64,000 bases of DNA from Flavobacteriales bacterium (GTDB lineage Bacteria > Bacteroidota > Bacteroidia > Flavobacteriales_D > Crocinitomicaceae): positions 1-64,000 of the forward strand of contig CANFRV010000013.1 of assembly GCA_947449575.1 (NCBI GenBank), given 5' to 3'. The notes under the pieces were generated by a model, which was given only the letters and a program-made list of their open reading frames with translations, was not told the DNA's origin and did not search any database. This document shows, piece after piece, positions 1 through 64,000 of this stretch (position 1 is the first letter of the stretch; each line of letters starts with the position of its first letter). The translations under genes were made by a program, and so were the position numbers.

Positions 1-130
1 ACTTTTCCTTGATGAAAAGTAAGCAAAAATCAAGGATCTTTCCAAGGATTTTTTTACTTCATTCTATTTCGTAAAACCGTACGTAAATACTTTCCTTCAC
101 GCTCTCTTTCGCTGAAAAAGCGAAACGCGA
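1..130. repeat. Hairpin-rich non-coding repeat-like sequence
   Basis: This AT-rich non-coding stretch lies downstream of the exonuclease III gene and carries nested inverted repeats. ACTTTTC (1-7) pairs with GAAAAGT (14-20), TCCTTGAT (6-13) pairs with ATCAAGGA (29-36), and TTTCGCT (107-113) pairs with AGCGAAA (119-125) around a GAAAA loop. No credible reading frame covers it. The look resembles short dispersed repeats between genes in Bacteroidota genomes, but only one copy is in the window, so repeat status is inference. The rest, up to 257, shows nothing I can name. Confidence 0.35.
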
Positions 131-257
131 TTACGGAAAAATTTACAACTAATTCTGTGGAAAGACCATTTCAACTTCACTTCGAAATAAATTTAATTAG
201 TGACTGATTTTTTTTGATATTTTACAATATTCTCCCCAACTTTTGGTATTGATCCGT

Positions 258-1016
258 TTATAATTCGATTCCCACTGGACAATGATCAGATCCATGAACA
301 TCATTTAAAATAAAAGCATTGTTTACCATTGGTAAATAAGATTCAGAAACTAGAAAATAGTCAATCCTCCAACCTACATTTTTCTCTCTAGCACCGCCGC
401 GATAACTCCACCAAGTGTATTTGACATCTTCCACATTTTTCTCTCTAAAAGAGTCTAATAAACCATTTGAAACATAGGTATCTATTCCATCGATTTCTTC
501 TTGCATGTAACCCGCAGATTTATTGTAATTTTGCTTTGGTCGCGCTAAATCTATTGGTTTATGAGCAACATTTAAATCTCCACACACAACGACAGGCTTC
601 ACTTTTTCTAGGTCCTTTACATAATTTAAAAAACAACTATCCCACGTTTTTCTATACTCTAATCGTAACAATTCGCTACCAGAATTGGGAACATAAACGG
701 TAATTAAATAAAATTCTAAATACTCCGCGCAAACGACTCTACCTTCAGTATCATGCTCCTCGATGCCGATATCATAGGTAACATTCAAAGGCTTGATTTT
801 TGATAAAATAGCTGTTCCTGAGTAGCCTTTTCTTGCCGCTTCATTCGCAAAAACATGATAATCATTTAATTCAGTCAACGCCTCCTTCACTTGATCAACA
901 GACGCCTTGGTTTCTTGTAAACAGATCACATCAGCATCCACGCGCTTCATATCTGAAATAAAATTCTTTTTAGTAATCGCCCGAATTCCATTCACATTGA
1001 AAGAAATAATTTTCAT
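258..1016 (-). CDS. xth: Exodeoxyribonuclease III
   Basis: This is an AP endonuclease and 3'-5' exonuclease of the ExoIII/APE1 family (endonuclease/exonuclease/phosphatase fold) that acts in base-excision repair. The 252-residue protein keeps the catalytic set by position: N7, E35, Y98 in VYVPNSG, D147 and N149 in CGDLNV, and the D244-H245 pair in GSDHCP. The ATG at 1016 is chosen because it begins the conserved MKIISFNVNG start; an upstream in-frame extension to 1061 adds a non-conserved leader. It is divergent from mutS2 across about 100 bases. Confidence 0.93.
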   Translation of the reverse strand: MKIISFNVNGIRAITKKNFISDMKRVDADVICLQETKASVDQVKEALTELNDYHVFANEAARKGYSGTAILSKIKPLNVTYDIGIEEHDTEGRVVCAEYLEFYLITVYVPNSGSELLRLEYRKTWDSCFLNYVKDLEKVKPVVVCGDLNVAHKPIDLARPKQNYNKSAGYMQEEIDGIDTYVSNGLLDSFREKNVEDVKYTWWSYRGGAREKNVGWRIDYFLVSESYLPMVNNAFILNDVHGSDHCPVGIEL

Positions 1017-1105
1017 TTTATAGATTTTAGTATTGAGCAATAAAATTAAGTATAATTTCAAAAGAGTAAACCAACAAAAGGTAGCGAATCACAAATAAAA
1101 TACAC

Positions 1106-1113
1106 TAATTTTG
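1106..1113 (+). promoter_or_regulatory. -7 promoter box of mutS2, possibly leaderless
   Basis: TAATTTTG matches the Bacteroidota -7 element TAnnTTTG. It ends only four bases before the mutS2 ATG at 1118, so transcription would start at or near the start codon. No clear -33 TTG was found at the usual spacing. Confidence 0.5.
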
Positions 1114-1117
1114 TTCA

Positions 1118-3247
1118 ATGAATTCATTTGATCAACAAACGGTAAAAGATTTAGAATTTTCAACCATACGAGAATGGCTTGTTGCCTATGCAATTGGAGA
1201 AACTACTTCTCAACGATTGATGAAATTAATTCCCTCAAATCGCTTTACGGACGTTAAATTAGAATTAGATAGAGTCAATGAATTCCTTTCTATTCGAACT
1301 GAAGGAGAAATATTTCCTGCCCTAGATTTTCAAGAATTATTAATCGAAATTAAATTATTACCCATAAAAAATGCAGTTCTATCTCAAGATGGATTTGCGA
1401 GATTAACAACGGCTTCACATATATGCAATTCCATCATTTTCTTTTTTGACAAGCGAGAGAAAGAGTATCCATTGCTTTCTGACCTTTTGAAAGATGCTTA
1501 TTATTCCACTGAAATAATTGATTCAATAGAAAAAGTTTTTGACAGAAGAGGATTAGTAAAAGATGATGCTTCGCCGTTCCTTTTTGAGATTAGACAACAA
1601 CTAAAAGTAGTTAAAAATCAACTAAATAAAAATTTTGATCGAGAACTTAAAAAGCATTTAAAAGAAAATGTTTTAGGTGACACAAAAGAAGCATTTGTAA
1701 ATGATCGTAGAGTACTTACGGTGTTATCAACACATAAGCGAAAAATTCCAGGCACAGTAGTAGGATCATCTAAAACAGGAAGTCTCACATTCATTGAACC
1801 ATTAGCAAATGTTGCTTTGAATAATGAATATGAATTATTATCTGATGATGAGAAAAAAGAAATATACCGAATTCTTCAAGTGCTTACTAGAGAAATCGCA
1901 CATTTATTGCCATTAATAGAAGCATATCAATCGATATTAACAGAATTTGATTTTATTAATGCCAAAACCAAATTGGCACTTGAATTAAATTGTTGTCTCC
2001 CAGCGATTGCCGATGACATGAAAATAGAATTGATTAATGTTGTTCATCCGATTCTTTGGAAAAACAATAAAGCGCTGGGAAAGAAAACACTTTCACAATA
2101 TTTATATCTTGATAAATCCTCTAGAATGTTAGTTATTTCTGGACCCAATGCAGGAGGAAAAAGTATCACTTTAAAAACAATAGGACTTTTACAACTCATG
2201 CTTCAAGCAGGACTTCTCGTACCAGTTGATCCAAATAGTAAAATGTGCTTCTTTCAACAAGTTCTTACCGATATAGGAGACAATCAATCAATTGAAAATG
2301 AATTAAGTACATATTCATATAGACTTAAACGAATGAAACATTTTCTTGAAGTTTCCAATCGCAAAACATTGTTATTATTAGATGAATTTGGCACTGGTTC
2401 TGATCCAGATTTAGGAGGAGCACTGGCAGAAGTTTTTTTTGAAAACCTATATAACAAGAAGAGTTTTGGCGTCATCACAACACATTACGCAAATATCAAA
2501 TTAAAAGCAGATCAATTAACCAATGCGATCAATGGATGTATGTTATTTGATACGGAAACATTAGAACCATTGTATAAATTTTCTTTAGGGCAGCCTGGTA
2601 GTTCTTTTACATTTGAGGTTGCACAAATAAATGGGATTCCTTTAGATTTAATCGAAGAAGCAAAAACAAGGCTTGATGTTAGGAAAGTTTCTATGGACAA
2701 ATTGCTTGGTGAATTACAAAAAGAAAAAACGTATCTCGAACGATTAAATAATGAGCATATTGCAGCTCAACAATTAGCCCAAAAAGCAAAGAATGAATAT
2801 TTAGAGAAAAAAGAACGTTTCGAAGAGAAATTAAAAACTCAGCAAGAAACAATTGAAGTCAACAATAAATATATAAATAGTGGTAAAAAATTAAAGCAAT
2901 TTATTGATCGGTTCCAGGCAAAAAATAAGAAGAAAGATGCTAATAAACCATTGCTCGATGAAATTGCAAAATATATTTCCCTAGAAAAAGGTAAAATTGA
3001 AGAAACAAAAAGAATTGAAAAATTAAAAACAGAAATTCATCTCAAAAAACCAATCTCAAAAAGAAAAAAGGAGATTATAGAACGAGATGAATTTGAAAGG
3101 ATTAAAATAAAAGTAGGATCCACCGTAAAATTAATTTCAACAAAACAAAGTGGCACAGTTGATGAAATTAATGGAGAATTGGTCACTGTCCTTTTTGGCT
3201 TCATGCGGATGAAAGTAGAGAAAGAAAAGTTAATGTGGGTGAAATAA
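1118..3247 (+). CDS. mutS2: MutS2-like ATPase without Smr domain
   Basis: This is a MutS-family ATPase of the MutS2 branch, which acts on recombination intermediates or stalled/collided ribosomes rather than in classical mismatch repair. The 709 residues contain a core/clamp region, Walker A GPNAGGKS (342-349), Walker B with D422-E423 in LLLLDEFGTGSD, a Lys/Glu-rich coiled coil around 525-620, and a small KOW-like C-terminal segment. Typical MutS2 is near 780 residues and ends in an Smr nuclease domain; here the protein stops before it. No Smr-like sequence follows in another frame, so this looks like a natural short form rather than a frameshift. Confidence 0.88.
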   Translation: MNSFDQQTVKDLEFSTIREWLVAYAIGETTSQRLMKLIPSNRFTDVKLELDRVNEFLSIRTEGEIFPALDFQELLIEIKLLPIKNAVLSQDGFARLTTASHICNSIIFFFDKREKEYPLLSDLLKDAYYSTEIIDSIEKVFDRRGLVKDDASPFLFEIRQQLKVVKNQLNKNFDRELKKHLKENVLGDTKEAFVNDRRVLTVLSTHKRKIPGTVVGSSKTGSLTFIEPLANVALNNEYELLSDDEKKEIYRILQVLTREIAHLLPLIEAYQSILTEFDFINAKTKLALELNCCLPAIADDMKIELINVVHPILWKNNKALGKKTLSQYLYLDKSSRMLVISGPNAGGKSITLKTIGLLQLMLQAGLLVPVDPNSKMCFFQQVLTDIGDNQSIENELSTYSYRLKRMKHFLEVSNRKTLLLLDEFGTGSDPDLGGALAEVFFENLYNKKSFGVITTHYANIKLKADQLTNAINGCMLFDTETLEPLYKFSLGQPGSSFTFEVAQINGIPLDLIEEAKTRLDVRKVSMDKLLGELQKEKTYLERLNNEHIAAQQLAQKAKNEYLEKKERFEEKLKTQQETIEVNNKYINSGKKLKQFIDRFQAKNKKKDANKPLLDEIAKYISLEKGKIEETKRIEKLKTEIHLKKPISKRKKEIIERDEFERIKIKVGSTVKLISTKQSGTVDEINGELVTVLFGFMRMKVEKEKLMWVK

Positions 3248-3352
3248 TTCATAATTCTTGAATAATTCACAGCCATTCAGTTACACTAATAAAAAAGTAT
3301 CACCCAATCCGAATAATTTACAAATCTATTTTAAATCAAATACTTAACTAAT

Positions 3353-3360
3353 TAACTTTG
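3353..3360 (+). promoter_or_regulatory. -7 promoter box for the beta-helix gene
   Basis: TAACTTTG fits TAnnTTTG and lies about 150 bases before the start codon at 3508. Two 12-bp palindromes follow immediately downstream (3365-3376 and 3406-3417). Confidence 0.45.
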
Positions 3361-3364
3361 TGCT

Positions 3365-3376
3365 AATTCATGAATT
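3365..3376. promoter_or_regulatory. 12-bp perfect palindrome, possible operator half of a pair
   Basis: AATTCATGAATT is a perfect palindrome starting five bases after a -7 box. A near-copy, GATTCATGAATC, lies 41 bases downstream, close to four helical turns. A dimeric repressor site is an inference. Confidence 0.35.
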
Positions 3377-3405
3377 CATACACTCCACATCACCAGGATT
3401 GTACA

Positions 3406-3417
3406 GATTCATGAATC
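3406..3417. promoter_or_regulatory. Second 12-bp palindrome, possible operator
   Basis: GATTCATGAATC is a perfect palindrome sharing the ten-base core ATTCATGAAT with the copy at 3365-3376. It sits in the predicted leader of the beta-helix surface protein gene. Confidence 0.35.
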
Positions 3418-3507
3418 CAACTTTCAAAATTTAAATTGCCAATCGCTTTCGATGTAATTTTACTTCATTCTTGCAAGAAAAAGTAAAATTGTAATACACG
3501 TAAAGCT

Positions 3508-6465
3508 ATGAAAAACAGCCAATCATTTCACAAAGTATTAGTAGCAATTATCGCTATCTTATTTTTCAATCATTCATTAAAAGCTACTACAATTTATACC
3601 GTTGGTGTTTCTGGAGCAAGCTATACAACCATAGCAGCCGCTTATTCAGCCTGCACAGCAGCAACAGATTATGTAATAGAACTTAAAAGTAATTATGCCT
3701 ATAGCACTGAAACATCATCTGGAACTAGCACAATAACACTAGGAACCCTTGCTAACAAAAGTGCAGTTAACACCGTGACCATTAGACCTCAAACAGGCGC
3801 TCTTTTTACATTCACCGGCAATAGTGCATCTATTTTCACATTGAATGGAGCAGATTGGTTAACAATTGATGGTAGAGCAGGTGGAGTTGGTTCAAGCGCC
3901 TTAACAATTATTAATACGAGCTCAGCAAGCGGAGCATATGTTTTTAGTTTTCAAGCAGACGCAACAAATAACACGCTTAAATACCTAACTATGCAAGGGT
4001 CTGGCACTTCAACAGGAGGAGTAATTGGCTTTGGTTCAGGAAGCACAATTGGAAATATAAATAATAAAATCAGCAACAACTCTATTACTAAATCAGCAAG
4101 CGGAACACCATCCTACGGGATATACTCCTATGGCACATCCGCAAGTATTAATAATAGCTCAATAACCGTTTCAAATAATAATTTTTACGATTTAGGACAA
4201 GGTGATTGGTGCGGGATTGTTTCGTATTCAGATAGTTGGACAGTTTCAGGAAATAGCTTTTACCAAAGTGCGAATATATCATTAACCACCACAAATTTAG
4301 ATATGATTTATGTTGGAGCAAATTGCGTAAGTGTTACAATCACTGATAATTACTTTGGAGGAAGATCATCCAATTGCGGGAGTACTGCTTTCACCATTAC
4401 AACAGGAGCATACCAATTGAACGCAATTGATTTTAATGCCATTACAGGAAGCGTAAGTATACTTAGAAATACGATTTCTAACATCACGGCAACTTCCACA
4501 GGGGCTAATTCAGTCGTTGGAATCTATACCTATGGAACTGCCGCATATACCATAGGATCACTTGGAAATGGCAATACAATTGGAAGTACAGCGACAAATG
4601 GCAGTATAACAATAAATGGATCTACTGGAAGCACCGCATTTTATGCCATACAACATTGGGGAACAAATATCTCTAACACAATATCCTACAATACCATTGC
4701 GGGCATTACACAAACACATACCACCGCAGGTACATTCCCCGCCTTTTATGGAATTACAGCAGGACTAAATACACAAGGAATCATCACAAACAATGTTATT
4801 GGATCTAGTTCGGGAGCGATTCAACTAACAGGAACAGGAATTGGAATCAATTATAAAGTAATCTCTTGGGTATCCAATAGTAATTCAACAATCAGCAATA
4901 ATACATTTCAAAACTTCACTATTAGTAATGCATCCGCTACCAATGACAATGCTATCATTTATGTATCAGGCTCCGGAACAAATACAATTTCAACAAATAG
5001 TATTGGAAGTACGACTGCAAATAACATGACTTTCAGTTTAATAGATAACGTAAATGCAATTCACTGTTATAGCAAAGGAAGCCCAGTAATTAGCGGAAAT
5101 ACAATACAACAGTTCAATCAAACAGGAACAGGAAGCACAGCAGGTATAACCGGTATAAATGTTGAACTTTTAAATGGTCTTTCCACTATTTCTTCCAATA
5201 CTATTAAAAATTGCACAACTTCAGGCACCGGAGCAAGTTCATTTTCAGGTATTTATTTGGAAAGCACTTCTTTGGTCGTTGGAAATAGTGTATCAGGAAA
5301 TACTATTTCAACGATTACAGCAACAAGCACTGGAGCAGGAACAATTGTAGGTATTTGGGCGTATGATGGTGGAGGAACCTTCCAGAAAAATAAAATTACA
5401 GGCATTACATTCAATTCAAGCAATACATCTGCTAATCTTTTTGGAATGACAATAGATGCCGCTGATAATTTAAATTTTTACAACAATGTTATTTTACTTA
5501 ATAACGGCTCAGGATCGGCGGTACTGAGAGGTATTTTAAACAGATCAGGTGCTGCTAAAACATATTCATTTTATCACAACACAGTAAAAATATTTGGAAC
5601 CGCAACAAGTGGTTCAAATAACTCAAATGCATTTACGGACATAAATTCAGCAGGAAGTACCATACAAGTTAAGAATAATATTTTTCAAAATACAAGATCA
5701 AACAGCGGTGGCACTGGAACACATATTTCTATTCGATTTGCAAGCAGCGCACCAACAATCAATTCAGATTATAATTATCTTGAAGCAAGCGGAAATGGTG
5801 GAAGTATTGGTGTGTGGAACGGCGCTAATTATGCCACATTTGCATCCTATCGTGCAGCTTCATCGAAGGAAGTAAATTCTAAAAGCACTTCAATTACGAT
5901 TTCATCATCAGGAGAAGTACCTGCGGGAAACACTTCCAATGTGAGCGGCACAGGAACTAACTTATTTGCAATCGTTACTGATGATTTTATTGGTTCAACA
6001 CGATCAACAACACCATGGATGGGAGCCTTTGAGAATGTGATCGTCCTACCTATCGAAATCATAAATTTTTCAGGTTCAAAAAACGGAAATTCGAACGAAT
6101 TAAAGTGGACAACACTTACAGAAATGAATAGTGCCTATTTTACTATTGAGAAGACGGTAGACGGTAAAAATTATGATAAAGTAGGAACCGTGGAAGGTGC
6201 TGGAAATTCGTTTATCAACAATGAATATTCAATGACAGATTTTCACGTTGAAAATTCAATTAATTATTATCGATTAAGTCAAACAGATTTTGAAGGGAAA
6301 TCGAAATATTCTGAATTAATCAGTATTGACAATCGATTAAAAAGCAATTCTAATCGAGAAATCCTATATAAAACAAATATTTTAGGTCAACTAGTAGATG
6401 AATATTATTCAGGATTGGTTGTACTTGTTTTTACAGACGGAAGCTCAATGAAGACCATGCAGTAA
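3508..6465 (+). CDS. Secreted right-handed beta-helix protein with T9SS-type C-terminus
   Basis: The predicted surface or secreted protein has 985 residues. An N-terminal signal peptide (about 1-26, hydrophobic VLVAIIAILFF, cut after LKA) is followed by roughly 780 residues rich in Asn, Ser, Thr and Gly with repeated ISNNTI/NTISG turns, as in parallel beta-helix domains. Near residue 850 an LPIEIINFSG segment begins a linker-type domain with LKWTT and NYYRLSQTDFEGKSKYSE, which in Bacteroidota precedes T9SS sorting domains. The last 40 residues (ILGQLVDEY..GLVVLVFTDG) look like a short sorting signal. Ligand or enzymatic activity cannot be read from the sequence. The neighbours are unrelated, so it probably has its own transcript. 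Confidence 0.75.
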   Translation: MKNSQSFHKVLVAIIAILFFNHSLKATTIYTVGVSGASYTTIAAAYSACTAATDYVIELKSNYAYSTETSSGTSTITLGTLANKSAVNTVTIRPQTGALFTFTGNSASIFTLNGADWLTIDGRAGGVGSSALTIINTSSASGAYVFSFQADATNNTLKYLTMQGSGTSTGGVIGFGSGSTIGNINNKISNNSITKSASGTPSYGIYSYGTSASINNSSITVSNNNFYDLGQGDWCGIVSYSDSWTVSGNSFYQSANISLTTTNLDMIYVGANCVSVTITDNYFGGRSSNCGSTAFTITTGAYQLNAIDFNAITGSVSILRNTISNITATSTGANSVVGIYTYGTAAYTIGSLGNGNTIGSTATNGSITINGSTGSTAFYAIQHWGTNISNTISYNTIAGITQTHTTAGTFPAFYGITAGLNTQGIITNNVIGSSSGAIQLTGTGIGINYKVISWVSNSNSTISNNTFQNFTISNASATNDNAIIYVSGSGTNTISTNSIGSTTANNMTFSLIDNVNAIHCYSKGSPVISGNTIQQFNQTGTGSTAGITGINVELLNGLSTISSNTIKNCTTSGTGASSFSGIYLESTSLVVGNSVSGNTISTITATSTGAGTIVGIWAYDGGGTFQKNKITGITFNSSNTSANLFGMTIDAADNLNFYNNVILLNNGSGSAVLRGILNRSGAAKTYSFYHNTVKIFGTATSGSNNSNAFTDINSAGSTIQVKNNIFQNTRSNSGGTGTHISIRFASSAPTINSDYNYLEASGNGGSIGVWNGANYATFASYRAASSKEVNSKSTSITISSSGEVPAGNTSNVSGTGTNLFAIVTDDFIGSTRSTTPWMGAFENVIVLPIEIINFSGSKNGNSNELKWTTLTEMNSAYFTIEKTVDGKNYDKVGTVEGAGNSFINNEYSMTDFHVENSINYYRLSQTDFEGKSKYSELISIDNRLKSNSNREILYKTNILGQLVDEYYSGLVVLVFTDGSSMKTMQ

Positions 6466-6476
6466 TATGCTACTCA

Positions 6477-7553
6477 TCACCTTTTTGCATGCCGATACAG
6501 AAAATAGGCAACAATTGAAAAAATTACATTTGGAATCCACACAGCAATATATGCAGGAAAACCGACATTCATTGCTGCTACATTTGTCACTTTCATTGTA
6601 AAAATATAGATAAATATTATGCCTAGACCTAGCGCAATATTGATACCAACCCCACCTCTTTTTCTTCGACTAGAAACCGAAACGCCAATAATTGTTAGGA
6701 CATACGTTGCAAAAGGCAAAGACGTTCGTTCATAAAAAATAATTTCATAATCTGGAATATTAGCCGATCCTTTTGCCTTTTCAGCTTTAATAAAATCCCT
6801 TAGCTCTGAATAGGTCATTGTTTCCGCAACATTTTCCCTTTGAGCGATATCCTCTATTTGAAAGTCAAATATGGTATCTTTTTCTTTGCCATTTCGAATA
6901 ATATCATTTGTATCCCCGACAATTCTTTCATAGTAATCATTCAACTTCCACTTATTTGTACCAGGAAGATTAACGGCAGTTCTGGCTTTTAAGAAGTAAA
7001 TTGATTTATTGAAATTATCAGTTTTCTCGAAAATAAAATCATTCACTATATTATCGTCTGAAACATAACTAGAAATACTTAAAGAACCATTTCCAGGGAA
7101 TTCTGCATTATAATTTTCAACATGAACACCTATTCTATAATATTTATTTTCAAAATCGATCATTACTTTATTCGATTTTGGCAAAACATAATGATTCAAG
7201 AGTAATGAAATTAACATTAATACAGTGGCTGCAATCATATAAGGTCTCAACATTCGACCAAAAGTAATTCCACTGTTTAAAATTGGGATAATTTCAGAAT
7301 CCTGCGCCATTTTTGCTGTAAACCAAATGACCGAAACAAAAATAATCAAGGAGGAAAACATGTTTCCATAATGAAGGAGAAACGTGAAATAATATTTTGT
7401 AATTACGTCATAAATAGGAGCTTTCTTTGCGATAAACTCACTTAATCTTTCAGACATATCAAACACCATTGAAAGTAACATTATGATTCCTAACATAAAA
7501 AAGAAAGTCGATAAAAACTTCTTAATAATATATTTATCTATTATTTTCAACAT
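6477..7553 (-). CDS. LptF/LptG family LPS export permease
   Basis: This is an inner-membrane permease of the YjgP/YjgQ (LptF/LptG) family, which with LptB extracts lipopolysaccharide from the inner membrane and passes it to the LptC-A-D bridge. The roughly 358-residue protein has the family layout: three N-terminal membrane helices (about 12-115), a periplasmic beta-rich domain in the middle, and three C-terminal helices (about 275-355) with a charged SSRRKRGG loop. The ATG at 7553 is preferred over a GTG at 7565. It starts 19 bases after the tgt stop, so the two are probably cotranscribed. Whether it is LptF or LptG cannot be decided here. Confidence 0.85.
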   Translation of the reverse strand: MLKIIDKYIIKKFLSTFFFMLGIIMLLSMVFDMSERLSEFIAKKAPIYDVITKYYFTFLLHYGNMFSSLIIFVSVIWFTAKMAQDSEIIPILNSGITFGRMLRPYMIAATVLMLISLLLNHYVLPKSNKVMIDFENKYYRIGVHVENYNAEFPGNGSLSISSYVSDDNIVNDFIFEKTDNFNKSIYFLKARTAVNLPGTNKWKLNDYYERIVGDTNDIIRNGKEKDTIFDFQIEDIAQRENVAETMTYSELRDFIKAEKAKGSANIPDYEIIFYERTSLPFATYVLTIIGVSVSSRRKRGGVGINIALGLGIIFIYIFTMKVTNVAAMNVGFPAYIAVWIPNVIFSIVAYFLYRHAKR

Positions 7554-7572
7554 GTTTTTTTGCACTCAAAAA

Positions 7573-8703
7573 TTACAATCTAGTCCCTAATTTAACAACC
7601 ATTTTTGTTTTCCATTCAGTAAAGGAACCATCTAATATTCTAACTCGCGCTTGTTTGACCAATTCGAGATAAAAAGCTAAATTATGTATTGTAGCAATTT
7701 GCATTCCTAAATATTCACTTGATTTAATTAAATGTCTTAAATATGCTTTGGAATAAAATTTATCAACATAAGAAGTACCATTTGGATCTAACATTGAAAA
7801 ATCATTTGCCCATTTTAAATTCTTAATATTTATTATTCCTTCGGAAGTAAATAACATCCCATGACGTGCATTTCTAGTCGGCATGACACAATCAAACATA
7901 TCAATTCCAAGTGCAATACATTCTAATAAATTAATAGGAGTACCTATTCCCATTAGATATCGAGCTTTATCTTTAGGTAAAATATCGCAAACTAGATCCG
8001 TCATTGCATACAATTCTTCGTCTGGCTCACCCACAGATAAACCACCAATTGCATTTCCAATCGCTCCAAAAGAAGATATCATTTCAGCAGATTGAGTTCT
8101 CAAGTCTTTATAGGTACTACCTTGCACAATCGGAAAAAGAGCTTGATTATGACCGTATTTAGGTTCCGTAACATCCATTTGATCGAAGCATCTTTTCAAC
8201 CATCTATGGGTCATATGCATAGACCGTTTTGCATAATTATACTCACAGGGATAAGGAGTACATTCATCAAAAGCCATAATGATATCAGCGCCAATTGAAC
8301 GTTGAATATCAATTGATTTTTCAGGAGTAAAAAAATGAATACTACCATCTATATGTGAACGAAACTTCACGCCATCTTCTGTAATTTTATTAGAACTCGA
8401 TAAAGAATACACTTGATATCCACCACTATCCGTTAAAATTGGACCTTCCCAACCGTTAAATTTATGTAAGCCACCAGCACCTTCAACCACATCCATTCCT
8501 GGTCGCATGTATAAATGATAGGTATTTCCTAAAATAATTTGTGCCTTAATATCCTCCTTTAGTTCGTGTTGATGAACTCCCTTCACTGTACCGGCAGTTC
8601 CCACAGGCATAAATATCGGAGTTTCAATCGTTCCGTGATCCGTATGTATGATTCCAGCACGCGCTTTTGACTTGGAATCGGTATGTAATAAATCGAAGTG
8701 CAT
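7573..8703 (-). CDS. tgt: tRNA-guanine transglycosylase lacking the zinc cysteines
   Basis: The enzyme exchanges guanine-34 for a queuine precursor in GUN-anticodon tRNAs. The 376-residue protein shows the TIM-barrel signatures: DSGGYQVYSL, MAFDECTPYP, GLSVGEPDEE and the nucleophile segment FDCVMPTRNARHG. The usual CxCxxC...H zinc site is altered. By alignment from memory to KxYSxAYLRHL, the three cysteines are replaced by G309, S311 and D314, while H340 remains. I recall the same change in Flavobacterium Tgt, so it is probably lineage-wide. It is followed closely by the permease gene. Confidence 0.92.
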   Translation of the reverse strand: MHFDLLHTDSKSKARAGIIHTDHGTIETPIFMPVGTAGTVKGVHQHELKEDIKAQIILGNTYHLYMRPGMDVVEGAGGLHKFNGWEGPILTDSGGYQVYSLSSSNKITEDGVKFRSHIDGSIHFFTPEKSIDIQRSIGADIIMAFDECTPYPCEYNYAKRSMHMTHRWLKRCFDQMDVTEPKYGHNQALFPIVQGSTYKDLRTQSAEMISSFGAIGNAIGGLSVGEPDEELYAMTDLVCDILPKDKARYLMGIGTPINLLECIALGIDMFDCVMPTRNARHGMLFTSEGIINIKNLKWANDFSMLDPNGTSYVDKFYSKAYLRHLIKSSEYLGMQIATIHNLAFYLELVKQARVRILDGSFTEWKTKMVVKLGTRL

Positions 8704-8727
8704 AAAATTGTTGAAAAATAATCGTCA

Positions 8728-8735
8728 CAAAGATA
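8728..8735 (-). promoter_or_regulatory. -7 promoter box of tgt
   Basis: On the minus strand this reads TATCTTTG, a perfect TAnnTTTG, 25 bases upstream of the tgt ATG. No -33 TTG is seen at normal spacing. Confidence 0.5.
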
Positions 8736-8783
8736 GTTGTATTTACGAAAGCACCCCATATTTGCACAAAGCTTTATACATAG

Positions 8784-9920
8784 ATGCAATTTTTTCCGAT
8801 TTTCGAATTCACATTACCCACGATATTATTTTGTTTATTTTCCTTAATGGCATTCATTCAGATAATATACACACTATTTATCCATGGCAAGCTTTCCTTT
8901 TTTACAGGTCGAAAAAATACAAGAGCATCTAATTATCCGGACGTAAGTGTACTAATTTCCGCACGTAATGAATCGGATAACCTCTATGAAAACCTGCCAT
9001 TAATACTAGAGCAAGATTATCCAAATTTTGAAGTGATTGTAATTAACCACCAATCAGTAGACGATTCTTCCCATATCTTAAATGCATATGCACATCAATA
9101 TAAAAATTTAAGGGTTATTGAAGTAGAAAGAAGCGCCCATTTAAAACCAGGTAAAAAGTTACCATTAACTCTAGGAATAAAAGGGTCTAAATATGAACAC
9201 TTATTTTTCACAGACGCTGATTGTCGACCTGCAAGTAATCAATGGTTGAAAAGTATGGCTCAATATTTCACAGATGAAAAACAAATTATTTTGGGTTACG
9301 CTCCACATGTTAAGAAGCAAGGATTTCTCAATCGTTTAATTCGATTTGATACGACTTGGGTTGCTATCAATTATTTATCAATGGCATTAGCAAAAATGCC
9401 ATATATGGGTGTTGGTAGAAATTTAGCCTACACCAAAACTCTATTTAATTCCGTTAATGGCTATAAATCTCATTATTCTATAACTTCTGGAGATGATGAT
9501 CTATTTATACAAGAGACCATCACCAGAAACAACTTTTCTATTAACATTGACCCAGTATCTTTCTGTTATTCGGAAGGAAGTGATAATTGGGAAAATTGGT
9601 ACATGCAAAAATCCAGACACTTCACTACAGCTGGCAGATATAATGTTTTCAAAAAAGCGATGTTAGGAATTTATCCATTAACCATGTTAATCTTATTGAT
9701 TTCCTTTGTTATTTTGTTACTTGATGAGAGTTTCCGTTTGATAACTCTATCAGGGTTTGGATTTGTAGTACTACTAAAATGGTGGATTCAGGCAAGGTGT
9801 TTTAAGAAATTGAAAGAACCAAGCTTTATCGCTTTACTTCCATTATATGACATAGGGTATGCTATTTTCCTTCCCATTTTGTATTACACAACAGACAAAA
9901 AAGAAATTAGAAAATGGTAG
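8784..9920 (+). CDS. Membrane-anchored family 2 glycosyltransferase
   Basis: This is a GT-A fold glycosyltransferase (GT2 group) with an N-terminal membrane helix (about 12-36) and two C-terminal helices (about 290-340), so catalysis is on the cytoplasmic membrane face. Visible motifs are ISARNESDNL near residue 55, a TDADCRP metal-binding DxD-type segment near 145, and a QKSRHF segment standing where QxxRW occurs in processive enzymes. The sugar and acceptor are unknown. The stop overlaps the next start (ATG at 9914), so the downstream sigma factor is translationally coupled. Confidence 0.8.
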   Translation: MQFFPIFEFTLPTILFCLFSLMAFIQIIYTLFIHGKLSFFTGRKNTRASNYPDVSVLISARNESDNLYENLPLILEQDYPNFEVIVINHQSVDDSSHILNAYAHQYKNLRVIEVERSAHLKPGKKLPLTLGIKGSKYEHLFFTDADCRPASNQWLKSMAQYFTDEKQIILGYAPHVKKQGFLNRLIRFDTTWVAINYLSMALAKMPYMGVGRNLAYTKTLFNSVNGYKSHYSITSGDDDLFIQETITRNNFSINIDPVSFCYSEGSDNWENWYMQKSRHFTTAGRYNVFKKAMLGIYPLTMLILLISFVILLLDESFRLITLSGFGFVVLLKWWIQARCFKKLKEPSFIALLPLYDIGYAIFLPILYYTTDKKEIRKW

Positions 9921-10519
9921 GAGGCGAACATTTATCAGATAAAGCACAACATGACTTAGCGTTAGTAAAAGCTGCAATTGATGGTAAACAAAGCGCATAT
10001 GCAGAATTAATGGATCGGTATCGAGAATCGATATATTACATGATGCTAAAAATGGTAAAAAATCAGGATGATGCTGATGATTTAACAATAGAAGCCTTTG
10101 GAAAAGCCTTTAATCGATTAGAACAATATAGTCCTAGCTTTGCATTTAGTACTTGGTTATTCAAAATAGCCTCCAATAATTGCATTGATTTTATTCGAAA
10201 AAAACGAATTAAGATTACCTCGATGGATACTGGACGAATGACAGATGACGGTGATGTGATCTTTTTTGATGCAAAATCAACAACATTAGATCCAGAAGAA
10301 ATAATTATTCAAAATCAAAAAATAAAATTAATGCGTGATTTAGTGAGTAAACTAAAACCACGATACAAGGAATTAATTGAAAAAAGATATTTTGAAGAAT
10401 TAAGCTATGAAGAAATCGCAGAAGAGCTTAACATTCCCTTGGGAACCGTAAAAGCTCAGTTATTTCGTGCCAGAGAATTCCTTGCGAATATGATCGAAAA
10501 AACGAAAGGAACTATTTAA
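9914..10519 (+). CDS. ECF-type RNA polymerase sigma factor
   Basis: The 201-residue sigma-70 family protein has only regions 2 and 4. Region 2 spans about 32-97 (YRESIYYMMLKMV, DDADDLTIEAFGKAF, FSTWLFKIASNNCIDFIRKK). Region 4 spans about 140-195 (YKELIEKRYFEELSYEEIAEEL, LGTVKAQLFRARE helix-turn-helix). No anti-sigma factor lies beside it, unlike the usual Bacteroidota FecI/FecR pairs. It overlaps the upstream glycosyltransferase gene by seven bases. Similar stand-alone sigma factors are used as general ECF factors in Flavobacteria; the regulon is unknown. Confidence 0.88.
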   Translation: MVGGEHLSDKAQHDLALVKAAIDGKQSAYAELMDRYRESIYYMMLKMVKNQDDADDLTIEAFGKAFNRLEQYSPSFAFSTWLFKIASNNCIDFIRKKRIKITSMDTGRMTDDGDVIFFDAKSTTLDPEEIIIQNQKIKLMRDLVSKLKPRYKELIEKRYFEELSYEEIAEELNIPLGTVKAQLFRAREFLANMIEKTKGTI

Positions 10520-10572
10520 AAAATAAATTAGGAATTAGGGTGATTACTAATTTTATTCAAATTAAAAAGGAA

Positions 10573-11202
10573 ATGAATTCAGTACATCTTATTTTAAAGT
10601 ATTTTCCTCATCTAACAGAAGTTCAAAAATCTCATTTTTCCCGATTACAAGAGCTTTATGACTACTGGAATGGGCAGATCAATGTGATATCAAGAAAAGA
10701 TACAGAGAACTTCTATGAAAGACATGTTTTACATTCATTAGGAATTGCTAAAGTAATTGAATTTAAAAACGGAACCTCCATTTTAGACATTGGAACAGGT
10801 GGAGGGTTTCCCGGAATCCCTCTTGCAATTCTTTTCCCAAATTGTCAATTTACATTAGTTGATTCTATCGGAAAAAAGATTAAAGTAGTAAATGAAATTG
10901 CCTTATCATTAGGATTGACAAATGTGAAAGGAATTCATGCTAGAGCTGAGTTAATTCCGGAAAAATTTGATTTTATAATTAGTAGAGCAGTAACCGCAAT
11001 GCCGGTCTTTTTAACTTGGATAGAAAAGAAATTTAATAAGAAAAATAATAATAACCTACCCAATGGAATATTATACCTGAAAGGAGGGGATTTGATCGAA
11101 GAAATGAGTCCAGTAAAAAAGTATTACAAATTTCATGAATTAAACGCTTTTTTTAAAGAGGATTTTTTTGAAACCAAGAAAGTGGTGTATGTGAAAAATT
11201 AG
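10573..11202 (+). CDS. rsmG: 16S rRNA m7G527 methyltransferase
   Basis: This SAM-dependent methyltransferase modifies G527 (E. coli numbering) of 16S rRNA. The 209-residue protein carries the RsmG N-terminal segment (YYDYWNGQINVISRKD-like, with FYERHVLHSL) and the SAM loop ILDIGTGGGFPGIPLAI around 75-91, then FIISRAVT. The ATG at 10573 gives the normal family length; a GTG at 10540 would add eleven residues. It follows the sigma gene by about 50 bases and ends in a strong terminator. Confidence 0.93.
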   Translation: MNSVHLILKYFPHLTEVQKSHFSRLQELYDYWNGQINVISRKDTENFYERHVLHSLGIAKVIEFKNGTSILDIGTGGGFPGIPLAILFPNCQFTLVDSIGKKIKVVNEIALSLGLTNVKGIHARAELIPEKFDFIISRAVTAMPVFLTWIEKKFNKKNNNNLPNGILYLKGGDLIEEMSPVKKYYKFHELNAFFKEDFFETKKVVYVKN

Positions 11203-11234
11203 ATGAAAAATTGAAAGAATAAATTATTACCAAC

Positions 11235-11268
11235 AAAAAAACTCGAGACTTTCATCTCGAGTTTTTTT
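11235..11268. terminator. Bidirectional intrinsic terminator
   Basis: A perfect 14-bp stem (seven A plus CTCGAGA at 11235-11248, TCTCGAG plus seven T at 11255-11268) closes a six-base loop. It sits between the convergent rsmG and 11292-11837 genes and can serve both strands. Confidence 0.85.
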
Positions 11269-11291
11269 GTTTTTTTATTCTAAGTAACTTT

Positions 11292-11837
11292 TTAATTCAT
11301 TTTATACTTTTTAAAGAACGCATCCCAGTTCCAAATAAAATTGACCATTACCTCATCCATTCTTTTCAAAAACAAAGGGTTAGGAGCCTGCATTCGACGG
11401 AAATAATCATCTTGAAACTCATTTAATTGATATTTCTCAAACATTGCCTTAGACATTCCGTAAACCATATTTTTTGAAGGGTAATTTACTTTCGTAATAA
11501 AACCTTGGTATTCTCGTGCTAAAGTCTGAAACTCCGATGCTGTCAAATCATACATTTTACCTAACTTTGCAAAAATCATTTGCTCAACCCTTAATGCTTG
11601 ATCAGCGTCAAAAGTACTTTCTAAAAAAGATAAATTAGCAGCAATGACAATTAGAGCAAATTCCCCATTTTGATTTGACTCAACTTCAGGAGATTTAACA
11701 AAAGCCAAATCCTCATTTATTAGCTCAGCAACTTCTACGAACCCATTATCAACCACTTCTAAAAGTGCATTAATAAATATATTTGATACCTGATCGTCAG
11801 ATAGCTTACGTTTTAGCAATGTGCCTAATAATGCCAT
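11292..11837 (-). CDS. Conserved hypothetical protein, cytosolic
   Basis: I do not recognise the family. The 181-residue protein has no signal peptide or membrane helix and looks all-alpha. It has an acidic N-terminal half (DNGFVEVAELINEDL) and an aromatic C-terminus (FQDDYFRRMQ, FIWNWDAFFKKYKMN). The start codon sits behind a perfect -7 box, supporting expression as a single gene, and a shared terminator follows. No functional residues can be assigned. Confidence 0.7.
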   Translation of the reverse strand: MALLGTLLKRKLSDDQVSNIFINALLEVVDNGFVEVAELINEDLAFVKSPEVESNQNGEFALIVIAANLSFLESTFDADQALRVEQMIFAKLGKMYDLTASEFQTLAREYQGFITKVNYPSKNMVYGMSKAMFEKYQLNEFQDDYFRRMQAPNPLFLKRMDEVMVNFIWNWDAFFKKYKMN

Positions 11838-11861
11838 ATTCTTTGGATTTATTTATTAAAG

Positions 11862-11869
11862 CAAAGTTA
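11862..11869 (-). promoter_or_regulatory. -7 promoter box for the 11292-11837 gene
   Basis: The minus strand reads TAACTTTG, 25 bases upstream of the ATG at 11837, matching TAnnTTTG. Confidence 0.45.
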
Positions 11870-12056
11870 ACAAACGATCAAGGGATATTTTTCGAGTTAC
11901 AGATTTGGTTTTCAACTAAGTTTTCAACAATGTCCTTTATTCTACCTTCAGATAGTGTGAAAATAAAAATAAAAATTGCAATAATTACCTTGAATTAACT
12001 TACTTTTATGTACTTTCAATCATACTATAAGGTTAGCCTCACAATTTAAGAAAATC

Positions 12057-13130
12057 ATGAAACGCAAACAATTTATCATCTCATTTGCTGTAATTCTACT
12101 TTTTTTTTGTTTCTATTTCTATTATAGGACAGATGTAAATAACGAAAATAAAGAGAAGAAAGTCACTATTAAATTAAAGAAATTCATCACAAAAACCGTA
12201 GATAATACTTTTATTGAATTTGAAATTACTCAGAAGGGGGAAATTCTCAAGCAAGAGAATTCCAAAATAAGATTTGCTATTTCTGGTGAATTATTAGATG
12301 GTCAACCAAAATTAGAAGAAGGACAATCATTTCAAAAAAATCAGCTATTGTTTAGATTAAACAACTTAGAAGCGTTTTCAACACTTGCTGCTAAGAAAGT
12401 TGAATTGGCTCAATTACTTGAATCACTTTTACCTCAAATAGCATCTAAATTTGAAAATAACATAGAAAAATGGAAGGCGTTTTTGGATGAAATTAAACCT
12501 ATTAAGAGATTGCCAGAAATAGTGTCTCCTCTGCTAGCAGCAGAATCTTCTTTCTTGGAGGAGAGCCATTTTATGCAAACATATGTGAAAACAAAAATGC
12601 TAGAATCAGAAATGGAGAAATATTTCTACCTGGCACCTTTTGATGGAAGATGTGTCAAATTATTTGTATCCTCTGGTAAAAAAATAAGCCCAGAATCCAC
12701 AATTGCTCTTATTTCGAAAGACACAAAATTACTATCAAAATTCACTATCAAAAAGGAAAAATTAGACCTGAATAAGAAGCAAAAGAATATTCAATTTTGG
12801 TCAGAGAATGGGGAAGAAATCTCAAAGGGTGAATTTTTACGATCTTCAAAAATAAATGATAAAAGCGATAGTTTGGAAGTATTTTATTCACTTTATAAAA
12901 TAAATGAATCAATAGCACGGTCAGACACGCACGTAAAAATTACTTTCAAGCAAAAAACAACAGTTAAATGCATTGCAGTGCCTTTTTCTGCAATTAACGG
13001 CAACATAGTTCGTGTTTTAGTAAACGAATTACCTGTTTCCAAAACGATTACAATTATCGGTAAAACAGAAAACCATTATTTAATTAGTGGACTTGCAGAT
13101 GGAGAAAAGCTTATTTTGAAGAAAATATAA
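12057..13130 (+). CDS. Orphan periplasmic adaptor (membrane-fusion) protein
   Basis: The 357-residue protein resembles HlyD/AcrA-type adaptors that bridge inner-membrane pumps to the outer membrane. It has one N-terminal membrane anchor (about 5-23), a short lipoyl-like half motif (GQPKLEEGQSFQKNQLLFRLNN, about 75-100), an alpha-helical hairpin region, the second lipoyl half (LAPFDGRCVKLFVSSGKKISP, about 195-215), and a beta-barrel and membrane-proximal part ending GLADGEKLILKKI. No RND or ABC pump or TolC-like gene lies next to it, so its partner is encoded elsewhere or lost. Identity is moderate because the family is divergent. Confidence 0.68.
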   Translation: MKRKQFIISFAVILLFFCFYFYYRTDVNNENKEKKVTIKLKKFITKTVDNTFIEFEITQKGEILKQENSKIRFAISGELLDGQPKLEEGQSFQKNQLLFRLNNLEAFSTLAAKKVELAQLLESLLPQIASKFENNIEKWKAFLDEIKPIKRLPEIVSPLLAAESSFLEESHFMQTYVKTKMLESEMEKYFYLAPFDGRCVKLFVSSGKKISPESTIALISKDTKLLSKFTIKKEKLDLNKKQKNIQFWSENGEEISKGEFLRSSKINDKSDSLEVFYSLYKINESIARSDTHVKITFKQKTTVKCIAVPFSAINGNIVRVLVNELPVSKTITIIGKTENHYLISGLADGEKLILKKI

Positions 13131-13156
13131 TCTCTATATTCGATTACGATTTTTAT

Positions 13157-13879
13157 CTATTTTTTTGAAAATTTATATTTAATAATACAGTAAATCACAC
13201 GCATTCCATCTTTAGAACTTATTTTTTTGCCATCTTCTTTTGTTCTTGCATTGTACGAAATTGGAACTTCTGTAATTTTCAATTTTTTAAACTTTGCTAA
13301 TTTCATAGTAATTTCCGGTTCAAACCCAAAACGATTTTCAACCAAAGAAATTGATTGAATAATGGATGTTGGAACCAATTTATAACAAGTCATCATATCA
13401 GTTAGTTTATAACCACTAAATAAATTTGAAAGCTTTGTCAAAAAACCATTACCTAAAATGTGCCAAATAAATGAAGTGTTTTGATGTTTACCTCCTATAA
13501 ACCGAGAACCATAAACAATATCAACATCTTTAGAAACAACTTCGTTCAACAAAATATTGATATCAGAAGGATCTAATTCTAAATCAGCATCTTGAATAAT
13601 AAAATATTCTCCTGTTGCTAATTCTATACCTTTATGAATTGCAGCTCCTTTTCCTTTATTAATTTCTTGATGAAAAGCAACGATATTTTGTTGTAAATTA
13701 TTACTAATAAAAAGATCTATTTCCTCTCCCGTATTATCAGTTGAGCAATCGTTCACGACAATTATCTCCTTTTCAATATTATTTACTAAATTAAGTTCAA
13801 TAACTTTCTTTAAAACAAATTGAATCGTTTTACCTTCATTATAAGCAGGAATTAATATTGAAAGTTTCTTAATTTCCAT
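13157..13879 (-). CDS. Family 2 glycosyltransferase, polyprenyl-phosphate sugar synthase-like
   Basis: The 240-residue GT2 enzyme resembles dolichyl-phosphate mannosyl/glucosyl synthases, which load a sugar on a polyprenyl phosphate carrier. Visible motifs are ILIPAYNEGKT (about 8-18), VNDCSTDNTGE (about 42-52), the metal-binding DADLELDPSD (about 97-106) and YGSRFIGG. There is no C-terminal membrane domain. It is divergent from a polytopic membrane protein at 14041, and such synthases often feed GT-C enzymes, so the two may cooperate (inference). Confidence 0.82.
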   Translation of the reverse strand: MEIKKLSILIPAYNEGKTIQFVLKKVIELNLVNNIEKEIIVVNDCSTDNTGEEIDLFISNNLQQNIVAFHQEINKGKGAAIHKGIELATGEYFIIQDADLELDPSDINILLNEVVSKDVDIVYGSRFIGGKHQNTSFIWHILGNGFLTKLSNLFSGYKLTDMMTCYKLVPTSIIQSISLVENRFGFEPEITMKLAKFKKLKITEVPISYNARTKEDGKKISSKDGMRVIYCIIKYKFSKK

Positions 13880-14029
13880 TTTTCAATTGTTCTTTAAAAT
13901 AATAAAATTCGGTCAATAGAAAGAAAAAATGTTTCAATATTCCCGAATCGCTGTCAAAGTTAAAAAATTCAGCATAACCCTTCTACTTTTCCTTATAAAT
14001 CTGAAAATTATTCATAACCATTTTTTTTT

Positions 14030-14037
14030 TACTTTTA
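14030..14037 (+). promoter_or_regulatory. Near-consensus -7 box abutting a start codon
   Basis: TACTTTTA differs from TAnnTTTG at the last base and ends three bases before the ATG at 14041, suggesting a leaderless or nearly leaderless message. Confidence 0.3.
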
Positions 14038-14040
14038 CAT

Positions 14041-15711
14041 ATGCGCAAATTAATTTGGTTTTTAACAATTCTAATTGTCTTTCTTACATTATTTTTTTCT
14101 CGAGATTTTACTTCTCGTTACCAAAAACCAATCAATGGAGATGCTAAAGGTTATTACGCTTACCTTCCTGCAATATTTATCTATCACGATTCAAATTATG
14201 AATTTGTCGATAAAATAGAAACGACTTATTATTTAGAGGATGGCTCAATGGCAAAAGGCTTTAGAAATAAACAGCCAAATGGTACATTTGTAAATAAGTG
14301 TTTCCCTGGATTAGCCATTTTATACTTACCTTTTTTCTTCCTTTCTGCAGTAGCCGCTTGGCTAACAGGGATTCCTGTGGATGGTTATTCAATGCCTTTT
14401 CAACTAGGGATTGTTATTGCCCATTATTTTTATTTTTTCTCTGGCTTGTTTTTACTTTCTAAGTTTCTTCTAAAAAGAAAAGTCTCTTTTAAAATAATTT
14501 GGATCTCTTTTATCTGCATTATTTTCGGTTCAAATGTCTGGTACTACTTAATTTACGACCATAGTGTAAGTCATATTTTTAATTTCTTTTTATTCAGTCT
14601 GTTTATTTGGATTGTTCAAAAATGGATAGAAACAAAAAGTATGAAATGGTCAGGATTTTTGATCATACTAATGGCTCTCATCGTAATCACAAGGCCTACA
14701 AATGCGATGATGGTTCTATTTGTTCCATTTATATTCGCGATTTGTGATGAAGATTTTCTACTTTTTATTAAATCAAACTTAAATTGGAAAAAAATAATTT
14801 TCTACTTCCCGTTTGTGCTCTTAATTCTTGTAATTCCTCCATTACTCTGGAAATGGCAGACAAATCAGTGGTTTGTCTATTCTTACAATGAAGAAGGCTT
14901 CAATTTCTTGCAATCAAATTGGTGGAACTATCTATTTTCTTATAAAAAAGGATGGCTTTTATGGACTCCTATGATGTGTTTTTTGATAGTCACGACCTTA
15001 TTTCAATCTTTTAAAACATCGCTGAAAACAGGACTTTATTTTATCCTTCCTTTTATAATTATTACGTATGTTTTATCTTCTTGGTGGTGTTGGACATATG
15101 GAACTGGGATGGGTCAAAGAACGATGATTGATTTTTATCCAATTATAGTTATCGGATTTTCTTATTTTATTGAAAAGAAAAATGTTAGAATAAGATATTT
15201 CATTATCATCATTCCGCTGATACTATTAAATCTTCTTCAAAACTTTCAAATTTATTACGACATACAAAAAGGAGGTAAAACTACTTCTAAAGATTACTGG
15301 GATAATTTTCTTGACTGGAAAACGATTGCGCCAAGTGTGAAAATAAAGAAGAACTGGATACTTTTAGCTTCAAAAATGCAAAATAAAAATCAAATAACAA
15401 ATAGTGAAAAACATTTTACAGATGCAATTGACAGTGACACATTAAATAATGTAAAAAAGATTGTCATAGAATTAGAAATTAGCGCTGAACATGAGGAGCC
15501 AAATCTTAGCTTAGTAGTTTCATCAAATGACGGGAAACTGTATCGAAACTACTATTTTGGAAATGTTTTGTATGAAGAACCTCGTAAAATGAGCATATCA
15601 TTTGACATCCCAAAAGATTCAAATAAAGTTTTCAGAACTTATATTTGGAATGGAGATTCTGATTCTGAGTGCAAAACCAATTATATAAAGGTATCGTACT
15701 ACACATATTGA
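14041..15711 (+). CDS. Polytopic membrane protein, GT-C glycosyltransferase-like
   Basis: The 556-residue protein has one N-terminal helix, then a loop with the acidic motif NGDAKGYYAYLPAIF (about 33-47) as in GT-C enzymes with a catalytic acidic residue in the first periplasmic loop. About ten further hydrophobic helices extend to near residue 400, and a soluble beta-rich C-terminal domain of about 120 residues follows. GT-C enzymes transfer sugars from polyprenyl-phosphate donors on the outer face of the membrane. The neighbouring synthase at 13157 fits as donor maker. Family assignment is inferred from topology and the loop motif, not from a strong signature. Confidence 0.6.
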   Translation: MRKLIWFLTILIVFLTLFFSRDFTSRYQKPINGDAKGYYAYLPAIFIYHDSNYEFVDKIETTYYLEDGSMAKGFRNKQPNGTFVNKCFPGLAILYLPFFFLSAVAAWLTGIPVDGYSMPFQLGIVIAHYFYFFSGLFLLSKFLLKRKVSFKIIWISFICIIFGSNVWYYLIYDHSVSHIFNFFLFSLFIWIVQKWIETKSMKWSGFLIILMALIVITRPTNAMMVLFVPFIFAICDEDFLLFIKSNLNWKKIIFYFPFVLLILVIPPLLWKWQTNQWFVYSYNEEGFNFLQSNWWNYLFSYKKGWLLWTPMMCFLIVTTLFQSFKTSLKTGLYFILPFIIITYVLSSWWCWTYGTGMGQRTMIDFYPIIVIGFSYFIEKKNVRIRYFIIIIPLILLNLLQNFQIYYDIQKGGKTTSKDYWDNFLDWKTIAPSVKIKKNWILLASKMQNKNQITNSEKHFTDAIDSDTLNNVKKIVIELEISAEHEEPNLSLVVSSNDGKLYRNYYFGNVLYEEPRKMSISFDIPKDSNKVFRTYIWNGDSDSECKTNYIKVSYYTY

Positions 15712-15725
15712 AATAATTAATAAAA

Positions 15726-16025
15726 ATGGAAAAACAAACCCTTCTTATTCACGCTGCTTTAGGTTCAAAAACACAACTGATTAGTTTATGCTCTGAATTG
15801 AACTCCCTCTTTAATATCCCCACTTTCGACTTTGAGGGACACGGCGAAACTCCCTCAGATAAAGAATTTTCAATTGGGCTTTTCACACAGAACCTTTCAG
15901 ATTACATAGAGAAAAACAAGCTAAACACCTTCGACGGATGCAGTATGAGAGGATATGTGGCTTAAAATTACGTTAAAGGAAATCCTGAAAAAGTGAATAA
16001 AACTTATGCATACGGAACAAAATGA
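15726..16025 (+). pseudogene. Decayed alpha/beta hydrolase
   Basis: The first 79 codons (15726-15965) read as the N-terminus of an alpha/beta hydrolase: LLIHAALGSKTQ oxyanion region, FDFEGHGETPSD, and DGCSMRGYVA where intact relatives have GYSMGGYVA around the Ser nucleophile. A TAA then interrupts the frame where a Leu codon (TTA) would be expected. The same frame continues NYVKGNPEKVNKTYAYGTK before a TGA at 16023. The Gly-to-Arg change in the elbow and the missing C-terminal two-thirds indicate a dead gene. Further remnants may reach about 16097 but are not readable. It lies 14 bases after the GT-C-like gene. Confidence 0.75.
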
Positions 16026-16107
16026 TTTTAAAAAAAAATATCCGAAATAATTCTAGATTACTTCAAAGTGACGGCTTTCACAAATTAGAAAAATAACGAT
16101 GAGAAAA

Positions 16108-17427
16108 TTAATTATCAAAAATTATCGTTCTCAATTCATTTCTTTTTTCTTGCAATTCTATCATTGCTTTTTTATCATTAATCATTAAGAAGATATATTT
16201 CCATTTAAAAGAAATATGCGTTAAATAGCGATAAAATGAATTTGCAAAAAGTCCACTTAAAGGCATTGATAGGAAGTATAAAAAATTCCCCAACCAAGTG
16301 AAATCAAAAATAGAAGTAGCAATTAATAAAAAAATAAAAAAGAATATTGGATAAAAAATTAGCCCCAATAAAACTGAAATTGGTGCAAAATACTCAATAT
16401 CTTTCGTGATTTTTGGTACTAAAAAGTCTGTCAATTTATACTGTACAATACAATGAACAAAACCATATATAAAAACTGGTAACCCAATTATTAAAAAGAA
16501 GATGGAAAATAATATTTGCCTAAAAAACATTAAGGATCTAAATCGTCGATCTAAAAAATCTGCTCGAATATCTAATTTACTCAGTCTCCATTGCAGATTT
16601 TGAATCAACAACTGAATTTCAATAATTTTCCATGGCTGTGTTAAATGAATCTCTTCCACCCTATTTCTAATTTCCTTCAAGAAAGAAATGTCGCCCTCTA
16701 CCCCTTTTTCACTGGATTTTATATATTTTGATGACAGTAATTCGCTTAATTCATCTACCAGGATCTCTTGCTCTTTTGAGTGTGAATTCACCAATACATG
16801 CTCCAGATTAACGCGAAATTTTTCAGTTAACTTTTTTGCTGCTTTCCCACCATTCTTTTCATACTCTTCTAAATATTCTGCCACCGGAATTTGCGGACCG
16901 ACATTGACCAATACAGAACTTCTAAATTTTTCAGCTTTTAAATAGTTAAGCCCTAGAGGAATAACACGTAAATTCAATTTCCCTCGACTTCTTTTTTCAA
17001 CTTCTAATGCAATGCGAGCTGTTCCCGATTTTAATTCTCTTAAATGTCTTTCTTGAAAACTCGTCCCTTCTGGGAAAACGACTAGGGTCTTGCCACTTTC
17101 CAAGATCTTATAACATGCATCAAAAGAACCTTGATTGGAAATGCCCTTAACTGATTTTTCCCCTTGCCTATTTATGGGAATCATATTTAAACTTTGTAAC
17201 AACCACAATTTAAATTTTGAATTAAACAAAGTAGCTTTTGCCATAAAATAAATAGGCCGTTTAGATACAAAACCAATCATCATGGCATCCATTAGCGTAT
17301 TTGGGTGATTCGCAATTATAATAAGCGGGCCATCATGAGAAAGCGCTTTGCTATTCAGAATTTTAACTTCTTTATAGTAAAACCGTATCCCAATTCCAAC
17401 TGTAAATTTTAAAAATTGATAAATCAT
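16108..17427 (-). CDS. PlsC-type acyltransferase with C-terminal membrane domain
   Basis: The membrane-bound acyltransferase is of the glycerol-phosphate / acyl-glycerol-phosphate (PlsC) family. In the 439 residues, the catalytic block is ANHPNTLMDAMM with H41 and D47 (H-x5-D spacing, as in the NHPN subgroup), block II is IPINRQG (84-90), and block III is FPEGTSFQERHLRELKSGTAR (118-138). A linker of about 100 residues leads to four hydrophobic C-terminal helices (about 305-410). The substrate may be phospholipid or another lipid; the NHPN form is common in Bacteroidota. It is preceded by a full -33/-7 promoter. Confidence 0.83.
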   Translation of the reverse strand: MIYQFLKFTVGIGIRFYYKEVKILNSKALSHDGPLIIIANHPNTLMDAMMIGFVSKRPIYFMAKATLFNSKFKLWLLQSLNMIPINRQGEKSVKGISNQGSFDACYKILESGKTLVVFPEGTSFQERHLRELKSGTARIALEVEKRSRGKLNLRVIPLGLNYLKAEKFRSSVLVNVGPQIPVAEYLEEYEKNGGKAAKKLTEKFRVNLEHVLVNSHSKEQEILVDELSELLSSKYIKSSEKGVEGDISFLKEIRNRVEEIHLTQPWKIIEIQLLIQNLQWRLSKLDIRADFLDRRFRSLMFFRQILFSIFFLIIGLPVFIYGFVHCIVQYKLTDFLVPKITKDIEYFAPISVLLGLIFYPIFFFIFLLIATSIFDFTWLGNFLYFLSMPLSGLFANSFYRYLTHISFKWKYIFLMINDKKAMIELQEKRNELRTIIFDN

Positions 17428-17452
17428 GTGATAAATTCATATCTTGCATTAC

Positions 17453-17483
17453 CAAAAATAACATAAATTTCAGCATTTTCAAA
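17453..17483 (-). promoter_or_regulatory. Full Bacteroidota promoter of the acyltransferase gene
   Basis: The minus strand reads TTTG (17483-17480), a 19-base spacer, then TATTTTTG (17460-17453), matching TTTG-N19-TAnnTTTG. The start codon is 26 bases downstream. It is arranged back to back with the pabB -7 box at 17494. Confidence 0.7.
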
Positions 17484-17493
17484 TCTAAATTCT

Positions 17494-17501
17494 TACTTTT
17501 G
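17494..17501 (+). promoter_or_regulatory. -7 promoter box of pabB-tilS
   Basis: TACTTTTG matches TAnnTTTG and lies 17 bases before the pabB start at 17518. It is divergent from, and almost overlaps, the acyltransferase promoter. Confidence 0.55.
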
Positions 17502-17517
17502 AACTTATAACTTATCT

Positions 17518-18720
17518 ATGTATAATTTCCCAATTTCATATCTTAATAGTAATAATGGCAGTGGACTCCTAGCTTTTGGCGAAGGAAAAATGATTCAACA
17601 AAGAAGTGGAAATGCATTCCCTCAATTAGACTTATTTCTCAAGGAAAACCCAAATAAATACATTTTTGGATGGTTGGGATATGATTTAAAAAATGAAATT
17701 GAAAAATTAACATCAAAAAATATCGATCACATAGATTTCCCTGACCTCTATTTTTGGGTGCCTAAGTATGTAGTAGAGTTAAAAAATGAAACCATATCCT
17801 TTTTACAAGGAGAGAAATGCGATGAAAGTTTTGATTTTATTAGCTACTTTTTGGAGGAAGAAACAGATCAAAATTTTCACCTGTATTCATTCAACTTTGA
17901 ACCATTCATTGACAAAAAAGCATACATTGAGCAGGTTGAAAAATTAAAGAAGCATATTCAAATTGGAAATATTTATGAAATTAACTTTTGCCAAGAATTT
18001 ATTGCTAAAAACGTTGAGATAAATTATCCATTAGACGTGTATTTTAAACTTAATAAAATTACGCAAGCACCATTTTCATCCTTCTTCCATACAGGTGACT
18101 ATACTGTTTTTTGCGGAAGTCCCGAACGTTTTTTAAAAAGAGAAGGTAATACTTTATTGTCCGAGCCAATTAAAGGAACTGCAAAAAGAGGTAAAACAGG
18201 GGAAGAAGATGAAAAGTTAAAAAATGATTTGATTAATGACCTAAAAGAAAGAGCTGAAAATATTATGATTGTCGATTTAGTTCGGAATGATCTTTCGAAA
18301 ATAGCTACTAAAAATAGTGTCACAGTCAATGATTTATGTAAAATTCACACGTTTGAAACAGTTCATCAAATGATTTCCTCTATTTCGTGCGAGATAGAGG
18401 AGAATACTCCTTTCATAGACATTATCAAAGCCACCTTTCCAATGGGTTCCATGACTGGGGTTCCTAAGATCCGAGCGATGGAATTAATTGAGGAACATGA
18501 ATCCTTCAAAAGAGGGTTGTATTCTGGCTCCATTGGCTATATTAAACCGAATGGTGATTTTGATTTCAATGTTGTAATTCGTTCTTTATTATATAACAAA
18601 GCCAAGAAACTACTTTCATGCAGTGTTGGCGGGGCGATCACAGATTTGTCTTCTGCGGAAAAAGAATATGAAGAATGTTTGACAAAAGTTCAGAGGATTT
18701 TAGATGGAATGAATGAGTAA
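17518..18720 (+). CDS. pabB: Aminodeoxychorismate synthase component I-like chorismate-binding enzyme
   Basis: The enzyme uses ammonia to convert chorismate to 4-amino-4-deoxychorismate for folate synthesis. The 400-residue protein has a short N-terminal part and a chorismate-binding domain (about 130-395) with CGSPERFL, SEPIKGTAKRG, MIVDLVRNDLSK, FETVHQMISS and FPMGSMTGVPKIRAMELI. The PIKGT motif, rather than a PIAGT motif, favours PabB over anthranilate or isochorismate synthase. Its stop overlaps the tilS start by eight bases. folK elsewhere in the window serves the same pathway. Confidence 0.85.
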   Translation: MYNFPISYLNSNNGSGLLAFGEGKMIQQRSGNAFPQLDLFLKENPNKYIFGWLGYDLKNEIEKLTSKNIDHIDFPDLYFWVPKYVVELKNETISFLQGEKCDESFDFISYFLEEETDQNFHLYSFNFEPFIDKKAYIEQVEKLKKHIQIGNIYEINFCQEFIAKNVEINYPLDVYFKLNKITQAPFSSFFHTGDYTVFCGSPERFLKREGNTLLSEPIKGTAKRGKTGEEDEKLKNDLINDLKERAENIMIVDLVRNDLSKIATKNSVTVNDLCKIHTFETVHQMISSISCEIEENTPFIDIIKATFPMGSMTGVPKIRAMELIEEHESFKRGLYSGSIGYIKPNGDFDFNVVIRSLLYNKAKKLLSCSVGGAITDLSSAEKEYEECLTKVQRILDGMNE

Positions 18721-19987
18721 AATCTTTCAACATATCACCAGCAGCTGGTCAAAATTATCTGAGAAAACTATTTTCCTAGCCTGCAGTGGTGGCGTTGATT
18801 CCATGACTCTTTTATCTATTTTACATAATGCAAATTGGAAAGTTGAAGTTCTTCATGTCAATTATCAATTACGGGGTAAAGATTCTGAGCAGGATATGCA
18901 ATTAGTACTTGACACGTGTAAAACACTTTCAATTCCATGTCATTTAAAACGTATAGATTTACAAGCAATTTTAAATAGTAAAGGAGGGAATTTGCAAGAA
19001 GTTGCAAGAAAAGTGAGGTATGATTTTTTTGAAGAAAAACGTTCTTTATCTCAAAATAATTACATTGCTCTAGGTCATCATAAAAATGATCAAATTGAAA
19101 CTTTTTTTATGCATTTAGGAAGAAAGTCAGGAATTATGGGAATGGCATGCATGCCTTCTGAACATCATCGATTTATCCGTCCATTACTACCGTTTTCAAA
19201 AGAAGAAATAATTCAATACGCAAAAGAAAATGGTATTGGATGGAGAGAAGATAATTCCAATAAAACAAATAAATATACACGAAATATTTTAAGAAACATT
19301 TTGCTTCCAGAATTACAAATAGAAATCCCATCACTGGAAGAAAGTATTTTATTACTGATTGATAAATTTCAAGAAACACAGTTGGAATTAGAGAGAATCG
19401 TCTCCCCTATTTTACAAAACATTTACAAGGATGAAATTCTGCCTTTTTCGGATTATGATCTATTATCAGAAAATGAAAAAGTAGAATTAATAAGGCAATT
19501 AGGTCACAAAGCAAGATTAGTAAAAGAGTTAGATAAACTTCGATTAACGCAAAAAGGAAAACAAATCAATGTAGAAAAAATTGATTCTCAAAATGCTTTC
19601 GCAGAAATAATCCGAGAAGATTCCTATTTTAAATTCGTTAAAGAAACAGAAAACAAGTGTGCTCTTCCCTCTTTAATTATAACGGCAACAACTCATCTTC
19701 CGCTAACTTTTTCAAAAAATGAAATCTATGTAGATCCATCCAAAATACAAGGAGAATTGCACCTTCGCAAATGGAAAACCGGGGACAGAATGCAACCGAT
19801 CGGAATGAAAGGAAGTAAATTAATTTCTGATATTATAAAAGACGCAAAAGTTCCTTCGAATGAGAAAAAAGAAATCTTAATCCTTGAGGATGATGAAAAA
19901 ATTCTTTGGTGCGTAAATATTCGTTGCGGAAAAGAAACGATTGCAGATGATACAACGAAAAATATTTGGAAGATTGAAATACAATAA
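18713..19987 (+). CDS. tilS: tRNA(Ile)-lysidine synthetase
   Basis: The enzyme ligates lysine to C34 of the CAU-anticodon tRNA-Ile, switching it to read AUA. The 424-residue protein has the PP-loop SGGVDS (25-30), the NYQLRGKDSEQD segment, ALGHHKNDQIET (about 118-129), and the C-terminal TilS substrate-binding part (RKWKTGDRMQPIGMKGSKLISD). It is translationally coupled to pabB by an eight-base overlap, and ends 18 bases before a convergent gene without an evident terminator. Confidence 0.93.
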   Translation: MSKIFQHITSSWSKLSEKTIFLACSGGVDSMTLLSILHNANWKVEVLHVNYQLRGKDSEQDMQLVLDTCKTLSIPCHLKRIDLQAILNSKGGNLQEVARKVRYDFFEEKRSLSQNNYIALGHHKNDQIETFFMHLGRKSGIMGMACMPSEHHRFIRPLLPFSKEEIIQYAKENGIGWREDNSNKTNKYTRNILRNILLPELQIEIPSLEESILLLIDKFQETQLELERIVSPILQNIYKDEILPFSDYDLLSENEKVELIRQLGHKARLVKELDKLRLTQKGKQINVEKIDSQNAFAEIIREDSYFKFVKETENKCALPSLIITATTHLPLTFSKNEIYVDPSKIQGELHLRKWKTGDRMQPIGMKGSKLISDIIKDAKVPSNEKKEILILEDDEKILWCVNIRCGKETIADDTTKNIWKIEIQ

Positions 19988-20005
19988 ATAGAAAAAAATC
20001 AATCT

Positions 20006-21649
20006 TTACTTTCCTAACAATTCCAAAATCGGTTCACCTGTTGTTGCGTTTGGTTTTTGCAAGTATAGTAAATGTGTTAATGTCGCTGTAATATCTGTGA
20101 TATTAATTCTTCTAAATACTTCTTGTTTTCTGATGTGTTTTCCATACCAAATAAGAGGAACATGTGTGTCGTAGTTGAAAGCTGACCCATGACTAGTACC
20201 TCTTCTTGAAACTTCATTATCGACTGATTTTGGCAGATATCCCGGTTCCAAGATATAAATTAAATCTCCACTTTCCTTGGCAACATAGCCGAGATGAATC
20301 ATATCTCCCCAACTATTATCTGTCATCGAATTGTTCAATTGCTCAGATGTAAAAACACATTTTACACCTTCCCAAGCAGCCACTTTTTCAGCAATAAACT
20401 TCTCTAAAGCAGATTTATTAATATTCAACAATTCAATTGATTCATGATCCAAATAAATATTATTATTGACAATTGTTAGAATTAAATCAGCACCAAATTC
20501 GCCTTTTATATCAGATTCTAATTCAAGTAAATTATTGTCTTTAAAAAGAAATCCTCCTGGAAGTTTTTTATCCATTAAATATTGTGGATTAGGAACCACT
20601 GCATGATCCGCCGTTAAAAAAAGAATAAAATCATCCTTTCCAACGCGCTGTTCTAACTGTTTTATCAATTTAGCAATTTCTAGATCTAAACGTATATACA
20701 TATCTTCCATTTCAACAGAATATGGACCAAAAGCATGTCCGATAATATCTGGCGTAGAAAAACTAATACATAAAAAATCAGTCTGATTATCTTGCCCAAG
20801 CATCTCATTATAAATCGATTCAATCGCAAAATCAGCTAAATACGTATTGGCAAATGGTGTTGTAGTAAATAAATTATAAGCAGGTAACCCGGCACTCATT
20901 TCTTTTAGATCATAGGGGAAAGTTGGTGTCAATTTTCCTGCTAAAAGTTCCTCATAGGGTGAATTATCTGGTCCACTTTCACCATACAAACTGAGATCCA
21001 TTATCGGTGACCAAGTTTTCTTTAAACAATTTTCCGGATATTTCTTAGCATTAAAATTAGCAACCCAAAAAGGCAATTCTTTCTCGTAAAAAGTACTTGT
21101 TACAAAATTTCCTGAAGAATAGTCAAACCAATATGACCCATCTGACAAATGACCACCAGATAATATTGCTCCGCGATCTTTTATAGACATCGAAATAACT
21201 TTTGACTTTGGATACGTCAATTTTAGTTGATCAGTGATTGTATTTGCCTTCAAATAGTAAGGGGAACATTGTCCTTCGATTGATATCGTGCCAACCCCAG
21301 TAACGGTTGAATCATCCACACAATTTACATTTGCATTTGTAGCTCGATCAAACCAATCATTAGCAATTATTCCGTGATTATTGGGAGTAGTTCCAGTATA
21401 AATAGAAGCATGGCCTGGACCTGTAAAAGTCGGGACATAATTATAGTGTGTATTGCGACAATGAGTGCCTCCTTTCATTAATTTTCTAAAACCATCCTGA
21501 CCAAATTTCTCTTGATATCTGTATAAATATTCATAACACATTTGGTCGATTACAATACCAACAACTAATTTCGGAGAATCTTTTTGTTGCGCTTGAATAT
21601 TTAATCCAAAAAAAATAATGGTAAAAAATAAAAGGATATTTTTAGACAT
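20006..21649 (-). CDS. pafA: PafA-like alkaline phosphatase
   Basis: The secreted or periplasmic phosphomonoesterase is of the alkaline phosphatase superfamily. The 547-residue protein has a signal peptide (about 1-20, ending NIQA). By position against Elizabethkingia PafA as I remember it, D35 in GIVIDQM is a zinc ligand, T76 in YVPTFTGPGHAS the nucleophile, N97 in IANDW and K157/R159 in SIKDRG the substrate-binding residues. TADHAVVPNP and the terminal SRRGTSHGSAF carry further metal ligands. This residue set distinguishes PafA from diesterases. A -7 box lies 30 bases upstream. Confidence 0.85.
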   Translation of the reverse strand: MSKNILLFFTIIFFGLNIQAQQKDSPKLVVGIVIDQMCYEYLYRYQEKFGQDGFRKLMKGGTHCRNTHYNYVPTFTGPGHASIYTGTTPNNHGIIANDWFDRATNANVNCVDDSTVTGVGTISIEGQCSPYYLKANTITDQLKLTYPKSKVISMSIKDRGAILSGGHLSDGSYWFDYSSGNFVTSTFYEKELPFWVANFNAKKYPENCLKKTWSPIMDLSLYGESGPDNSPYEELLAGKLTPTFPYDLKEMSAGLPAYNLFTTTPFANTYLADFAIESIYNEMLGQDNQTDFLCISFSTPDIIGHAFGPYSVEMEDMYIRLDLEIAKLIKQLEQRVGKDDFILFLTADHAVVPNPQYLMDKKLPGGFLFKDNNLLELESDIKGEFGADLILTIVNNNIYLDHESIELLNINKSALEKFIAEKVAAWEGVKCVFTSEQLNNSMTDNSWGDMIHLGYVAKESGDLIYILEPGYLPKSVDNEVSRRGTSHGSAFNYDTHVPLIWYGKHIRKQEVFRRINITDITATLTHLLYLQKPNATTGEPILELLGK

Positions 21650-21678
21650 ACTGAAATATGATAAAGTGAATTCTTTAT

Positions 21679-21686
21679 CAAAAATA
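21679..21686 (-). promoter_or_regulatory. -7 promoter box of the PafA-like gene
   Basis: The minus strand reads TATTTTTG, 30 bases before the ATG at 21649. Confidence 0.45.
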
Positions 21687-21741
21687 TAGATTTAAATTGA
21701 ATTAACTTATATGAAAGTTATCTCATTTAAGCAATTGCAGA

Positions 21742-24114
21742 TTAATGCACAATTACCAATTTCACAGGGGTTGTATTTATCCCAATTTCACTGAAAAGAA
21801 TTGTGTAAAATCCAGAAGGAATACTTTCAGTATCAAGAGTAATCTTATTTGTTGGTTGACTGATCATTTGAGTCAATAGCACTTTCCCTGCTTGATCTAT
21901 AATTTTAATTTCTCCTGTTTTCAAAACTGAAGAAAGACTCACTTGTGTGTAAAAATTTGCTGGATTAGGCATTACTTTGCACTCCATTGTCAATTCTTCT
22001 AAATTTGAAGTGCTATTCGCATTATACATCACTTGAAAATCGTCGAAATAAAAACCATCCTTCGTTAAACCTCCATCAGATTTCAATAAAAATCGAACGT
22101 TTATAGTTTGACCTATATAATCACTTAAATTAATTTCCTCTCGCACCCAAGTAAGCTGAGTCCCATCATATATCGGCTCATCTAAAGGCTGCGCTCCTCC
22201 AGCTCCAGAACCACTTCCTGCATTGGTATACAATCCACATTGCCCACTCCAGTTGATTCCTCCATCTGTTGAAACTTGAAACTGACAAAAATCAAAATCA
22301 TTCTCAATATCCCATTGTGCGTAATAAGAAACCATTGCCGAACTGACATTATGAAGGTCAATTACTTGATTGTATCTATACGATTTATTTGTATTATTGG
22401 AATAATTTCCTCCTGGACTATCTGTAAATGACTTCGACGGAGAATAAAATAGAGTATTGGTAGTAGACCACGTTCCTGTCCAACCAGAAGTTGTTGTAGC
22501 ATCATCAAAAAACTGCAGCGTTAAACTACCAAATGATTTCTCGATCGTATCATGTTTTACCCACAACCCATAATCTGTGTGAATAACATACCTGATAATA
22601 TCGCCAAAAACAATCGATGAATTTAAAACGTATGAGATAGCGCCACTTTGCGTTTCCATTAAATTCAAGGAATGGACATTATTAGCTCCAACCGATTGAA
22701 TATTCAATAAAGGCTCAACTGAAATTGTAACATTCCCAGATTCATTACCTAAACGATAAATAGAATAATGAAAATCACCAGTCATCGTTTCAATTTTAGA
22801 CGCATCCATATCTTTTACAACGACATACTTATGACTTAAATGAGATAATATTAAGTTAGGAAAAACCATGTCTTGGCAAATTCCGATTATGTCGGTTGAA
22901 GCAGGCCAAAATCCTTGCGAAGAACTCCCTACTTCAGGAGTCATTGCAAAAATTTGAGGTTTGTTTATTAAATCCTCTTTGTACATAAAATCATCTGAGT
23001 CACCGGAAGCTTCATAAAGCGATGAACTTTTAAAATTCGAATATCCATTATATTGAACCATATGACCCGTAAAGGCCAGAAAATAATCATTGTCAGCGGC
23101 AAACTCAGCAGCAGTTGTACCTATTGGAAATAACAAATCATCCGAATAGGTATGCGCATTAAAAGCAAATAAAAAATCTCTTTGGGCACAAAACCACTTC
23201 ATTGCTTGTGTTTCTACCTCAGAAAAAGCACCTGTTCCGGGATAAGTGTCATCATTGAGCGAAAAACTAACGCCTGTTGTTCCCCATCCATACGAATAAT
23301 TTCTGTTCAAGTCTACCCCTTTATTGGTAGTTCCAACATTCCGACGATTTTTTCTGTGCATTCCTCCCCCATTTGGATCGGTAGTTTGATTATACACATA
23401 TCCATCAGGATTAAGGCACGGAACAAAATACATTTCTGTATTATTCAGCAAAAATTTTATTTCTTCACTTGTCGCATAATTCTCCAATAAATACCACATA
23501 TAAAATATGGTTTCCGATAATGCATTTGGTTCACGGGCATGATGAATTGCCGAATAAAGTATTTCTGTTTCATTCGTTTCATCGACAGTTGGATTATCTG
23601 AAATTCTTAACCAGTACAAAGGCCTTCCTTCAGTGGTCAAAAAAGTACTAATTGGAGCTCTAGCTGTGATTAAGGAAGGATATTGTAAAGCCATCGCATC
23701 CACTTCATCTAAGAATTCTTGATACGTAAAAAAACCACCCATCGAACCCAAATTAAAATTGGATGGAACAGTTGGGACAAAAGAACTTGACCCATTTGTA
23801 CCAGGAGCACACGCTATATTTTTTTCAAGTGATTTTTCTTTTACTGTATTTCTTTCGACGTAATATTTCTTAACATCATCAATTAGAATCTCAATGGAAA
23901 AACCATTGCTTTTCATCTTTTCGATTTCTGATTCAGAAAAATCACTAATAAAAAAAACATCTTTTTTTGACGTTCCATGATCCACAGCTACTCCTAATTC
24001 AGCTAAAGTTTGCAGTCCTTTGGAGTCTGTAAATATTTTAACACGTGAATACTTTTGTTGAGCAAATGCTTCAGAAAGGGTTAAAAGACATAATGTAAGT
24101 AAAAATAGTTTCAT
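21742..24114 (-). CDS. Secreted M14 zinc carboxypeptidase with T9SS sorting domain
   Basis: This is an extracellular metallocarboxypeptidase. In 790 residues: signal peptide 1-19 (AFAQ), a propeptide-like region, then the M14 domain (about 125-430) with zinc ligands H192 and E195 in HHAREP, substrate-binding NRNY (270-273), third zinc ligand H321 in FNAHTYSD, and catalytic E394 in MTPEVGS. A jellyroll-like domain (about 540-705, with FYFDDFQV) follows, then a C-terminal T9SS type A sorting domain (MPNPANFYTQVSL to SGFYTILFSEIG). All catalytic residues are present, so it should be active. Confidence 0.9.
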   Translation of the reverse strand: MKLFLLTLCLLTLSEAFAQQKYSRVKIFTDSKGLQTLAELGVAVDHGTSKKDVFFISDFSESEIEKMKSNGFSIEILIDDVKKYYVERNTVKEKSLEKNIACAPGTNGSSSFVPTVPSNFNLGSMGGFFTYQEFLDEVDAMALQYPSLITARAPISTFLTTEGRPLYWLRISDNPTVDETNETEILYSAIHHAREPNALSETIFYMWYLLENYATSEEIKFLLNNTEMYFVPCLNPDGYVYNQTTDPNGGGMHRKNRRNVGTTNKGVDLNRNYSYGWGTTGVSFSLNDDTYPGTGAFSEVETQAMKWFCAQRDFLFAFNAHTYSDDLLFPIGTTAAEFAADNDYFLAFTGHMVQYNGYSNFKSSSLYEASGDSDDFMYKEDLINKPQIFAMTPEVGSSSQGFWPASTDIIGICQDMVFPNLILSHLSHKYVVVKDMDASKIETMTGDFHYSIYRLGNESGNVTISVEPLLNIQSVGANNVHSLNLMETQSGAISYVLNSSIVFGDIIRYVIHTDYGLWVKHDTIEKSFGSLTLQFFDDATTTSGWTGTWSTTNTLFYSPSKSFTDSPGGNYSNNTNKSYRYNQVIDLHNVSSAMVSYYAQWDIENDFDFCQFQVSTDGGINWSGQCGLYTNAGSGSGAGGAQPLDEPIYDGTQLTWVREEINLSDYIGQTINVRFLLKSDGGLTKDGFYFDDFQVMYNANSTSNLEELTMECKVMPNPANFYTQVSLSSVLKTGEIKIIDQAGKVLLTQMISQPTNKITLDTESIPSGFYTILFSEIGINTTPVKLVIVH

Positions 24115-24218
24115 AGTTCCTAGTTTAGCGAGCTCAAGTTATAAATAATAAACGTATGAAAAAAATTAATTTATATAAAGGGTGAAATACGAAAGCTAAA
24201 AGGTGAATTTAATGAATG

Positions 24219-24677
24219 CTATTTCAACAAATTAACCATTTTAATTGCTTCTGAAATGTGCTTTACTGAATTAATTTGTGAATTAAATATTCCTTGAACA
24301 ATTCCAGACTTGTCAATTATATAAGTAACTCTACCTTTTATCAATCCGAAAAAACTTTTAGGGACACCAAACTTTCTTCGAGCTTCATCCTGTATATCGG
24401 ACAAAAGAGTGAATTTTAAGTGATATGCTTCAGCGAACGTTTTATGGGAAAGCACACTATCAGAAGAAATTCCAACAATCTCACATTGTAAATCTTCAAA
24501 TTGATTTTGATTCTCTTGAAATGAACAGGCTTGCTTAGTGCAACCCCACGTATTATCTTTTGGATAAAAATACAGTACTACGATTTTACTACCGATCAAA
24601 TCATAAATAGAAACCATTTCTCCATCTTGATTTGGAAGTGAAAAAGCGGGACATTTATCTCCTATTTTTATACTCAT
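24219..24677 (-). CDS. bcp: Thiol peroxidase of the BCP/PrxQ family
   Basis: This peroxiredoxin reduces hydrogen peroxide and organic peroxides using thioredoxin. The 152-residue protein has T43, peroxidatic C46 and resolving C51 in the segment NTWGCTKQACSF. A Trp (W44) stands where most members have Pro (TPGC). It is the last gene of the 26916-24219 operon; its ATG overlaps the photolyase stop by one base (TAATG). Confidence 0.92.
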   Translation of the reverse strand: MSIKIGDKCPAFSLPNQDGEMVSIYDLIGSKIVVLYFYPKDNTWGCTKQACSFQENQNQFEDLQCEIVGISSDSVLSHKTFAEAYHLKFTLLSDIQDEARRKFGVPKSFFGLIKGRVTYIIDKSGIVQGIFNSQINSVKHISEAIKMVNLLK

Positions 24678-25987
24678 TAGCCAACTGTTTTTTTATATAC
24701 TGCAATAACTCGATTTCGCGCAAATGTATGTTCAATTATTGGTTCTGGATAATCTTCCGTACCAAATTCTTTTACCCATTTTTTAATATACTGAAACTCC
24801 TTGTCAAATTTTTGCTGTTGCAGCGTTGGATTAAAAACTCTGAAATACGGAGATGCATCACAGCCCGAACTTGCTGCCCACTGCCATCCACCGACATTAC
24901 TGGCTAAATCGTAATCCAATAATTTCTCTGCAAAATAAGTCTCCCCCCATTTCCAATCTATTAATAAATGCTTGGTCAAAAAACTTGCCACAATCATTCT
25001 AACACGGTTGTGCATAAAACCTGTTGAATTTAACTCTCTCATTCCTGCATCAACAATTGGATATCCAGTTTTTCCCTCACACCACTTATAAAACAACGAT
25101 TCATTATTCTCCCAAGGAATTAGATCATACTTTTTTTTAAACGAAAAATCAACTGATTGAGGAAAATGATAGATGATCATCTGATAGAAATCTCTCCAAA
25201 TTAATTCATTCAGATAGCTAGAGCTCGTTTCCTTTGCCTGTCGAGCAAGATCTCTAATACTTAGCGTTCCAAACCTTAAATGTAAACCAACTTTTGAAGT
25301 AGCATTCAAGCTCGGATAATCTCTTTTATCGACATATTCTTTAAAAATAGTGGCAGGTACATCTTTCGGAGGGAAAGATTGGTTCTGAACGCTTGAAAAA
25401 CCCATTTCTTCCAAAGAAATAAGACTAGAAAATGTGCCGCATTTCGTTAAATTAGAACAATACAATTCGGACGGATAAGAGCGTAAAAAGAACTCATTCA
25501 ATTTCTCCCTCCATTTTTTCATATAGGGTGTAAAAACGGTATAAGGGGAATTATCTGCTTTTACAACTTCGCTTTTTTCGAAAATCACATGATCTTTAGA
25601 TCCAATATATTGCAGATCATTTTTTTTTAATTCTGAATAAATGAACAAATCTCGCGCAATAGCTTTGGGTTCATAATCATTATTGGAATACACCTTCTTC
25701 ACATTTAATTCCAATGCAATTTGAGGAAGCAAGACGCAAGGATCTCCATAATATATTCTTAAATCAAGGCCAAGATCTTTATATTCTTCTTTTAATGTTT
25801 GAATCGTGTTATAAATAAAAATAACTCTTTGATCATTTTTGGGTAATTTATCTAAAATCGTTGTGTCAAAAATGAAAATAGGATACACCTTGGAGTGATT
25901 TCTCGCCGCTTTATACAAGCCAGAATTATCCTTAATTCTCAAATCTCTACGATGCCAAAACAGGGCACTATTCTCCACTATATTCAC
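24677..25987 (-). CDS. phr: Deoxyribodipyrimidine photolyase
   Basis: The flavoenzyme uses blue light to split UV-induced pyrimidine dimers. The 436 residues show the N-terminal antenna domain (ALFWHRRDLRIKDN at about 8-21) and the FAD-binding helical domain with LIWRDFYQMI, GKTGYPIVDAGMREL, STGFMHNRVRMIVASF and NVGGWQWAASSGCDASPYFRVFNP-type sequence (last part about 365-388). These features fit class I CPD photolyase. The start overlaps the pterin synthase gene by 20 bases. The antenna cofactor cannot be told from the sequence, but a pterin-family enzyme is encoded just upstream. Confidence 0.92.
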   Translation of the reverse strand: MNIVENSALFWHRRDLRIKDNSGLYKAARNHSKVYPIFIFDTTILDKLPKNDQRVIFIYNTIQTLKEEYKDLGLDLRIYYGDPCVLLPQIALELNVKKVYSNNDYEPKAIARDLFIYSELKKNDLQYIGSKDHVIFEKSEVVKADNSPYTVFTPYMKKWREKLNEFFLRSYPSELYCSNLTKCGTFSSLISLEEMGFSSVQNQSFPPKDVPATIFKEYVDKRDYPSLNATSKVGLHLRFGTLSIRDLARQAKETSSSYLNELIWRDFYQMIIYHFPQSVDFSFKKKYDLIPWENNESLFYKWCEGKTGYPIVDAGMRELNSTGFMHNRVRMIVASFLTKHLLIDWKWGETYFAEKLLDYDLASNVGGWQWAASSGCDASPYFRVFNPTLQQQKFDKEFQYIKKWVKEFGTEDYPEPIIEHTFARNRVIAVYKKTVG

Positions 25988-26372
25988 AAATATTATTTTC
26001 TGTTTCCCATAATTTAACCGTCAATTTATATCGTAGATCTAATTTTTCCCTTAAAATATTCCAAAAAACAATTGACATGTTTTCAGCAGTTGGAATTATA
26101 TTTTGAAACTCCTTGCAATCTAAATTCAAATTCTTGTGATCAAACTTTTCTGTTACCTCTTTTTGAATCATTTCCTTCAGTATCTTTAAATCTATCAGGA
26201 AACCAGTATCCGAATCAACTTCTCCTTCCACCCATGTTTCTAGCACATAATTATGGCCATGAAAATTGGGATTGTTACATTTTCCAAAAACTTCATCATT
26301 TTTTTGATCACTCCAGTCAGGTCTAAAAAGACGATGAGCAGCATTAAATGTTTCTCTCCTACAAACTTTCAT
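25968..26372 (-). CDS. 6-pyruvoyltetrahydropterin synthase / QueD family protein
   Basis: The zinc enzyme acts on 7,8-dihydroneopterin triphosphate. In 134 residues the zinc ligands are H13 (FNAAHRL), H38 and H40 (NFHGHNY). C32 is the catalytic Cys, D78-H79 are in KFDHKNL, and E123 is in LWETENN. The Cys-to-His spacing (CNNPNFHGH, C-x5-HGH) is that of 6-pyruvoyl pterin synthases rather than the CxxxHGH of E. coli QueD, so the product may be a biopterin-type precursor rather than the queuosine intermediate. It is sandwiched with overlaps between idi and phr. Confidence 0.83.
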   Translation of the reverse strand: MKVCRRETFNAAHRLFRPDWSDQKNDEVFGKCNNPNFHGHNYVLETWVEGEVDSDTGFLIDLKILKEMIQKEVTEKFDHKNLNLDCKEFQNIIPTAENMSIVFWNILREKLDLRYKLTVKLWETENNICEYSGE

Positions 26373-26916
26373 TGAATAATGTTTTTATTGATTCGTTTAA
26401 TTTATCGAAATGTTCACCTATTATAATCTTGAACCAACTTGTATACTTGTCTGGATTCAATGCCATTTCTGATTGAATCTGCGTCAAAGAAACCCATGAA
26501 TAATCGCTTGCTTCTTTCGCGTTTAGAACAGGGTCAAGATCACATTTCCCAATCACCACATGATCGAATTCATGCTCTATTAAATTATTATCAAGTGCAA
26601 TTTTATAGACAAAGGAAAAACTGTTTTGCAATGTGCAATTCAAGCCCATTTCCTCCATTAGTCTCCGATTAGCTGCTACAATTATTGATTCACCTGGGGA
26701 GGGGTGACTACAGCAAGTGTTGGTCCATAAACCCTCAGAATGATATTTACCAAGCGCTCTCTTTTGAAGTAATAATTCTTTTTTAGAATTAAATAGTAGA
26801 ATTGAAAATGCGCGATGCAAGAGCCCTTTTTCATGCGCTTCCAACTTTTCCATACTACCTGTTGCTTCGTCACTTAAATTAACAAGTATAACTTCGTTTA
26901 TTTCTATATTTTTCAA
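26359..26916 (-). CDS. idi: Isopentenyl-diphosphate delta-isomerase, type I
   Basis: The enzyme interconverts IPP and DMAPP for isoprenoid and carotenoid synthesis. The 185-residue Nudix-fold protein has LLQKRALGKYHSEGLWTNTCCSHP (active-site Cys in TNTCCSHP, about 66-73), RRLMEEMGL Nudix helix and EHEFDHVVIG with the second catalytic Glu. It is the first gene of a four-gene overlapping operon. Its 3' end overlaps the pterin synthase start by 14 bases. Confidence 0.92.
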   Translation of the reverse strand: MKNIEINEVILVNLSDEATGSMEKLEAHEKGLLHRAFSILLFNSKKELLLQKRALGKYHSEGLWTNTCCSHPSPGESIIVAANRRLMEEMGLNCTLQNSFSFVYKIALDNNLIEHEFDHVVIGKCDLDPVLNAKEASDYSWVSLTQIQSEMALNPDKYTSWFKIIIGEHFDKLNESIKTLFNESL

Positions 26917-27082
26917 TTTGCGAACATATAATAATCGTTAAAAATAGTTATTCTCTTTATATAAAATAACAAGTTTATACTAGTTTAAACTCATAAATGT
27001 GAATTAATAATTCAAAACCAAAAATAAGTAATTAATTTTCAAAAAAAACCTAACTTTCATCGCACATATTAAAAAAAAACCA

Positions 27083-27090
27083 TATCTTTG
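27083..27090 (+). promoter_or_regulatory. -7 promoter box of tRNA-Leu
   Basis: TATCTTTG matches TAnnTTTG, about 65 bases upstream of the mature tRNA 5' end. Confidence 0.5.
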
Positions 27091-27155
27091 CCAACCATTA
27101 ATCGTAATGGGCAAAAGATAAATTCATACTGATACAAATCATTTTTGAATTTTTT

Positions 27156-27237
27156 GGGGATATGGTGGAATTGGTAGACATGCTAGACTTAGGATCTAGT
27201 GCCTCGCGGCGTGTGGGTTCGACTCCCTCTATCCTCA
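27156..27237 (+). tRNA. tRNA-Leu (anticodon UAG)
   Basis: The 82-base cloverleaf has acceptor GGGGATA/TATCCTC with discriminator A, D arm GTG/CAT, and anticodon stem CTAGA/TCTAG with loop CTTAGGA giving UAG (reads CUN). A long class II variable arm (GCC/GGC) and T loop TTCGACT follow. The T stem GTGGG/CCCTC has one U-U mismatch. CCA is not encoded. Confidence 0.95.
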
Positions 27238-27242
27238 CTAAA

Positions 27243-27276
27243 AAAAAATGGTATTAGTTCGCTAATACCATTTTTT
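27243..27276 (+). terminator. Intrinsic terminator with UUCG tetraloop
   Basis: A 15-bp stem (27243-27257 and 27262-27276, core ATGGTATTAG/CTAATACCAT flanked by six A and six T) closes a TTCG loop. It separates tRNA-Leu from tig. Confidence 0.88.
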
Positions 27277-27306
27277 GTTTATACAAGTTTTAAAATTGTT
27301 AAAAAA

Positions 27307-28662
27307 ATGAATATTACAAGAGTTGAAGAAGGCATCAATAGTGCTACAGTGAAAGTGAAAATTACAGCAGAGGATTACGGACACAAAGTAAAAGCGGGAC
27401 TTGACAAACATAGAGCAACTATGAAAATGACAGGTTTCAGACCTGGGAAAGTTCCTATGACAATCGTGCAACAAAAGCATGGTCAAAAGGTATTATCTGA
27501 TGTTTTAAATAAAATTGTAAATGATGGTTTATTTAATTTCATCTCAGAAAATAAAATGGAAGTTTTAGGTAATCCTATTCCTAGTGATAAAACACCCGTC
27601 GTTGGAAACTTCAATAAACCTGAAAATTTTGAATTCACATATGAAATTGGAATATCCCCAAAAATAAACATTTCACTTTCAGATGAAAATAAATACGACT
27701 ATGTAACGATTAAAGTAGATGATACTTTAGTAAATAAGCAAATCGAAGATTTACGTCGTCGGTATGGTAAATTAATTAGTCATGAAAAAGTGGGTGAATC
27801 TGATCTAATTTTAGGTCAATTTGTAGAATTGAATGCAGAAGGGGAAATATTACCTGGTGGAATTCTTCATTCATCAACTATTTCCATGGAATTTATAGAA
27901 GATGCCAAAGTGAAAACCGAGTTAGTTGGTAAACCTATTGGTTCTGTAGTGGTAGTTTCTCCATTATCAGTTTCACGAGGAGGAAAAGATACTGCAGCAA
28001 TGCTTGGAATACAAGAAGATGAATTAGCGAATGTATCCGATAAATTCCAAATGACAATCAATGAAATCAAGCGAATGGAAATGGCTGATTTAAGTCAAGA
28101 ATTATTCGATCGCTTATTTGGAGAAGGCACTATCAAGACTGAAGATGAATTAAAAGTAAAGATTGCAGCAGACTTGAAAGAAATGTTTGTAAATGATTCT
28201 GACAGAATATTAGCACGTTCTATTTTCGAAGATTTAATTGAAAATACAGATATAAAGTTACCTGATTCATTTTTAAAGCGTTGGATTCGATTATCAAATG
28301 AAAAACCTATTCTTCCTGAACAAATCGAAGAAGAATATGAGGGATATGCTAAAAATTTAAAATGGCAATTAATTCAAGGGAGTATTTTTAAAGCAACTGG
28401 ATTAAAATTAGAAAATCAAGAAATAATTGATTTCACAAAAGGTATATTAATCAGCAATTTTGCACAATATGGAATGGCTGCTCCTGAGGACAAAGAATTA
28501 ACAGAAACTGCACTTGGACTATTGTCTAAAAAAGAAGAATCTTCTCGGATTTTAGAAATGTTAGCAGATCAAAAAATTACTCAGTATTTTAAATCGACGG
28601 TAAAATTAAATGAAAAAGAAATTTCATACGACGATTTTATAGCGCTTGCAAATAAAAATTAA
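27307..28662 (+). CDS. tig: Trigger factor
   Basis: This is a ribosome-associated chaperone at the peptide exit tunnel. The 451-residue protein starts MNITRVEEG and carries the ribosome-docking signature GFRPGKVP (43-50). A central domain is weakly like the FKBP fold, and a long helical C-terminal chaperone domain follows. The ATG at 27307 is chosen; the open frame extends upstream through the tRNA and terminator, which cannot be coding. A strong terminator follows. Confidence 0.92.
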   Translation: MNITRVEEGINSATVKVKITAEDYGHKVKAGLDKHRATMKMTGFRPGKVPMTIVQQKHGQKVLSDVLNKIVNDGLFNFISENKMEVLGNPIPSDKTPVVGNFNKPENFEFTYEIGISPKINISLSDENKYDYVTIKVDDTLVNKQIEDLRRRYGKLISHEKVGESDLILGQFVELNAEGEILPGGILHSSTISMEFIEDAKVKTELVGKPIGSVVVVSPLSVSRGGKDTAAMLGIQEDELANVSDKFQMTINEIKRMEMADLSQELFDRLFGEGTIKTEDELKVKIAADLKEMFVNDSDRILARSIFEDLIENTDIKLPDSFLKRWIRLSNEKPILPEQIEEEYEGYAKNLKWQLIQGSIFKATGLKLENQEIIDFTKGILISNFAQYGMAAPEDKELTETALGLLSKKEESSRILEMLADQKITQYFKSTVKLNEKEISYDDFIALANKN

Positions 28663-28678
28663 CAGTTTTAATCCATAA

Positions 28679-28713
28679 AAAAAGCCGTTCAAGTTAAATC
28701 TGAACGGCTTTTT
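28679..28713. terminator. Bidirectional intrinsic terminator
   Basis: The stem AAAAAGCCGTTCA (28679-28691) / TGAACGGCTTTTT (28701-28713) has a nine-base loop, between the convergent tig and sppA genes. Confidence 0.88.
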
Positions 28714-28731
28714 CTTTGGTTATAATCCCTT

Positions 28732-30552
28732 TTAATGAATTAAAATTTCATAGGGTAAACGCATTTGAATTCCCTTCATCGTTTCTAATTTTTTCAGCTG
28801 ACTATAGTATTCTAAAAAAGCCTGGGGTAATTCAGTATCTGAGCCCATAGAAGCATCAGAATTTTCTAGGTCATCATTAAAGTTATCAATCAATTCCGTC
28901 AATAAATCGTCTTTAACCAGCGGGTAATAAAGTACCTTTGGAGTCTGAATATTCATTTTTTTCGCTGCATAATTAATTGCATCTTTTATACCGCCCAACT
29001 GATCAACCAACCCGATTTTTAGAGCATCTTTACCTGTCCAAACACGACCTCTAGCTATTTTATTTACTGCATCTATTGACAAGCCTCTTCCCTCTGCAAC
29101 TCGACCCATAAATTGGAAATATATACTATCTATTTCATTTTGAATAATAAGTGTTTCTTCTTCCGTCAACTTTCGATTGATGGTCATTACAGAATGCTTA
29201 TTTGTAAAGGCCCTGTCAAAAGTTAGACCCAATTTATTACTCAACATATTACCAATGTAAGGAATGACACCAAAAACACCTATTGAACCTGTTATGGTAT
29301 TCGCTTCGGCAAAAATTGTTGATGCTGGCGCTGCAATATAATATCCGCCAGATGCTGCCACATCTCCCATAGAAACAATTACTGGCTTCACTTTATTTGT
29401 TAACTTAACTTCTCGCCAAATCTCATCACTTGCTAGTGCACTCCCTCCTGGACTATTAATCCGAAAGACCACCGTTTTAATCGTTTTATTTTTGCGTACT
29501 TCCTGAAATAATTTACAAATCTTTGTTGATGACAAACCAGAACCATTGGTACTCACTTCACCTTCTGCTATAATTACAGCAATGTTTGGTTCTTCGGACT
29601 TCATTTCTAACTGATTTTCAAAAAACATCTGTTTAGAATACTTTTCAAATGACTGAAATTTTATCTCTTCCTCCTCAGTAACACCTATTTTACTTCGCAA
29701 AATATCAATAACTTCATCCCTGTATTTAACACCATCAATCAACTTATATCTAACCGCATCAGAAACATTATGAATTGATACATTTTCGGCTATCTCATTT
29801 AAAGCCATTTCTGATATTTTTCTATCCTGTCCAATATCATGACGGATATCATCCCATATAACACCAATATAACGCTCAATTTGAAGACGACTTGAATCGC
29901 TCATTTTGTCCCTGAAAAAAGGCTCAACTGCACTTTTGAAATCATTGTTTTTACCTCTGATAACCTGCATTTCCACTTCCAACATATCGAGCGTGTTTTT
30001 ATAATACATTAGTTCTGCTCCCAATCCAACAAATTCCATAGTGGAAGTCGGAAAACCATAATTCAAATTAGCGGCCGAAGCAATGTAATACTCTTTCTGA
30101 GTAATCAATTCTCCCGAATTATAAGCAATCGCAAATTTTCCGCTTTTTTCAAAATTATTTATAGCATCGCGTAATTCCTTAGCAACCGCATATCCACAGT
30201 TAACATTCTCTATATCAATAAAAACACCTTTAATTCTATCATCTTTCGCAGCTGTTTCAAAACCAACCAACAAATCACTTAATCCAATCTTATTATCGAA
30301 ACTAAGGTTTGACTTATTAAATTTAGTATTTCCAATTTCTGAAATATTTCCATTCAAGGTAATGTGCATAATCGTGTTTTCTTCAATTATGACTTGTTTT
30401 GATTGTAAACCTGACAATCCACCGATAACACCTCCTACCATTAATAAAAAGATTATCGACCCAATTATCGAAACGATTATAGCAGCTATTAAACTAGGCC
30501 AAAATATTTTACCAAATTTAACCTTACTTTCACTTACCTTATTTTCATTCAT
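28732..30552 (-). CDS. sppA: Signal peptide peptidase SppA, 67K type
   Basis: The membrane-anchored serine protease degrades cleaved signal peptides. The 606-residue protein has one N-terminal membrane helix (about 15-42) and two tandem peptidase S49 domains. The Lys general base is probably K185 (LMYYKNTLD) in the first domain, and the nucleophile S401 is in GDVAASGGYYIAAPA of the second, matching the K209/S409 arrangement of E. coli. RINSPGGSALASDEI and TGSIGVFGVIP are also typical. It has its own full promoter. Confidence 0.93.
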   Translation of the reverse strand: MNENKVSESKVKFGKIFWPSLIAAIIVSIIGSIIFLLMVGGVIGGLSGLQSKQVIIEENTIMHITLNGNISEIGNTKFNKSNLSFDNKIGLSDLLVGFETAAKDDRIKGVFIDIENVNCGYAVAKELRDAINNFEKSGKFAIAYNSGELITQKEYYIASAANLNYGFPTSTMEFVGLGAELMYYKNTLDMLEVEMQVIRGKNNDFKSAVEPFFRDKMSDSSRLQIERYIGVIWDDIRHDIGQDRKISEMALNEIAENVSIHNVSDAVRYKLIDGVKYRDEVIDILRSKIGVTEEEEIKFQSFEKYSKQMFFENQLEMKSEEPNIAVIIAEGEVSTNGSGLSSTKICKLFQEVRKNKTIKTVVFRINSPGGSALASDEIWREVKLTNKVKPVIVSMGDVAASGGYYIAAPASTIFAEANTITGSIGVFGVIPYIGNMLSNKLGLTFDRAFTNKHSVMTINRKLTEEETLIIQNEIDSIYFQFMGRVAEGRGLSIDAVNKIARGRVWTGKDALKIGLVDQLGGIKDAINYAAKKMNIQTPKVLYYPLVKDDLLTELIDNFNDDLENSDASMGSDTELPQAFLEYYSQLKKLETMKGIQMRLPYEILIH

Positions 30553-30572
30553 AATTCATTACTTATTAAATT

Positions 30573-30602
30573 CAAAATTAAGGATAATTAAAAAAAGACA
30601 AA
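30573..30602 (-). promoter_or_regulatory. Full Bacteroidota promoter of sppA
   Basis: The minus strand reads TTTG (30602-30599), an 18-base spacer, and TAATTTTG (30580-30573). The start codon is 21 bases downstream. Confidence 0.65.
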
Positions 30603-30680
30603 ATTGTAATCGGATGAAAGGTGGATTATTAATGATTGAACACGCAAAGATTGTGATAAAGTTTTCTGAGAAAACTAAAT

Positions 30681-30709
30681 AAAAAAAACCGATCTCGAAA
30701 GATCGGTTT
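30681..30709 (-). terminator. Intrinsic terminator of the OmpA/TPR gene
   Basis: The stem AAACCGATCT (30686-30695) / AGATCGGTTT (30700-30709) has loop CGAA. On the minus strand it is followed by a run of eight U. It lies 22 bases after the stop at 30732. Confidence 0.85.
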
Positions 30710-30731
30710 CCTAAATGACAAAAATTAACTT

Positions 30732-32429
30732 TTATTTTATAACTCCTGAAAATGATGCATCTTCCATATATTTCAAGAATTCTCTATCCTTTGATGCTTT
30801 ATTTTTCCAAGAAGAATCAATTGCAAATGCGCTTTTTAAGTTGCTAACTACTGAAGCAACATTATTTGCACGAGCAGCAGAAACCGCTCTTAAATAAAAT
30901 CCTTGAGCACTTTCTTTGTCAACTGAACCATCAAGAGCCTTAATGTCTGCACCTGGCGTTTTAACTAGTAATAATGCCAAAGCTTTATTGAAAGAATCAT
31001 CAGAACCAAAATGAGAAACCGCATCATTGTACAATCCATCTTGAATATTTAATATTCCTAGATTATAATTAACTTCATCCCCAGCTCCACTTGCAGCGTC
31101 TAATAATAATTTTGCACCTGAACGATCTCCTGACACTCCAGCTACTGCTCCTAAATTATTTTTGGAAATAGCATTATCCTGAAGGCCATTCGCTTGTTCA
31201 AATTCAGCTTTAGCTTCAGTCAATTTATTTTGCATATACAAAATAGCTCCAACATTATTTGAAGTTCTATAATCACTTGGGAAATTTTTCTTAGCTATTT
31301 TATAAACACGTAACTTTTCATTCAAATCATTTGTTAAAGTAGCTGTATACAACAATTCTTCTAAGTTTAATGAATCCGGAGTTGAAACAGACAACTTTTG
31401 TAATTCTTGATCAGAATACCCTAACTTATCATACGTAACGACAATTTCAGTACGTCGAAGTTTAGTGAAAACATTATTTTCCAAGAAAGCAAATGTTTTT
31501 CCCATATTACGCATTTCCGTTTCACGAGTAATTGGATCTTTGTGCATTTCTAAAACACGAATGATCAATTGCTTCTCATCATTATTCATTGAAGATTTTT
31601 CTAATTCCTTTTTGAAACCATCATAATCTTCACCTCTACCTGCTAGAGAATAAATATCTGTTTGACATTTTACATTTTTAACCTGTTTTGCAATACCCAT
31701 AACTGCCGCTTTTGCAGCTGAAGCCCTCTCATTTGATAAAGAATCATTAGAACCAACTTCTCCCTCAGGTGATGCATATCCAATTAAATTAATAGATTTA
31801 ATTGTTATTTTTGGATTAGATTGAGCAGCAGCAAGCCACACTGTAAAATCAGCAATGTCTTTTTCTTTTAATTCACTAGGCTTAACAACTGATTTACCTC
31901 TTTCAAAATTCACTTGAGCAGAGAAGCCCTTTTCAGAAACACGCGTAAAAGCATCTTTTTCTAAAATTACCTTAAAATCTTTATTGACCAATAATGGTGT
32001 AATGATAGTACCATCTGCGACTTTTTTAGAGGCCAACATCGGTTTTTCCTTTTTTCCTTTTTTCACTGAACCAACTACAGTTAAATCAATGCTTTCAAAT
32101 TCAGGTTTATATAAAACAATATCTGAGTATTTCACAGTACCACCAGACTTATATTGAATTGAATTTCCATTTCCAGTTACTTTTTCTCCTTGAACAGTAA
32201 TTGCTTTCAATGCAGTAGTTCCTAACATTGGAGTAATTTCAGCAGAAACTTTTTTCTTGATACCTTTTTCCGGTAATGAAATTTCGCCACTTATTCTTAC
32301 AGAATCCCCGTGCATTTCCAAGGGATTTGGAGTAATTTTGTAGGTAATATCCTTCATCAACTTACAACTTGTTGCCATTGAACTTGCAACAACGATAAAA
32401 GCTAATCCTTTAATAGTCTGTTTTTTCAT
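30732..32429 (-). CDS. Outer-membrane lipoprotein with OmpA-like and TPR domains
   Basis: The predicted 565-residue lipoprotein has a signal peptide ending in a lipobox-like MATSC, with Cys22 as the anchor. A beta-rich N-terminal domain (about 30-150) has the sequence KITPNPLEMHGDSVRISGEISLPEKG. An OmpA-type peptidoglycan-binding domain (about 170-270) carries FERGKSVVKPSE and LIGYASPEGEVGSNDSLSNERA. Helical tetratricopeptide-like repeats (about 350-510) end in SFAIDSSWKNKA. It probably anchors the outer membrane to peptidoglycan or scaffolds an envelope complex. The exact role is unknown, and no T9SS component lies beside it. Confidence 0.78.
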   Translation of the reverse strand: MKKQTIKGLAFIVVASSMATSCKLMKDITYKITPNPLEMHGDSVRISGEISLPEKGIKKKVSAEITPMLGTTALKAITVQGEKVTGNGNSIQYKSGGTVKYSDIVLYKPEFESIDLTVVGSVKKGKKEKPMLASKKVADGTIITPLLVNKDFKVILEKDAFTRVSEKGFSAQVNFERGKSVVKPSELKEKDIADFTVWLAAAQSNPKITIKSINLIGYASPEGEVGSNDSLSNERASAAKAAVMGIAKQVKNVKCQTDIYSLAGRGEDYDGFKKELEKSSMNNDEKQLIIRVLEMHKDPITRETEMRNMGKTFAFLENNVFTKLRRTEIVVTYDKLGYSDQELQKLSVSTPDSLNLEELLYTATLTNDLNEKLRVYKIAKKNFPSDYRTSNNVGAILYMQNKLTEAKAEFEQANGLQDNAISKNNLGAVAGVSGDRSGAKLLLDAASGAGDEVNYNLGILNIQDGLYNDAVSHFGSDDSFNKALALLLVKTPGADIKALDGSVDKESAQGFYLRAVSAARANNVASVVSNLKSAFAIDSSWKNKASKDREFLKYMEDASFSGVIK

Positions 32430-32506
32430 ATTTTACTAGATGTAATTCTAACTAAATTCATGCAATATTAATCATTAATATTATAAAACACAATAAAAAA
32501 ATTCAA

Positions 32507-33052
32507 TTATATGAGAGAGGAACCTTTATCTAATTCATTGTTTTTAATGACCAAAACTGAACTATTATCTCTACAATCAATTAATAATTGACTAACCGAA
32601 AATCCAGATAAAGGGTCAATTTTAGCGGTCGCGATATCATTTAAGGGCATTAAAACAAATCTCCTATCTTGATGCAATGGATGAGGGATGGACAATCTTT
32701 CTGTCTTAATTATCTCATCATTATAATAAATGATATCAATATCAATTGTTCGCGATGAATATACTTGTTCAATTGTTTTATTGGATCTGCCCAACTCTTT
32801 TTCAATATTTTGAATTTCATCAAGAACTTCTAAAGGTGAAAAATTTGTTCGAACTAAAACACATGTATTGTAAAAAAGTAAATCAGCTTCAAACCCAACT
32901 GGGGGATTTTCATAAATTGGTGCGATTCTCAAAATTTGCCCAATTCGATGACGAATTAAAGTAAGTCCATTTTCAATGGTAGCAAGCCGATCACCTAAAT
33001 TACTTCCAATACTTAAATAAACAAATGTGTCAGAAATTATTTTTTCTTCCAT
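32507..33052 (-). CDS. folK: 6-hydroxymethyl-dihydropterin pyrophosphokinase
   Basis: The folate pathway kinase transfers pyrophosphate from ATP to hydroxymethyl-dihydropterin. The 181-residue protein has YLSIGSNLGDR (about 12-22), APIYENPPVGF, FYNTCV, and the active-site run GRSNKTIEQVYSSRTIDIDIIYYND (in two blocks, GRSNK and SRTIDIDII), then IPHPLHQDRRFVLMPL. It overlaps gldD upstream by 16 bases, so it is in the mutY/ssb/gld cluster. Confidence 0.92.
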   Translation of the reverse strand: MEEKIISDTFVYLSIGSNLGDRLATIENGLTLIRHRIGQILRIAPIYENPPVGFEADLLFYNTCVLVRTNFSPLEVLDEIQNIEKELGRSNKTIEQVYSSRTIDIDIIYYNDEIIKTERLSIPHPLHQDRRFVLMPLNDIATAKIDPLSGFSVSQLLIDCRDNSSVLVIKNNELDKGSSLI

Positions 33053-33612
33053 TTAAATGTATTAACCATTCTCATTAAATCCACTTTCAAATATTCAATA
33101 CTTGGTCGCAATGAATCATAGTTTGGCACACTATTAAAGTAAACAACTCCGCTTACAAAGCGTGATATTGAATCTGTCAGATAAAACTGAAAAGGTGTCG
33201 CTACATCCCCTTTTAGTTCGAAAAAAGTTCCGAAAACTCTATCTTTAGGTCGTAATATTTTAACATCTTCAATTGATGTTGCTTTTATTTTATGCTCATC
33301 AACTTTGTCATTTGAATAATTAACATACTTTGATAACGGCTCAACCATGTCAATGTATGAAAAATGAATTATTCCATTTAAAGCTCCAAGTTGAATATCT
33401 TTGTGACATGTTTCAAGACCTTTCTCTTTCACTTTTTCAACCTTAAAAAGTGTTGATACATCAAATGAATAAGGACAATTATCTGAAAACTGCACATACT
33501 TGTGGTTCGGTAGATTTAAGCGCAAATAAGTAGGGGGTTTTGGAATAGTTATTTGTTCCTGCCCGCAAGAAGTAAGTAATAAGAATACTGTAAAGATTTT
33601 TAGTGTTTTCAT
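33037..33612 (-). CDS. gldD: Gliding motility lipoprotein GldD
   Basis: This lipoprotein is required for gliding and, with the other Gld proteins, linked to T9SS function in Flavobacteria. The roughly 191-residue form starts MKTLKIFTVFLLLTSCGQ, a lipoprotein signal with Cys16. It continues with PPTYLRLNLPNHKY, CPYSFDVS, CHKDIQLGALNGIIHFSYI and KGDVATPFQFYLTDS, which I recognise from GldD. The ATG at 33612 gives a clean signal peptide; an upstream frame to 33648 would hide it. It sits 42 bases after the gldE stop and overlaps folK. Confidence 0.92.
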   Translation of the reverse strand: MKTLKIFTVFLLLTSCGQEQITIPKPPTYLRLNLPNHKYVQFSDNCPYSFDVSTLFKVEKVKEKGLETCHKDIQLGALNGIIHFSYIDMVEPLSKYVNYSNDKVDEHKIKATSIEDVKILRPKDRVFGTFFELKGDVATPFQFYLTDSISRFVSGVVYFNSVPNYDSLRPSIEYLKVDLMRMVNTFKWKKK

Positions 33613-33654
33613 GTGTATTTTAATAGTTAAACTTTCTTTAACAGCCATTTTTTT

Positions 33655-35022
33655 TTAAGATTCAGAAGAAGTATTTAAAACCACCACCTTTACCATTTTA
33701 ATTCGCTTTTTGTCAGATGATTCTACAATTAATTTTACATTACTGCAGATAAAATACTCCTTGTTTTTTAATATTCTCCCAGCATTTTCGATGATAAAAC
33801 CACCTAAGGAATCCGATTCGCCTTTGATGGCATCAAAATCTTTTCCATCGATATCTAGTATTTTATAAAAATCATTTAGAGCAATTTTACCCTCAATAAG
33901 AAACGTATTTTCATCTACTTTTTTATGCAAAATTTCAGCATCATCAAACTCGTCTGTGATATCGCCAACAATCTCTTCAAGCACATCCTCAAGCGTCACA
34001 ACACCACTTGCACCGCCATATTCATCTACAACAATTGCCATATGAACTTTCTTGCTTTGAAATTCTTTTAAAAGATCATCAATTTTTTTATTTTCAGGCA
34101 CAAAAATTGGTTTACGAGTGAGCTCTCGCCAATTAAATGTTTCATCCTGATCTAAAAAAGGTAATAAATCTTTGATAAACAAAATCCCTTTTATATCATC
34201 AAACGATTCAGAAAAAACAGGAATTCTAGAGTAACCACATTCCAAGATAAATGCTAAAACTTGTTTAAAATTCAAATCATCTTGAATAGCACTCACATGC
34301 ATGCGCGAACACATAATTTGAGTCACATCCGTATTTCCAAACCTTACTATTCCTTCTAAAATTTTATGTTCCCCTTCTGAAACATTCTCCTCTTTCGTCA
34401 AAGCCAATGCTTGCTCTAACTCATCCGAAGAAATTTGCACACCTTTTCGTTTAGCGTATTTATGAATAAAATTCGACCCATTTACTAACCCACTTTTTAA
34501 CCATGATAACGGAGGTAAGTTGTTAAGAGTATTGAGAGGAATTGCCATAAATTTAGTAAAAGTCAAAGCATTTTTTGTGGCGTATATTTTGGGGACAACT
34601 TCACCTAACAAGAGTAAAACTAAGGTGATTGCAAACACTTCAATTACAAATCGAAGGGTGTCATTATCTCCATCTGAAGTGCCAAGAAACGAAGGCTCAG
34701 CTAATATTGAGCTGGATAGAATTACAATTGCAACGTTTAAAAAATTATTTGAAATTAGAATGGTCGCTAATAACTGCTGCGGCACATCTAGTAAATCACT
34801 TACCAGCTTCCCCGATTTACTAGTGTCATTTTTTAACTCTTCTTTTTCCAATGGACTTAAAGAGAAAAAAGCGGTTTCTGCACCAGAAATTAATGCCGTA
34901 AGTAAAAGCAATACAATTAAAAGTATAAATGAAAATAAAATACCTGAAAAGTTAAATCCCGCTTGGGTAATTTCCACAATTGGATGAATTGTGAAAGGCA
35001 CTGTTGAACTCATGAATTCCAA
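33655..35022 (-). CDS. gldE: GldE, CorC/CNNM-type membrane protein
   Basis: The 455-residue inner-membrane protein is related to CorC/HlyC and CNNM transporters. It has a DUF21 transmembrane domain (about 25-210, with ALISGAETAFFSLSP), paired CBS domains (about 225-345, VSAIQDDLNFKQVL and KKVHMAIVVDEYGGASGVVTLEDVLEEIVGDI), and a C-terminal CorC_HlyC domain. Its place between ssb and gldD matches the gldE locus of Flavobacterium, where it supports gliding together with GldD. Ion specificity is unknown. Confidence 0.9.
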   Translation of the reverse strand: MEFMSSTVPFTIHPIVEITQAGFNFSGILFSFILLIVLLLLTALISGAETAFFSLSPLEKEELKNDTSKSGKLVSDLLDVPQQLLATILISNNFLNVAIVILSSSILAEPSFLGTSDGDNDTLRFVIEVFAITLVLLLLGEVVPKIYATKNALTFTKFMAIPLNTLNNLPPLSWLKSGLVNGSNFIHKYAKRKGVQISSDELEQALALTKEENVSEGEHKILEGIVRFGNTDVTQIMCSRMHVSAIQDDLNFKQVLAFILECGYSRIPVFSESFDDIKGILFIKDLLPFLDQDETFNWRELTRKPIFVPENKKIDDLLKEFQSKKVHMAIVVDEYGGASGVVTLEDVLEEIVGDITDEFDDAEILHKKVDENTFLIEGKIALNDFYKILDIDGKDFDAIKGESDSLGGFIIENAGRILKNKEYFICSNVKLIVESSDKKRIKMVKVVVLNTSSES

Positions 35023-35108
35023 TTAAAAATAAAATTAATTAAATCAAAATTAGTCATTTTGAATCTAATTAATATCACAGACAGCGAAAGAATTGCTAAT
35101 TAATTTAT

Positions 35109-35561
35109 TCAAAAAGGTAAATCCTTCTCATCTTTCCTTAATAGCTCCTCCATTTTTGAAAATGTATCGGGTGTTCCATCAGCTGAATATGGAGCTTCTT
35201 TTTTCACGATCTTGTCAGATCCCTCTGGTCTAGAAATAATGTTTAATTCATCTGCAATGACTTCAGTTGAATACCGTGTTAGTCCCTCTTTGTCTTGCCA
35301 TGATCTTTTCTTTAATTTACCTTCAATATACACTTTATATCCTTTTCGGACATATTTTTCAGTAACTTCAGCCAAACCTCTCCAAACGACGATATCATGC
35401 CAATCGGTTATTTCTTTTTTCTCCCCCGTTTCTCGATCTGTATAAACTTCCGAAGTTGCAATTGAAAAGGTAGCAACCATTGAACCATTTTCCAATCTTC
35501 GGACTTCAGGATCCTTCCCTAAATTACCAATAAGAATAACTTTATTAACCGTACCCGCCAT
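35109..35561 (-). CDS. ssb: Single-stranded DNA-binding protein
   Basis: The 150-residue SSB has an N-terminal OB fold (MAGTVNKVILIGNLGKDPEVR, TDWHDIVVWRGLAEV, YIEGKLKKRSWQDKEG) and a short acidic linker ending in the protein-recruiting tail EKDLPF. A full promoter lies just upstream. The tail is echoed by the DUF3127 protein at 44705. Confidence 0.95.
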   Translation of the reverse strand: MAGTVNKVILIGNLGKDPEVRRLENGSMVATFSIATSEVYTDRETGEKKEITDWHDIVVWRGLAEVTEKYVRKGYKVYIEGKLKKRSWQDKEGLTRYSTEVIADELNIISRPEGSDKIVKKEAPYSADGTPDTFSKMEELLRKDEKDLPF

Positions 35562-35583
35562 ATCACTAAGAATTTATTTTTAT

Positions 35584-35614
35584 CAAATATACCACTAATT
35601 TAACTAAATGTCAA
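35584..35614 (-). promoter_or_regulatory. Promoter of ssb-gldE-gldD-folK
   Basis: The minus strand reads TTG (35614-35612), a 20-base spacer, then TATATTTG (35591-35584), 23 bases before the ssb ATG. Confidence 0.6.
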
Positions 35615-35618
35615 CAAT

Positions 35619-36653
35619 TTAAAACTCACTTTCTTCTAAGAAACGATCTATTAAACGTGGCAAGGGAAAATCTTGAATATCCTTCCTATTTATTCGTAAA
35701 AAGGTGCTTGGTAAGTTGGATGGAAAACAATCGAAAAAGTAAAACCTAGCATTAATTTTCTGATGCGATAATATATGGATTACCTTTTCGCTTTGAAGTA
35801 TTGGTTTCACATCAAATTTTTCAAAAATCATTTTAAAAACCTCCTTTTTAGTTAATTCATCGCTTGTTTCGATCAAGGGAAATTGAAATAAATGTTGCCA
35901 AATATCTTTGCTCTCTCGTTTTTCTAAAAATAATTGATTATCCTGTTGAAAAATAAGAAAATGAAAAAATCGATCTCTGGTTTTCGTCTTTTTAGACTTA
36001 ACGGGTCTTTCGTTTGTGTTTTTCAACTGATAAGAGAGACATTTTTCAAGTAATGGACACGAATCACACAGGGGCTTTGTTGGCAAACATTGAATTGCAC
36101 CCAATTCCATAATTGCCTGATTATGAATCGCGGCATCATTATTCGGGAGAAGTTCTTGCGCCAATTGAGCAAAATATTTTTGTCCTTCCGTTGAATCGAT
36201 AGGAAGGTCAATATTAAAAACTCGACTTAAAACACGGTAAACATTCCCGTCAACGACTGCATGCGGTAAATTGAAAGCGAAAGAAGAAATCGCAGCCGCT
36301 GTGTAATCCCCTATTCCTTTGAGTTTTTTTATCTCTGAAAAAGTAGTTGGGAAAACACCATTATATTCCGCCGCAATAATCTTAGCAGTTGTATGTAAAT
36401 TTCTAGCTCTACTGTAATACCCAAGACCCTGCCAATCATTTAATACGTCTTGTTCTGATGCGTTTGCTAAATCAAAAACCGTTGGGTAATTTTGGGTAAA
36501 TTTTAGATAATAACTTAATCCTTGCGCAACTCGTGTCTGTTGAAGAATAATTTCTGACAACCAAATCAAATAGGGGTCATTTGTGCTGCGCCAAGGGAGT
36601 TCACGTTTGTTTAATCTATACCAAATCCCTATTAGTAGGTGAAAATCAACCAT
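35619..36653 (-). CDS. mutY: A/G-specific adenine glycosylase
   Basis: The enzyme removes adenine mispaired with 8-oxoguanine. The 344-residue protein has catalytic E34 (WLSEIILQQT), the helix-hairpin-helix LKGIGDYTAAAI (111-122), catalytic D135 (AVVDGNVYR), and the iron-sulfur ligands C189, C196, C199 and C205 in the normal x6-x2-x5 spacing. A C-terminal Nudix-like 8-oxoG recognition domain follows (LFLEKRESKDIWQHLFQFPL). It is divergent from the HU gene. Confidence 0.95.
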   Translation of the reverse strand: MVDFHLLIGIWYRLNKRELPWRSTNDPYLIWLSEIILQQTRVAQGLSYYLKFTQNYPTVFDLANASEQDVLNDWQGLGYYSRARNLHTTAKIIAAEYNGVFPTTFSEIKKLKGIGDYTAAAISSFAFNLPHAVVDGNVYRVLSRVFNIDLPIDSTEGQKYFAQLAQELLPNNDAAIHNQAIMELGAIQCLPTKPLCDSCPLLEKCLSYQLKNTNERPVKSKKTKTRDRFFHFLIFQQDNQLFLEKRESKDIWQHLFQFPLIETSDELTKKEVFKMIFEKFDVKPILQSEKVIHILSHQKINARFYFFDCFPSNLPSTFLRINRKDIQDFPLPRLIDRFLEESEF

Positions 36654-36688
36654 TAAGACGAAAGTTTTTAAATTAATTGAATAAAATG

Positions 36689-36696
36689 CAAAAATA
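36689..36696 (-). promoter_or_regulatory. -7 promoter box of mutY
   Basis: The minus strand reads TATTTTTG, 36 bases upstream of the mutY ATG. It is divergent from the HU promoter box at 36712. Confidence 0.45.
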
Positions 36697-36711
36697 TATA
36701 TTTAAGTAATA

Positions 36712-36719
36712 TACTTTTG
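36712..36719 (+). promoter_or_regulatory. -7 promoter box of the HU gene
   Basis: TACTTTTG matches TAnnTTTG and lies about 48 bases before the ATG at 36767. Confidence 0.5.
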
Positions 36720-36766
36720 CATTCTGAAAATCAAAAAGATCAAAATAATTAAAAACACAAAACAAA

Positions 36767-37057
36767 ATGACAAAAGCAGACATTGTTACTGACATCGCAG
36801 TAGAAACAGGATTAGAAAGAAATGAAGCTTTAAAAGCAGTTGAAGCATTTATGACAACTATTAAATCTTCTTTATCAAAAGGAGAAAATGTTTATTTGAG
36901 AGGTTTTGGTAGTTTTATCGTAAAAGAAAGAGCTGAAAAAACAGGAAGAAATATCTCAAAAAACACGACAATTATTATTCCAGCTCACAATATACCTTCA
37001 TTTAAACCTGCTAAAACTTTTGTTGACGAGGTTAAAACAAGTGTGAAAATAAAATAA
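36767..37057 (+). CDS. HU/IHF family DNA-binding protein
   Basis: The small nucleoid protein bends DNA as a dimer. The 96 residues contain the HU pattern: MTKADIVTDIAVETGL, AVEAFMTTIKSSLSKGENVYLRGFGSF, then the DNA-inserting arm (KTGRNISKNTTIIIPAHNIPSFKPAK). The arm has IPAHN where canonical HU has RNPQTG/IPA segments, which is common in Bacteroidota. It is monocistronic by appearance. Confidence 0.93.
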   Translation: MTKADIVTDIAVETGLERNEALKAVEAFMTTIKSSLSKGENVYLRGFGSFIVKERAEKTGRNISKNTTIIIPAHNIPSFKPAKTFVDEVKTSVKIK

Positions 37058-37193
37058 TTACATGTTTTCTCTAAGCAATTGTAATTAATCCGATTAAATT
37101 TCTTACTTTCGCACTCTTGAAATAATTCATAGAATTAACCTGTGACTGATGTTCAAGTATTTAAAAAGAGTTTAATCAATAAAATATATAATT

Positions 37194-37286
37194 ATGCCAA
37201 GCGGTAAAAAAAGAAAAGGTCACAAAATGGCGACTCACAAGCGTAAAAAACGTCTTAGAAAAAATCGTCATAAAAAGAAAAAGTAA
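37194..37286 (+). CDS. 30-residue basic AURKAIP1/COX24-domain protein
   Basis: The tiny ORF encodes MPSGKKRKGHKMATHKRKKR followed by LRKNRHKKKK. About half its residues are Lys or Arg. I recognise it as the short Bacteroidota protein with the AURKAIP1/COX24 C-terminal motif, related to mitochondrial mS38 and mycobacterial bS22, so a small-subunit ribosomal protein is likely (inference from family). A near-consensus -7 box (TACTTTCG at 37104-37111) precedes it and a strong hairpin terminator follows, marking a separate, probably highly expressed transcript. Confidence 0.85.
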   Translation: MPSGKKRKGHKMATHKRKKRLRKNRHKKKK

Positions 37287-37309
37287 TCTTTGAATTTACT
37301 TAAAGAAAT

Positions 37310-37341
37310 AAACTTAGTGAGCAATTGCTTGCTAAGTTTTT
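37310..37341 (+). terminator. Intrinsic terminator of the small basic protein gene
   Basis: A 13-bp stem (37310-37322 with 37327-37339, two G-U pairs) closes an AATT loop and is followed by a T run, 24 bases after the stop. Confidence 0.78.
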
Positions 37342-37376
37342 CTGTTTTCTTACATTTTAATTAAATACAGTCTTTC

Positions 37377-38924
37377 GTGAGTTTAGAACTAGTAGTCGAT
37401 GCCAGACCAAATGGTATTTGGCTTGCTTTGTTGCGTGACGGGAAACTTATTGAGTTGCAGGAAGAAAAAGGAAATACTGAATTTGCTGTAGGTGATATTT
37501 ATCTTGGCAAAGTTAGAAAAGTAGTTCCTAGTTTAAATGCAGCATTTGTAGATGTTGGTTTTGAAAAAGATGCGTTTTTACATTATCTTGATCTTGGACC
37601 TCAATTCAACTCATTAAATAAGTTTACTAGAGATACGTTGCATGGCAGGCAAAACGTAGCTGACCTTCTTTATTTTAAGGCCGAAAAGGATATTCCAAAA
37701 GATGGTAAAATCAATGAAATAGTTTCCTCTTCTTCTCCTATATTGGTGCAAGTTGCAAAAGAACCTATTTCAAGTAAAGGTCCGCGTTTAAGCGCTGAAA
37801 TTACCCTTGCTGGACGCTACCTTGTCTTGGTGCCTTTTTCTGATAAAATTTCAATCTCCCAAAAAATCAAAGACCCCGAAGAAAGGTCTCGATTGAAAAC
37901 CTTGATGAATAATATAAAACCGAAAAATTTTGGGGTTATTATTCGCACTGTTGCTGAAAATAAAAAGGTCGAATTACTTGATCAGGATTTACAAAATCTA
38001 CTTGAAAAGTGGAAATTCATGTATGCTAACTTAAAAACAGCTACTCCACCCAAAAAAGTATTAGGTGAACTTGATAAAACATCTTCGATTTTACGTGATT
38101 TGTTAAATGCTGATTTTTCAAATATTCATGTAAATGACGTGATACTCATGACAGAAATGAGTGAATACATTGTTAATATAGCTCCAGGAAGAGAGAAAAT
38201 ATTGAAATTGCATGACCGTAAAATCAATATTTTTGAAAAATTTGGAATTACAAAACAAATTAAGACATTGTTTGGGAAAAAAGTTCCACTTGCCAGTGGT
38301 GGGTATTTAATCATTGAGCATACGGAGGCTATGCATGTTATTGACGTAAACAGCGGTAACCGCAAGGGGGCTGAAGGTCAAGAGAGTAATGCATTGTCTA
38401 CTAATTTAGAAGCCGCAGAGGAAATTGCTCGAGTTCTTCAATTAAGAGATATGGGTGGTATTATCTGTATTGACTTTATTGATATGCACGACCGCGAAAA
38501 CAATAAACAACTCTTTGAGAAAATCAAGGAGCATATGATTTCTGACCGTGCTAAACATAATATTTTACCTCCTTCAAAATTTGGAGTGGTTGAAATTACG
38601 CGTCAGCGGGTTAGACCAGAAACAGACATCAATACTTCTGAGGCTTGTCCTACTTGTAATGGAACTGGAGAAGTTCAAGCGGCAATTTTATACGCGGAAG
38701 AAATTGAAAGTAATCTAAATTACTTGGTCAAAGAACGAAAAGAAAAAAGTGTAAGTTTATTAGTTCATCCCTATCTGGAAGCCTATTTTATTAATGGTTT
38801 AATCTCTAGGCAAGTCAAGTGGTTGTTCAAATATAAAAAATGGATCAACGTAAGAGGAATTACTGATAACCGACTATTAGAGTATAAATTCGTTAATAAA
38901 AACAACGAAGAAATAACTCTTTAG
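37377..38924 (+). CDS. rng: Ribonuclease G (Rne/Rng family)
   Basis: This endoribonuclease is for rRNA maturation and mRNA decay. The 515-residue protein has an S1 domain (about 38-128, GDIYLGKVRKVVPSLNAAFVDVG). Catalytic magnesium ligands are D323 (HVIDVNSGNR) and D366 (CIDFIDM), and the zinc-link C424/C427 (CPTCNGTG) joins subunits. It lacks the RNase E C-terminal scaffold. It uses a GTG start at 37377, chosen because SLELVVDA aligns with the family start and no ATG is near. Confidence 0.93.
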   Translation: MSLELVVDARPNGIWLALLRDGKLIELQEEKGNTEFAVGDIYLGKVRKVVPSLNAAFVDVGFEKDAFLHYLDLGPQFNSLNKFTRDTLHGRQNVADLLYFKAEKDIPKDGKINEIVSSSSPILVQVAKEPISSKGPRLSAEITLAGRYLVLVPFSDKISISQKIKDPEERSRLKTLMNNIKPKNFGVIIRTVAENKKVELLDQDLQNLLEKWKFMYANLKTATPPKKVLGELDKTSSILRDLLNADFSNIHVNDVILMTEMSEYIVNIAPGREKILKLHDRKINIFEKFGITKQIKTLFGKKVPLASGGYLIIEHTEAMHVIDVNSGNRKGAEGQESNALSTNLEAAEEIARVLQLRDMGGIICIDFIDMHDRENNKQLFEKIKEHMISDRAKHNILPPSKFGVVEITRQRVRPETDINTSEACPTCNGTGEVQAAILYAEEIESNLNYLVKERKEKSVSLLVHPYLEAYFINGLISRQVKWLFKYKKWINVRGITDNRLLEYKFVNKNNEEITL

Positions 38925-38995
38925 GTAATAAATTTTTAGTGAAGGGTGAATACGTTCATCCTTCATTTAAAAACTCTAGCAATCATTTTTATTTC

Positions 38996-39484
38996 ATGTT
39001 CGAACCAAAGTACTCTCTTCAAGAAGCAAAAGTAAAATTAGAGGCCTTGTGTGCTTACCAAGAAAGGTGTCAATTTGAAATTGATCATAAACTGTATGAA
39101 TGGAATTTTCAACCTGAGCAAAGAAATCAACTTATCGCAGATCTCATAAGCAATAATTTCATTAATGAACAACGATTTGCAGAAGCTTATGTTTCTGGGA
39201 AATTCAATATTAAGAAATGGGGAAGAAATAAAATTAAAAACCAATTAAAATTGAAGCAAATTTCTGCCTATTCTATTAAAATGGGAATGAAAGAAATAGA
39301 TCCAGAAAAATATTGGTCAACTATCATTTCTCTAGCAAAAAAAAAGAAAACAGAAGTAGAACAAAAGAAAGGCGACCAATGGGAACGCAAAGCAAAAATA
39401 TTTCGTTTTTTATTATCGAAAGGGTATGAGTCAGATTTAATTTCAGATGCTGTAAAAGAAGTGTTTAATGAACTAACTACTTAA
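38996..39484 (+). CDS. recX: RecX regulatory protein
   Basis: RecX caps RecA filaments and modulates recombination. The roughly 162-residue helical protein shows the three-repeat RecX pattern: YSLQEAKVKLEALCAYQERCQ, then LISNNFINEQRFAEAYVSGKFNIKKWG, RNKIKNQLKLKQIS, and a final FRFLLSKGYESDLISDAVKEV. ATG 38996 is preferred over a GTG at 38939 since the extension is not RecX-like. recA is not in the window. Confidence 0.88.
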   Translation: MFEPKYSLQEAKVKLEALCAYQERCQFEIDHKLYEWNFQPEQRNQLIADLISNNFINEQRFAEAYVSGKFNIKKWGRNKIKNQLKLKQISAYSIKMGMKEIDPEKYWSTIISLAKKKKTEVEQKKGDQWERKAKIFRFLLSKGYESDLISDAVKEVFNELTT

Positions 39485-39581
39485 TCAACATTAATTCTAC
39501 CAGCTATTCTGATACATTTTCATCGGTTTGATTTTTTGATTGATAATATTTAATTAATTTAGCATCCTAATACGCAATTTA

Positions 39582-40295
39582 ATGTCTGATTCAATAGTCA
39601 TAATTCCTACTTATAATGAGGAGGAGAACGTGGAAAAAATGATTCGAAAGGTTATGTCTTTTGACAAGGTATTCCATGTGCTTTTTGTTGACGATTCTTC
39701 TCCTGATGGAACTGGAGAAATCATACAAAGACTCCAACTTGAATTTCCTGGAAAAATCCATTTAGAAACACGAAAAGGAAAATTAGGATTGGGAACTGCC
39801 TATATTCATGGTTTTAAATGGGCTATTGACAAAAAATACGATTATATTTTTGAAATGGACTGTGATTTCTCGCATAATCCTGAAGATTTAATTCGTCTAT
39901 ATAATGCATGTGCGATTGATGGAGCTGATGTTAGTATTGGTTCTCGCTATTGTACAGGTGGGAAAGTAGAAAATTGGCCGCTTAAAAGGGTATTAATGTC
40001 GTATTTCGCGAGTGTATACGTTCGATTAATTCTACTGATAAAAATAAAAGACACTACAGCAGGATTCAAGTGTTATAAACGTGCAGTGTTAGAAAAGATA
40101 AACTTGGAAGCGAATACATTTAAAGGATATGCTTTTCAGATTTGTATGAAATATGCGGCTATTAAGTACCATTTTAAAATAACAGAAATTCCTATCACGT
40201 TTATCGACCGTCTATTCGGTGTATCAAAAATGAGTTCAAAAATATTTAAGGAGGCCTTCATTGGTGTCTGGAAAATGCGAAGTATGAAATTATGA
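39582..40295 (+). CDS. Polyprenol monophosphomannose synthase-like glycosyltransferase
   Basis: The 237-residue soluble GT2 enzyme is of the Dpm1/Ppm1 type. Its motifs are VIIPTYNEEENVEKMI (about 5-20), VDDSSPDGTGEII, the metal-binding MDCDFSHNPEDL (about 87-98), IGSRYCTGGKVENWP and TTAGFKCYKR. It would load mannose (or another sugar) onto undecaprenyl phosphate. Its stop overlaps the dihydroorotase ATG (ATGA), and this GT-pyrC-DUF4296 order is, as I recall, conserved in Flavobacteria. Confidence 0.88.
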   Translation: MSDSIVIIPTYNEEENVEKMIRKVMSFDKVFHVLFVDDSSPDGTGEIIQRLQLEFPGKIHLETRKGKLGLGTAYIHGFKWAIDKKYDYIFEMDCDFSHNPEDLIRLYNACAIDGADVSIGSRYCTGGKVENWPLKRVLMSYFASVYVRLILLIKIKDTTAGFKCYKRAVLEKINLEANTFKGYAFQICMKYAAIKYHFKITEIPITFIDRLFGVSKMSSKIFKEAFIGVWKMRSMKL

Positions 40296-41638
40296 GTAAA
40301 TCAATTTTATTAAAAGGTGGAACAATAATTAACGAAGGAAAGCGATTTATTGCTGATATCTTAATTAAAAATGATAGAATTGAAAGAATTGATCCAAATA
40401 TTACTGTTGGATATGCAGTTGAAGAAATAAATATTGAAGGAAAATTTGTACTTCCAGGATGCATCGATGATCAGGTACATTTTCGTGAACCGGGGCTAAC
40501 TCATAAAGCGGATATAAAAAGTGAATCTAGAGCTGCAGTTGCGGGTGGGATAACTTCTTTTATGGAAATGCCTAACACTTTACCTAACGCATTAACGCAA
40601 AATCTCTTACAGGATAAATATAATATAGCATCCCAAAGTTCTGTAGCTAATTACTCCTTCTTTATGGGTGCGTCAAACGACAATATAGATGAAGTCCTAA
40701 GAACTGACGATAGAAAGGTATGTGGTGTGAAAATTTTCATGGGGTCGTCCACAGGGAATATGTTGGTGGATAATGAAGCTACTCTAGATAGTTTGTTTTC
40801 AAGAGTTCCTCCTATATTAATTGCTACTCATTGCGAAGATGAAGCAACAATTCAACGAAATATTAAAAACTTTAAAGAACAGTTCGGGGAAACTATTCCA
40901 GTTGAAAACCATCCACTTATTAGAAGTGCAGAAGCCTGTTACATTTCCTCCTCATTGGCGGTTGGAATGGCTAAGAAGCATGGGACGCGATTACATATTT
41001 TACATATTTCAACAGAAAAAGAGATTTCTTTATTCGAAAATAAACTTCCTTTAGAACAAAAACTAATCACCGCCGAAGCTTGTATTCATCATCTATGGTT
41101 TTCAGATGAAGATTATGCTACAAAAGGTAATTATATTAAATGGAACCCAGCAGTGAAAACAGCGCAAGATCGGGAAGCGATCTGGAAAGCAGTTTTGGAA
41201 AATAAAATTGATGTGATTGCAACGGATCATGCTCCTCATACAATTGAAGAAAAAAATCAATCTTATTTCAAAGCGCCTTCGGGAGGACCATTGGTACAGC
41301 ATGCTTTATTGGCAATGTTAGAAAAATCAAGAGAAGGGAAAATATCTTTGGAAATGGTGGTTCAAAAAATGGCTCATGCACCTGCAATACTTTTTAAAAT
41401 AGAGGAAAGAGGATATATCAGAGAAGGTTATTTTGCAGATTTAGTGATCGTAAACCCGAAGAAAGAAATAACAATTTCAAAAGAAAATATCCTTGCAAAA
41501 TGTGGTTGGTCACCCTTCGAAGGAAATACGTTTTCTCATTCAATTGATTCTACTTTCGTAAACGGAAATATTGTTTATAAGGATGGTAATGTGATTTCTA
41601 ACGAAATTGGGAAACGATTATTATTCAACCGAAGATGA
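40292..41638 (+). CDS. pyrC: Dihydroorotase
   Basis: The amidohydrolase catalyses the third step of pyrimidine synthesis. The 448-residue protein has IDDQVHFREPGLTHKAD (58-74), FMEMPNT, GVKIFMGSSTGNML with a candidate carboxylated Lys, THCED, LHILHISTEKE and ATDHAPHT. The first zinc-binding His of the usual DxHxH is Gln (Q61), with H63 kept; I recall the same DDQVH in other Bacteroidota. It overlaps its neighbours on both sides by four bases. Confidence 0.92.
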   Translation: MSKSILLKGGTIINEGKRFIADILIKNDRIERIDPNITVGYAVEEINIEGKFVLPGCIDDQVHFREPGLTHKADIKSESRAAVAGGITSFMEMPNTLPNALTQNLLQDKYNIASQSSVANYSFFMGASNDNIDEVLRTDDRKVCGVKIFMGSSTGNMLVDNEATLDSLFSRVPPILIATHCEDEATIQRNIKNFKEQFGETIPVENHPLIRSAEACYISSSLAVGMAKKHGTRLHILHISTEKEISLFENKLPLEQKLITAEACIHHLWFSDEDYATKGNYIKWNPAVKTAQDREAIWKAVLENKIDVIATDHAPHTIEEKNQSYFKAPSGGPLVQHALLAMLEKSREGKISLEMVVQKMAHAPAILFKIEERGYIREGYFADLVIVNPKKEITISKENILAKCGWSPFEGNTFSHSIDSTFVNGNIVYKDGNVISNEIGKRLLFNRR

Positions 41639-41988
41639 TAAAAAAAATAGCATTTTTGGTTGTATTATCGATCACTTTTAGTTGTTCTGAAGAAATTAAA
41701 CTATTTCCACAACCTTCTAATTTAATACCTAGAGATACAATGGTAATGGTTTTAAAAGATCTTTCCATTTTAGAATCTCATATAAAAAGTCAATTCCCAC
41801 AGGTGAATCAGAATTACAAAACACTGAGGAAATCGGGTCAAATAGTACTAAAAAAATACAATTTGGATACAACGCGATTAAATTCTTCTATAAGTTACTA
41901 TGGTTCTCGCCAAAAAGAAATGCAATCCATCAATTCTCAAGTACTAGACTCCATCAATAGAGAAATTACGGAATTACAATCTAAGTAA
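41635..41988 (+). CDS. DUF4296 lipoprotein
   Basis: The 117-residue predicted lipoprotein has a signal peptide ending in the lipobox TFSCSE (Cys17), then PRDTMVMVLKDLSILESHI and a helical body ending LDSINREITELQSK. The opening, where a short Pro-rich segment precedes 'ML.D' like helices, is the DUF4296 pattern. Function is unknown. It overlaps pyrC by four bases (ATGA) and ends two bases before the convergent ruvC. Confidence 0.8.
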   Translation: MIKKIAFLVVLSITFSCSEEIKLFPQPSNLIPRDTMVMVLKDLSILESHIKSQFPQVNQNYKTLRKSGQIVLKKYNLDTTRLNSSISYYGSRQKEMQSINSQVLDSINREITELQSK

Positions 41989-41990
41989 TC

Positions 41991-42548
41991 TTATCTTAAT
42001 TTTCGATCTGGATTATTTTTCAAAAAAGCCTCCCACTTACTTCCTTTGACCTTATTATGCTCGCCCACTCCCTTTGAAAAATGATGACAAACTGCAATAG
42101 CTAAACCATCAGTAGCATCCAAGTATTTCGGAATCTCCGTGAAACTTAAGATAGTTTGTAACATGGCTGCAACTTGTTCTTTTGATGCATTTCCATTTCC
42201 TGTTACCGCTTGTTTAATTCTTCTTGGTGTGTATTCTTCAAAAGGAATATTATTGCTCAATGAAACTGCTATTGCAACACCTTGGGCTCTTCCCAACTTT
42301 AACATGGACTGAACATTTTTCCCGAAGAATGGAGCTTCGATAGCCATTTCGTCTGGCTTGTATTCTTTTATGATTTCATCCAACCTTTCAAAAATTTTTT
42401 TTAATTTATCTGGATGTGTCGGAAGCTTAGCTAACTGTATGACTCCGAAGTTAATAAGAGATAATTTACTACCCTTAACATGAATTAATCCATATCCCAA
42501 AACATTCGTTCCGGGGTCAATTCCAAGAATTATTTTATCTTCAACCAT
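41991..42548 (-). CDS. ruvC: Holliday junction resolvase RuvC
   Basis: The dimeric nuclease resolves four-way junctions. The 185-residue protein has the acidic tetrad D11 (GIDPGTNVLGYG), E71 (AIEAPFFGKN), D144 and D147 (LDATDGLAIAVCHHF), and RAQGVAIAV. The length is normal. It is divergent from the flippase-like gene with only 15 bases between starts. Confidence 0.94.
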   Translation of the reverse strand: MVEDKIILGIDPGTNVLGYGLIHVKGSKLSLINFGVIQLAKLPTHPDKLKKIFERLDEIIKEYKPDEMAIEAPFFGKNVQSMLKLGRAQGVAIAVSLSNNIPFEEYTPRRIKQAVTGNGNASKEQVAAMLQTILSFTEIPKYLDATDGLAIAVCHHFSKGVGEHNKVKGSKWEAFLKNNPDRKLR

Positions 42549-42563
42549 TTAAAGTATACTTCG

Positions 42564-43499
42564 TTGGATAAAACTATAAAAAATAAAGGGATTTTGTTCC
42601 TTTTTCTCAAATTGATTCTTCTTTTAGGAGTATCCTATTTACTATTCACACAATTATCAAGTGTAAAATTAGACGATTGGAAAACAATAGAATTAAAACA
42701 TCCTATTTTTTTAATTTTAAGCTGTGTTTTATTAGTACTCAATTGGGGATTTGAATGGTTAAAATGGACCAATATCTTAAAATTAATTAATACCAACACT
42801 TCAAAAAAGATAAATTTTAGAGCCTTTATGGCAGGAATAGCTACTGGATTAATTACCCCAAATATGATTGGTAATTTTATTGGTAGAATGTATTATTTTA
42901 AAAAAGAGTTACGGCCTTCCATTATTTTAATGACCTTAATTTCAAGTTTTTCTCAGTTTTTTGCAAGTATATTTTTTGGATTATTATCCCTCTTCATTCT
43001 CAATGAAACTCCATTTGGATTAACCACATCAATTATTACTATTTTCACATTCCTTTTTTGTTGCTTACTATTGGTTTTTTACTTCAAATTTGAAAAATTA
43101 AAATGGAGCTACTTAACGCGAAAAAAACATTTCTCGAAAGTTGTTGAATTCATTAAAAGTGACAAATCTTTTCGAATGCGCCTGCTAGTATTGAGTCTCG
43201 GTCGACATTTTATCTTCACGTTACAATTTTGGCTCATGTTTAATGCCTTTGAAGACGCATTAAGTGTAGATGCATTTTTATGGATTTGGCAAATATTTTT
43301 CTGGACCACCTTAGTTCCTTCTCTTTGGTTTGGTAAATTAGTAATCAGAGAGTCTATTGCATTAATCGTCCTGGGGAGTATCGGATTTGGGCAAGTCGAA
43401 ATTTTGACGGCTTCTGTATTAATTTGGATTGTTAATTTAGCCCTACCTTCGTTAGTTAGTTTATTTATTTGTAGACAAAACAAAATAGAAATTGAATAA
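42564..43499 (+). CDS. UPF0104/AglD-type flippase-like membrane protein
   Basis: The 311-residue integral membrane protein has about eight hydrophobic helices, of the lysylphosphatidylglycerol synthase transmembrane region/UPF0104 group that often accompanies glycosyltransferases. Recognisable pieces are FRAFMAGIATGLITPNMIGNFIGR (two blocks, AFMAGIATG and TPNMIGNFIGR) and WQIFFWTTLVPS. No ATG begins the conserved part, so a TTG at 42564 is taken. It overlaps the following glycosyltransferase by eight bases, supporting a joint role in glycan or lipid handling. Confidence 0.75.
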   Translation: MDKTIKNKGILFLFLKLILLLGVSYLLFTQLSSVKLDDWKTIELKHPIFLILSCVLLVLNWGFEWLKWTNILKLINTNTSKKINFRAFMAGIATGLITPNMIGNFIGRMYYFKKELRPSIILMTLISSFSQFFASIFFGLLSLFILNETPFGLTTSIITIFTFLFCCLLLVFYFKFEKLKWSYLTRKKHFSKVVEFIKSDKSFRMRLLVLSLGRHFIFTLQFWLMFNAFEDALSVDAFLWIWQIFFWTTLVPSLWFGKLVIRESIALIVLGSIGFGQVEILTASVLIWIVNLALPSLVSLFICRQNKIEIE

Positions 43500-44601
43500 T
43501 ATCTTTAGTATATTTCTATTCATTTACGCCATTTTTGGTTGTTTACTGATCTGCGGATTTTTTTTTCAATTCAAGAAAGAAAAGAAAAACTTCACTTCTT
43601 CATCCAATTTGATCAATACAAATCAAATAACAGTAATTATTCCTTTTAGGAACGAGGTGAATAATTTACCTAAATTGATTGAATCAATTCAGAAACAGAC
43701 TATTTTACCTTTTCATTTTTTATTTATTGATGACCATTCGACGGATGATGGAATTGAAAAAATTAGACAATTGAAAAAATCAATTCAGTATTCTGTTCTC
43801 AAATTACCAGCTGGAATGCAAGGAAAAAAGGCTGCCATACGATATGGAATTGAAAATAGTGCATCAGATTATATTCTAACTTTAGACGCTGATGTGAAAT
43901 TTGAATCTACTTATTTTTCATCTTTAGAAAAACTATCAAAAAAAGACCTCTTAATTCTTCCGGTAATCATGGAAGGGAAAAATTGGAAGGAGAAATTATT
44001 TGAATTAGATTACGCATTTTCAAACTCACTAAATACAGCAATTTCCGGTTTAAAGAGACCATTTATCGCAAGTGGAGCTAATTTACTTTTTCGAAAAGAT
44101 GTTTTTTTAACATTTGATTCATTTGAAAAACATAAACATATTTTCTCGGGCGATGATGTATTTCTGCTTAGAGATTTCCAAAAAAACAACTGTGAAATTG
44201 AACTAATTACTGAATTATCGAATGCGGTATATACAAATAGCCCTCATACAATAAAATCTTTTTTTGAACAGCGGTTAAGATGGATAGGAAAAGGGCGAAT
44301 CGTCAATGACATGCTAAGTAATTCTTTAACATTCATCGTAGCAAGTATACATTTACTTTTTTTTATTGGGACGATCTATTTATCTGCAAAGCATGAATTT
44401 GTATTTTTGATTGTGTTTTTCATCCTTAAATCTAGTATAGAAATGATGATTAATTATCCCTATTTCTCCAAAGTAAAACGTATTAACACATGGACTTTTA
44501 TTCCAATTTCATCCTTTTTGTATCCCTGCTATATTGCCTCTCTTCTACTTCTTTCAGCAACATTCAAAATAAAGTGGAAAGGTAGAAACATTCAAGTTTG
44601 A
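43492..44601 (+). CDS. Membrane family 2 glycosyltransferase
   Basis: The 369-residue GT2 enzyme has an N-terminal membrane helix (about 3-22), IIPFRNEVNNL (about 50-60), IDDHSTDDG, LDADVKFE metal site (about 130-137), the QRLRWIGKG motif of the QxxRW class (about 262-270), and two or three C-terminal helices. The start is a TTG at 43492 inside the end of the flippase-like gene. The product is not predictable; the coupling suggests the two act on one polymer or lipid. Confidence 0.8.
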   Translation: MNNIFSIFLFIYAIFGCLLICGFFFQFKKEKKNFTSSSNLINTNQITVIIPFRNEVNNLPKLIESIQKQTILPFHFLFIDDHSTDDGIEKIRQLKKSIQYSVLKLPAGMQGKKAAIRYGIENSASDYILTLDADVKFESTYFSSLEKLSKKDLLILPVIMEGKNWKEKLFELDYAFSNSLNTAISGLKRPFIASGANLLFRKDVFLTFDSFEKHKHIFSGDDVFLLRDFQKNNCEIELITELSNAVYTNSPHTIKSFFEQRLRWIGKGRIVNDMLSNSLTFIVASIHLLFFIGTIYLSAKHEFVFLIVFFILKSSIEMMINYPYFSKVKRINTWTFIPISSFLYPCYIASLLLLSATFKIKWKGRNIQV

Positions 44602-44622
44602 AAATAGACAAAAGTTACAGGC

Positions 44623-44653
44623 AAAAAAAAGGTTGCCGCACCTGACAACCTTT
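44623..44653 (-). terminator. Intrinsic terminator of the DUF3127 gene
   Basis: The stem AAAGGTTG (44628-44635) / CAACCTTT (44646-44653) has a ten-base loop. The minus strand runs on into eight U. Confidence 0.7.
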
Positions 44654-44704
44654 CACTATTTATTAATTGAATCTCAATCAAACATTAAAACTTCAATATT
44701 CCAA

Positions 44705-45091
44705 TCAGAATGGTAGATCATCATCTGCACTTTCAGTAATCGCTTGCGTTGAAGCAATTGGATCTAAGCTCATTGCAGCAGGACCTCCTTGTGGCATACC
44801 TCCTCCATTTGCACCCACTTTATCAATTCTCCAAGCTTCTAAAGTATTGAAATACTTTACCTCACCTGTAGGACTAGTCCACTCACGTCCACGAAGATTA
44901 AAAGAAACCTCCACTTGATCATTTACTTGAACAGTATCCAATAAAGAACATTTGTCTTGCGTAGATTGAAACATGATATCTTGCGGATACATACTCGACG
45001 CATCTGTTACCACGAATTCTCTTTTTGCAAATTTCTCACTTACTTGAACTGTTGCATTCACAACTTTAACGATTCCACTTAATTTAAACAT
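44705..45091 (-). CDS. DUF3127 protein with SSB-like C-terminal tail
   Basis: The 128-residue protein has a DUF3127 domain: FKLSGIVKVVNATVQVSEKFAKREFVV, then the LRGREWTSPTGEVKYFNTLEAW block, consistent with an OB-like beta barrel. A Gly/Pro-rich linker (GGGMPQGGPAA) leads to an acidic end, DDDLPF. The architecture of barrel, flexible linker and acidic -DLPF tip copies SSB, whose tail in this genome is EKDLPF. A single-strand nucleic-acid role with SSB-partner recruitment is inferred, not shown. Confidence 0.85.
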   Translation of the reverse strand: MFKLSGIVKVVNATVQVSEKFAKREFVVTDASSMYPQDIMFQSTQDKCSLLDTVQVNDQVEVSFNLRGREWTSPTGEVKYFNTLEAWRIDKVGANGGGMPQGGPAAMSLDPIASTQAITESADDDLPF

Positions 45092-45124
45092 ACTTTTTGT
45101 TTTTTATTATTCTATACTCTTTAT

Positions 45125-46018
45125 TTAATTGTTAAATGAAAGCAACGTTAACCATGCTTCTTCCAATTTATTTTCTTGTAATAATTCTTTTGCTCTTTGA
45201 TGTAATGATTCTTCCAATTTCACCGGTTCGTTTTCTAAAGATACAAATAATTCACTTAACTCAATCAATTTATATTCATTAACATCCGTTTCATTTGGAA
45301 TTTCTTCAATACCCGCTAGATGACCTAGATCATTACCAGTCAAAAGATTACTATTTCTAATATCTGCAGGCAAATGATCAAAACCAATTCCGCAAGTGGT
45401 TATAGGTTTCATAATTTCGAACATTGACTTTTCATCTGCCCGACAATACCAATTTCCACCCATTCGAGAAACTAAATCAATTTTATGCTGATCAATCATC
45501 CCATTTTCATCCAGTACATCCTCGTGAATATGGATTTTAACAACTTCACAAATAATTAGGTTACCCGCTCCTCCTTCAGCCCCAAGTTCAATAACTTCAT
45601 TCACCTTACACTCAAATTGAACAGGAGATTCGGCAACACGCATTGGCTTAATTAAATCCGATTTAATAGGCGTAAACCCAGCTTTCAAAAACTCGCTAAC
45701 TCCCGGAGCATAGGGAGAACTAGCTAAACTCATTTGGTGAACAATATCGTAATTCACGACATTAATAACAACTTCTGGATTTACTTTTACATTTTTATAG
45801 GTATCCTTTGTTTCATTCGTTCTTCCACTTCTAGCAGGAGAAAAAATCAAAATCGGCGGATTGGCACTAAAAACATTAAAAAAACTAAACGGAGCCAAAT
45901 TACTATTCCCTTTCTCGTCAATAGTAGAAGCAAAAGCAATAGGACGTGGACCAATAGCACCTAATAAATACTGGTGCAACTTTGGAATTGGAAGCGTTTT
46001 CGGATCAAGCGTTAACAT
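45125..46018 (-). CDS. Flavin reductase-like FMN-binding protein with C-terminal extension
   Basis: The 297-residue protein has an N-terminal split-barrel flavin reductase domain (about 10-190) with LLGAIGPRPIAFASTIDEKG, NLAPFSFFNVFSANPPI, FSPARSGRTNETKDT and NVVNYDIVHQMSLAS. A roughly 85-residue helical, acidic C-terminal tail (ending LEEAWLTLLSFNN) is not part of the basic fold. The reaction partner is unknown; such proteins in Bacteroidota bind FMN. It has its own -7 box. Confidence 0.82.
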   Translation of the reverse strand: MLTLDPKTLPIPKLHQYLLGAIGPRPIAFASTIDEKGNSNLAPFSFFNVFSANPPILIFSPARSGRTNETKDTYKNVKVNPEVVINVVNYDIVHQMSLASSPYAPGVSEFLKAGFTPIKSDLIKPMRVAESPVQFECKVNEVIELGAEGGAGNLIICEVVKIHIHEDVLDENGMIDQHKIDLVSRMGGNWYCRADEKSMFEIMKPITTCGIGFDHLPADIRNSNLLTGNDLGHLAGIEEIPNETDVNEYKLIELSELFVSLENEPVKLEESLHQRAKELLQENKLEEAWLTLLSFNN

Positions 46019-46039
46019 ATTTATTTTTTTAATAAGTTA

Positions 46040-46047
46040 CAAAGATA
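46040..46047 (-). promoter_or_regulatory. -7 promoter box of the flavin reductase-like gene
   Basis: The minus strand reads TATCTTTG, 22 bases upstream of the ATG at 46018. Confidence 0.5.
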
Positions 46048-46167
46048 AGATGAAAATAGATGTATTTCGAAATGAGTTTTTAGCTTTTATTCACAATTTT
46101 AAAAACCATTCTCCTACTATTTATTACTTTTTAAATCGTTTTTGCTCCTAAATCCTAAAAAAGACCT

Positions 46168-46175
46168 TATTTTTG
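46168..46175 (+). promoter_or_regulatory. -7 promoter box of the barrel-waaA operon
   Basis: TATTTTTG with a TTTG 23 bases upstream (46141-46144) lies about 95 bases before the ATG at 46269. The spacing is a little long. Confidence 0.4.
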
Positions 46176-46268
46176 GAAAGTATGAACGAATACGTTGTAC
46201 CAAGAAGTATTGCCTCTAGCGATTACTATTAAATTTCAAGATGACATTTAAAAAACGATAAGACACAA

Positions 46269-47030
46269 ATGAAAAAAATTATTGCCTTTTTACTTTTTTC
46301 TAATTGCTTTATTACCAATTCATTTGGACAAAGAAACGTGAATGACTCTATTATAGGCACTCCATGGGTTTCTGTGAATTACGGGGGTAATTGGACGAGT
46401 GGAGATATGGCTCTAAAGTACGATTTCCTTCATCATCTAGGAATTATGGCCGGCTATAAAACTACTAAAAATTGGTTTTTGGGTATTGATGCTAATTTTA
46501 TGTTCAGCGAGAGAGTTCACACCAACGGAATGCTCAATAACTTGCTAGATTCTCAAGGAAATGTCACCGATATGAATGGAGATATTGGAAAGATTGTAAT
46601 TTCTGCGCGAGGACTAAATGCAAATCTAGCCGTGGGAAAAGTTTTCCCTATTTTGAGTCCGAATGAAAATTCAGGAATTTTTATTCACTGCGGACTAGGA
46701 TTTCTGGCTCATAAATATAGAATTGCCACGCAAGATCAAGTTATACCGCAATTAGAATTAGATTATAAAAAAGGATATGATAGATTAACATTAGGTCCTA
46801 ATTTTCATCAATTTGTTGGCTACGCATTTATGGCCGACCATGGATTAATTAACTTCTTTGGTGGATTTTATGCACAACAAGGATTCACTCATAACTTTCG
46901 CACGCAATTTTTTGACCAACCTGGAGTTCCCGTATCAAACAAAACAATGTTGGATTTCCAAGTTGGATTTAAAATAGGTTGGTTCATTCCTATTTATAAA
47001 AGAAAACCAAAAGATTATTATTTAGATTGA
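46269..47030 (+). CDS. Outer-membrane beta-barrel protein
   Basis: The 253-residue protein has a cleavable signal peptide (about 1-20, ending NSFGQ) and alternating polar/aromatic strands (WVSVNYGGNWTSGDM, FLGIDANFMFSER, GIFIHCGLGFLAHKY, MLDFQVGFKIGWFIPIY) typical of a small eight- to ten-strand barrel. The function is unknown. The stop overlaps the waaA ATG by one base (TGATG), so it may relate to LPS export or envelope assembly, by context only. Confidence 0.75.
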   Translation: MKKIIAFLLFSNCFITNSFGQRNVNDSIIGTPWVSVNYGGNWTSGDMALKYDFLHHLGIMAGYKTTKNWFLGIDANFMFSERVHTNGMLNNLLDSQGNVTDMNGDIGKIVISARGLNANLAVGKVFPILSPNENSGIFIHCGLGFLAHKYRIATQDQVIPQLELDYKKGYDRLTLGPNFHQFVGYAFMADHGLINFFGGFYAQQGFTHNFRTQFFDQPGVPVSNKTMLDFQVGFKIGWFIPIYKRKPKDYYLD

Positions 47031-48253
47031 TGCATTTACTATACAACATAGGTATCATTTTATATGGTAGTATTTTAAGGATCGCTGCTTTGTTTCATCC
47101 GAAAGCAAAACTTTGGGTAGATGGCAGACGCGATTTCTTTTCAAAACTTCCAAACTTCGAAAAGAAAGAAATATATTGGTTTCACTGTGCTTCATTAGGC
47201 GAATTTGATCAAGCTTTACCAGTGATTAATTTATTGAAAAAAAATAACCCGTCTTTATTTATTTTGGTAACTTTCTTTTCCCCTTCAGGCTTTTTACATT
47301 ATCACAAAAGAAATCATAACGCTGATTACGTGTGCTACTTACCCTTAGACACTCCATCAAATGCGCGTAAATTTATTGCTCATTTTTCTCCAAGCAAAGT
47401 GTTTTTTGTGAAATATGAGTTTTGGGCAAACTATATTTTTGAAGTGAAAAAATCTGGCGCAAAACTGTATTCAATCAGTGCAATATTTCGCGCTGAACAT
47501 CGATTTTTCAAAAAATCTGCTACTTTTTTTCGCTCTTTATTACATCAGTTTGATTTCTTTTTCATACAAAATGATGCTTCTGCTGAGTTGTTAAAATCAA
47601 TAGGGATTACAAATTTTCAAATAACGGGTGATACACGATTTGATCGGGTGATAGAGAATAAAAATAATCTTCAAAAAAATATTTTAGTAGAACATTATTT
47701 AGGTGATGAAAAAGCTTTTATTATTGGAAGTTCTTGGCCAATCGATGAAGACTTATTTATTCCATTAATAAATCAAGGTATCCTTTCACAAAAAGTCATT
47801 CTTGCTCCTCATGATATCTCCAAAGACCATATGGAACAAATTATCGGGAAATTAAAGATTCCTTTTCTCCGTTATTCGGAAGTAGAAAATGGAGGCGAAA
47901 TAACGGATGAGAAAATTCTGCTTTTAGATACTATTGGTGCTCTTGCGAATGCATATTCATACGGAGCAATTGCTTACATTGGAGGTGGATTTTCAGGTAG
48001 TTTACATAATATTTTAGAACCTGCAGTCTTTGGATTACCTGTCATTTTCGGTCCAAAACACAGTAAATTTCCTGAAGCTCAAATGTTTATCGATGAAGGT
48101 ATTGGATTCTCTATTGAGACAACTGAAGAAATACTCGATACGATAGAGAAAATAAAATCCCAACAGGAAATTTTAACAATGAAAACAGCTAATTTCGTAA
48201 ATAGACAAGCAGGAGCTTCATTGAAAATAGTGCAATTTCTTGAAAAGAATTAA
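47030..48253 (+). CDS. waaA: 3-deoxy-D-manno-octulosonic acid transferase
   Basis: The inner-membrane GT-B enzyme adds Kdo to lipid A precursor. The 407-residue protein has an N-terminal anchor (about 1-20), the acceptor-side motif FHCASLGEFDQALPV with the conserved catalytic Glu, NARKFIAHFSPSKVFFVKYEFW, TGDTRFDRV, and the nucleotide-sugar site AYIGGGFSGSLHNILEPAVF (about 314-333). The ATG at 47030 is used rather than the in-frame TTG just before it. Its presence shows that the organism makes Kdo-containing LPS. Confidence 0.93.
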   Translation: MHLLYNIGIILYGSILRIAALFHPKAKLWVDGRRDFFSKLPNFEKKEIYWFHCASLGEFDQALPVINLLKKNNPSLFILVTFFSPSGFLHYHKRNHNADYVCYLPLDTPSNARKFIAHFSPSKVFFVKYEFWANYIFEVKKSGAKLYSISAIFRAEHRFFKKSATFFRSLLHQFDFFFIQNDASAELLKSIGITNFQITGDTRFDRVIENKNNLQKNILVEHYLGDEKAFIIGSSWPIDEDLFIPLINQGILSQKVILAPHDISKDHMEQIIGKLKIPFLRYSEVENGGEITDEKILLLDTIGALANAYSYGAIAYIGGGFSGSLHNILEPAVFGLPVIFGPKHSKFPEAQMFIDEGIGFSIETTEEILDTIEKIKSQQEILTMKTANFVNRQAGASLKIVQFLEKN

Positions 48254-48273
48254 TACATAAAATAGTTAAAAGA

Positions 48274-49287
48274 ATGATTGATTTTAGAAGTGATACCGTA
48301 ACATTACCAACCGTCGAAATGAGAGAGTTCATGATGAGTGCTGAAGTTGGAGATGATGTATTTAACGAAGACCCAAGTATTCATGAAATTCAAAATTATG
48401 CCGCGCAACTATTCGGGATGGAAGATGCTTTATTTTGCTCTTCTGGAACACAAACAAATCAAATCGCAATAAATGTTCATGTGCGCCCAGGTGGAGAAAT
48501 TATTTGTCATGAAGAAAGTCATATTTATAAGTATGAAGGTGGTGGAATCGCGAAAAATTCAGGGGCTTCTGTTCGTTTATTGCAAGGAAGCCGCGGAAGA
48601 TTGACATCTGAAGCGATTAGCAAATGGTTTAATCCAGACGACGTTCATTATCCGATCACGGAATTAGTAAGTTTAGAAGATACGGCTAACCGCGGTGGTG
48701 GCGCAATCTATGACTTTGAAGAAATTAAGAAAATTAAACAACTTTGTATTGCTCAAAACGTTCCACTTCACATAGATGGGGCAAGACTAATGAATTCTTT
48801 GGTCGAAACGGGGATTTCTCCAAAAGAGTATGCACAGCAATTTGACTCCATTTCTTTATGCTTATCGAAAGGTCTTGGCGCACCTGTTGGATCACTTTTG
48901 TTAGGCACAAAAGAATTTATTAAAAAATCTCGTCGTGTGCGCAAAGTGTTTGGAGGCGGAATGAGACAAGCAGGTTTTTTAGCTGCTGGGGGATTATATG
49001 CATTAAAAAACAATGTTGAGAGACTGAAAGAAGATCATAAACGAGCAAAAGAACTAGAAGCGTGTTTAGTTCAATTAAATTGGATAAAGGAAATCATTCC
49101 TGTACAAACAAATATTGTTGTGGCGGTATTAAACAGGGCCGAAGATCGAGATCTTTATATTAATAAACTGAAGGAACGTGACATTCTAGTGATGGCTTTC
49201 GGAGAAGGTATGATACGCCTTGTGACACATTTAAATAATAGTGATAGTGACATAGAAAAAACGTGTTCTATTTTGAAATCTTTTTAA
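48274..49287 (+). CDS. ltaE: Low-specificity L-threonine aldolase
   Basis: The PLP enzyme (fold type I) cleaves L-threonine or allo-threonine to glycine and acetaldehyde. The 337-residue protein has MIDFRSDTVTLPT, FCSSGTQTNQIA, H83 in ESHIYKYEGGG, HIDGARL (R171), the PLP lysine K199 in LCLSKGLGAPVGS, and FGGGMRQAGFLAA. It follows waaA by 20 bases, probably on the same transcript. Confidence 0.92.
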   Translation: MIDFRSDTVTLPTVEMREFMMSAEVGDDVFNEDPSIHEIQNYAAQLFGMEDALFCSSGTQTNQIAINVHVRPGGEIICHEESHIYKYEGGGIAKNSGASVRLLQGSRGRLTSEAISKWFNPDDVHYPITELVSLEDTANRGGGAIYDFEEIKKIKQLCIAQNVPLHIDGARLMNSLVETGISPKEYAQQFDSISLCLSKGLGAPVGSLLLGTKEFIKKSRRVRKVFGGGMRQAGFLAAGGLYALKNNVERLKEDHKRAKELEACLVQLNWIKEIIPVQTNIVVAVLNRAEDRDLYINKLKERDILVMAFGEGMIRLVTHLNNSDSDIEKTCSILKSF

Positions 49288-49388
49288 TTTCAACTGGAAA
49301 AATAAAAAAAACACAAATTTTAACTATTTTTCTCATTTCAAGTGACTAAAACGCTAAAAAACAAGATGATACTATGAAAAGTATGGCG

Positions 49389-49396
49389 TAACTTTG
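49389..49396 (+). promoter_or_regulatory. -7 promoter box of the 78-residue protein gene
   Basis: TAACTTTG matches TAnnTTTG and lies 35 bases before the ATG at 49432. Confidence 0.45.
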
Positions 49397-49431
49397 TCCC
49401 GTAATAATCTCGGTGATTTTTACATTATTTT

Positions 49432-49668
49432 ATGACGAAAGACTACACAACAACATCCGACAATATCGCATTTTTAGCGCTAAAAATTTTACAAGATTCA
49501 TCTTCTTCAAAAATATCAAAAGTATTAGCAAGTTCTGCGCTCTCAAACGTCAGCGGAGGAAAATTATCAAGAAGTAAAATTGAGGCAAAAGCATCTAAAC
49601 TTTTAAAAAATCGAAAATGTTGCCCAATGACAAAATCACTTGCAGAATCTATTTTACATCACGCGTAA
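49432..49668 (+). CDS. Small conserved hypothetical protein
   Basis: The 78-residue basic, Ser- and Lys-rich protein reads as helical: TTTSDNIAFLALKILQDSSSSKI, KVLASSALSNV and SLAESILHHA. I have the impression of similar short Bacteroidota proteins (TTTSDNIA.LALK.LQD), but no function is known to me. A -7 box 35 bases upstream, an ATG and isolation between two unrelated genes support a real gene. Two adjacent cysteines (KCCP) are notable. Confidence 0.68.
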   Translation: MTKDYTTTSDNIAFLALKILQDSSSSKISKVLASSALSNVSGGKLSRSKIEAKASKLLKNRKCCPMTKSLAESILHHA

Positions 49669-49758
49669 GAAATCAAAGTAAGTTCTAACACTATTTTAGT
49701 TTCAAAACGCCTATAACAAAGTGATTTCGGGTGATATCCTTACTTAGTATTCTTGAAA

Positions 49759-52758
49759 TCAATTGATTCCCGTCAATTTTAATCCTTTATTTACAATATT
49801 CATTTTCAATGTGAATCGAATATTCTTTGAATAATTACTAGTAAATAAAGCTCCCATATTATCACTTTGATATAGAGGGAAATACATCCCGAAAACTTTT
49901 CCTAGTCTCATTCCTAACCCTGTCACAAAAATACCATTTGTAGTACTTCCATTTGAATAGGTTCCAGCATCTGCAAAAACGCCTAAGACATTTGGTTTGA
50001 TTGGCAATTGTAAATAAAAGTTACCTGTTGTCATCCAAAAAGAGGTGGAGGCTGCATTACTAGTTGTTTTAAATCCTCCCATATCTGCATTTCTTTGGTT
50101 GGCAAAAAAACCACTGGTCGCTGATCGAGCAAAGTAGTAATCTTCATAAAATATATCTTGATTCCCACTAACACCGCTCATCGAAATTAAATATCTTCCC
50201 GTATTATCAGCATCTTTGTAGCGGTAATTCGACCCAAAATAAGCTCTCAATTCAACCCAACGTTTGATTTTATTTTTCAAATATCTAAAGCGATAATTTC
50301 CTTCCATTGAAACCCTACCTACTTCATTTGAATTACCCGTGTTTTTCATGTAATCACTTCTCAAAATCAAATCTGCTTGATGATCCGCTTTTACATAATG
50401 AGTAGCAAACTTAACGAACCCTCCCATTTCATTTGTAGAATTACTGCCGGATTTTATAGTACTTGAAATTGTTTGAATTAAGAATGAATGAGAAATTGGT
50501 GAAGCTGACTTTCTATTTCCTAAATTCATAAAAATATAAGGCGAAAAATTAGCATAATATTGATTTTGTTCTGTGAAACCATTTCCCATTTTTTCATCAT
50601 TTTTAAATGATTTTAGCGATACTCCTAAACGAATTAACTTAAATGATTTTCGAGGCAACATAGAATAACTAAATTCTCCAATTCCTGATATGCTTTTTCT
50701 CCCAGTTGAATACATAGGGGCCATTAAATATTGGAAGTTTTTAAAGGGAATTCCATAATTATGAGCCACTATTCCCACCATAAATTTATCATACGCGTTT
50801 CCAGAAACCATAGGTGTCCAAAAGTTGTTTGACTTACCTCGTTCATGATCGCCAAATAGAAATTCAAATTTTACAGGCTCTATTTTATTAAATAATAAAC
50901 TTTTTTTCCACTGGTTATTCGTTCTATCCATCTCTGGAATATTATTATTCGCATCGATACGAACCTCATCTAAATTTAGTGAATTTAAATGAACAAGTTG
51001 TTTTTTATCTCCCGGTTCAACCCAACTTTTTTCTATTAATTTGCCGTCAGCATATCCATCTATTTCTACTGGACCATTTACTTGCCCAACGTTTCTTAAA
51101 GTAACGTCAAATCCACTTGCTGTTTTTTTCACTTTGGATAATCTGTAATCAATGTGATGCGTCGTTTGAATTAAATCATCAAAGAGCCAAGATAAATTTT
51201 TACCTGATGTTTGTTCAAGGATACTGCGCATATCTTCCGGCTGAGGATGCTTAAACTTCCACTTTTCAAAATAAGCATGCATACATTTACCAAATAATTC
51301 TTCTCCTAAATAGGCGCGTAGATAAAAGAAAACAAGTCCCGTTTTTTGATACATGATTATACCATAGTTGGTCGGGGTGAAATCTGGCGATGGTGTTTCA
51401 ATTGGCTGATCTGCACCTATCATTGCCATCATTCGATACGAAATATCACCAGAATCATGATGATCAAGACCGTTTAAATGAAATCTACCATTTAATACCA
51501 TATCAGAAAAACGAGTGTTGTCGGGATATTTTGTTTGTACATATCGAACTTCATTCAACGTATTCATACCTTCATCCATCCAACCATGCACTCTTTCATT
51601 AGATCCCAAAATACCATAAAACCAGTTATGGCCAACTTCATGAACAATGACAACTTCTAACTCTTCTTTAGAACTCGTATTTCCAATAACAGTCACATTT
51701 GGATACTCCATTCCTCCACCAGCACTGATCGTTCCATCAACAGCGGTAACTTGATTATATGGATAATCCCCATTCCACAGTGAATAATAGTAGGTTCCAT
51801 CGTTTATATATTCTATGGCATCTTTCCAAAATCCTGCATTTTTAGGCGTAAACATTGCCCAAGTTGTTACTCTTCTTTTTGATTGTGGTAACTCAACTTC
51901 TCCTTTTAAAACTTCAAAGCGTTTATCTGCAAACCAACCAAAATCATGCACATCTCTTTGAGTATATCGTATTGTTTTCATTTTAGAAGATGATTCTGGA
52001 AATGAAAATGAAGTTACTTGCTTCGTTGCACTTCCTAGTTCACCACTTTTAATTTTTAGTGCAGATTTAGCGGCTAAATCATTCAAGAAATCAATTTCAG
52101 ATGTGGTTTGTAAATCTCCAGTAGCACCAACCACATAATTTTCAGGTAAAGTTATTGATACATCAAAAGATCCATATTCAGAATAAAATTCACCCTGATT
52201 CAAATAAGGAATTGGATTCCATCCATTTTTATCATACACTGCTGGTTTTGGATACCATTGCGTAATTTGATATGATTGCCCAACATGTCCCAATCGAGAA
52301 ATTTCACCGGATGGAATTTGCACAGTAAATGGTGTTGAAATAGTAATTCTACCCCCTGAAAATAAAGGAGTAGCAAGAAAAATTTTACAAATATCTAGGT
52401 TGACAGGATCAAATTCCCAAATCACTTTTTCTCCATTTACTCTAAAATCCAAATTATCAATCGATCCTTTAAGACTATCAGCTCCATATTTTAAAACTGT
52501 TTTATTTTCTTGCCATTGCTGCTTACCTAAAGCGGAATGCTCATTTTTATAGGCGTTTGGCCATACATGTATGTAAATAAAATCGAGTATTGCTGGAGAA
52601 TTATTAACATATTCAAATTCTTCAAATGCAGTAATCTGATGTTTTGCATCATCTAAAGTCACATTTATTTTATAATTCACTTCTTGTTGCCAATAGTTTT
52701 GCGAAAATAGTGACGATGAAAGTAGAAGCGATAAGGTAACTAAAGTAATTTTATTCAT
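49759..52758 (-). CDS. M1 metallopeptidase fused to a C-terminal outer-membrane barrel
   Basis: The 999-residue secreted protein has a signal peptide (about 1-19, SLFSQ) and an M1 aminopeptidase-like region with the substrate motif GGMEY (348-352, for GAMEN). Zinc site H373, E374, H377 is in VHEVGHNWFYG, with E396 eighteen residues on (HGWMDEG). A beta-sandwich domain follows (about 545-640), ending near NNIPEMDRTNNQW. From about 640 to the end the sequence alternates polar and aromatic residues in many amphipathic strands (VSLKSF, ELRAYFGSNYRY, GLGMRLGKVFGMYFPLYQ), which reads as an outer-membrane beta barrel. Surface tethering of the peptidase is inferred. Confidence 0.85.
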   Translation of the reverse strand: MNKITLVTLSLLLSSSLFSQNYWQQEVNYKINVTLDDAKHQITAFEEFEYVNNSPAILDFIYIHVWPNAYKNEHSALGKQQWQENKTVLKYGADSLKGSIDNLDFRVNGEKVIWEFDPVNLDICKIFLATPLFSGGRITISTPFTVQIPSGEISRLGHVGQSYQITQWYPKPAVYDKNGWNPIPYLNQGEFYSEYGSFDVSITLPENYVVGATGDLQTTSEIDFLNDLAAKSALKIKSGELGSATKQVTSFSFPESSSKMKTIRYTQRDVHDFGWFADKRFEVLKGEVELPQSKRRVTTWAMFTPKNAGFWKDAIEYINDGTYYYSLWNGDYPYNQVTAVDGTISAGGGMEYPNVTVIGNTSSKEELEVVIVHEVGHNWFYGILGSNERVHGWMDEGMNTLNEVRYVQTKYPDNTRFSDMVLNGRFHLNGLDHHDSGDISYRMMAMIGADQPIETPSPDFTPTNYGIIMYQKTGLVFFYLRAYLGEELFGKCMHAYFEKWKFKHPQPEDMRSILEQTSGKNLSWLFDDLIQTTHHIDYRLSKVKKTASGFDVTLRNVGQVNGPVEIDGYADGKLIEKSWVEPGDKKQLVHLNSLNLDEVRIDANNNIPEMDRTNNQWKKSLLFNKIEPVKFEFLFGDHERGKSNNFWTPMVSGNAYDKFMVGIVAHNYGIPFKNFQYLMAPMYSTGRKSISGIGEFSYSMLPRKSFKLIRLGVSLKSFKNDEKMGNGFTEQNQYYANFSPYIFMNLGNRKSASPISHSFLIQTISSTIKSGSNSTNEMGGFVKFATHYVKADHQADLILRSDYMKNTGNSNEVGRVSMEGNYRFRYLKNKIKRWVELRAYFGSNYRYKDADNTGRYLISMSGVSGNQDIFYEDYYFARSATSGFFANQRNADMGGFKTTSNAASTSFWMTTGNFYLQLPIKPNVLGVFADAGTYSNGSTTNGIFVTGLGMRLGKVFGMYFPLYQSDNMGALFTSNYSKNIRFTLKMNIVNKGLKLTGIN

Positions 52759-52783
52759 AGAAAATTTTGAATTAATAAGATAG

Positions 52784-52791
52784 CAAAAATA
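52784..52791 (-). promoter_or_regulatory. -7 promoter box of the M1 peptidase gene
   Basis: The minus strand reads TATTTTTG, 26 bases upstream of the ATG at 52758. Confidence 0.45.
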
Positions 52792-52937
52792 AGATTATCA
52801 ATCAAATAAGCATTATATTTCAGTCGAAAACCATCTTGATCTTCGTCATTATTTTATAAACGGAAATATAACTAAATAAGATACCGAATTTACATGAAAG
52901 AAATTCCAACAGTAAACCCAAAGTATAAAATTATTTT

Positions 52938-54350
52938 TTACTTTTCAATAACTACTCTTTGATGAAAAAGAATCGAATCATTTTCTATTTGTAAAAAATA
53001 AATTCCAGAGGATAAACTCTTAACATCTATTTGAGAAGCGATCTTATTAGTCAACATTACGATTCCTTTCAAATCTACTAGTCGAATCGTTGAATTTTCA
53101 TATTTTGAATCAAAATCAATAAAAATTTCATCTTTAGCTGGATTAGGATAAATATTGAATGTTGAAACGTTAAAGTCTGAGATCCCAAGGTATCCATCCA
53201 CACCATCACAATTTTCATCAATACCATTGCCATTCACATCTGCAGCATTTTCATTAATCATCGGATTTGTATCATCACAATCAGAAGAATTTGCTACATA
53301 CCCTATTAATGCCGAACATACTGTCATAGTATTTGATGCATTACCAAATCCGTCAGAGTCAAGGTCTTCATATACTACAACGGATGGAATTGTAATCAAT
53401 GGATCCGAATCATCACAATCTGAATTATTTGAAACGTAACCTGAAGGAACAGAACATGCAACTTGATAAATAGTAGAATCACCAAAACCATCAACATCAG
53501 CATCTAGGTAATAAGTTGTATTTGCTATAGTTACCAATGGATCTGAATCATCACAATCTGTATTGCTGGCCACGTATCCAGTTGGAGCTGTACACCCAAT
53601 TGATTGAGAAAACACATCTCCAAAAGTATCCCCATCTTGATCTTGAAACCATACAGTGTTTGGATTTATTAAAGCATTGGCATCATCACAATCTTGATTA
53701 TCAAGAACGTATCCAACAGGTAAACTACATGCAGATATTGTCGCTGAAGGGTCTCCATAAGAATCTCCATCTGAATCTGCATAATAAAGCTGAGGTGTAA
53801 CAGCATTAATTGTTCCTGTTACAGAAACATTGTCATTTCGCCATGTAGTTGTTGCATCAGTAATAGAAGTCACATATAATCGGAAAGTTACTGCTTCAAT
53901 ATTTTGATGACTAGCAGGTAAAGTGATTGTTGTCGGAGAAAGAGCAGTACTTGAGGTTCCTGTACCTAAATCAGTTGAGAACCCATCTACACTAGATCGA
54001 AGATACCAAACGGGAATAGATGTAACAGCACTTGCTCTGTGCGAAAAAGTAAAATCATTCAGCGATAAATTAAAACATGGATCTGCAGTAATAGTAAATT
54101 CATTGTATTCCAATAAATCGATACTACTTGTCGTGTTCCAACCTTGTTCGTTAAACACATTAGCCGTAGAATTGCATAATGTGCCAGTAGATGAATAATC
54201 GCTAAACGAAGCATTGGTAGGCTGCGTTGTTACTGATATATTTGTCTTAGGGCATGCCGCTACTTCTGTAAATTCATAGATTGCCAAGGTTTGACCATTA
54301 CTAATAAATGCAAAGAATGCAACAAAAAATGTTATTGATAATATCTTCAT
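52938..54350 (-). CDS. Secreted protein with four MopE-like repeats and T9SS tail
   Basis: The 470-residue protein has signal peptide 1-19, a beta-sandwich N-terminal domain (about 20-180), and four tandem repeats of about 42 residues. Each repeat has an acidic DxDxDG-type loop and a DCDD(A/S/T)(N/D) block (YYADSDGDSYGD, FQDQDGDTFGD, YLDADVDGFGD, YEDLDSDGFGN), resembling the putative metal-binding MopE/thrombospondin-3 type repeat. A half repeat NGNGIDENCDG follows, then a T9SS type A sorting domain (YPNPAKDEIFIDF to SGIYFLQIEND). Calcium binding and surface location are expected from family. A full promoter precedes it. Confidence 0.85.
   Translation of the reverse strand: MKILSITFFVAFFAFISNGQTLAIYEFTEVAACPKTNISVTTQPTNASFSDYSSTGTLCNSTANVFNEQGWNTTSSIDLLEYNEFTITADPCFNLSLNDFTFSHRASAVTSIPVWYLRSSVDGFSTDLGTGTSSTALSPTTITLPASHQNIEAVTFRLYVTSITDATTTWRNDNVSVTGTINAVTPQLYYADSDGDSYGDPSATISACSLPVGYVLDNQDCDDANALINPNTVWFQDQDGDTFGDVFSQSIGCTAPTGYVASNTDCDDSDPLVTIANTTYYLDADVDGFGDSTIYQVACSVPSGYVSNNSDCDDSDPLITIPSVVVYEDLDSDGFGNASNTMTVCSALIGYVANSSDCDDTNPMINENAADVNGNGIDENCDGVDGYLGISDFNVSTFNIYPNPAKDEIFIDFDSKYENSTIRLVDLKGIVMLTNKIASQIDVKSLSSGIYFLQIENDSILFHQRVVIEK
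53200..53789 (-). repeat. Four tandem in-gene repeats encoding acidic metal-binding motifs
   Basis: The coding repeats of about 126 bases each encode D-x-D-x-D-G loops and DCDD blocks joined by GYV segments. They are diverged at the DNA level. Confidence 0.7.
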
Positions 54351-54369
54351 AATTTCCTTTTTTTATTTA

Positions 54370-54398
54370 CAAATATAATAAAATTTTAAAACAAACAA
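54370..54398 (-). promoter_or_regulatory. Promoter of the MopE-repeat gene
   Basis: The minus strand reads TTG (54398-54396), an 18-base spacer, and TATATTTG (54377-54370), 20 bases before the ATG. Confidence 0.55.
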
Positions 54399-54432
54399 TT
54401 AAAAGAAATATTTAATATTAAAGCACTGAACA

Positions 54433-55953
54433 TCAATGATTAGCATCAATAACTTCAGTTTCTAATGGGAATATTTTCACTGATTTCTCTTGATGCTGAA
54501 GTACATCTAAGAAATCTTCTAATTGAGAAATAGACAGTTTTTTTCCGACCACTTTTTTGTCTTTATCCAACACAAAAACGGTCGGAGTTGATATCACATC
54601 AAAATGCTCCGAGTAATTCAAGGATTCTATAGACGTATATTTAGGAACAAATTGACGATAGTCTTCTGTGGCAGCTTTAAATAATGAGTTAGTAATACCA
54701 ACTGTAATAAACGTCAAATGATTGTCCTTCACGAAATCCTTCCATAGCTTAAAATCTTCCCCTACTGCTTTTGCTACAGAAAATATTTCAACATTTCTAG
54801 CCTTCAATTTTTTCTCATACAATTCTTGCAATTGAGGAGTTGAGGTTTTACAATGCCCGCAGGTTGGTTCCCAAAAATAAAGAACGGTGTAATCTGCTTT
54901 TATATGGTAATAATCAACCCACTTTTGATCTGAAGTATCCCGAAGAGTTACATTTGGTGGCACCATCCCGAACAGTAATTTCTTTCGAATGGTAATCGTT
55001 TCGCACAATTCTTTTAATTTATCTTCTGGCACCCAATAAGCAGGAGACTTTCCTGATTTATTACTAGAACAGTAGTATTTATCTGCCATCATCACAAAAA
55101 CATTTTCCATGCCCATAATCTTACTTTGCTCAAACGATGAAGTAATCCAAGAAACGCAGGTTTGAAAAGCTTTCGATTTTGGGTCTAATTTGTCACACAG
55201 TAAAAATGAATACTTAATTACTGAATCCCAACATTGAACCATCATGGTGTTTCCAAAATAGGTCTCTAAACGAGAATGAAAAGAGGGAATACTAACCATA
55301 CGATCATCACTAAAATCAACATTGTCAAAATAATGATCTCGGTAATAATGGTAGGCAAACAGAGTATCTATTTGCTTTCCATGCACATCTTTAGGAGCTT
55401 CAGGAACCTCAATATCCATGCCTATCTTAATGATTTTAGAAACAAATAGATTTGGATTTTCTACAATGACTTTTTTCTGATAGGCGATAATATCTTTAGA
55501 AATCAATCCGTTTTTTTGCTGGAAAAGCGTATAATTTTCACTGTCTCGTTTTAATTTAGAAAGGGTGTCATTATTAGCAGACAACTCTTCTCTTTTTACA
55601 GCAAGTAAATTCAAGTATTTATAAAAAACCTTATTTTCTTCCGATTTAATTATTTTCATACTTTTCACGAAATCTGGTCCTTCCGCTTCCATTTGAACTT
55701 CCTCCTTATTATAAATAAATTCAAAATATTTCTTCCCTGGAAGAAGTACAACAAGAATGCCATCCGTCTGTTTGGAACCATCAAATTCTACGAATTGGTT
55801 TTTTACATCGGCCGTATCTGCATAATACAAACCTTTACCTTCATATCGCAATAAGAAAACAGTTGTGTCTTTTTGACCACTAATTTTAAACTTTAATTTT
55901 TGCCCAAATGAAAAACAGGATAGCAAAAGGAATACTACTAAAGTAATTTTCAT
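54433..55953 (-). CDS. Periplasmic thioredoxin-fold protein (TlpA-like), paralogue B
   Basis: The 506-residue exported protein has signal peptide 1-17 (CFSFGQ), a beta-rich N-terminal domain (about 18-85), a long helical middle part (DUF5106-like, with AYHYYRDHYFDNVDFSDDR), and a C-terminal TlpA/AhpC-TSA thioredoxin domain (about 335-490) with the redox motif C365-G-H-C368. It is a clear tandem duplicate of the next gene upstream, alignable over the whole length, and the CxxC is at the same residue number. The likely role is a membrane-side thiol-disulfide reductase; substrates are unknown. Confidence 0.82.
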   Translation of the reverse strand: MKITLVVFLLLSCFSFGQKLKFKISGQKDTTVFLLRYEGKGLYYADTADVKNQFVEFDGSKQTDGILVVLLPGKKYFEFIYNKEEVQMEAEGPDFVKSMKIIKSEENKVFYKYLNLLAVKREELSANNDTLSKLKRDSENYTLFQQKNGLISKDIIAYQKKVIVENPNLFVSKIIKIGMDIEVPEAPKDVHGKQIDTLFAYHYYRDHYFDNVDFSDDRMVSIPSFHSRLETYFGNTMMVQCWDSVIKYSFLLCDKLDPKSKAFQTCVSWITSSFEQSKIMGMENVFVMMADKYYCSSNKSGKSPAYWVPEDKLKELCETITIRKKLLFGMVPPNVTLRDTSDQKWVDYYHIKADYTVLYFWEPTCGHCKTSTPQLQELYEKKLKARNVEIFSVAKAVGEDFKLWKDFVKDNHLTFITVGITNSLFKAATEDYRQFVPKYTSIESLNYSEHFDVISTPTVFVLDKDKKVVGKKLSISQLEDFLDVLQHQEKSVKIFPLETEVIDANH

Positions 55954-56024
55954 ATGTCTTTTATAGGTATTTTAAACGTAATATGTAGTACGCCTATCAA
56001 ATTTTATCACTGTTCCTAAACGAA

Positions 56025-57551
56025 TTAATTTCCATGCATTTGCTCATCTTCCTCTGGATCAGGAGGAAACAGTTTCACAGCATTTTTCTGATTTTGAAGT
56101 TTGTCTAATAAATCTTCTAATTGTGAAATTGATAATTGTTTTGCAATGATTTTCTTGTCTTTATCCAACACAAAAACTCGGGGAGTGGAAAAGATATCGA
56201 AGGTAGTTTGATAGTTCAAAGATTCAATATTTGTATACTTTGGAACAAATTGTCTAGCATCTTCCATTGCTGCTTTAAACAAGGATTCAGTTACTCCAAC
56301 ATTGATAAAGGTTAATTTATTTTCAATAATAAATTTCTTCCATTTTCCAAAATCTTCACCAATCGCTTTGCTTATCGCATAGACTTCAATGTTTCTATCT
56401 TTGAATTTCTTTAGATACAACTCCTGTAATTTAGGTGTTGTTTTCTTACAATGACCACATTCTGGATCCCAAAAATACAAAATAGTGTAATCAGATTTTA
56501 GACCATACACATCAATCCATTTAACATCAGATGTATCCCGTAAAGAAATATTTGGCGGTTTAGCTCCCATCACAAGGTTTTTCTGAACGTTCACTTTGTC
56601 ACACAATGCTTTCAATTTTTCTTCAGGCACCCAATGCGCTGGAGATTTCCCTTGGGGGTTTGTTGTGCAGTAATATCGATCCCCCATCATTACAAAAACT
56701 TTATCCATGCCCATGATATTACTTTTCTCATACGTGGATGTAATCCAAGAAACACAATATTCAAAAGTTTTCGTTTTTGGATCAATTCTATCACATAAAA
56801 TAAATGCGTATTTGATAATCGAATCCCAGTGCTGAACCATCATCGTCTTGCCAAAATACGTTTCCAATTTTGTGTGAAACAAAGGCGTATTAACAACTCT
56901 CCCATCGTTTAAATCAATATTATCAAAATAATGATCTCTATAATAATGATACGCAAAAAGAGAATCTATCTGTTTTCCATTCGCATCTTTCGGAGCATCT
57001 GGTATCGTAATCTCCATTCCCATTTTCACCACTTTAGCAACAAATTTAGAGGCGTTTACAGCGATTAAATTTGTTTGATAAGCAAGTACTTCTTTTGAAA
57101 TAGCATCCATTTTTACTGTTAATTCTTTAAAAGCAGGATCCTCTTTTTTCAACTTAGAACGATCATCAGAAATTTTATTTGCTTCCGCTCTTTTTACATT
57201 TAAGAATTTCAAATAATCAATAAAAACTTTATTTTCTTCCGATTTTTTCACCTTCATCGCATTCACAAAATCGGGACCTGTCGTTTCTAATTGTACGTCC
57301 TCATTGTTATAAATGAATTCAAAATATTTCTGTTGAGGAAGTAAAAGCGCAAAAATACCAGGATTCTGACGTGCTGCATCAAATTCAACTAATCCTCCTT
57401 TTATTTCAGCAGTATCCGCATAAAACAACCCTTTACCATAATATTTCACTAAAAAAACAGTAGTATCTTTTTGACCAATTACTTTAAATTTCATTTTTTG
57501 ACCGTAAGAAAAGGTCGATAACAAAAGTGTCAGTAAGAATAAAATTTTCAT
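56025..57551 (-). CDS. Periplasmic thioredoxin-fold protein (TlpA-like), paralogue A
   Basis: The 508-residue exported protein has the same layout as the following gene: signal peptide (MKILFLLTLLLSTFSYGQ), N-terminal KFKVIGQKDTTVFLVKYYGKG domain, helical middle with AYHYYRDHYFDNIDLNDGR, and thioredoxin domain with C365-G-H-C368 in WDPECGHCKKT. ATG 57551 is chosen because it begins the signal peptide; an upstream frame to 57587 would bury it. It lies 92 bases after the FtsX-type permease gene, in one direction with it. Confidence 0.83.
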   Translation of the reverse strand: MKILFLLTLLLSTFSYGQKMKFKVIGQKDTTVFLVKYYGKGLFYADTAEIKGGLVEFDAARQNPGIFALLLPQQKYFEFIYNNEDVQLETTGPDFVNAMKVKKSEENKVFIDYLKFLNVKRAEANKISDDRSKLKKEDPAFKELTVKMDAISKEVLAYQTNLIAVNASKFVAKVVKMGMEITIPDAPKDANGKQIDSLFAYHYYRDHYFDNIDLNDGRVVNTPLFHTKLETYFGKTMMVQHWDSIIKYAFILCDRIDPKTKTFEYCVSWITSTYEKSNIMGMDKVFVMMGDRYYCTTNPQGKSPAHWVPEEKLKALCDKVNVQKNLVMGAKPPNISLRDTSDVKWIDVYGLKSDYTILYFWDPECGHCKKTTPKLQELYLKKFKDRNIEVYAISKAIGEDFGKWKKFIIENKLTFINVGVTESLFKAAMEDARQFVPKYTNIESLNYQTTFDIFSTPRVFVLDKDKKIIAKQLSISQLEDLLDKLQNQKNAVKLFPPDPEEDEQMHGN

Positions 57552-57643
57552 ATTTAATTTGAATTTGTAATTTATAATTGTCCTCATTCAACATAGACGT
57601 ATCAAAAATAAGAAAGAAATAGATTTTAACATTTATTTAACTA

Positions 57644-58819
57644 TTAAAATTGTTTAAAAATTTCCCTTTTTGCCGTATTGAAACTTGCTAGTGAGAAAAG
57701 GATATAAGCAATTAGTAATGAAATTAAACTGATGTACGTTAATTTTGTGTCAATATAGAGTCCTCCCGATGCAAACATTTCGTCTAAAAAATATTTAAAG
57801 ATAAAAAACACAACCAACGCTAACACGGATACAATTCCAAATATTTTCACGAAATAAACAAAAAACCTCCTAATAATAACTTTTGGACTGTACCCTATTC
57901 TCAAAAGTGTGCGCACTTCATATGCGTTTTTAGACATTAATAATTGCATGTATTGAAGAAGTACCAACCCTGAAGCTAAAACTGTGATAATCGAAATTCC
58001 TAAGACGACAACGAACAACGTTCCCACCACACTTTTTAATCTTCCAACGATCATTTGTGCATTTTTAGATTCCAATCCACGTTTATTTAAAAGATCTTCA
58101 ACTAATCCAAATTCACTTTCTTTCCCGGAAATTATAATTTGTGTAATTTTTTGATCTGTTCCATCCGAATATTTATCATTTCCAAATTTCATAAAAGATG
58201 CTGGAACTAATAAAGAACTGACTTCATTGGTAAAACCAATAATACGAGCATTCACCCGTTCCATACCTGTACCGTTCCAAATCTTAAATTTAAACTTCAC
58301 TTGCTTCGCCAAATCATCTGAAATTTGAGGAATTCCGCTTGCGCTCATAAACGTATTGAGCATCACTAGAAACTCTCGAGGCATAATCATAGGTACAAAT
58401 TCATCCCCTTCACTCCAATGCCATTGGTCCGTTTTTACATCTAAAAATCGTTGATCAACAGTTTGAATAAAAACATCTGTTCTAAAATAAGGAACCAAAG
58501 GATCTGAAGTCTCAAAAGAAACATCAAAATTATTGCTAATTACTGGTTGCACCTCAACAATAAATGGTTCTTTTTTTATTTTCACCAATTCTTGTGCAGA
58601 AAAATCAGTTTTTGATAAATTCAAACTATTGGCATTCGTTACTTTCTTTTGCACAATAATTGTGTTAGGGCCAAAAACATCCGTACCCTTGCCGAATTCA
58701 TTCACTTTAATAATATAATGAATGGAAGTTATTAGAAAAGTAATTCCCATGAATGCCCCAATCACAGCAATTATCAATTGTTTTTTATCCTGATTCTTAA
58801 ATAAAAGTTTATCTAACAT
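57644..58819 (-). CDS. FtsX/MacB-type ABC transporter permease
   Basis: The 391-residue inner-membrane protein has one N-terminal helix (about 15-36), a large periplasmic domain (about 37-270), and three C-terminal helices (about 275-300, 325-350, 360-385), the FtsX/LolE/MacB topology. These type VII ABC systems are mechanotransmitters that move lipoproteins or toxins or activate periplasmic enzymes rather than translocating through the membrane. It follows the ATPase gene by three bases. No separate adaptor is adjacent. Confidence 0.83.
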   Translation of the reverse strand: MLDKLLFKNQDKKQLIIAVIGAFMGITFLITSIHYIIKVNEFGKGTDVFGPNTIIVQKKVTNANSLNLSKTDFSAQELVKIKKEPFIVEVQPVISNNFDVSFETSDPLVPYFRTDVFIQTVDQRFLDVKTDQWHWSEGDEFVPMIMPREFLVMLNTFMSASGIPQISDDLAKQVKFKFKIWNGTGMERVNARIIGFTNEVSSLLVPASFMKFGNDKYSDGTDQKITQIIISGKESEFGLVEDLLNKRGLESKNAQMIVGRLKSVVGTLFVVVLGISIITVLASGLVLLQYMQLLMSKNAYEVRTLLRIGYSPKVIIRRFFVYFVKIFGIVSVLALVVFFIFKYFLDEMFASGGLYIDTKLTYISLISLLIAYILFSLASFNTAKREIFKQF

Positions 58820-58822
58820 GGC

Positions 58823-59464
58823 TCAAAGTTTAAGTTCTTGATCATACTGATATCCGTGATTATCTCCTAGCGTTGTCAAAACAAAACCTGCATTCAATTC
58901 TTTGCATCGAGAATCAATCATTTCAATACATCTTTTTGCATTGTCAATATCCAAATGAGAAAATGGTTCATCCATGATCAGCCATTCGAACGGTTGAAGA
59001 AGTCCTCTCACAATTGCCACTCGTTGCTGCTGCCCCATTGAAAGTAATCCACATTTTTGATTCCATTTATCCTCAATTTCCAGTTTTTCGAGCATTTGCA
59101 GCATTTCCTTCTCTGAATAAAGATTGGTTAGATCATTTTTAAGAATTAAATTTTCAGCCACAGATAAACTAGGAAACAATTGAAGATCTTGGTAAATAAC
59201 TGAAATTTTATCCTGACGAATCTTTGTCCAATCGAACGGAGAGAATTCTTTTATATCTTGGCCATTAAAAGTGATAAGGCCTTCATAATCTGCGCGCAAA
59301 CCAATCACAAGCATTGTAAAAGTAGACTTTCCTTTCCCGCTTGATGCATTCAGCAGAATATGCTTACCTGCTTTTAATTCTGTGTATTTTCCCCAAATAG
59401 AATCTACTCCATGTTGAATAGAAGCAAGAGGAACTGGCATAACATTCTTGAGAATTATTTCCAT
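58823..59464 (-). CDS. ABC transporter ATP-binding protein
   Basis: The 213-residue nucleotide-binding domain pairs with the adjacent permease. Walker A is ASSGKGKST (40-48), the Q-loop is VIYQDLQLFP (89-98), the signature LSMGQQQRVA (141-150), and Walker B LIMDEPFSHLD (162-172) with D165-E166. The switch histidine expected after the D-loop (usually THD) is not evident: the segment reads VLTTLGDNHG. ATG 59464 begins the domain; a TTG at 59494 would add ten residues. A -7 box lies 40 bases upstream. Confidence 0.87.
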   Translation of the reverse strand: MEIILKNVMPVPLASIQHGVDSIWGKYTELKAGKHILLNASSGKGKSTFTMLVIGLRADYEGLITFNGQDIKEFSPFDWTKIRQDKISVIYQDLQLFPSLSVAENLILKNDLTNLYSEKEMLQMLEKLEIEDKWNQKCGLLSMGQQQRVAIVRGLLQPFEWLIMDEPFSHLDIDNAKRCIEMIDSRCKELNAGFVLTTLGDNHGYQYDQELKL

Positions 59465-59503
59465 TTTATATTTGTTTGAGACTCGAATTTTCAAGAATCA
59501 TTC

Positions 59504-59511
59504 CAAAAATA
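59504..59511 (-). promoter_or_regulatory. -7 promoter box of the ABC operon
   Basis: The minus strand reads TATTTTTG, 40 bases before the ATPase ATG, between miaA and the ABC genes. Confidence 0.4.
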
Positions 59512-59577
59512 GAATAAAGCTTTAAACTATCTGAAAAACAATCCAGATAAAATAATAATATTTTGATTAGCAACACA

Positions 59578-60501
59578 TTATCTTACTGACAAAAGTATGT
59601 CATTTACCATCTCAATTGTAGAACGATCTGAAAGCCACACAGCTTCTGGATGCCTTCGAAACCACGTTAATTGTCTCTTTGCATATCTTCGTGTATTCTG
59701 TTTTATTAATTCAATAGCTTCTACAAGTGGAATATTCCCTTCCAAATAGGTAAACAACTCAGAATATCCAACTGTTTTCAAAGTCGAAAGATGTTTTAGC
59801 GCTACTAAGGATCTCACCTCATCTACTAAACCATTTTCAATCATTTGGTCGACCCTTCGATTTATTCGCTCGTATAATACTTCTCTTGGCAAATCTATTA
59901 CATACCGTTTGACATCAAAGAACGATTCTTTCTTGGTGTTTTTTCTCAATTTTGAGAATGGTTCACCTGTTAATCGAATCGCCTCTATCGCTCTGATTAT
60001 GCGCATAGGGTTCTCCTTGTCAACTTCATTATAAAAATCAAGATCTTTCTCTTTGAGTTCGGCCAGAAGATCTTCCAATCCTTTCGTTTTCCATTGAATT
60101 GTTAATTCTGATTTTAACTCATCATTTTTAGGAATCTCATCCAAACCAATGCAAACAGCGTCGATAAACATTCCTGAACCTCCTACCATAATAATTTTAT
60201 CATGGTTCTTAAATTCAATTTCTAACACATTTTGTACTTCCTTTGCGTAAGCTGCAGAGGTAATTTCATCATGAAGGAAATGTGAATCGATAAAATAATG
60301 AAAAACTCCATCTTGCTCTTCTAAACTAGGTTTAGCCGTTCCAATGGTAAGTTCTTTATAAAACTGCCTAGAATCCGCGGAAACAATAATGGTTTTCCAT
60401 CTTTTCGCTAATTCGATAGCTAAAGCAGTTTTTCCGCTAGCTGTTGGGCCTTCGATTACAATCAGCTGTTTCTTTGCTTCTATATGAATTGGAACTCGCA
60501 A
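59578..60501 (-). CDS. miaA: tRNA dimethylallyltransferase
   Basis: The enzyme transfers a dimethylallyl group to A37 of tRNAs reading U-starting codons. The roughly 307-residue protein has P-loop GPTASGKT, SADSRQFYKELTIGTAKP, HYFIDSH, VGGSGMFIDAV and the C-terminal NTRRYAKRQLTWFRRH. The start is uncertain: no ATG is near. I take the TTG at 60501 just after the upstream stop; a GTG at 60546 would overlap the lytic transglycosylase gene by 28 bases. Confidence 0.92.
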   Translation of the reverse strand: MRVPIHIEAKKQLIVIEGPTASGKTALAIELAKRWKTIIVSADSRQFYKELTIGTAKPSLEEQDGVFHYFIDSHFLHDEITSAAYAKEVQNVLEIEFKNHDKIIMVGGSGMFIDAVCIGLDEIPKNDELKSELTIQWKTKGLEDLLAELKEKDLDFYNEVDKENPMRIIRAIEAIRLTGEPFSKLRKNTKKESFFDVKRYVIDLPREVLYERINRRVDQMIENGLVDEVRSLVALKHLSTLKTVGYSELFTYLEGNIPLVEAIELIKQNTRRYAKRQLTWFRRHPEAVWLSDRSTIEMVNDILLSVR

Positions 60502-60518
60502 GACTAAATATATATTAA

Positions 60519-62003
60519 TTATTCTTCCGGATACATCGAAGACCACAACTCAAATCGACTCATAATTTCTCGAACGTAACGGTGAGTTACCGTTCCCTTT
60601 GCCGAACCGCTTTCCACAACTTCATCTCGATAATATTCTTTTTTTGATAAATTGAGCATCATCACTTCCACATTATCATCCCAAATATTTTTATTTAATC
60701 CATGTTTCTCTGCCAAACGTCTTGCATCGGCCACATGACCTCTACCAGAATTGTAGGTAGCGATTGTAAATTTCTGACGCTGAACTTTATCTGGAATGAC
60801 AGACCAAGAAATATAATCATCACTCAATTTTCGCATCCCTCCCATTATTTGCACTTTCGGTGTTGAATTTGGAAAGACGCCATAGGAGGGACCTGTTCCT
60901 GGCATAAATTGCATCATACTATAAGCGCCTCCAAAAGAAACAACGTTTGGATTAAAATTAGATTCTTGATAAGACAAAGAAGCTAGCAATCTCCAATCCC
61001 ATCCATATTTTTTTGCAGCAGCTTTAAAATAGTCATCATAAATCGACAATTCTCCTTTTTTTATACTTTTACTTTCAGTTTTTACTCCACTTGTAACTTG
61101 GGCTAAATCGTAATATTTATGTTTTATATATTTAAAAGTCGTTTTTCTCATGAAACTATCAAGCCATTTGTCCAATCGATTTTTTAATAGTGGACTTGCT
61201 TTTCTCAATCCGAAAGCTATTTTTTGTTTTACAGATAGATTTAAATCTATATCAATATTGTCAAAAAACTTCAAGTTAATACCTGCTAAATTAGCATCAG
61301 CTACGGTATAATCGATCATTCCTTCCGAAACCATTTCAATCAATTCTTCAGTTCCAATTTGGCCATTTTCTTCCTTAATAAATACGGTATCACCAAGCTC
61401 CTCTTGCAAATTTATTAGTCTTTGATAATAATTTGAATTTCTCCATACATGTATTTTTTTATGGCTAAGTTGAGAAGGATCAACTAACATTTTCTCCTTT
61501 AATTGTTCAACTTTCATTGTTTCCCAATTTTTAGGTTTTCTCTGAATCAAAACCTGACTAGTTCTCATAATCGGCAAAGAAAACTCAATTGCTTTACAGC
61601 GCTCTTTAGTTACTGCATAATTACAGGCAATAATATCTGCTTCTCCTGCATTTAATTTATCGGTAATTTCATCTAAATCATCAATTATTTTAACCTCTAA
61701 TTCAACTCCTATTTCGTTCGCAAATTCTTTTAAAATTTCATATTCAAATCCCATTTTTTTTCCTTTATAAATAAAAAATGAGGCGGAGCTATTTTCTGCG
61801 AGAATAGTTAATTTCCCTTTTTTCAAAATATCAGGCAAATCAAAACTAACTGAACTACTTTCAATTGGGCTAGTCGATTTGCTTTTCTTAACGAAAAAAT
61901 TAAAATATAATACCGAACTCAGCAGCAAAAAAACTACAACAAAAATTGTCATGATTCTATTCTTTACAAAAATGGAATCTACTAATTTATATAATCTGCG
62001 CAT
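60519..62003 (-). CDS. mltF: MltF-like membrane-bound lytic transglycosylase
   Basis: This peptidoglycan-cleaving enzyme has a regulatory solute-binding domain. The 494 residues contain an N-terminal membrane helix (about 17-35), a family 3 solute-binding domain (about 55-290, GKLTILAENSSASFFIYKGKKMGFEYE), and an SLT domain (about 325-475) with the catalytic Glu in SYQESNFNPNV and the motifs GAYSMMQFMPGTG and ATYNSGRGHV. Orientation predicts a periplasmic active site. miaA follows 17 bases downstream. Confidence 0.9.
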   Translation of the reverse strand: MRRLYKLVDSIFVKNRIMTIFVVVFLLLSSVLYFNFFVKKSKSTSPIESSSVSFDLPDILKKGKLTILAENSSASFFIYKGKKMGFEYEILKEFANEIGVELEVKIIDDLDEITDKLNAGEADIIACNYAVTKERCKAIEFSLPIMRTSQVLIQRKPKNWETMKVEQLKEKMLVDPSQLSHKKIHVWRNSNYYQRLINLQEELGDTVFIKEENGQIGTEELIEMVSEGMIDYTVADANLAGINLKFFDNIDIDLNLSVKQKIAFGLRKASPLLKNRLDKWLDSFMRKTTFKYIKHKYYDLAQVTSGVKTESKSIKKGELSIYDDYFKAAAKKYGWDWRLLASLSYQESNFNPNVVSFGGAYSMMQFMPGTGPSYGVFPNSTPKVQIMGGMRKLSDDYISWSVIPDKVQRQKFTIATYNSGRGHVADARRLAEKHGLNKNIWDDNVEVMMLNLSKKEYYRDEVVESGSAKGTVTHRYVREIMSRFELWSSMYPEE

Positions 62004-62151
62004 TCAGTATTCTTTGAAATATTAGGTTATTTACCCGTAACTAAATTTGTTACGGCTAGAACTAAATAAAGTTTCACAATTTTAAATCTTTCAAGCTTTA
62101 ACCTACATTTATTTCTAAAAAAAATATGTATTTTTACTCTAAAAAAGTGAC

Positions 62152-62883
62152 ATGAAAATACTTCTTTTTATTAGTTTTTTAGTTATTTCAAAAATAACTG
62201 TATCACAATTATGGTTTGACTTAGGTGTAAAAGGCGGAATAGGGACTGGATTTTTAATTAATAAAACTATTTCAAAAGATGCTAGACTTAGTTCAACTCC
62301 AGGGTTAAATAATTTTATGGGCGGAAAAATTGGAATTAATTTTGGGAAGCACCATTCTGTAACCATTGACGGGGCATTTGCAAATAACCAATATGCCTTT
62401 TTACAAACAGGATTTTTACAATCAAAAGAAGTATATCGATATTCTATTAACTATTCAGCGATTACAATTGCTCCACTATACAGAAAAACAAGTGATGCTC
62501 AGTACTTAGAAATTGGTCCGGAATTTTCATTTTACAAGAAGGGAGAAGTGATTGATCAAGTAAATCCAACTTCTTTAGGACCGATTGAAGCAAATAATGT
62601 TATTAATAAAAACTTAACAGGCCTAGTTTTTGGATTTGGTGGATATATCATTGGAAATGAAACAATCGCTTTATCAATGGGTTTAAGAGCTCATTACACC
62701 TTTAGTAACCTAACTTCTCCTTCCTATGCATCAACTAATTATCCATTGGTGAATTACGGAGACATAACAACCTCGTCTAAGACAAATACAATAGCGGTGC
62801 AAGTATTATTTGAATTGAATTATTCACTAGGACAAATTGCACATGCATCCTGTGGGAAAAGAACTGCTTTTATATTTTTCTAA
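62152..62883 (+). CDS. Outer-membrane beta-barrel protein
   Basis: The 243-residue protein has a signal peptide (about 1-19, KITVSQ) and amphipathic strands starting LWFDLGVKGGIGTGF, then KIGINFGKHHSVTIDGAFA, YLEIGPEFSFYKKGE and TIAVQVLFELNYSLG. It ends in two Phe residues, as expected for barrel insertion. It resembles the PorT/OmpW-like small barrels. Its 3' end overlaps the convergent downstream gene by 14 bases. The function is unknown. Confidence 0.75.
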   Translation: MKILLFISFLVISKITVSQLWFDLGVKGGIGTGFLINKTISKDARLSSTPGLNNFMGGKIGINFGKHHSVTIDGAFANNQYAFLQTGFLQSKEVYRYSINYSAITIAPLYRKTSDAQYLEIGPEFSFYKKGEVIDQVNPTSLGPIEANNVINKNLTGLVFGFGGYIIGNETIALSMGLRAHYTFSNLTSPSYASTNYPLVNYGDITTSSKTNTIAVQVLFELNYSLGQIAHASCGKRTAFIFF

Positions 62884-63442
62884 AAAACAATTGAGCATCT
62901 TTCATGTACTCATAAAAAGCCATTTCAATTTCTTTTTGATATTTTTCAAAAACGGCAACACCTTCTTTTAATTTATTATCAAAGGATATTCGATTTGAAA
63001 CAGAAACACATGATTTTTCTAATCCATACAAAGATTGATAATGAAAAAGCCAATTTTTCTCTTTCATTTTGGCTAACATTAATTGAAAATCAGCCGTATA
63101 AAATTCAATTGAAGGATCAATAGAATTATAAAAGTTTTCTAAAAATTTTTCAAGCCTTTGGGAATGAAAAAGATTCCAATTTTTAGCCAATAAATGATCA
63201 AAATAAAGATCCACGGCAATAGAAGCGACTTTAGGCAAAGGTTCGTACAAAATGTGAAGCAACTTGCTGACCGAAGGATGGTGATCAATGTAATGATCAA
63301 TTTTTCTGTGTAAAGTGATCCCTTCTTGAATTTTTAATGAATATCTGCTTAGATCTTTACCCTTTACAAAATCACCAAATAAGTTGGCTTGCATTAGCGC
63401 TAAATCATCATGTGAAAAATAGAGATGTCCTAGAAAATTCAT
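62870..63442 (-). CDS. acpH: Acyl-carrier-protein phosphodiesterase-like protein
   Basis: The 190-residue HD-like hydrolase is of the AcpH/DUF479 family, which removes phosphopantetheine from acyl carrier protein. It shows MNFLGHLYFS, LFGDFVKGKDLSRYS, GITLHRKIDHYIDHHPSV (His/Asp metal site, about 41-58) and SIAVDLYFDHLLAKNW. The length is typical. It converges on the barrel gene with a 14-base overlap. Confidence 0.88.
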   Translation of the reverse strand: MNFLGHLYFSHDDLALMQANLFGDFVKGKDLSRYSLKIQEGITLHRKIDHYIDHHPSVSKLLHILYEPLPKVASIAVDLYFDHLLAKNWNLFHSQRLEKFLENFYNSIDPSIEFYTADFQLMLAKMKEKNWLFHYQSLYGLEKSCVSVSNRISFDNKLKEGVAVFEKYQKEIEMAFYEYMKDAQLFFRKI

Positions 63443-63505
63443 ATTTGTATCCTTTTTTAGAGTTGTTCAGCCCTTTTACGATATCGGGTTGAGTTTGAAA
63501 AACCA

Positions 63506-64000
63506 CTAACGCGTTTCACTGATTGCTTTGAGAATAATGCTTGCCGCTTTTCTAATTTCAGCTTCTGTAATGGTCAGCGGTGGCGATAATCTAAAACTAT
63601 ATGGATGAGATAAAAACCAAAAACTAATTAGCCCTAACTCCAAACATCTTTTCACCACTTTTTCCACTCTTTCGAACGACTCCATGTCAAAAGCGAACAT
63701 TTGACCAATCCTTCTCACTTCAATAATTTCTGGATCATTCTTAATTAGATTCTCTAATAATTCTCCCAAACGGTTCACTTCTGAAAAATTGATTTCTTCC
63801 TTAAACACTTCTAAACAAGCATTTGCAGCAGCACAAATTACTGGATGTCCACCAAAAGTAGTAATGTGACCTAACATTGGATTATAAGTAAACTCAAATA
63901 AATTTTCCTTGGAAGAAACGATCGCACCTATCGGCATTCCTCCGCCTAATGCTTTACCCAAGGTTAAAATATCAGGAATTACTTCAAAGTGTTCAAAAGC
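63506..64000 (-). CDS. Class III aminotransferase, C-terminal part (runs off window)
   Basis: The PLP-dependent aminotransferase is of the ornithine/acetylornithine/4-aminobutyrate group. Only the last 165 residues are inside the window; the frame stays open to base 64000. The fragment begins FEHFEVIPDILTLGKALGGGMPIGAI, where the Lys in LGKALGGG is the PLP lysine, then GHITTFGGHPVICAAANACLEV and a normal C-terminus (LSPPLTITEAEI). The exact substrate cannot be set from this part. Confidence 0.85.
   Translation of the reverse strand, partial: AFEHFEVIPDILTLGKALGGGMPIGAIVSSKENLFEFTYNPMLGHITTFGGHPVICAAANACLEVFKEEINFSEVNRLGELLENLIKNDPEIIEVRRIGQMFAFDMESFERVEKVVKRCLELGLISFWFLSHPYSFRLSPPLTITEAEIRKAASIILKAISETR

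Follow-up and report, generated by a model that had tools for sequence, protein, structure and literature searches.

An M1 aminopeptidase fused to a predicted Omp85-like beta barrel

The window analysed here, a stretch of DNA of 64,000 nucleotides, carries at positions 49759–52758 of the reverse strand a single open reading frame of 999 amino acids, with an ATG start and without internal stop, in which an M1 metallopeptidase is followed by a predicted 16-stranded beta barrel of Omp85-like type. Such a fusion, termed M1-barrel below, is probably an aminopeptidase tethered to the outer membrane and facing the periplasm. In the proposed arrangement, the protein would be exported by Sec and its C-terminal barrel would be inserted into the outer membrane; the enzyme and a small beta domain would then lie just under the membrane, in the place occupied by the POTRA domains of BamA or the patatin domain of PlpD. 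From this position, the M1 domain would probably trim, close to the outer membrane, the N-terminal residues of peptides or of unfolded protein ends. The assembly of outer-membrane proteins has Omp85 barrels at its core, and few N-terminal partners have been described for them; the partner is here an M1 peptidase. Since neither Pfam nor NCBIfam detects the barrel, genes of this kind are likely to be annotated as aminopeptidases only.

Enzyme domain and layout of the protein

The Pfam profile Peptidase_M1 (PF01433) matches residues 330–527 (E 9.9e-19, 68.2 bits for a cut-off of 27.7), and three M1 models of NCBIfam are found in the window protein, all under their cut-offs. The initial annotation had described the zinc site (H373, E374, H377, E396) and the GGMEY motif as intact, which holds for every one of these residues: none varies across the 67 proteins aligned, which are the window protein and 66 of its 70 complete relatives (L010, L035, L061 and L084 being excluded). 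The zinc site is also present in 79 of the 80 close loci, the sole miss being a fragment cut at its 5' end and devoid of that part. Y470 is taken here to be the catalytic tyrosine, a role assigned from general knowledge of the M1 family. The first 20 entries listed by VIA-align for the model of the whole protein are M1 enzymes, with Z values of 28.5–30.6. An HExxH-18-E zinc site, a GxMEN-like motif, the tyrosine, the family profile and the fold, by which M1 enzymes are recognized, are thus all found. The catalytic domains and zinc site are shared with the two-domain M1 metallopeptidase of Deinococcus radiodurans (6a8z, 6koy and 6kp1, Z 28.5–29.0); however, this enzyme and other M1 aminopeptidases are soluble, without a membrane barrel.

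The domain layout is detailed in Table 1. An N-terminal stretch combining lysine or arginine with hydrophobic residues is seen in 68 of the 70 complete close relatives, and a lipobox-like pattern in two of the 70. The small domain between the enzyme and the barrel is built of strands only, without helices. It is also present in M1 proteins of 620–820 amino acids that have no barrel, which give weak profile matches over the first 95 or so columns only, and it is missing in L093–L096, where the profile columns before 83 are unmatched. Within the barrel, G894 and F896 of the MGGF motif are invariant in the 67 aligned proteins, and D930 and G932 of the FADAG motif are conserved in at least 90% of them. 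The chain ends shortly beyond a predicted barrel strand in the AlphaFold2 model, and no match to Por_Secre_tail was obtained for the window protein with Pfam or NCBIfam. The absence of a T9SS tail, as first proposed, is thus confirmed as far as these models go, and it is the neighbouring gene (52938–54350) that has one.

Table 1. Features of the M1-barrel protein, with residue numbers and positions in the window
Feature	Residues	Positions	Strand	Basis or conservation
Signal peptide	1–19	52702..52758	-	Sequence; no lipobox cysteine
M1 metallopeptidase, N-terminal and catalytic domains	20–535	51154..52701	-	PF01433; VIA-align
GGMEY, substrate-binding motif	348–352	51703..51717	-	G348, G349, M350, E351, Y352 invariant in 67
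HEVGH, zinc-binding and catalytic motif	373–377	51628..51642	-	Invariant in 67
Third zinc ligand, 18 residues between H377 and E396	E396	51571..51573	-	Invariant in 67
Probable catalytic tyrosine	Y470	51349..51351	-	Invariant in 67 sequences
Small all-beta domain between enzyme and barrel	538–618	50905..51147	-	Strands in both AlphaFold2 models
Predicted 16-stranded Omp85-like beta barrel	645–984	49807..50826	-	AlphaFold2; PDB comparison; hhalign
Long loop between strands 11 and 12, at the Omp85 loop 6 position	849–907	50038..50214	-	DSSP of model
MGGF, at the place of Omp85 (V/L)RG(F/Y), arginine missing	893–896	50071..50082	-	Alignment; gap placement uncertain
FADAG, strand 13, matching the Omp85 FxDxG/FxEAG region	928–932	49963..49977	-	Conservation

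The predicted barrel and its relation to Omp85

Residues from about 640 to 999 had been read as a barrel rather than as the C-terminal helices of M1 enzymes, and two AlphaFold2 predictions agree with this reading. Sixteen consecutive strands were obtained at residues 645–984 for the whole protein, modelled with 67 sequences (mean pLDDT 87.9, pTM 0.83), and 16 barrel strands again for residues 538–999 alone, modelled with a 56-row alignment (pLDDT 85.8). The predicted structure is indeed a barrel, and neither a soluble beta sandwich nor the usual M1 helical domain. On the other hand, the alternation of polar and aromatic residues, which had been put forward as the sign of a barrel, does not discriminate: the hydrophobic/polar alternation amounts to 2.30 in the 16 barrel strands versus 2.52 in 15 soluble strands elsewhere in the chain. 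As it is no stronger in the barrel strands, the case for a barrel rests on the fold and on homology.

As regards the fold, VIA-align lists 50 PDB entries for the C-terminal model, every one of them a structure of BAM, SAM, TamA or FhaC (Z 15.2–18.5). The best one is BamA 8xnb (Z 18.5, rmsd 4.4, 288 aligned residues), and the BAM complex of F. johnsoniae (9n2d) gives a Z value of 16.9. This list was drawn from the best 1000 chains of Foldseek, whose own list starts with CdiB and also includes LptD and FimD, with TM-scores of 0.17–0.30. Since VIA-align re-examines these 1000 chains, the result speaks for a similarity of fold and is no proof of descent. By sequence, residues 535–999 have no Pfam match at E≤1 and, in NCBIfam, nothing but an implausible pentapeptide-repeat model (E 0.04–0.05; 0.04–0.11 over all NCBIfam results); no solved structure related to the barrel was retrieved from the PDB at E≤10. 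The Omp85 family PF01103 has no match at E≤1 in the window protein or its C-terminal parts, and none in the nine distant relatives scanned, nor in six stand-alone barrels and three M1-barrel relatives or fragments.

The relation to Omp85 emerges from profile comparisons. Distant M1-barrel proteins found outside the class (L106, L107, L217 and L219) display VRGY or LRGY where the window protein has MGGF, and (V/L/I)RG(F/Y) is what we take to be the Omp85 loop-6 motif. Using hhalign, in which the probabilities apply to single comparisons and not to database scale, the widened window-type barrel family (57 sequences) aligned with these four RGY M1-barrels with a probability of 98.1 over 335 columns, and the four RGY M1-barrels with 28 Omp85 barrels of related genomes with a probability of 96.7. 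The direct comparison of the widened family with the same 28 barrels gave 94.1, versus at most 13.3 for the DUF5686 (20 sequences) and PorP/SprF (19 of 20) controls. A narrower alignment, A2, reached 85.7 against a mixed Omp85 set; against BamA alone (0.8) or TamL-like proteins alone (0.7) it did no better than the controls, and no signal was seen with a small Omp85 group (0.4) or stand-alone RGY barrels (7.0). The values for the widened family were 61.0 against BamA alone and 66.8 against TamL alone. To obtain an Omp85 signal, it thus took the mixed Omp85 set, the widened family as query, or the RGY relatives that bear M1.

Differences are observed at positions typical of the superfamily. The loop-6 arginine is missing in the window-type rows, zinc-bearing and zinc-less alike, and likewise in the four TamL-like rows of the alignment (GPGSF/GPGSY), which are presumed to be TamL from their size and sequence. 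The strand-12 glutamate is found in L106 and L107 only, out of 51 M1-barrel rows, and the strand-13 aspartate in 49 of the 51. Stand-alone barrels of 414–438 amino acids with an RGY-type motif were found in a search with the L106 barrel, which matched 58 of 296 genomes, some across the first 90 residues only. In summary of the Omp85 features, the predicted protein has the C-terminal 16-strand barrel, the 59-residue loop 6 and the profile relation, and it lacks the loop-6 arginine motif, the PF01103 match and a POTRA domain. The mixed profile evidence, together with the lack of PF01103 match and the missing arginine and glutamate, led us to name the barrel Omp85-like, as a domain related to the superfamily and outside all described subfamilies. 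It is in this respect more specific than was claimed in the initial annotation. As it has neither the arginine of loop 6 nor the glutamate of strand 12, the barrel is read as a probable anchor, and not as a working translocase.

The closest known arrangement is that of the patatin-Omp85 protein PlpD of Pseudomonas aeruginosa, also composed of an N-terminal enzyme and a C-terminal 16-stranded Omp85-type barrel, with a periplasmic enzyme placement which would be shared by the M1-barrel. The latter differs by its M1 metallopeptidase in place of patatin and its small all-beta domain in place of POTRA, by the lack of the loop-6 arginine, and by a barrel that is missed by PF01103. In the Omp85 "Metallo" subfamily, a hydrolase domain likewise precedes the barrel without POTRA, but this domain (PF00149, presumably the calcineurin-like phosphoesterase family) is of a family other than M1. 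TamL ("Lipo") has the same barrel family, and its likely representatives also lack the loop-6 arginine, but it carries POTRA domains and is a lipoprotein; "noNterm" proteins share the barrel family and, unlike the M1-barrel, have no enzyme domain. Ten Omp85 subfamilies have been defined, with the barrel as the defining feature, and POTRA-less forms exist; in the accessible parts of that article, the enzyme-bearing subfamilies are the patatin and "Metallo" ones, and M1 is not among the ten (Heinz and Lithgow, PMC4104836). For the "Metallo" subfamily, conserved at genus level only, a role in periplasmic quality control was considered there (Heinz and Lithgow 2014, PMC4104836). No M1–Omp85 fusion was found in searches of open-access journal articles. 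An identity with one of the new subunits of the F. johnsoniae BAM complex was also considered and discarded: the word "peptidase" is absent from the accessible part of PMC12611786, and the terms searched are absent from PMC12578637 too.

Distribution and relatives without the zinc site

The best 80 of the 173 loci retrieved in a scan of genome contigs are 48–98% identical to the window protein; 70 of these are complete at both ends and encode 988–1009 amino acids, so that this order is the rule among the relatives. The named isolates include Fluviicola and Lishizhenia (Crocinitomicaceae), the majority of the loci coming from metagenome bins, several of which bear unlikely names. Of 100 genomes of the family to which the window belongs, 77 contain a match to the C-terminal profile, a few of these matches being truncated at the edge of a contig. 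Among 198 sampled genomes of the phylum, matches extending beyond column 100 were obtained in 34 of the 49 genomes of the same class, the window's own genome included, and in none of the 149 genomes of other classes. A split form, with enzyme and barrel encoded by neighbouring genes, is absent near the M1-only genes in three loci (L260–L262), and in a further one (L263) an M1-only gene stands in tandem with an M1-barrel gene.

Of the new findings, the most interesting is a clade in which the fusion is kept and the zinc site is lost. The 51 M1-barrel proteins examined comprised that of the window, 12 of its 70 complete close relatives and 38 others; nine duplicate copies of loci, five M1-only or cut frames and seven barrel-less M1 loci were left out. 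The zinc site is kept in 31 of the 51. The HExxH and GGMEY motifs are lost in all 20 proteins of two families, f5 (two proteins) and f6 (18), which are probably from Weeksellaceae and Flavobacteriaceae, respectively. H373 is replaced by lysine or glycine and E374 by threonine, alanine or isoleucine in all 20, H377 is replaced in 19, and E396 has become aspartate in 18 and asparagine in two. The tyrosine corresponding to Y470 is retained in 18 of the 20. A loss of this catalytic residue had been considered and was discarded, the profile alignment pairing Y470 with a tyrosine one place on.

In a tree of the barrel region, built by a quick method and including a very long branch (L087) as well as long branches meeting near the root, the 20 zinc-less proteins form one group (SH-aLRT 100), with one change of state. 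Their N-terminal halves align by hhalign with active M1 enzymes over 472 columns (probability 100), which indicates a loss of the site and not a replacement of the domain; Pfam gives a weak M1 match, under the cut-off, in two of the three scanned. At ten zinc-less loci, a LOG-family gene is adjoining in eight, a gene of 2-oxo acid dehydrogenase E1 type in nine and one of UvrA type in six, these names resting on one representative each. Since the fusion was retained after the loss of HExxH, the scaffold must do something that does not involve this catalysis. The zinc-less fusion makes it possible to test what an enzyme fold may do at the outer membrane beyond cutting peptides.

Side of the membrane, possible roles and gene surroundings

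The initial annotation had left two options, a peptidase carrying its own membrane anchor or displayed by it at the surface. The M1 domain is indeed joined to a predicted barrel, and the first option stands; surface display is made less likely by the even strand number, the position of the long loop and the PlpD precedent. A barrel of 16 strands should have its two ends on one side of the membrane, and the 59-residue loop follows strand 11 of the model (DSSP), as does loop 6 in Omp85 barrels, the N-terminus of which is periplasmic (PMC11116518). Loops after odd strands have a mean length of 13.4 residues, versus 5.6 for turns after even strands, but the odd-strand mean falls to 6.9 without the 59-residue loop, and lengths alone are weak evidence of topology. 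The number of strands and the position of the long loop thus suggest that the M1 domain is more probably periplasmic than surface-exposed. The opposite reading, in which the barrel would transport the M1 domain attached to it to the surface in a type Vd-like manner, draws on the unsettled lengths of the other loops and on the enzyme-then-barrel order of PlpD, first reported as delivering its enzyme to the cell surface (PMC4104836). On re-examination, however, the PlpD enzyme, once thought to be displayed, was shown to be periplasmic (PMC11116518). In addition, if the barrel is of Omp85-like type, the even number of strands and the long loop that follows strand 11 place the N-terminus on the inner side, and a 16-strand barrel would not be expected to let through an M1 domain that is folded and some 500 residues long. 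Self-display is thus considered unlikely. It is even less probable that the 16 strands arose by convergence, giving a plain anchor or a porin unrelated to Omp85. The lack of a PF01103 match, of the RG(F/Y) arginine and of a PDB chain related by sequence would fit such an origin, as would the presence of LptD among the first Foldseek matches and the non-significant comparisons of A2 with BamA or TamL alone. Evidence against it comes from where loop 6 lies, from the FxDxG region, the profile links through the RGY M1-barrels with low controls, and the VIA-align list of the C-terminal model, which is entirely of Omp85 type.

Another view takes the barrel as still active in insertion or translocation, with the M1 domain as a substrate-binding module replacing POTRA and catalysis as a secondary function, hence one that could be lost. 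The zinc-less clade lends some weight to it, having retained the M1 fold and the barrel, the recurrent LOG-family and dehydrogenase-type neighbours, and in most members the tyrosine, as might be seen if a peptide site had been retained. This reading is nevertheless rather unlikely, given that the loop-6 arginine and strand-12 glutamate are absent from the window-type rows, active as well as zinc-less, and that no BAM- or TAM-type partner was recognized among the few neighbours scanned with Pfam. A more speculative extension, which we hold to be similarly doubtful, would define a further Omp85 subfamily, in addition to the ten described, in which the M1 fold has replaced POTRA and its peptide-binding groove, with or without zinc, presents clients to the barrel, the zinc-less form being a component of outer-membrane biogenesis. 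If true, the pseudopeptidase-barrel of the two zinc-less families would be a chromosomally encoded component of this biogenesis with a role not yet described. The M1-barrel also offers another case, after PlpD, for asking whether enzymes carried by Omp85 barrels face inwards.

The surroundings of the gene point to an envelope role for the M1-barrel, without naming a partner. Directly upstream, on the same strand, lies a T9SS cargo gene with MopE-type metal-binding repeats (52938–54350), beyond which Pfam recognizes two thioredoxin-like DUF4369 proteins and an FtsX-like permease. A similar cargo gene is directly upstream in 34 of the 69 loci with enough sequence, three of these matches spanning at most 116 residues, little beyond the tail. 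At the other 35 loci, the upstream gene, as judged by eye, is thioredoxin-like in about 11 and of another T9SS type in about seven.

Variants of the M1-barrel gene and stand-alone barrels

At locus L263, an M1-only gene precedes an M1-barrel gene on the same strand, the two lying within about 50 bases of each other, and this arrangement suggests that a duplication and a loss of the barrel took place. At L105 (genome G037), the M1 frame is 383 residues long and the C-terminal match is spread over two more frames, one of them with a stop; the M1-barrel gene seems to be broken or misassembled there.

Barrel proteins of 414–438 residues without the enzyme part, carrying the LRGY, IRGY or LRGF form of the Omp85 loop-6 motif, were found at loci L222, L224, L225, L227–L229, L232–L234, L236 and L237. 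None of the six that were scanned against Pfam gave any family match at E ≤ 1. At L221, L226 and L243, the longest frame resembles acetate kinase.

Labels of metagenome bins

The bins of L006, L008, L011, L042, L059 and L071 are labelled Chryseobacterium gleum, Chitinophaga pinensis or Kuenenia. Since their genes are closest to Crocinitomicaceae-type ones, these names are probably wrong.

Neighboring genes in the window

The T9SS cargo gene adjoins the M1-barrel gene on its upstream side, and a counterpart was found in 34 of 69 relatives, a count including three cases that match little beyond the tail. The two adjoining thioredoxin-like genes apparently represent a tandem duplication; in the set of loci compared, 29 hold relatives of these proteins. 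The remaining candidate in the table may encode a small outer-membrane barrel protein; its neighbor resembles a KDO transferase gene.

Features in the window and at locus L263
Feature	Location	Strand	Details
Candidate small outer-membrane barrel protein	window 46269-47030	+	OMP_b-brl match, 20.4 bits, below the 28.7 cut-off
T9SS type-A cargo protein	window 52938-54350	-	MopE-type putative metal-binding repeats
Thioredoxin-like protein	window 54433-55953	-	DUF4369 and DUF5106 matches (Pfam)
Thioredoxin-like protein	window 56025-57587	-	DUF4369 and DUF5106 matches (Pfam)
M1-only gene, then M1-barrel gene	L263 4512-9033	+	frames of 524 and 967 aa, respectively
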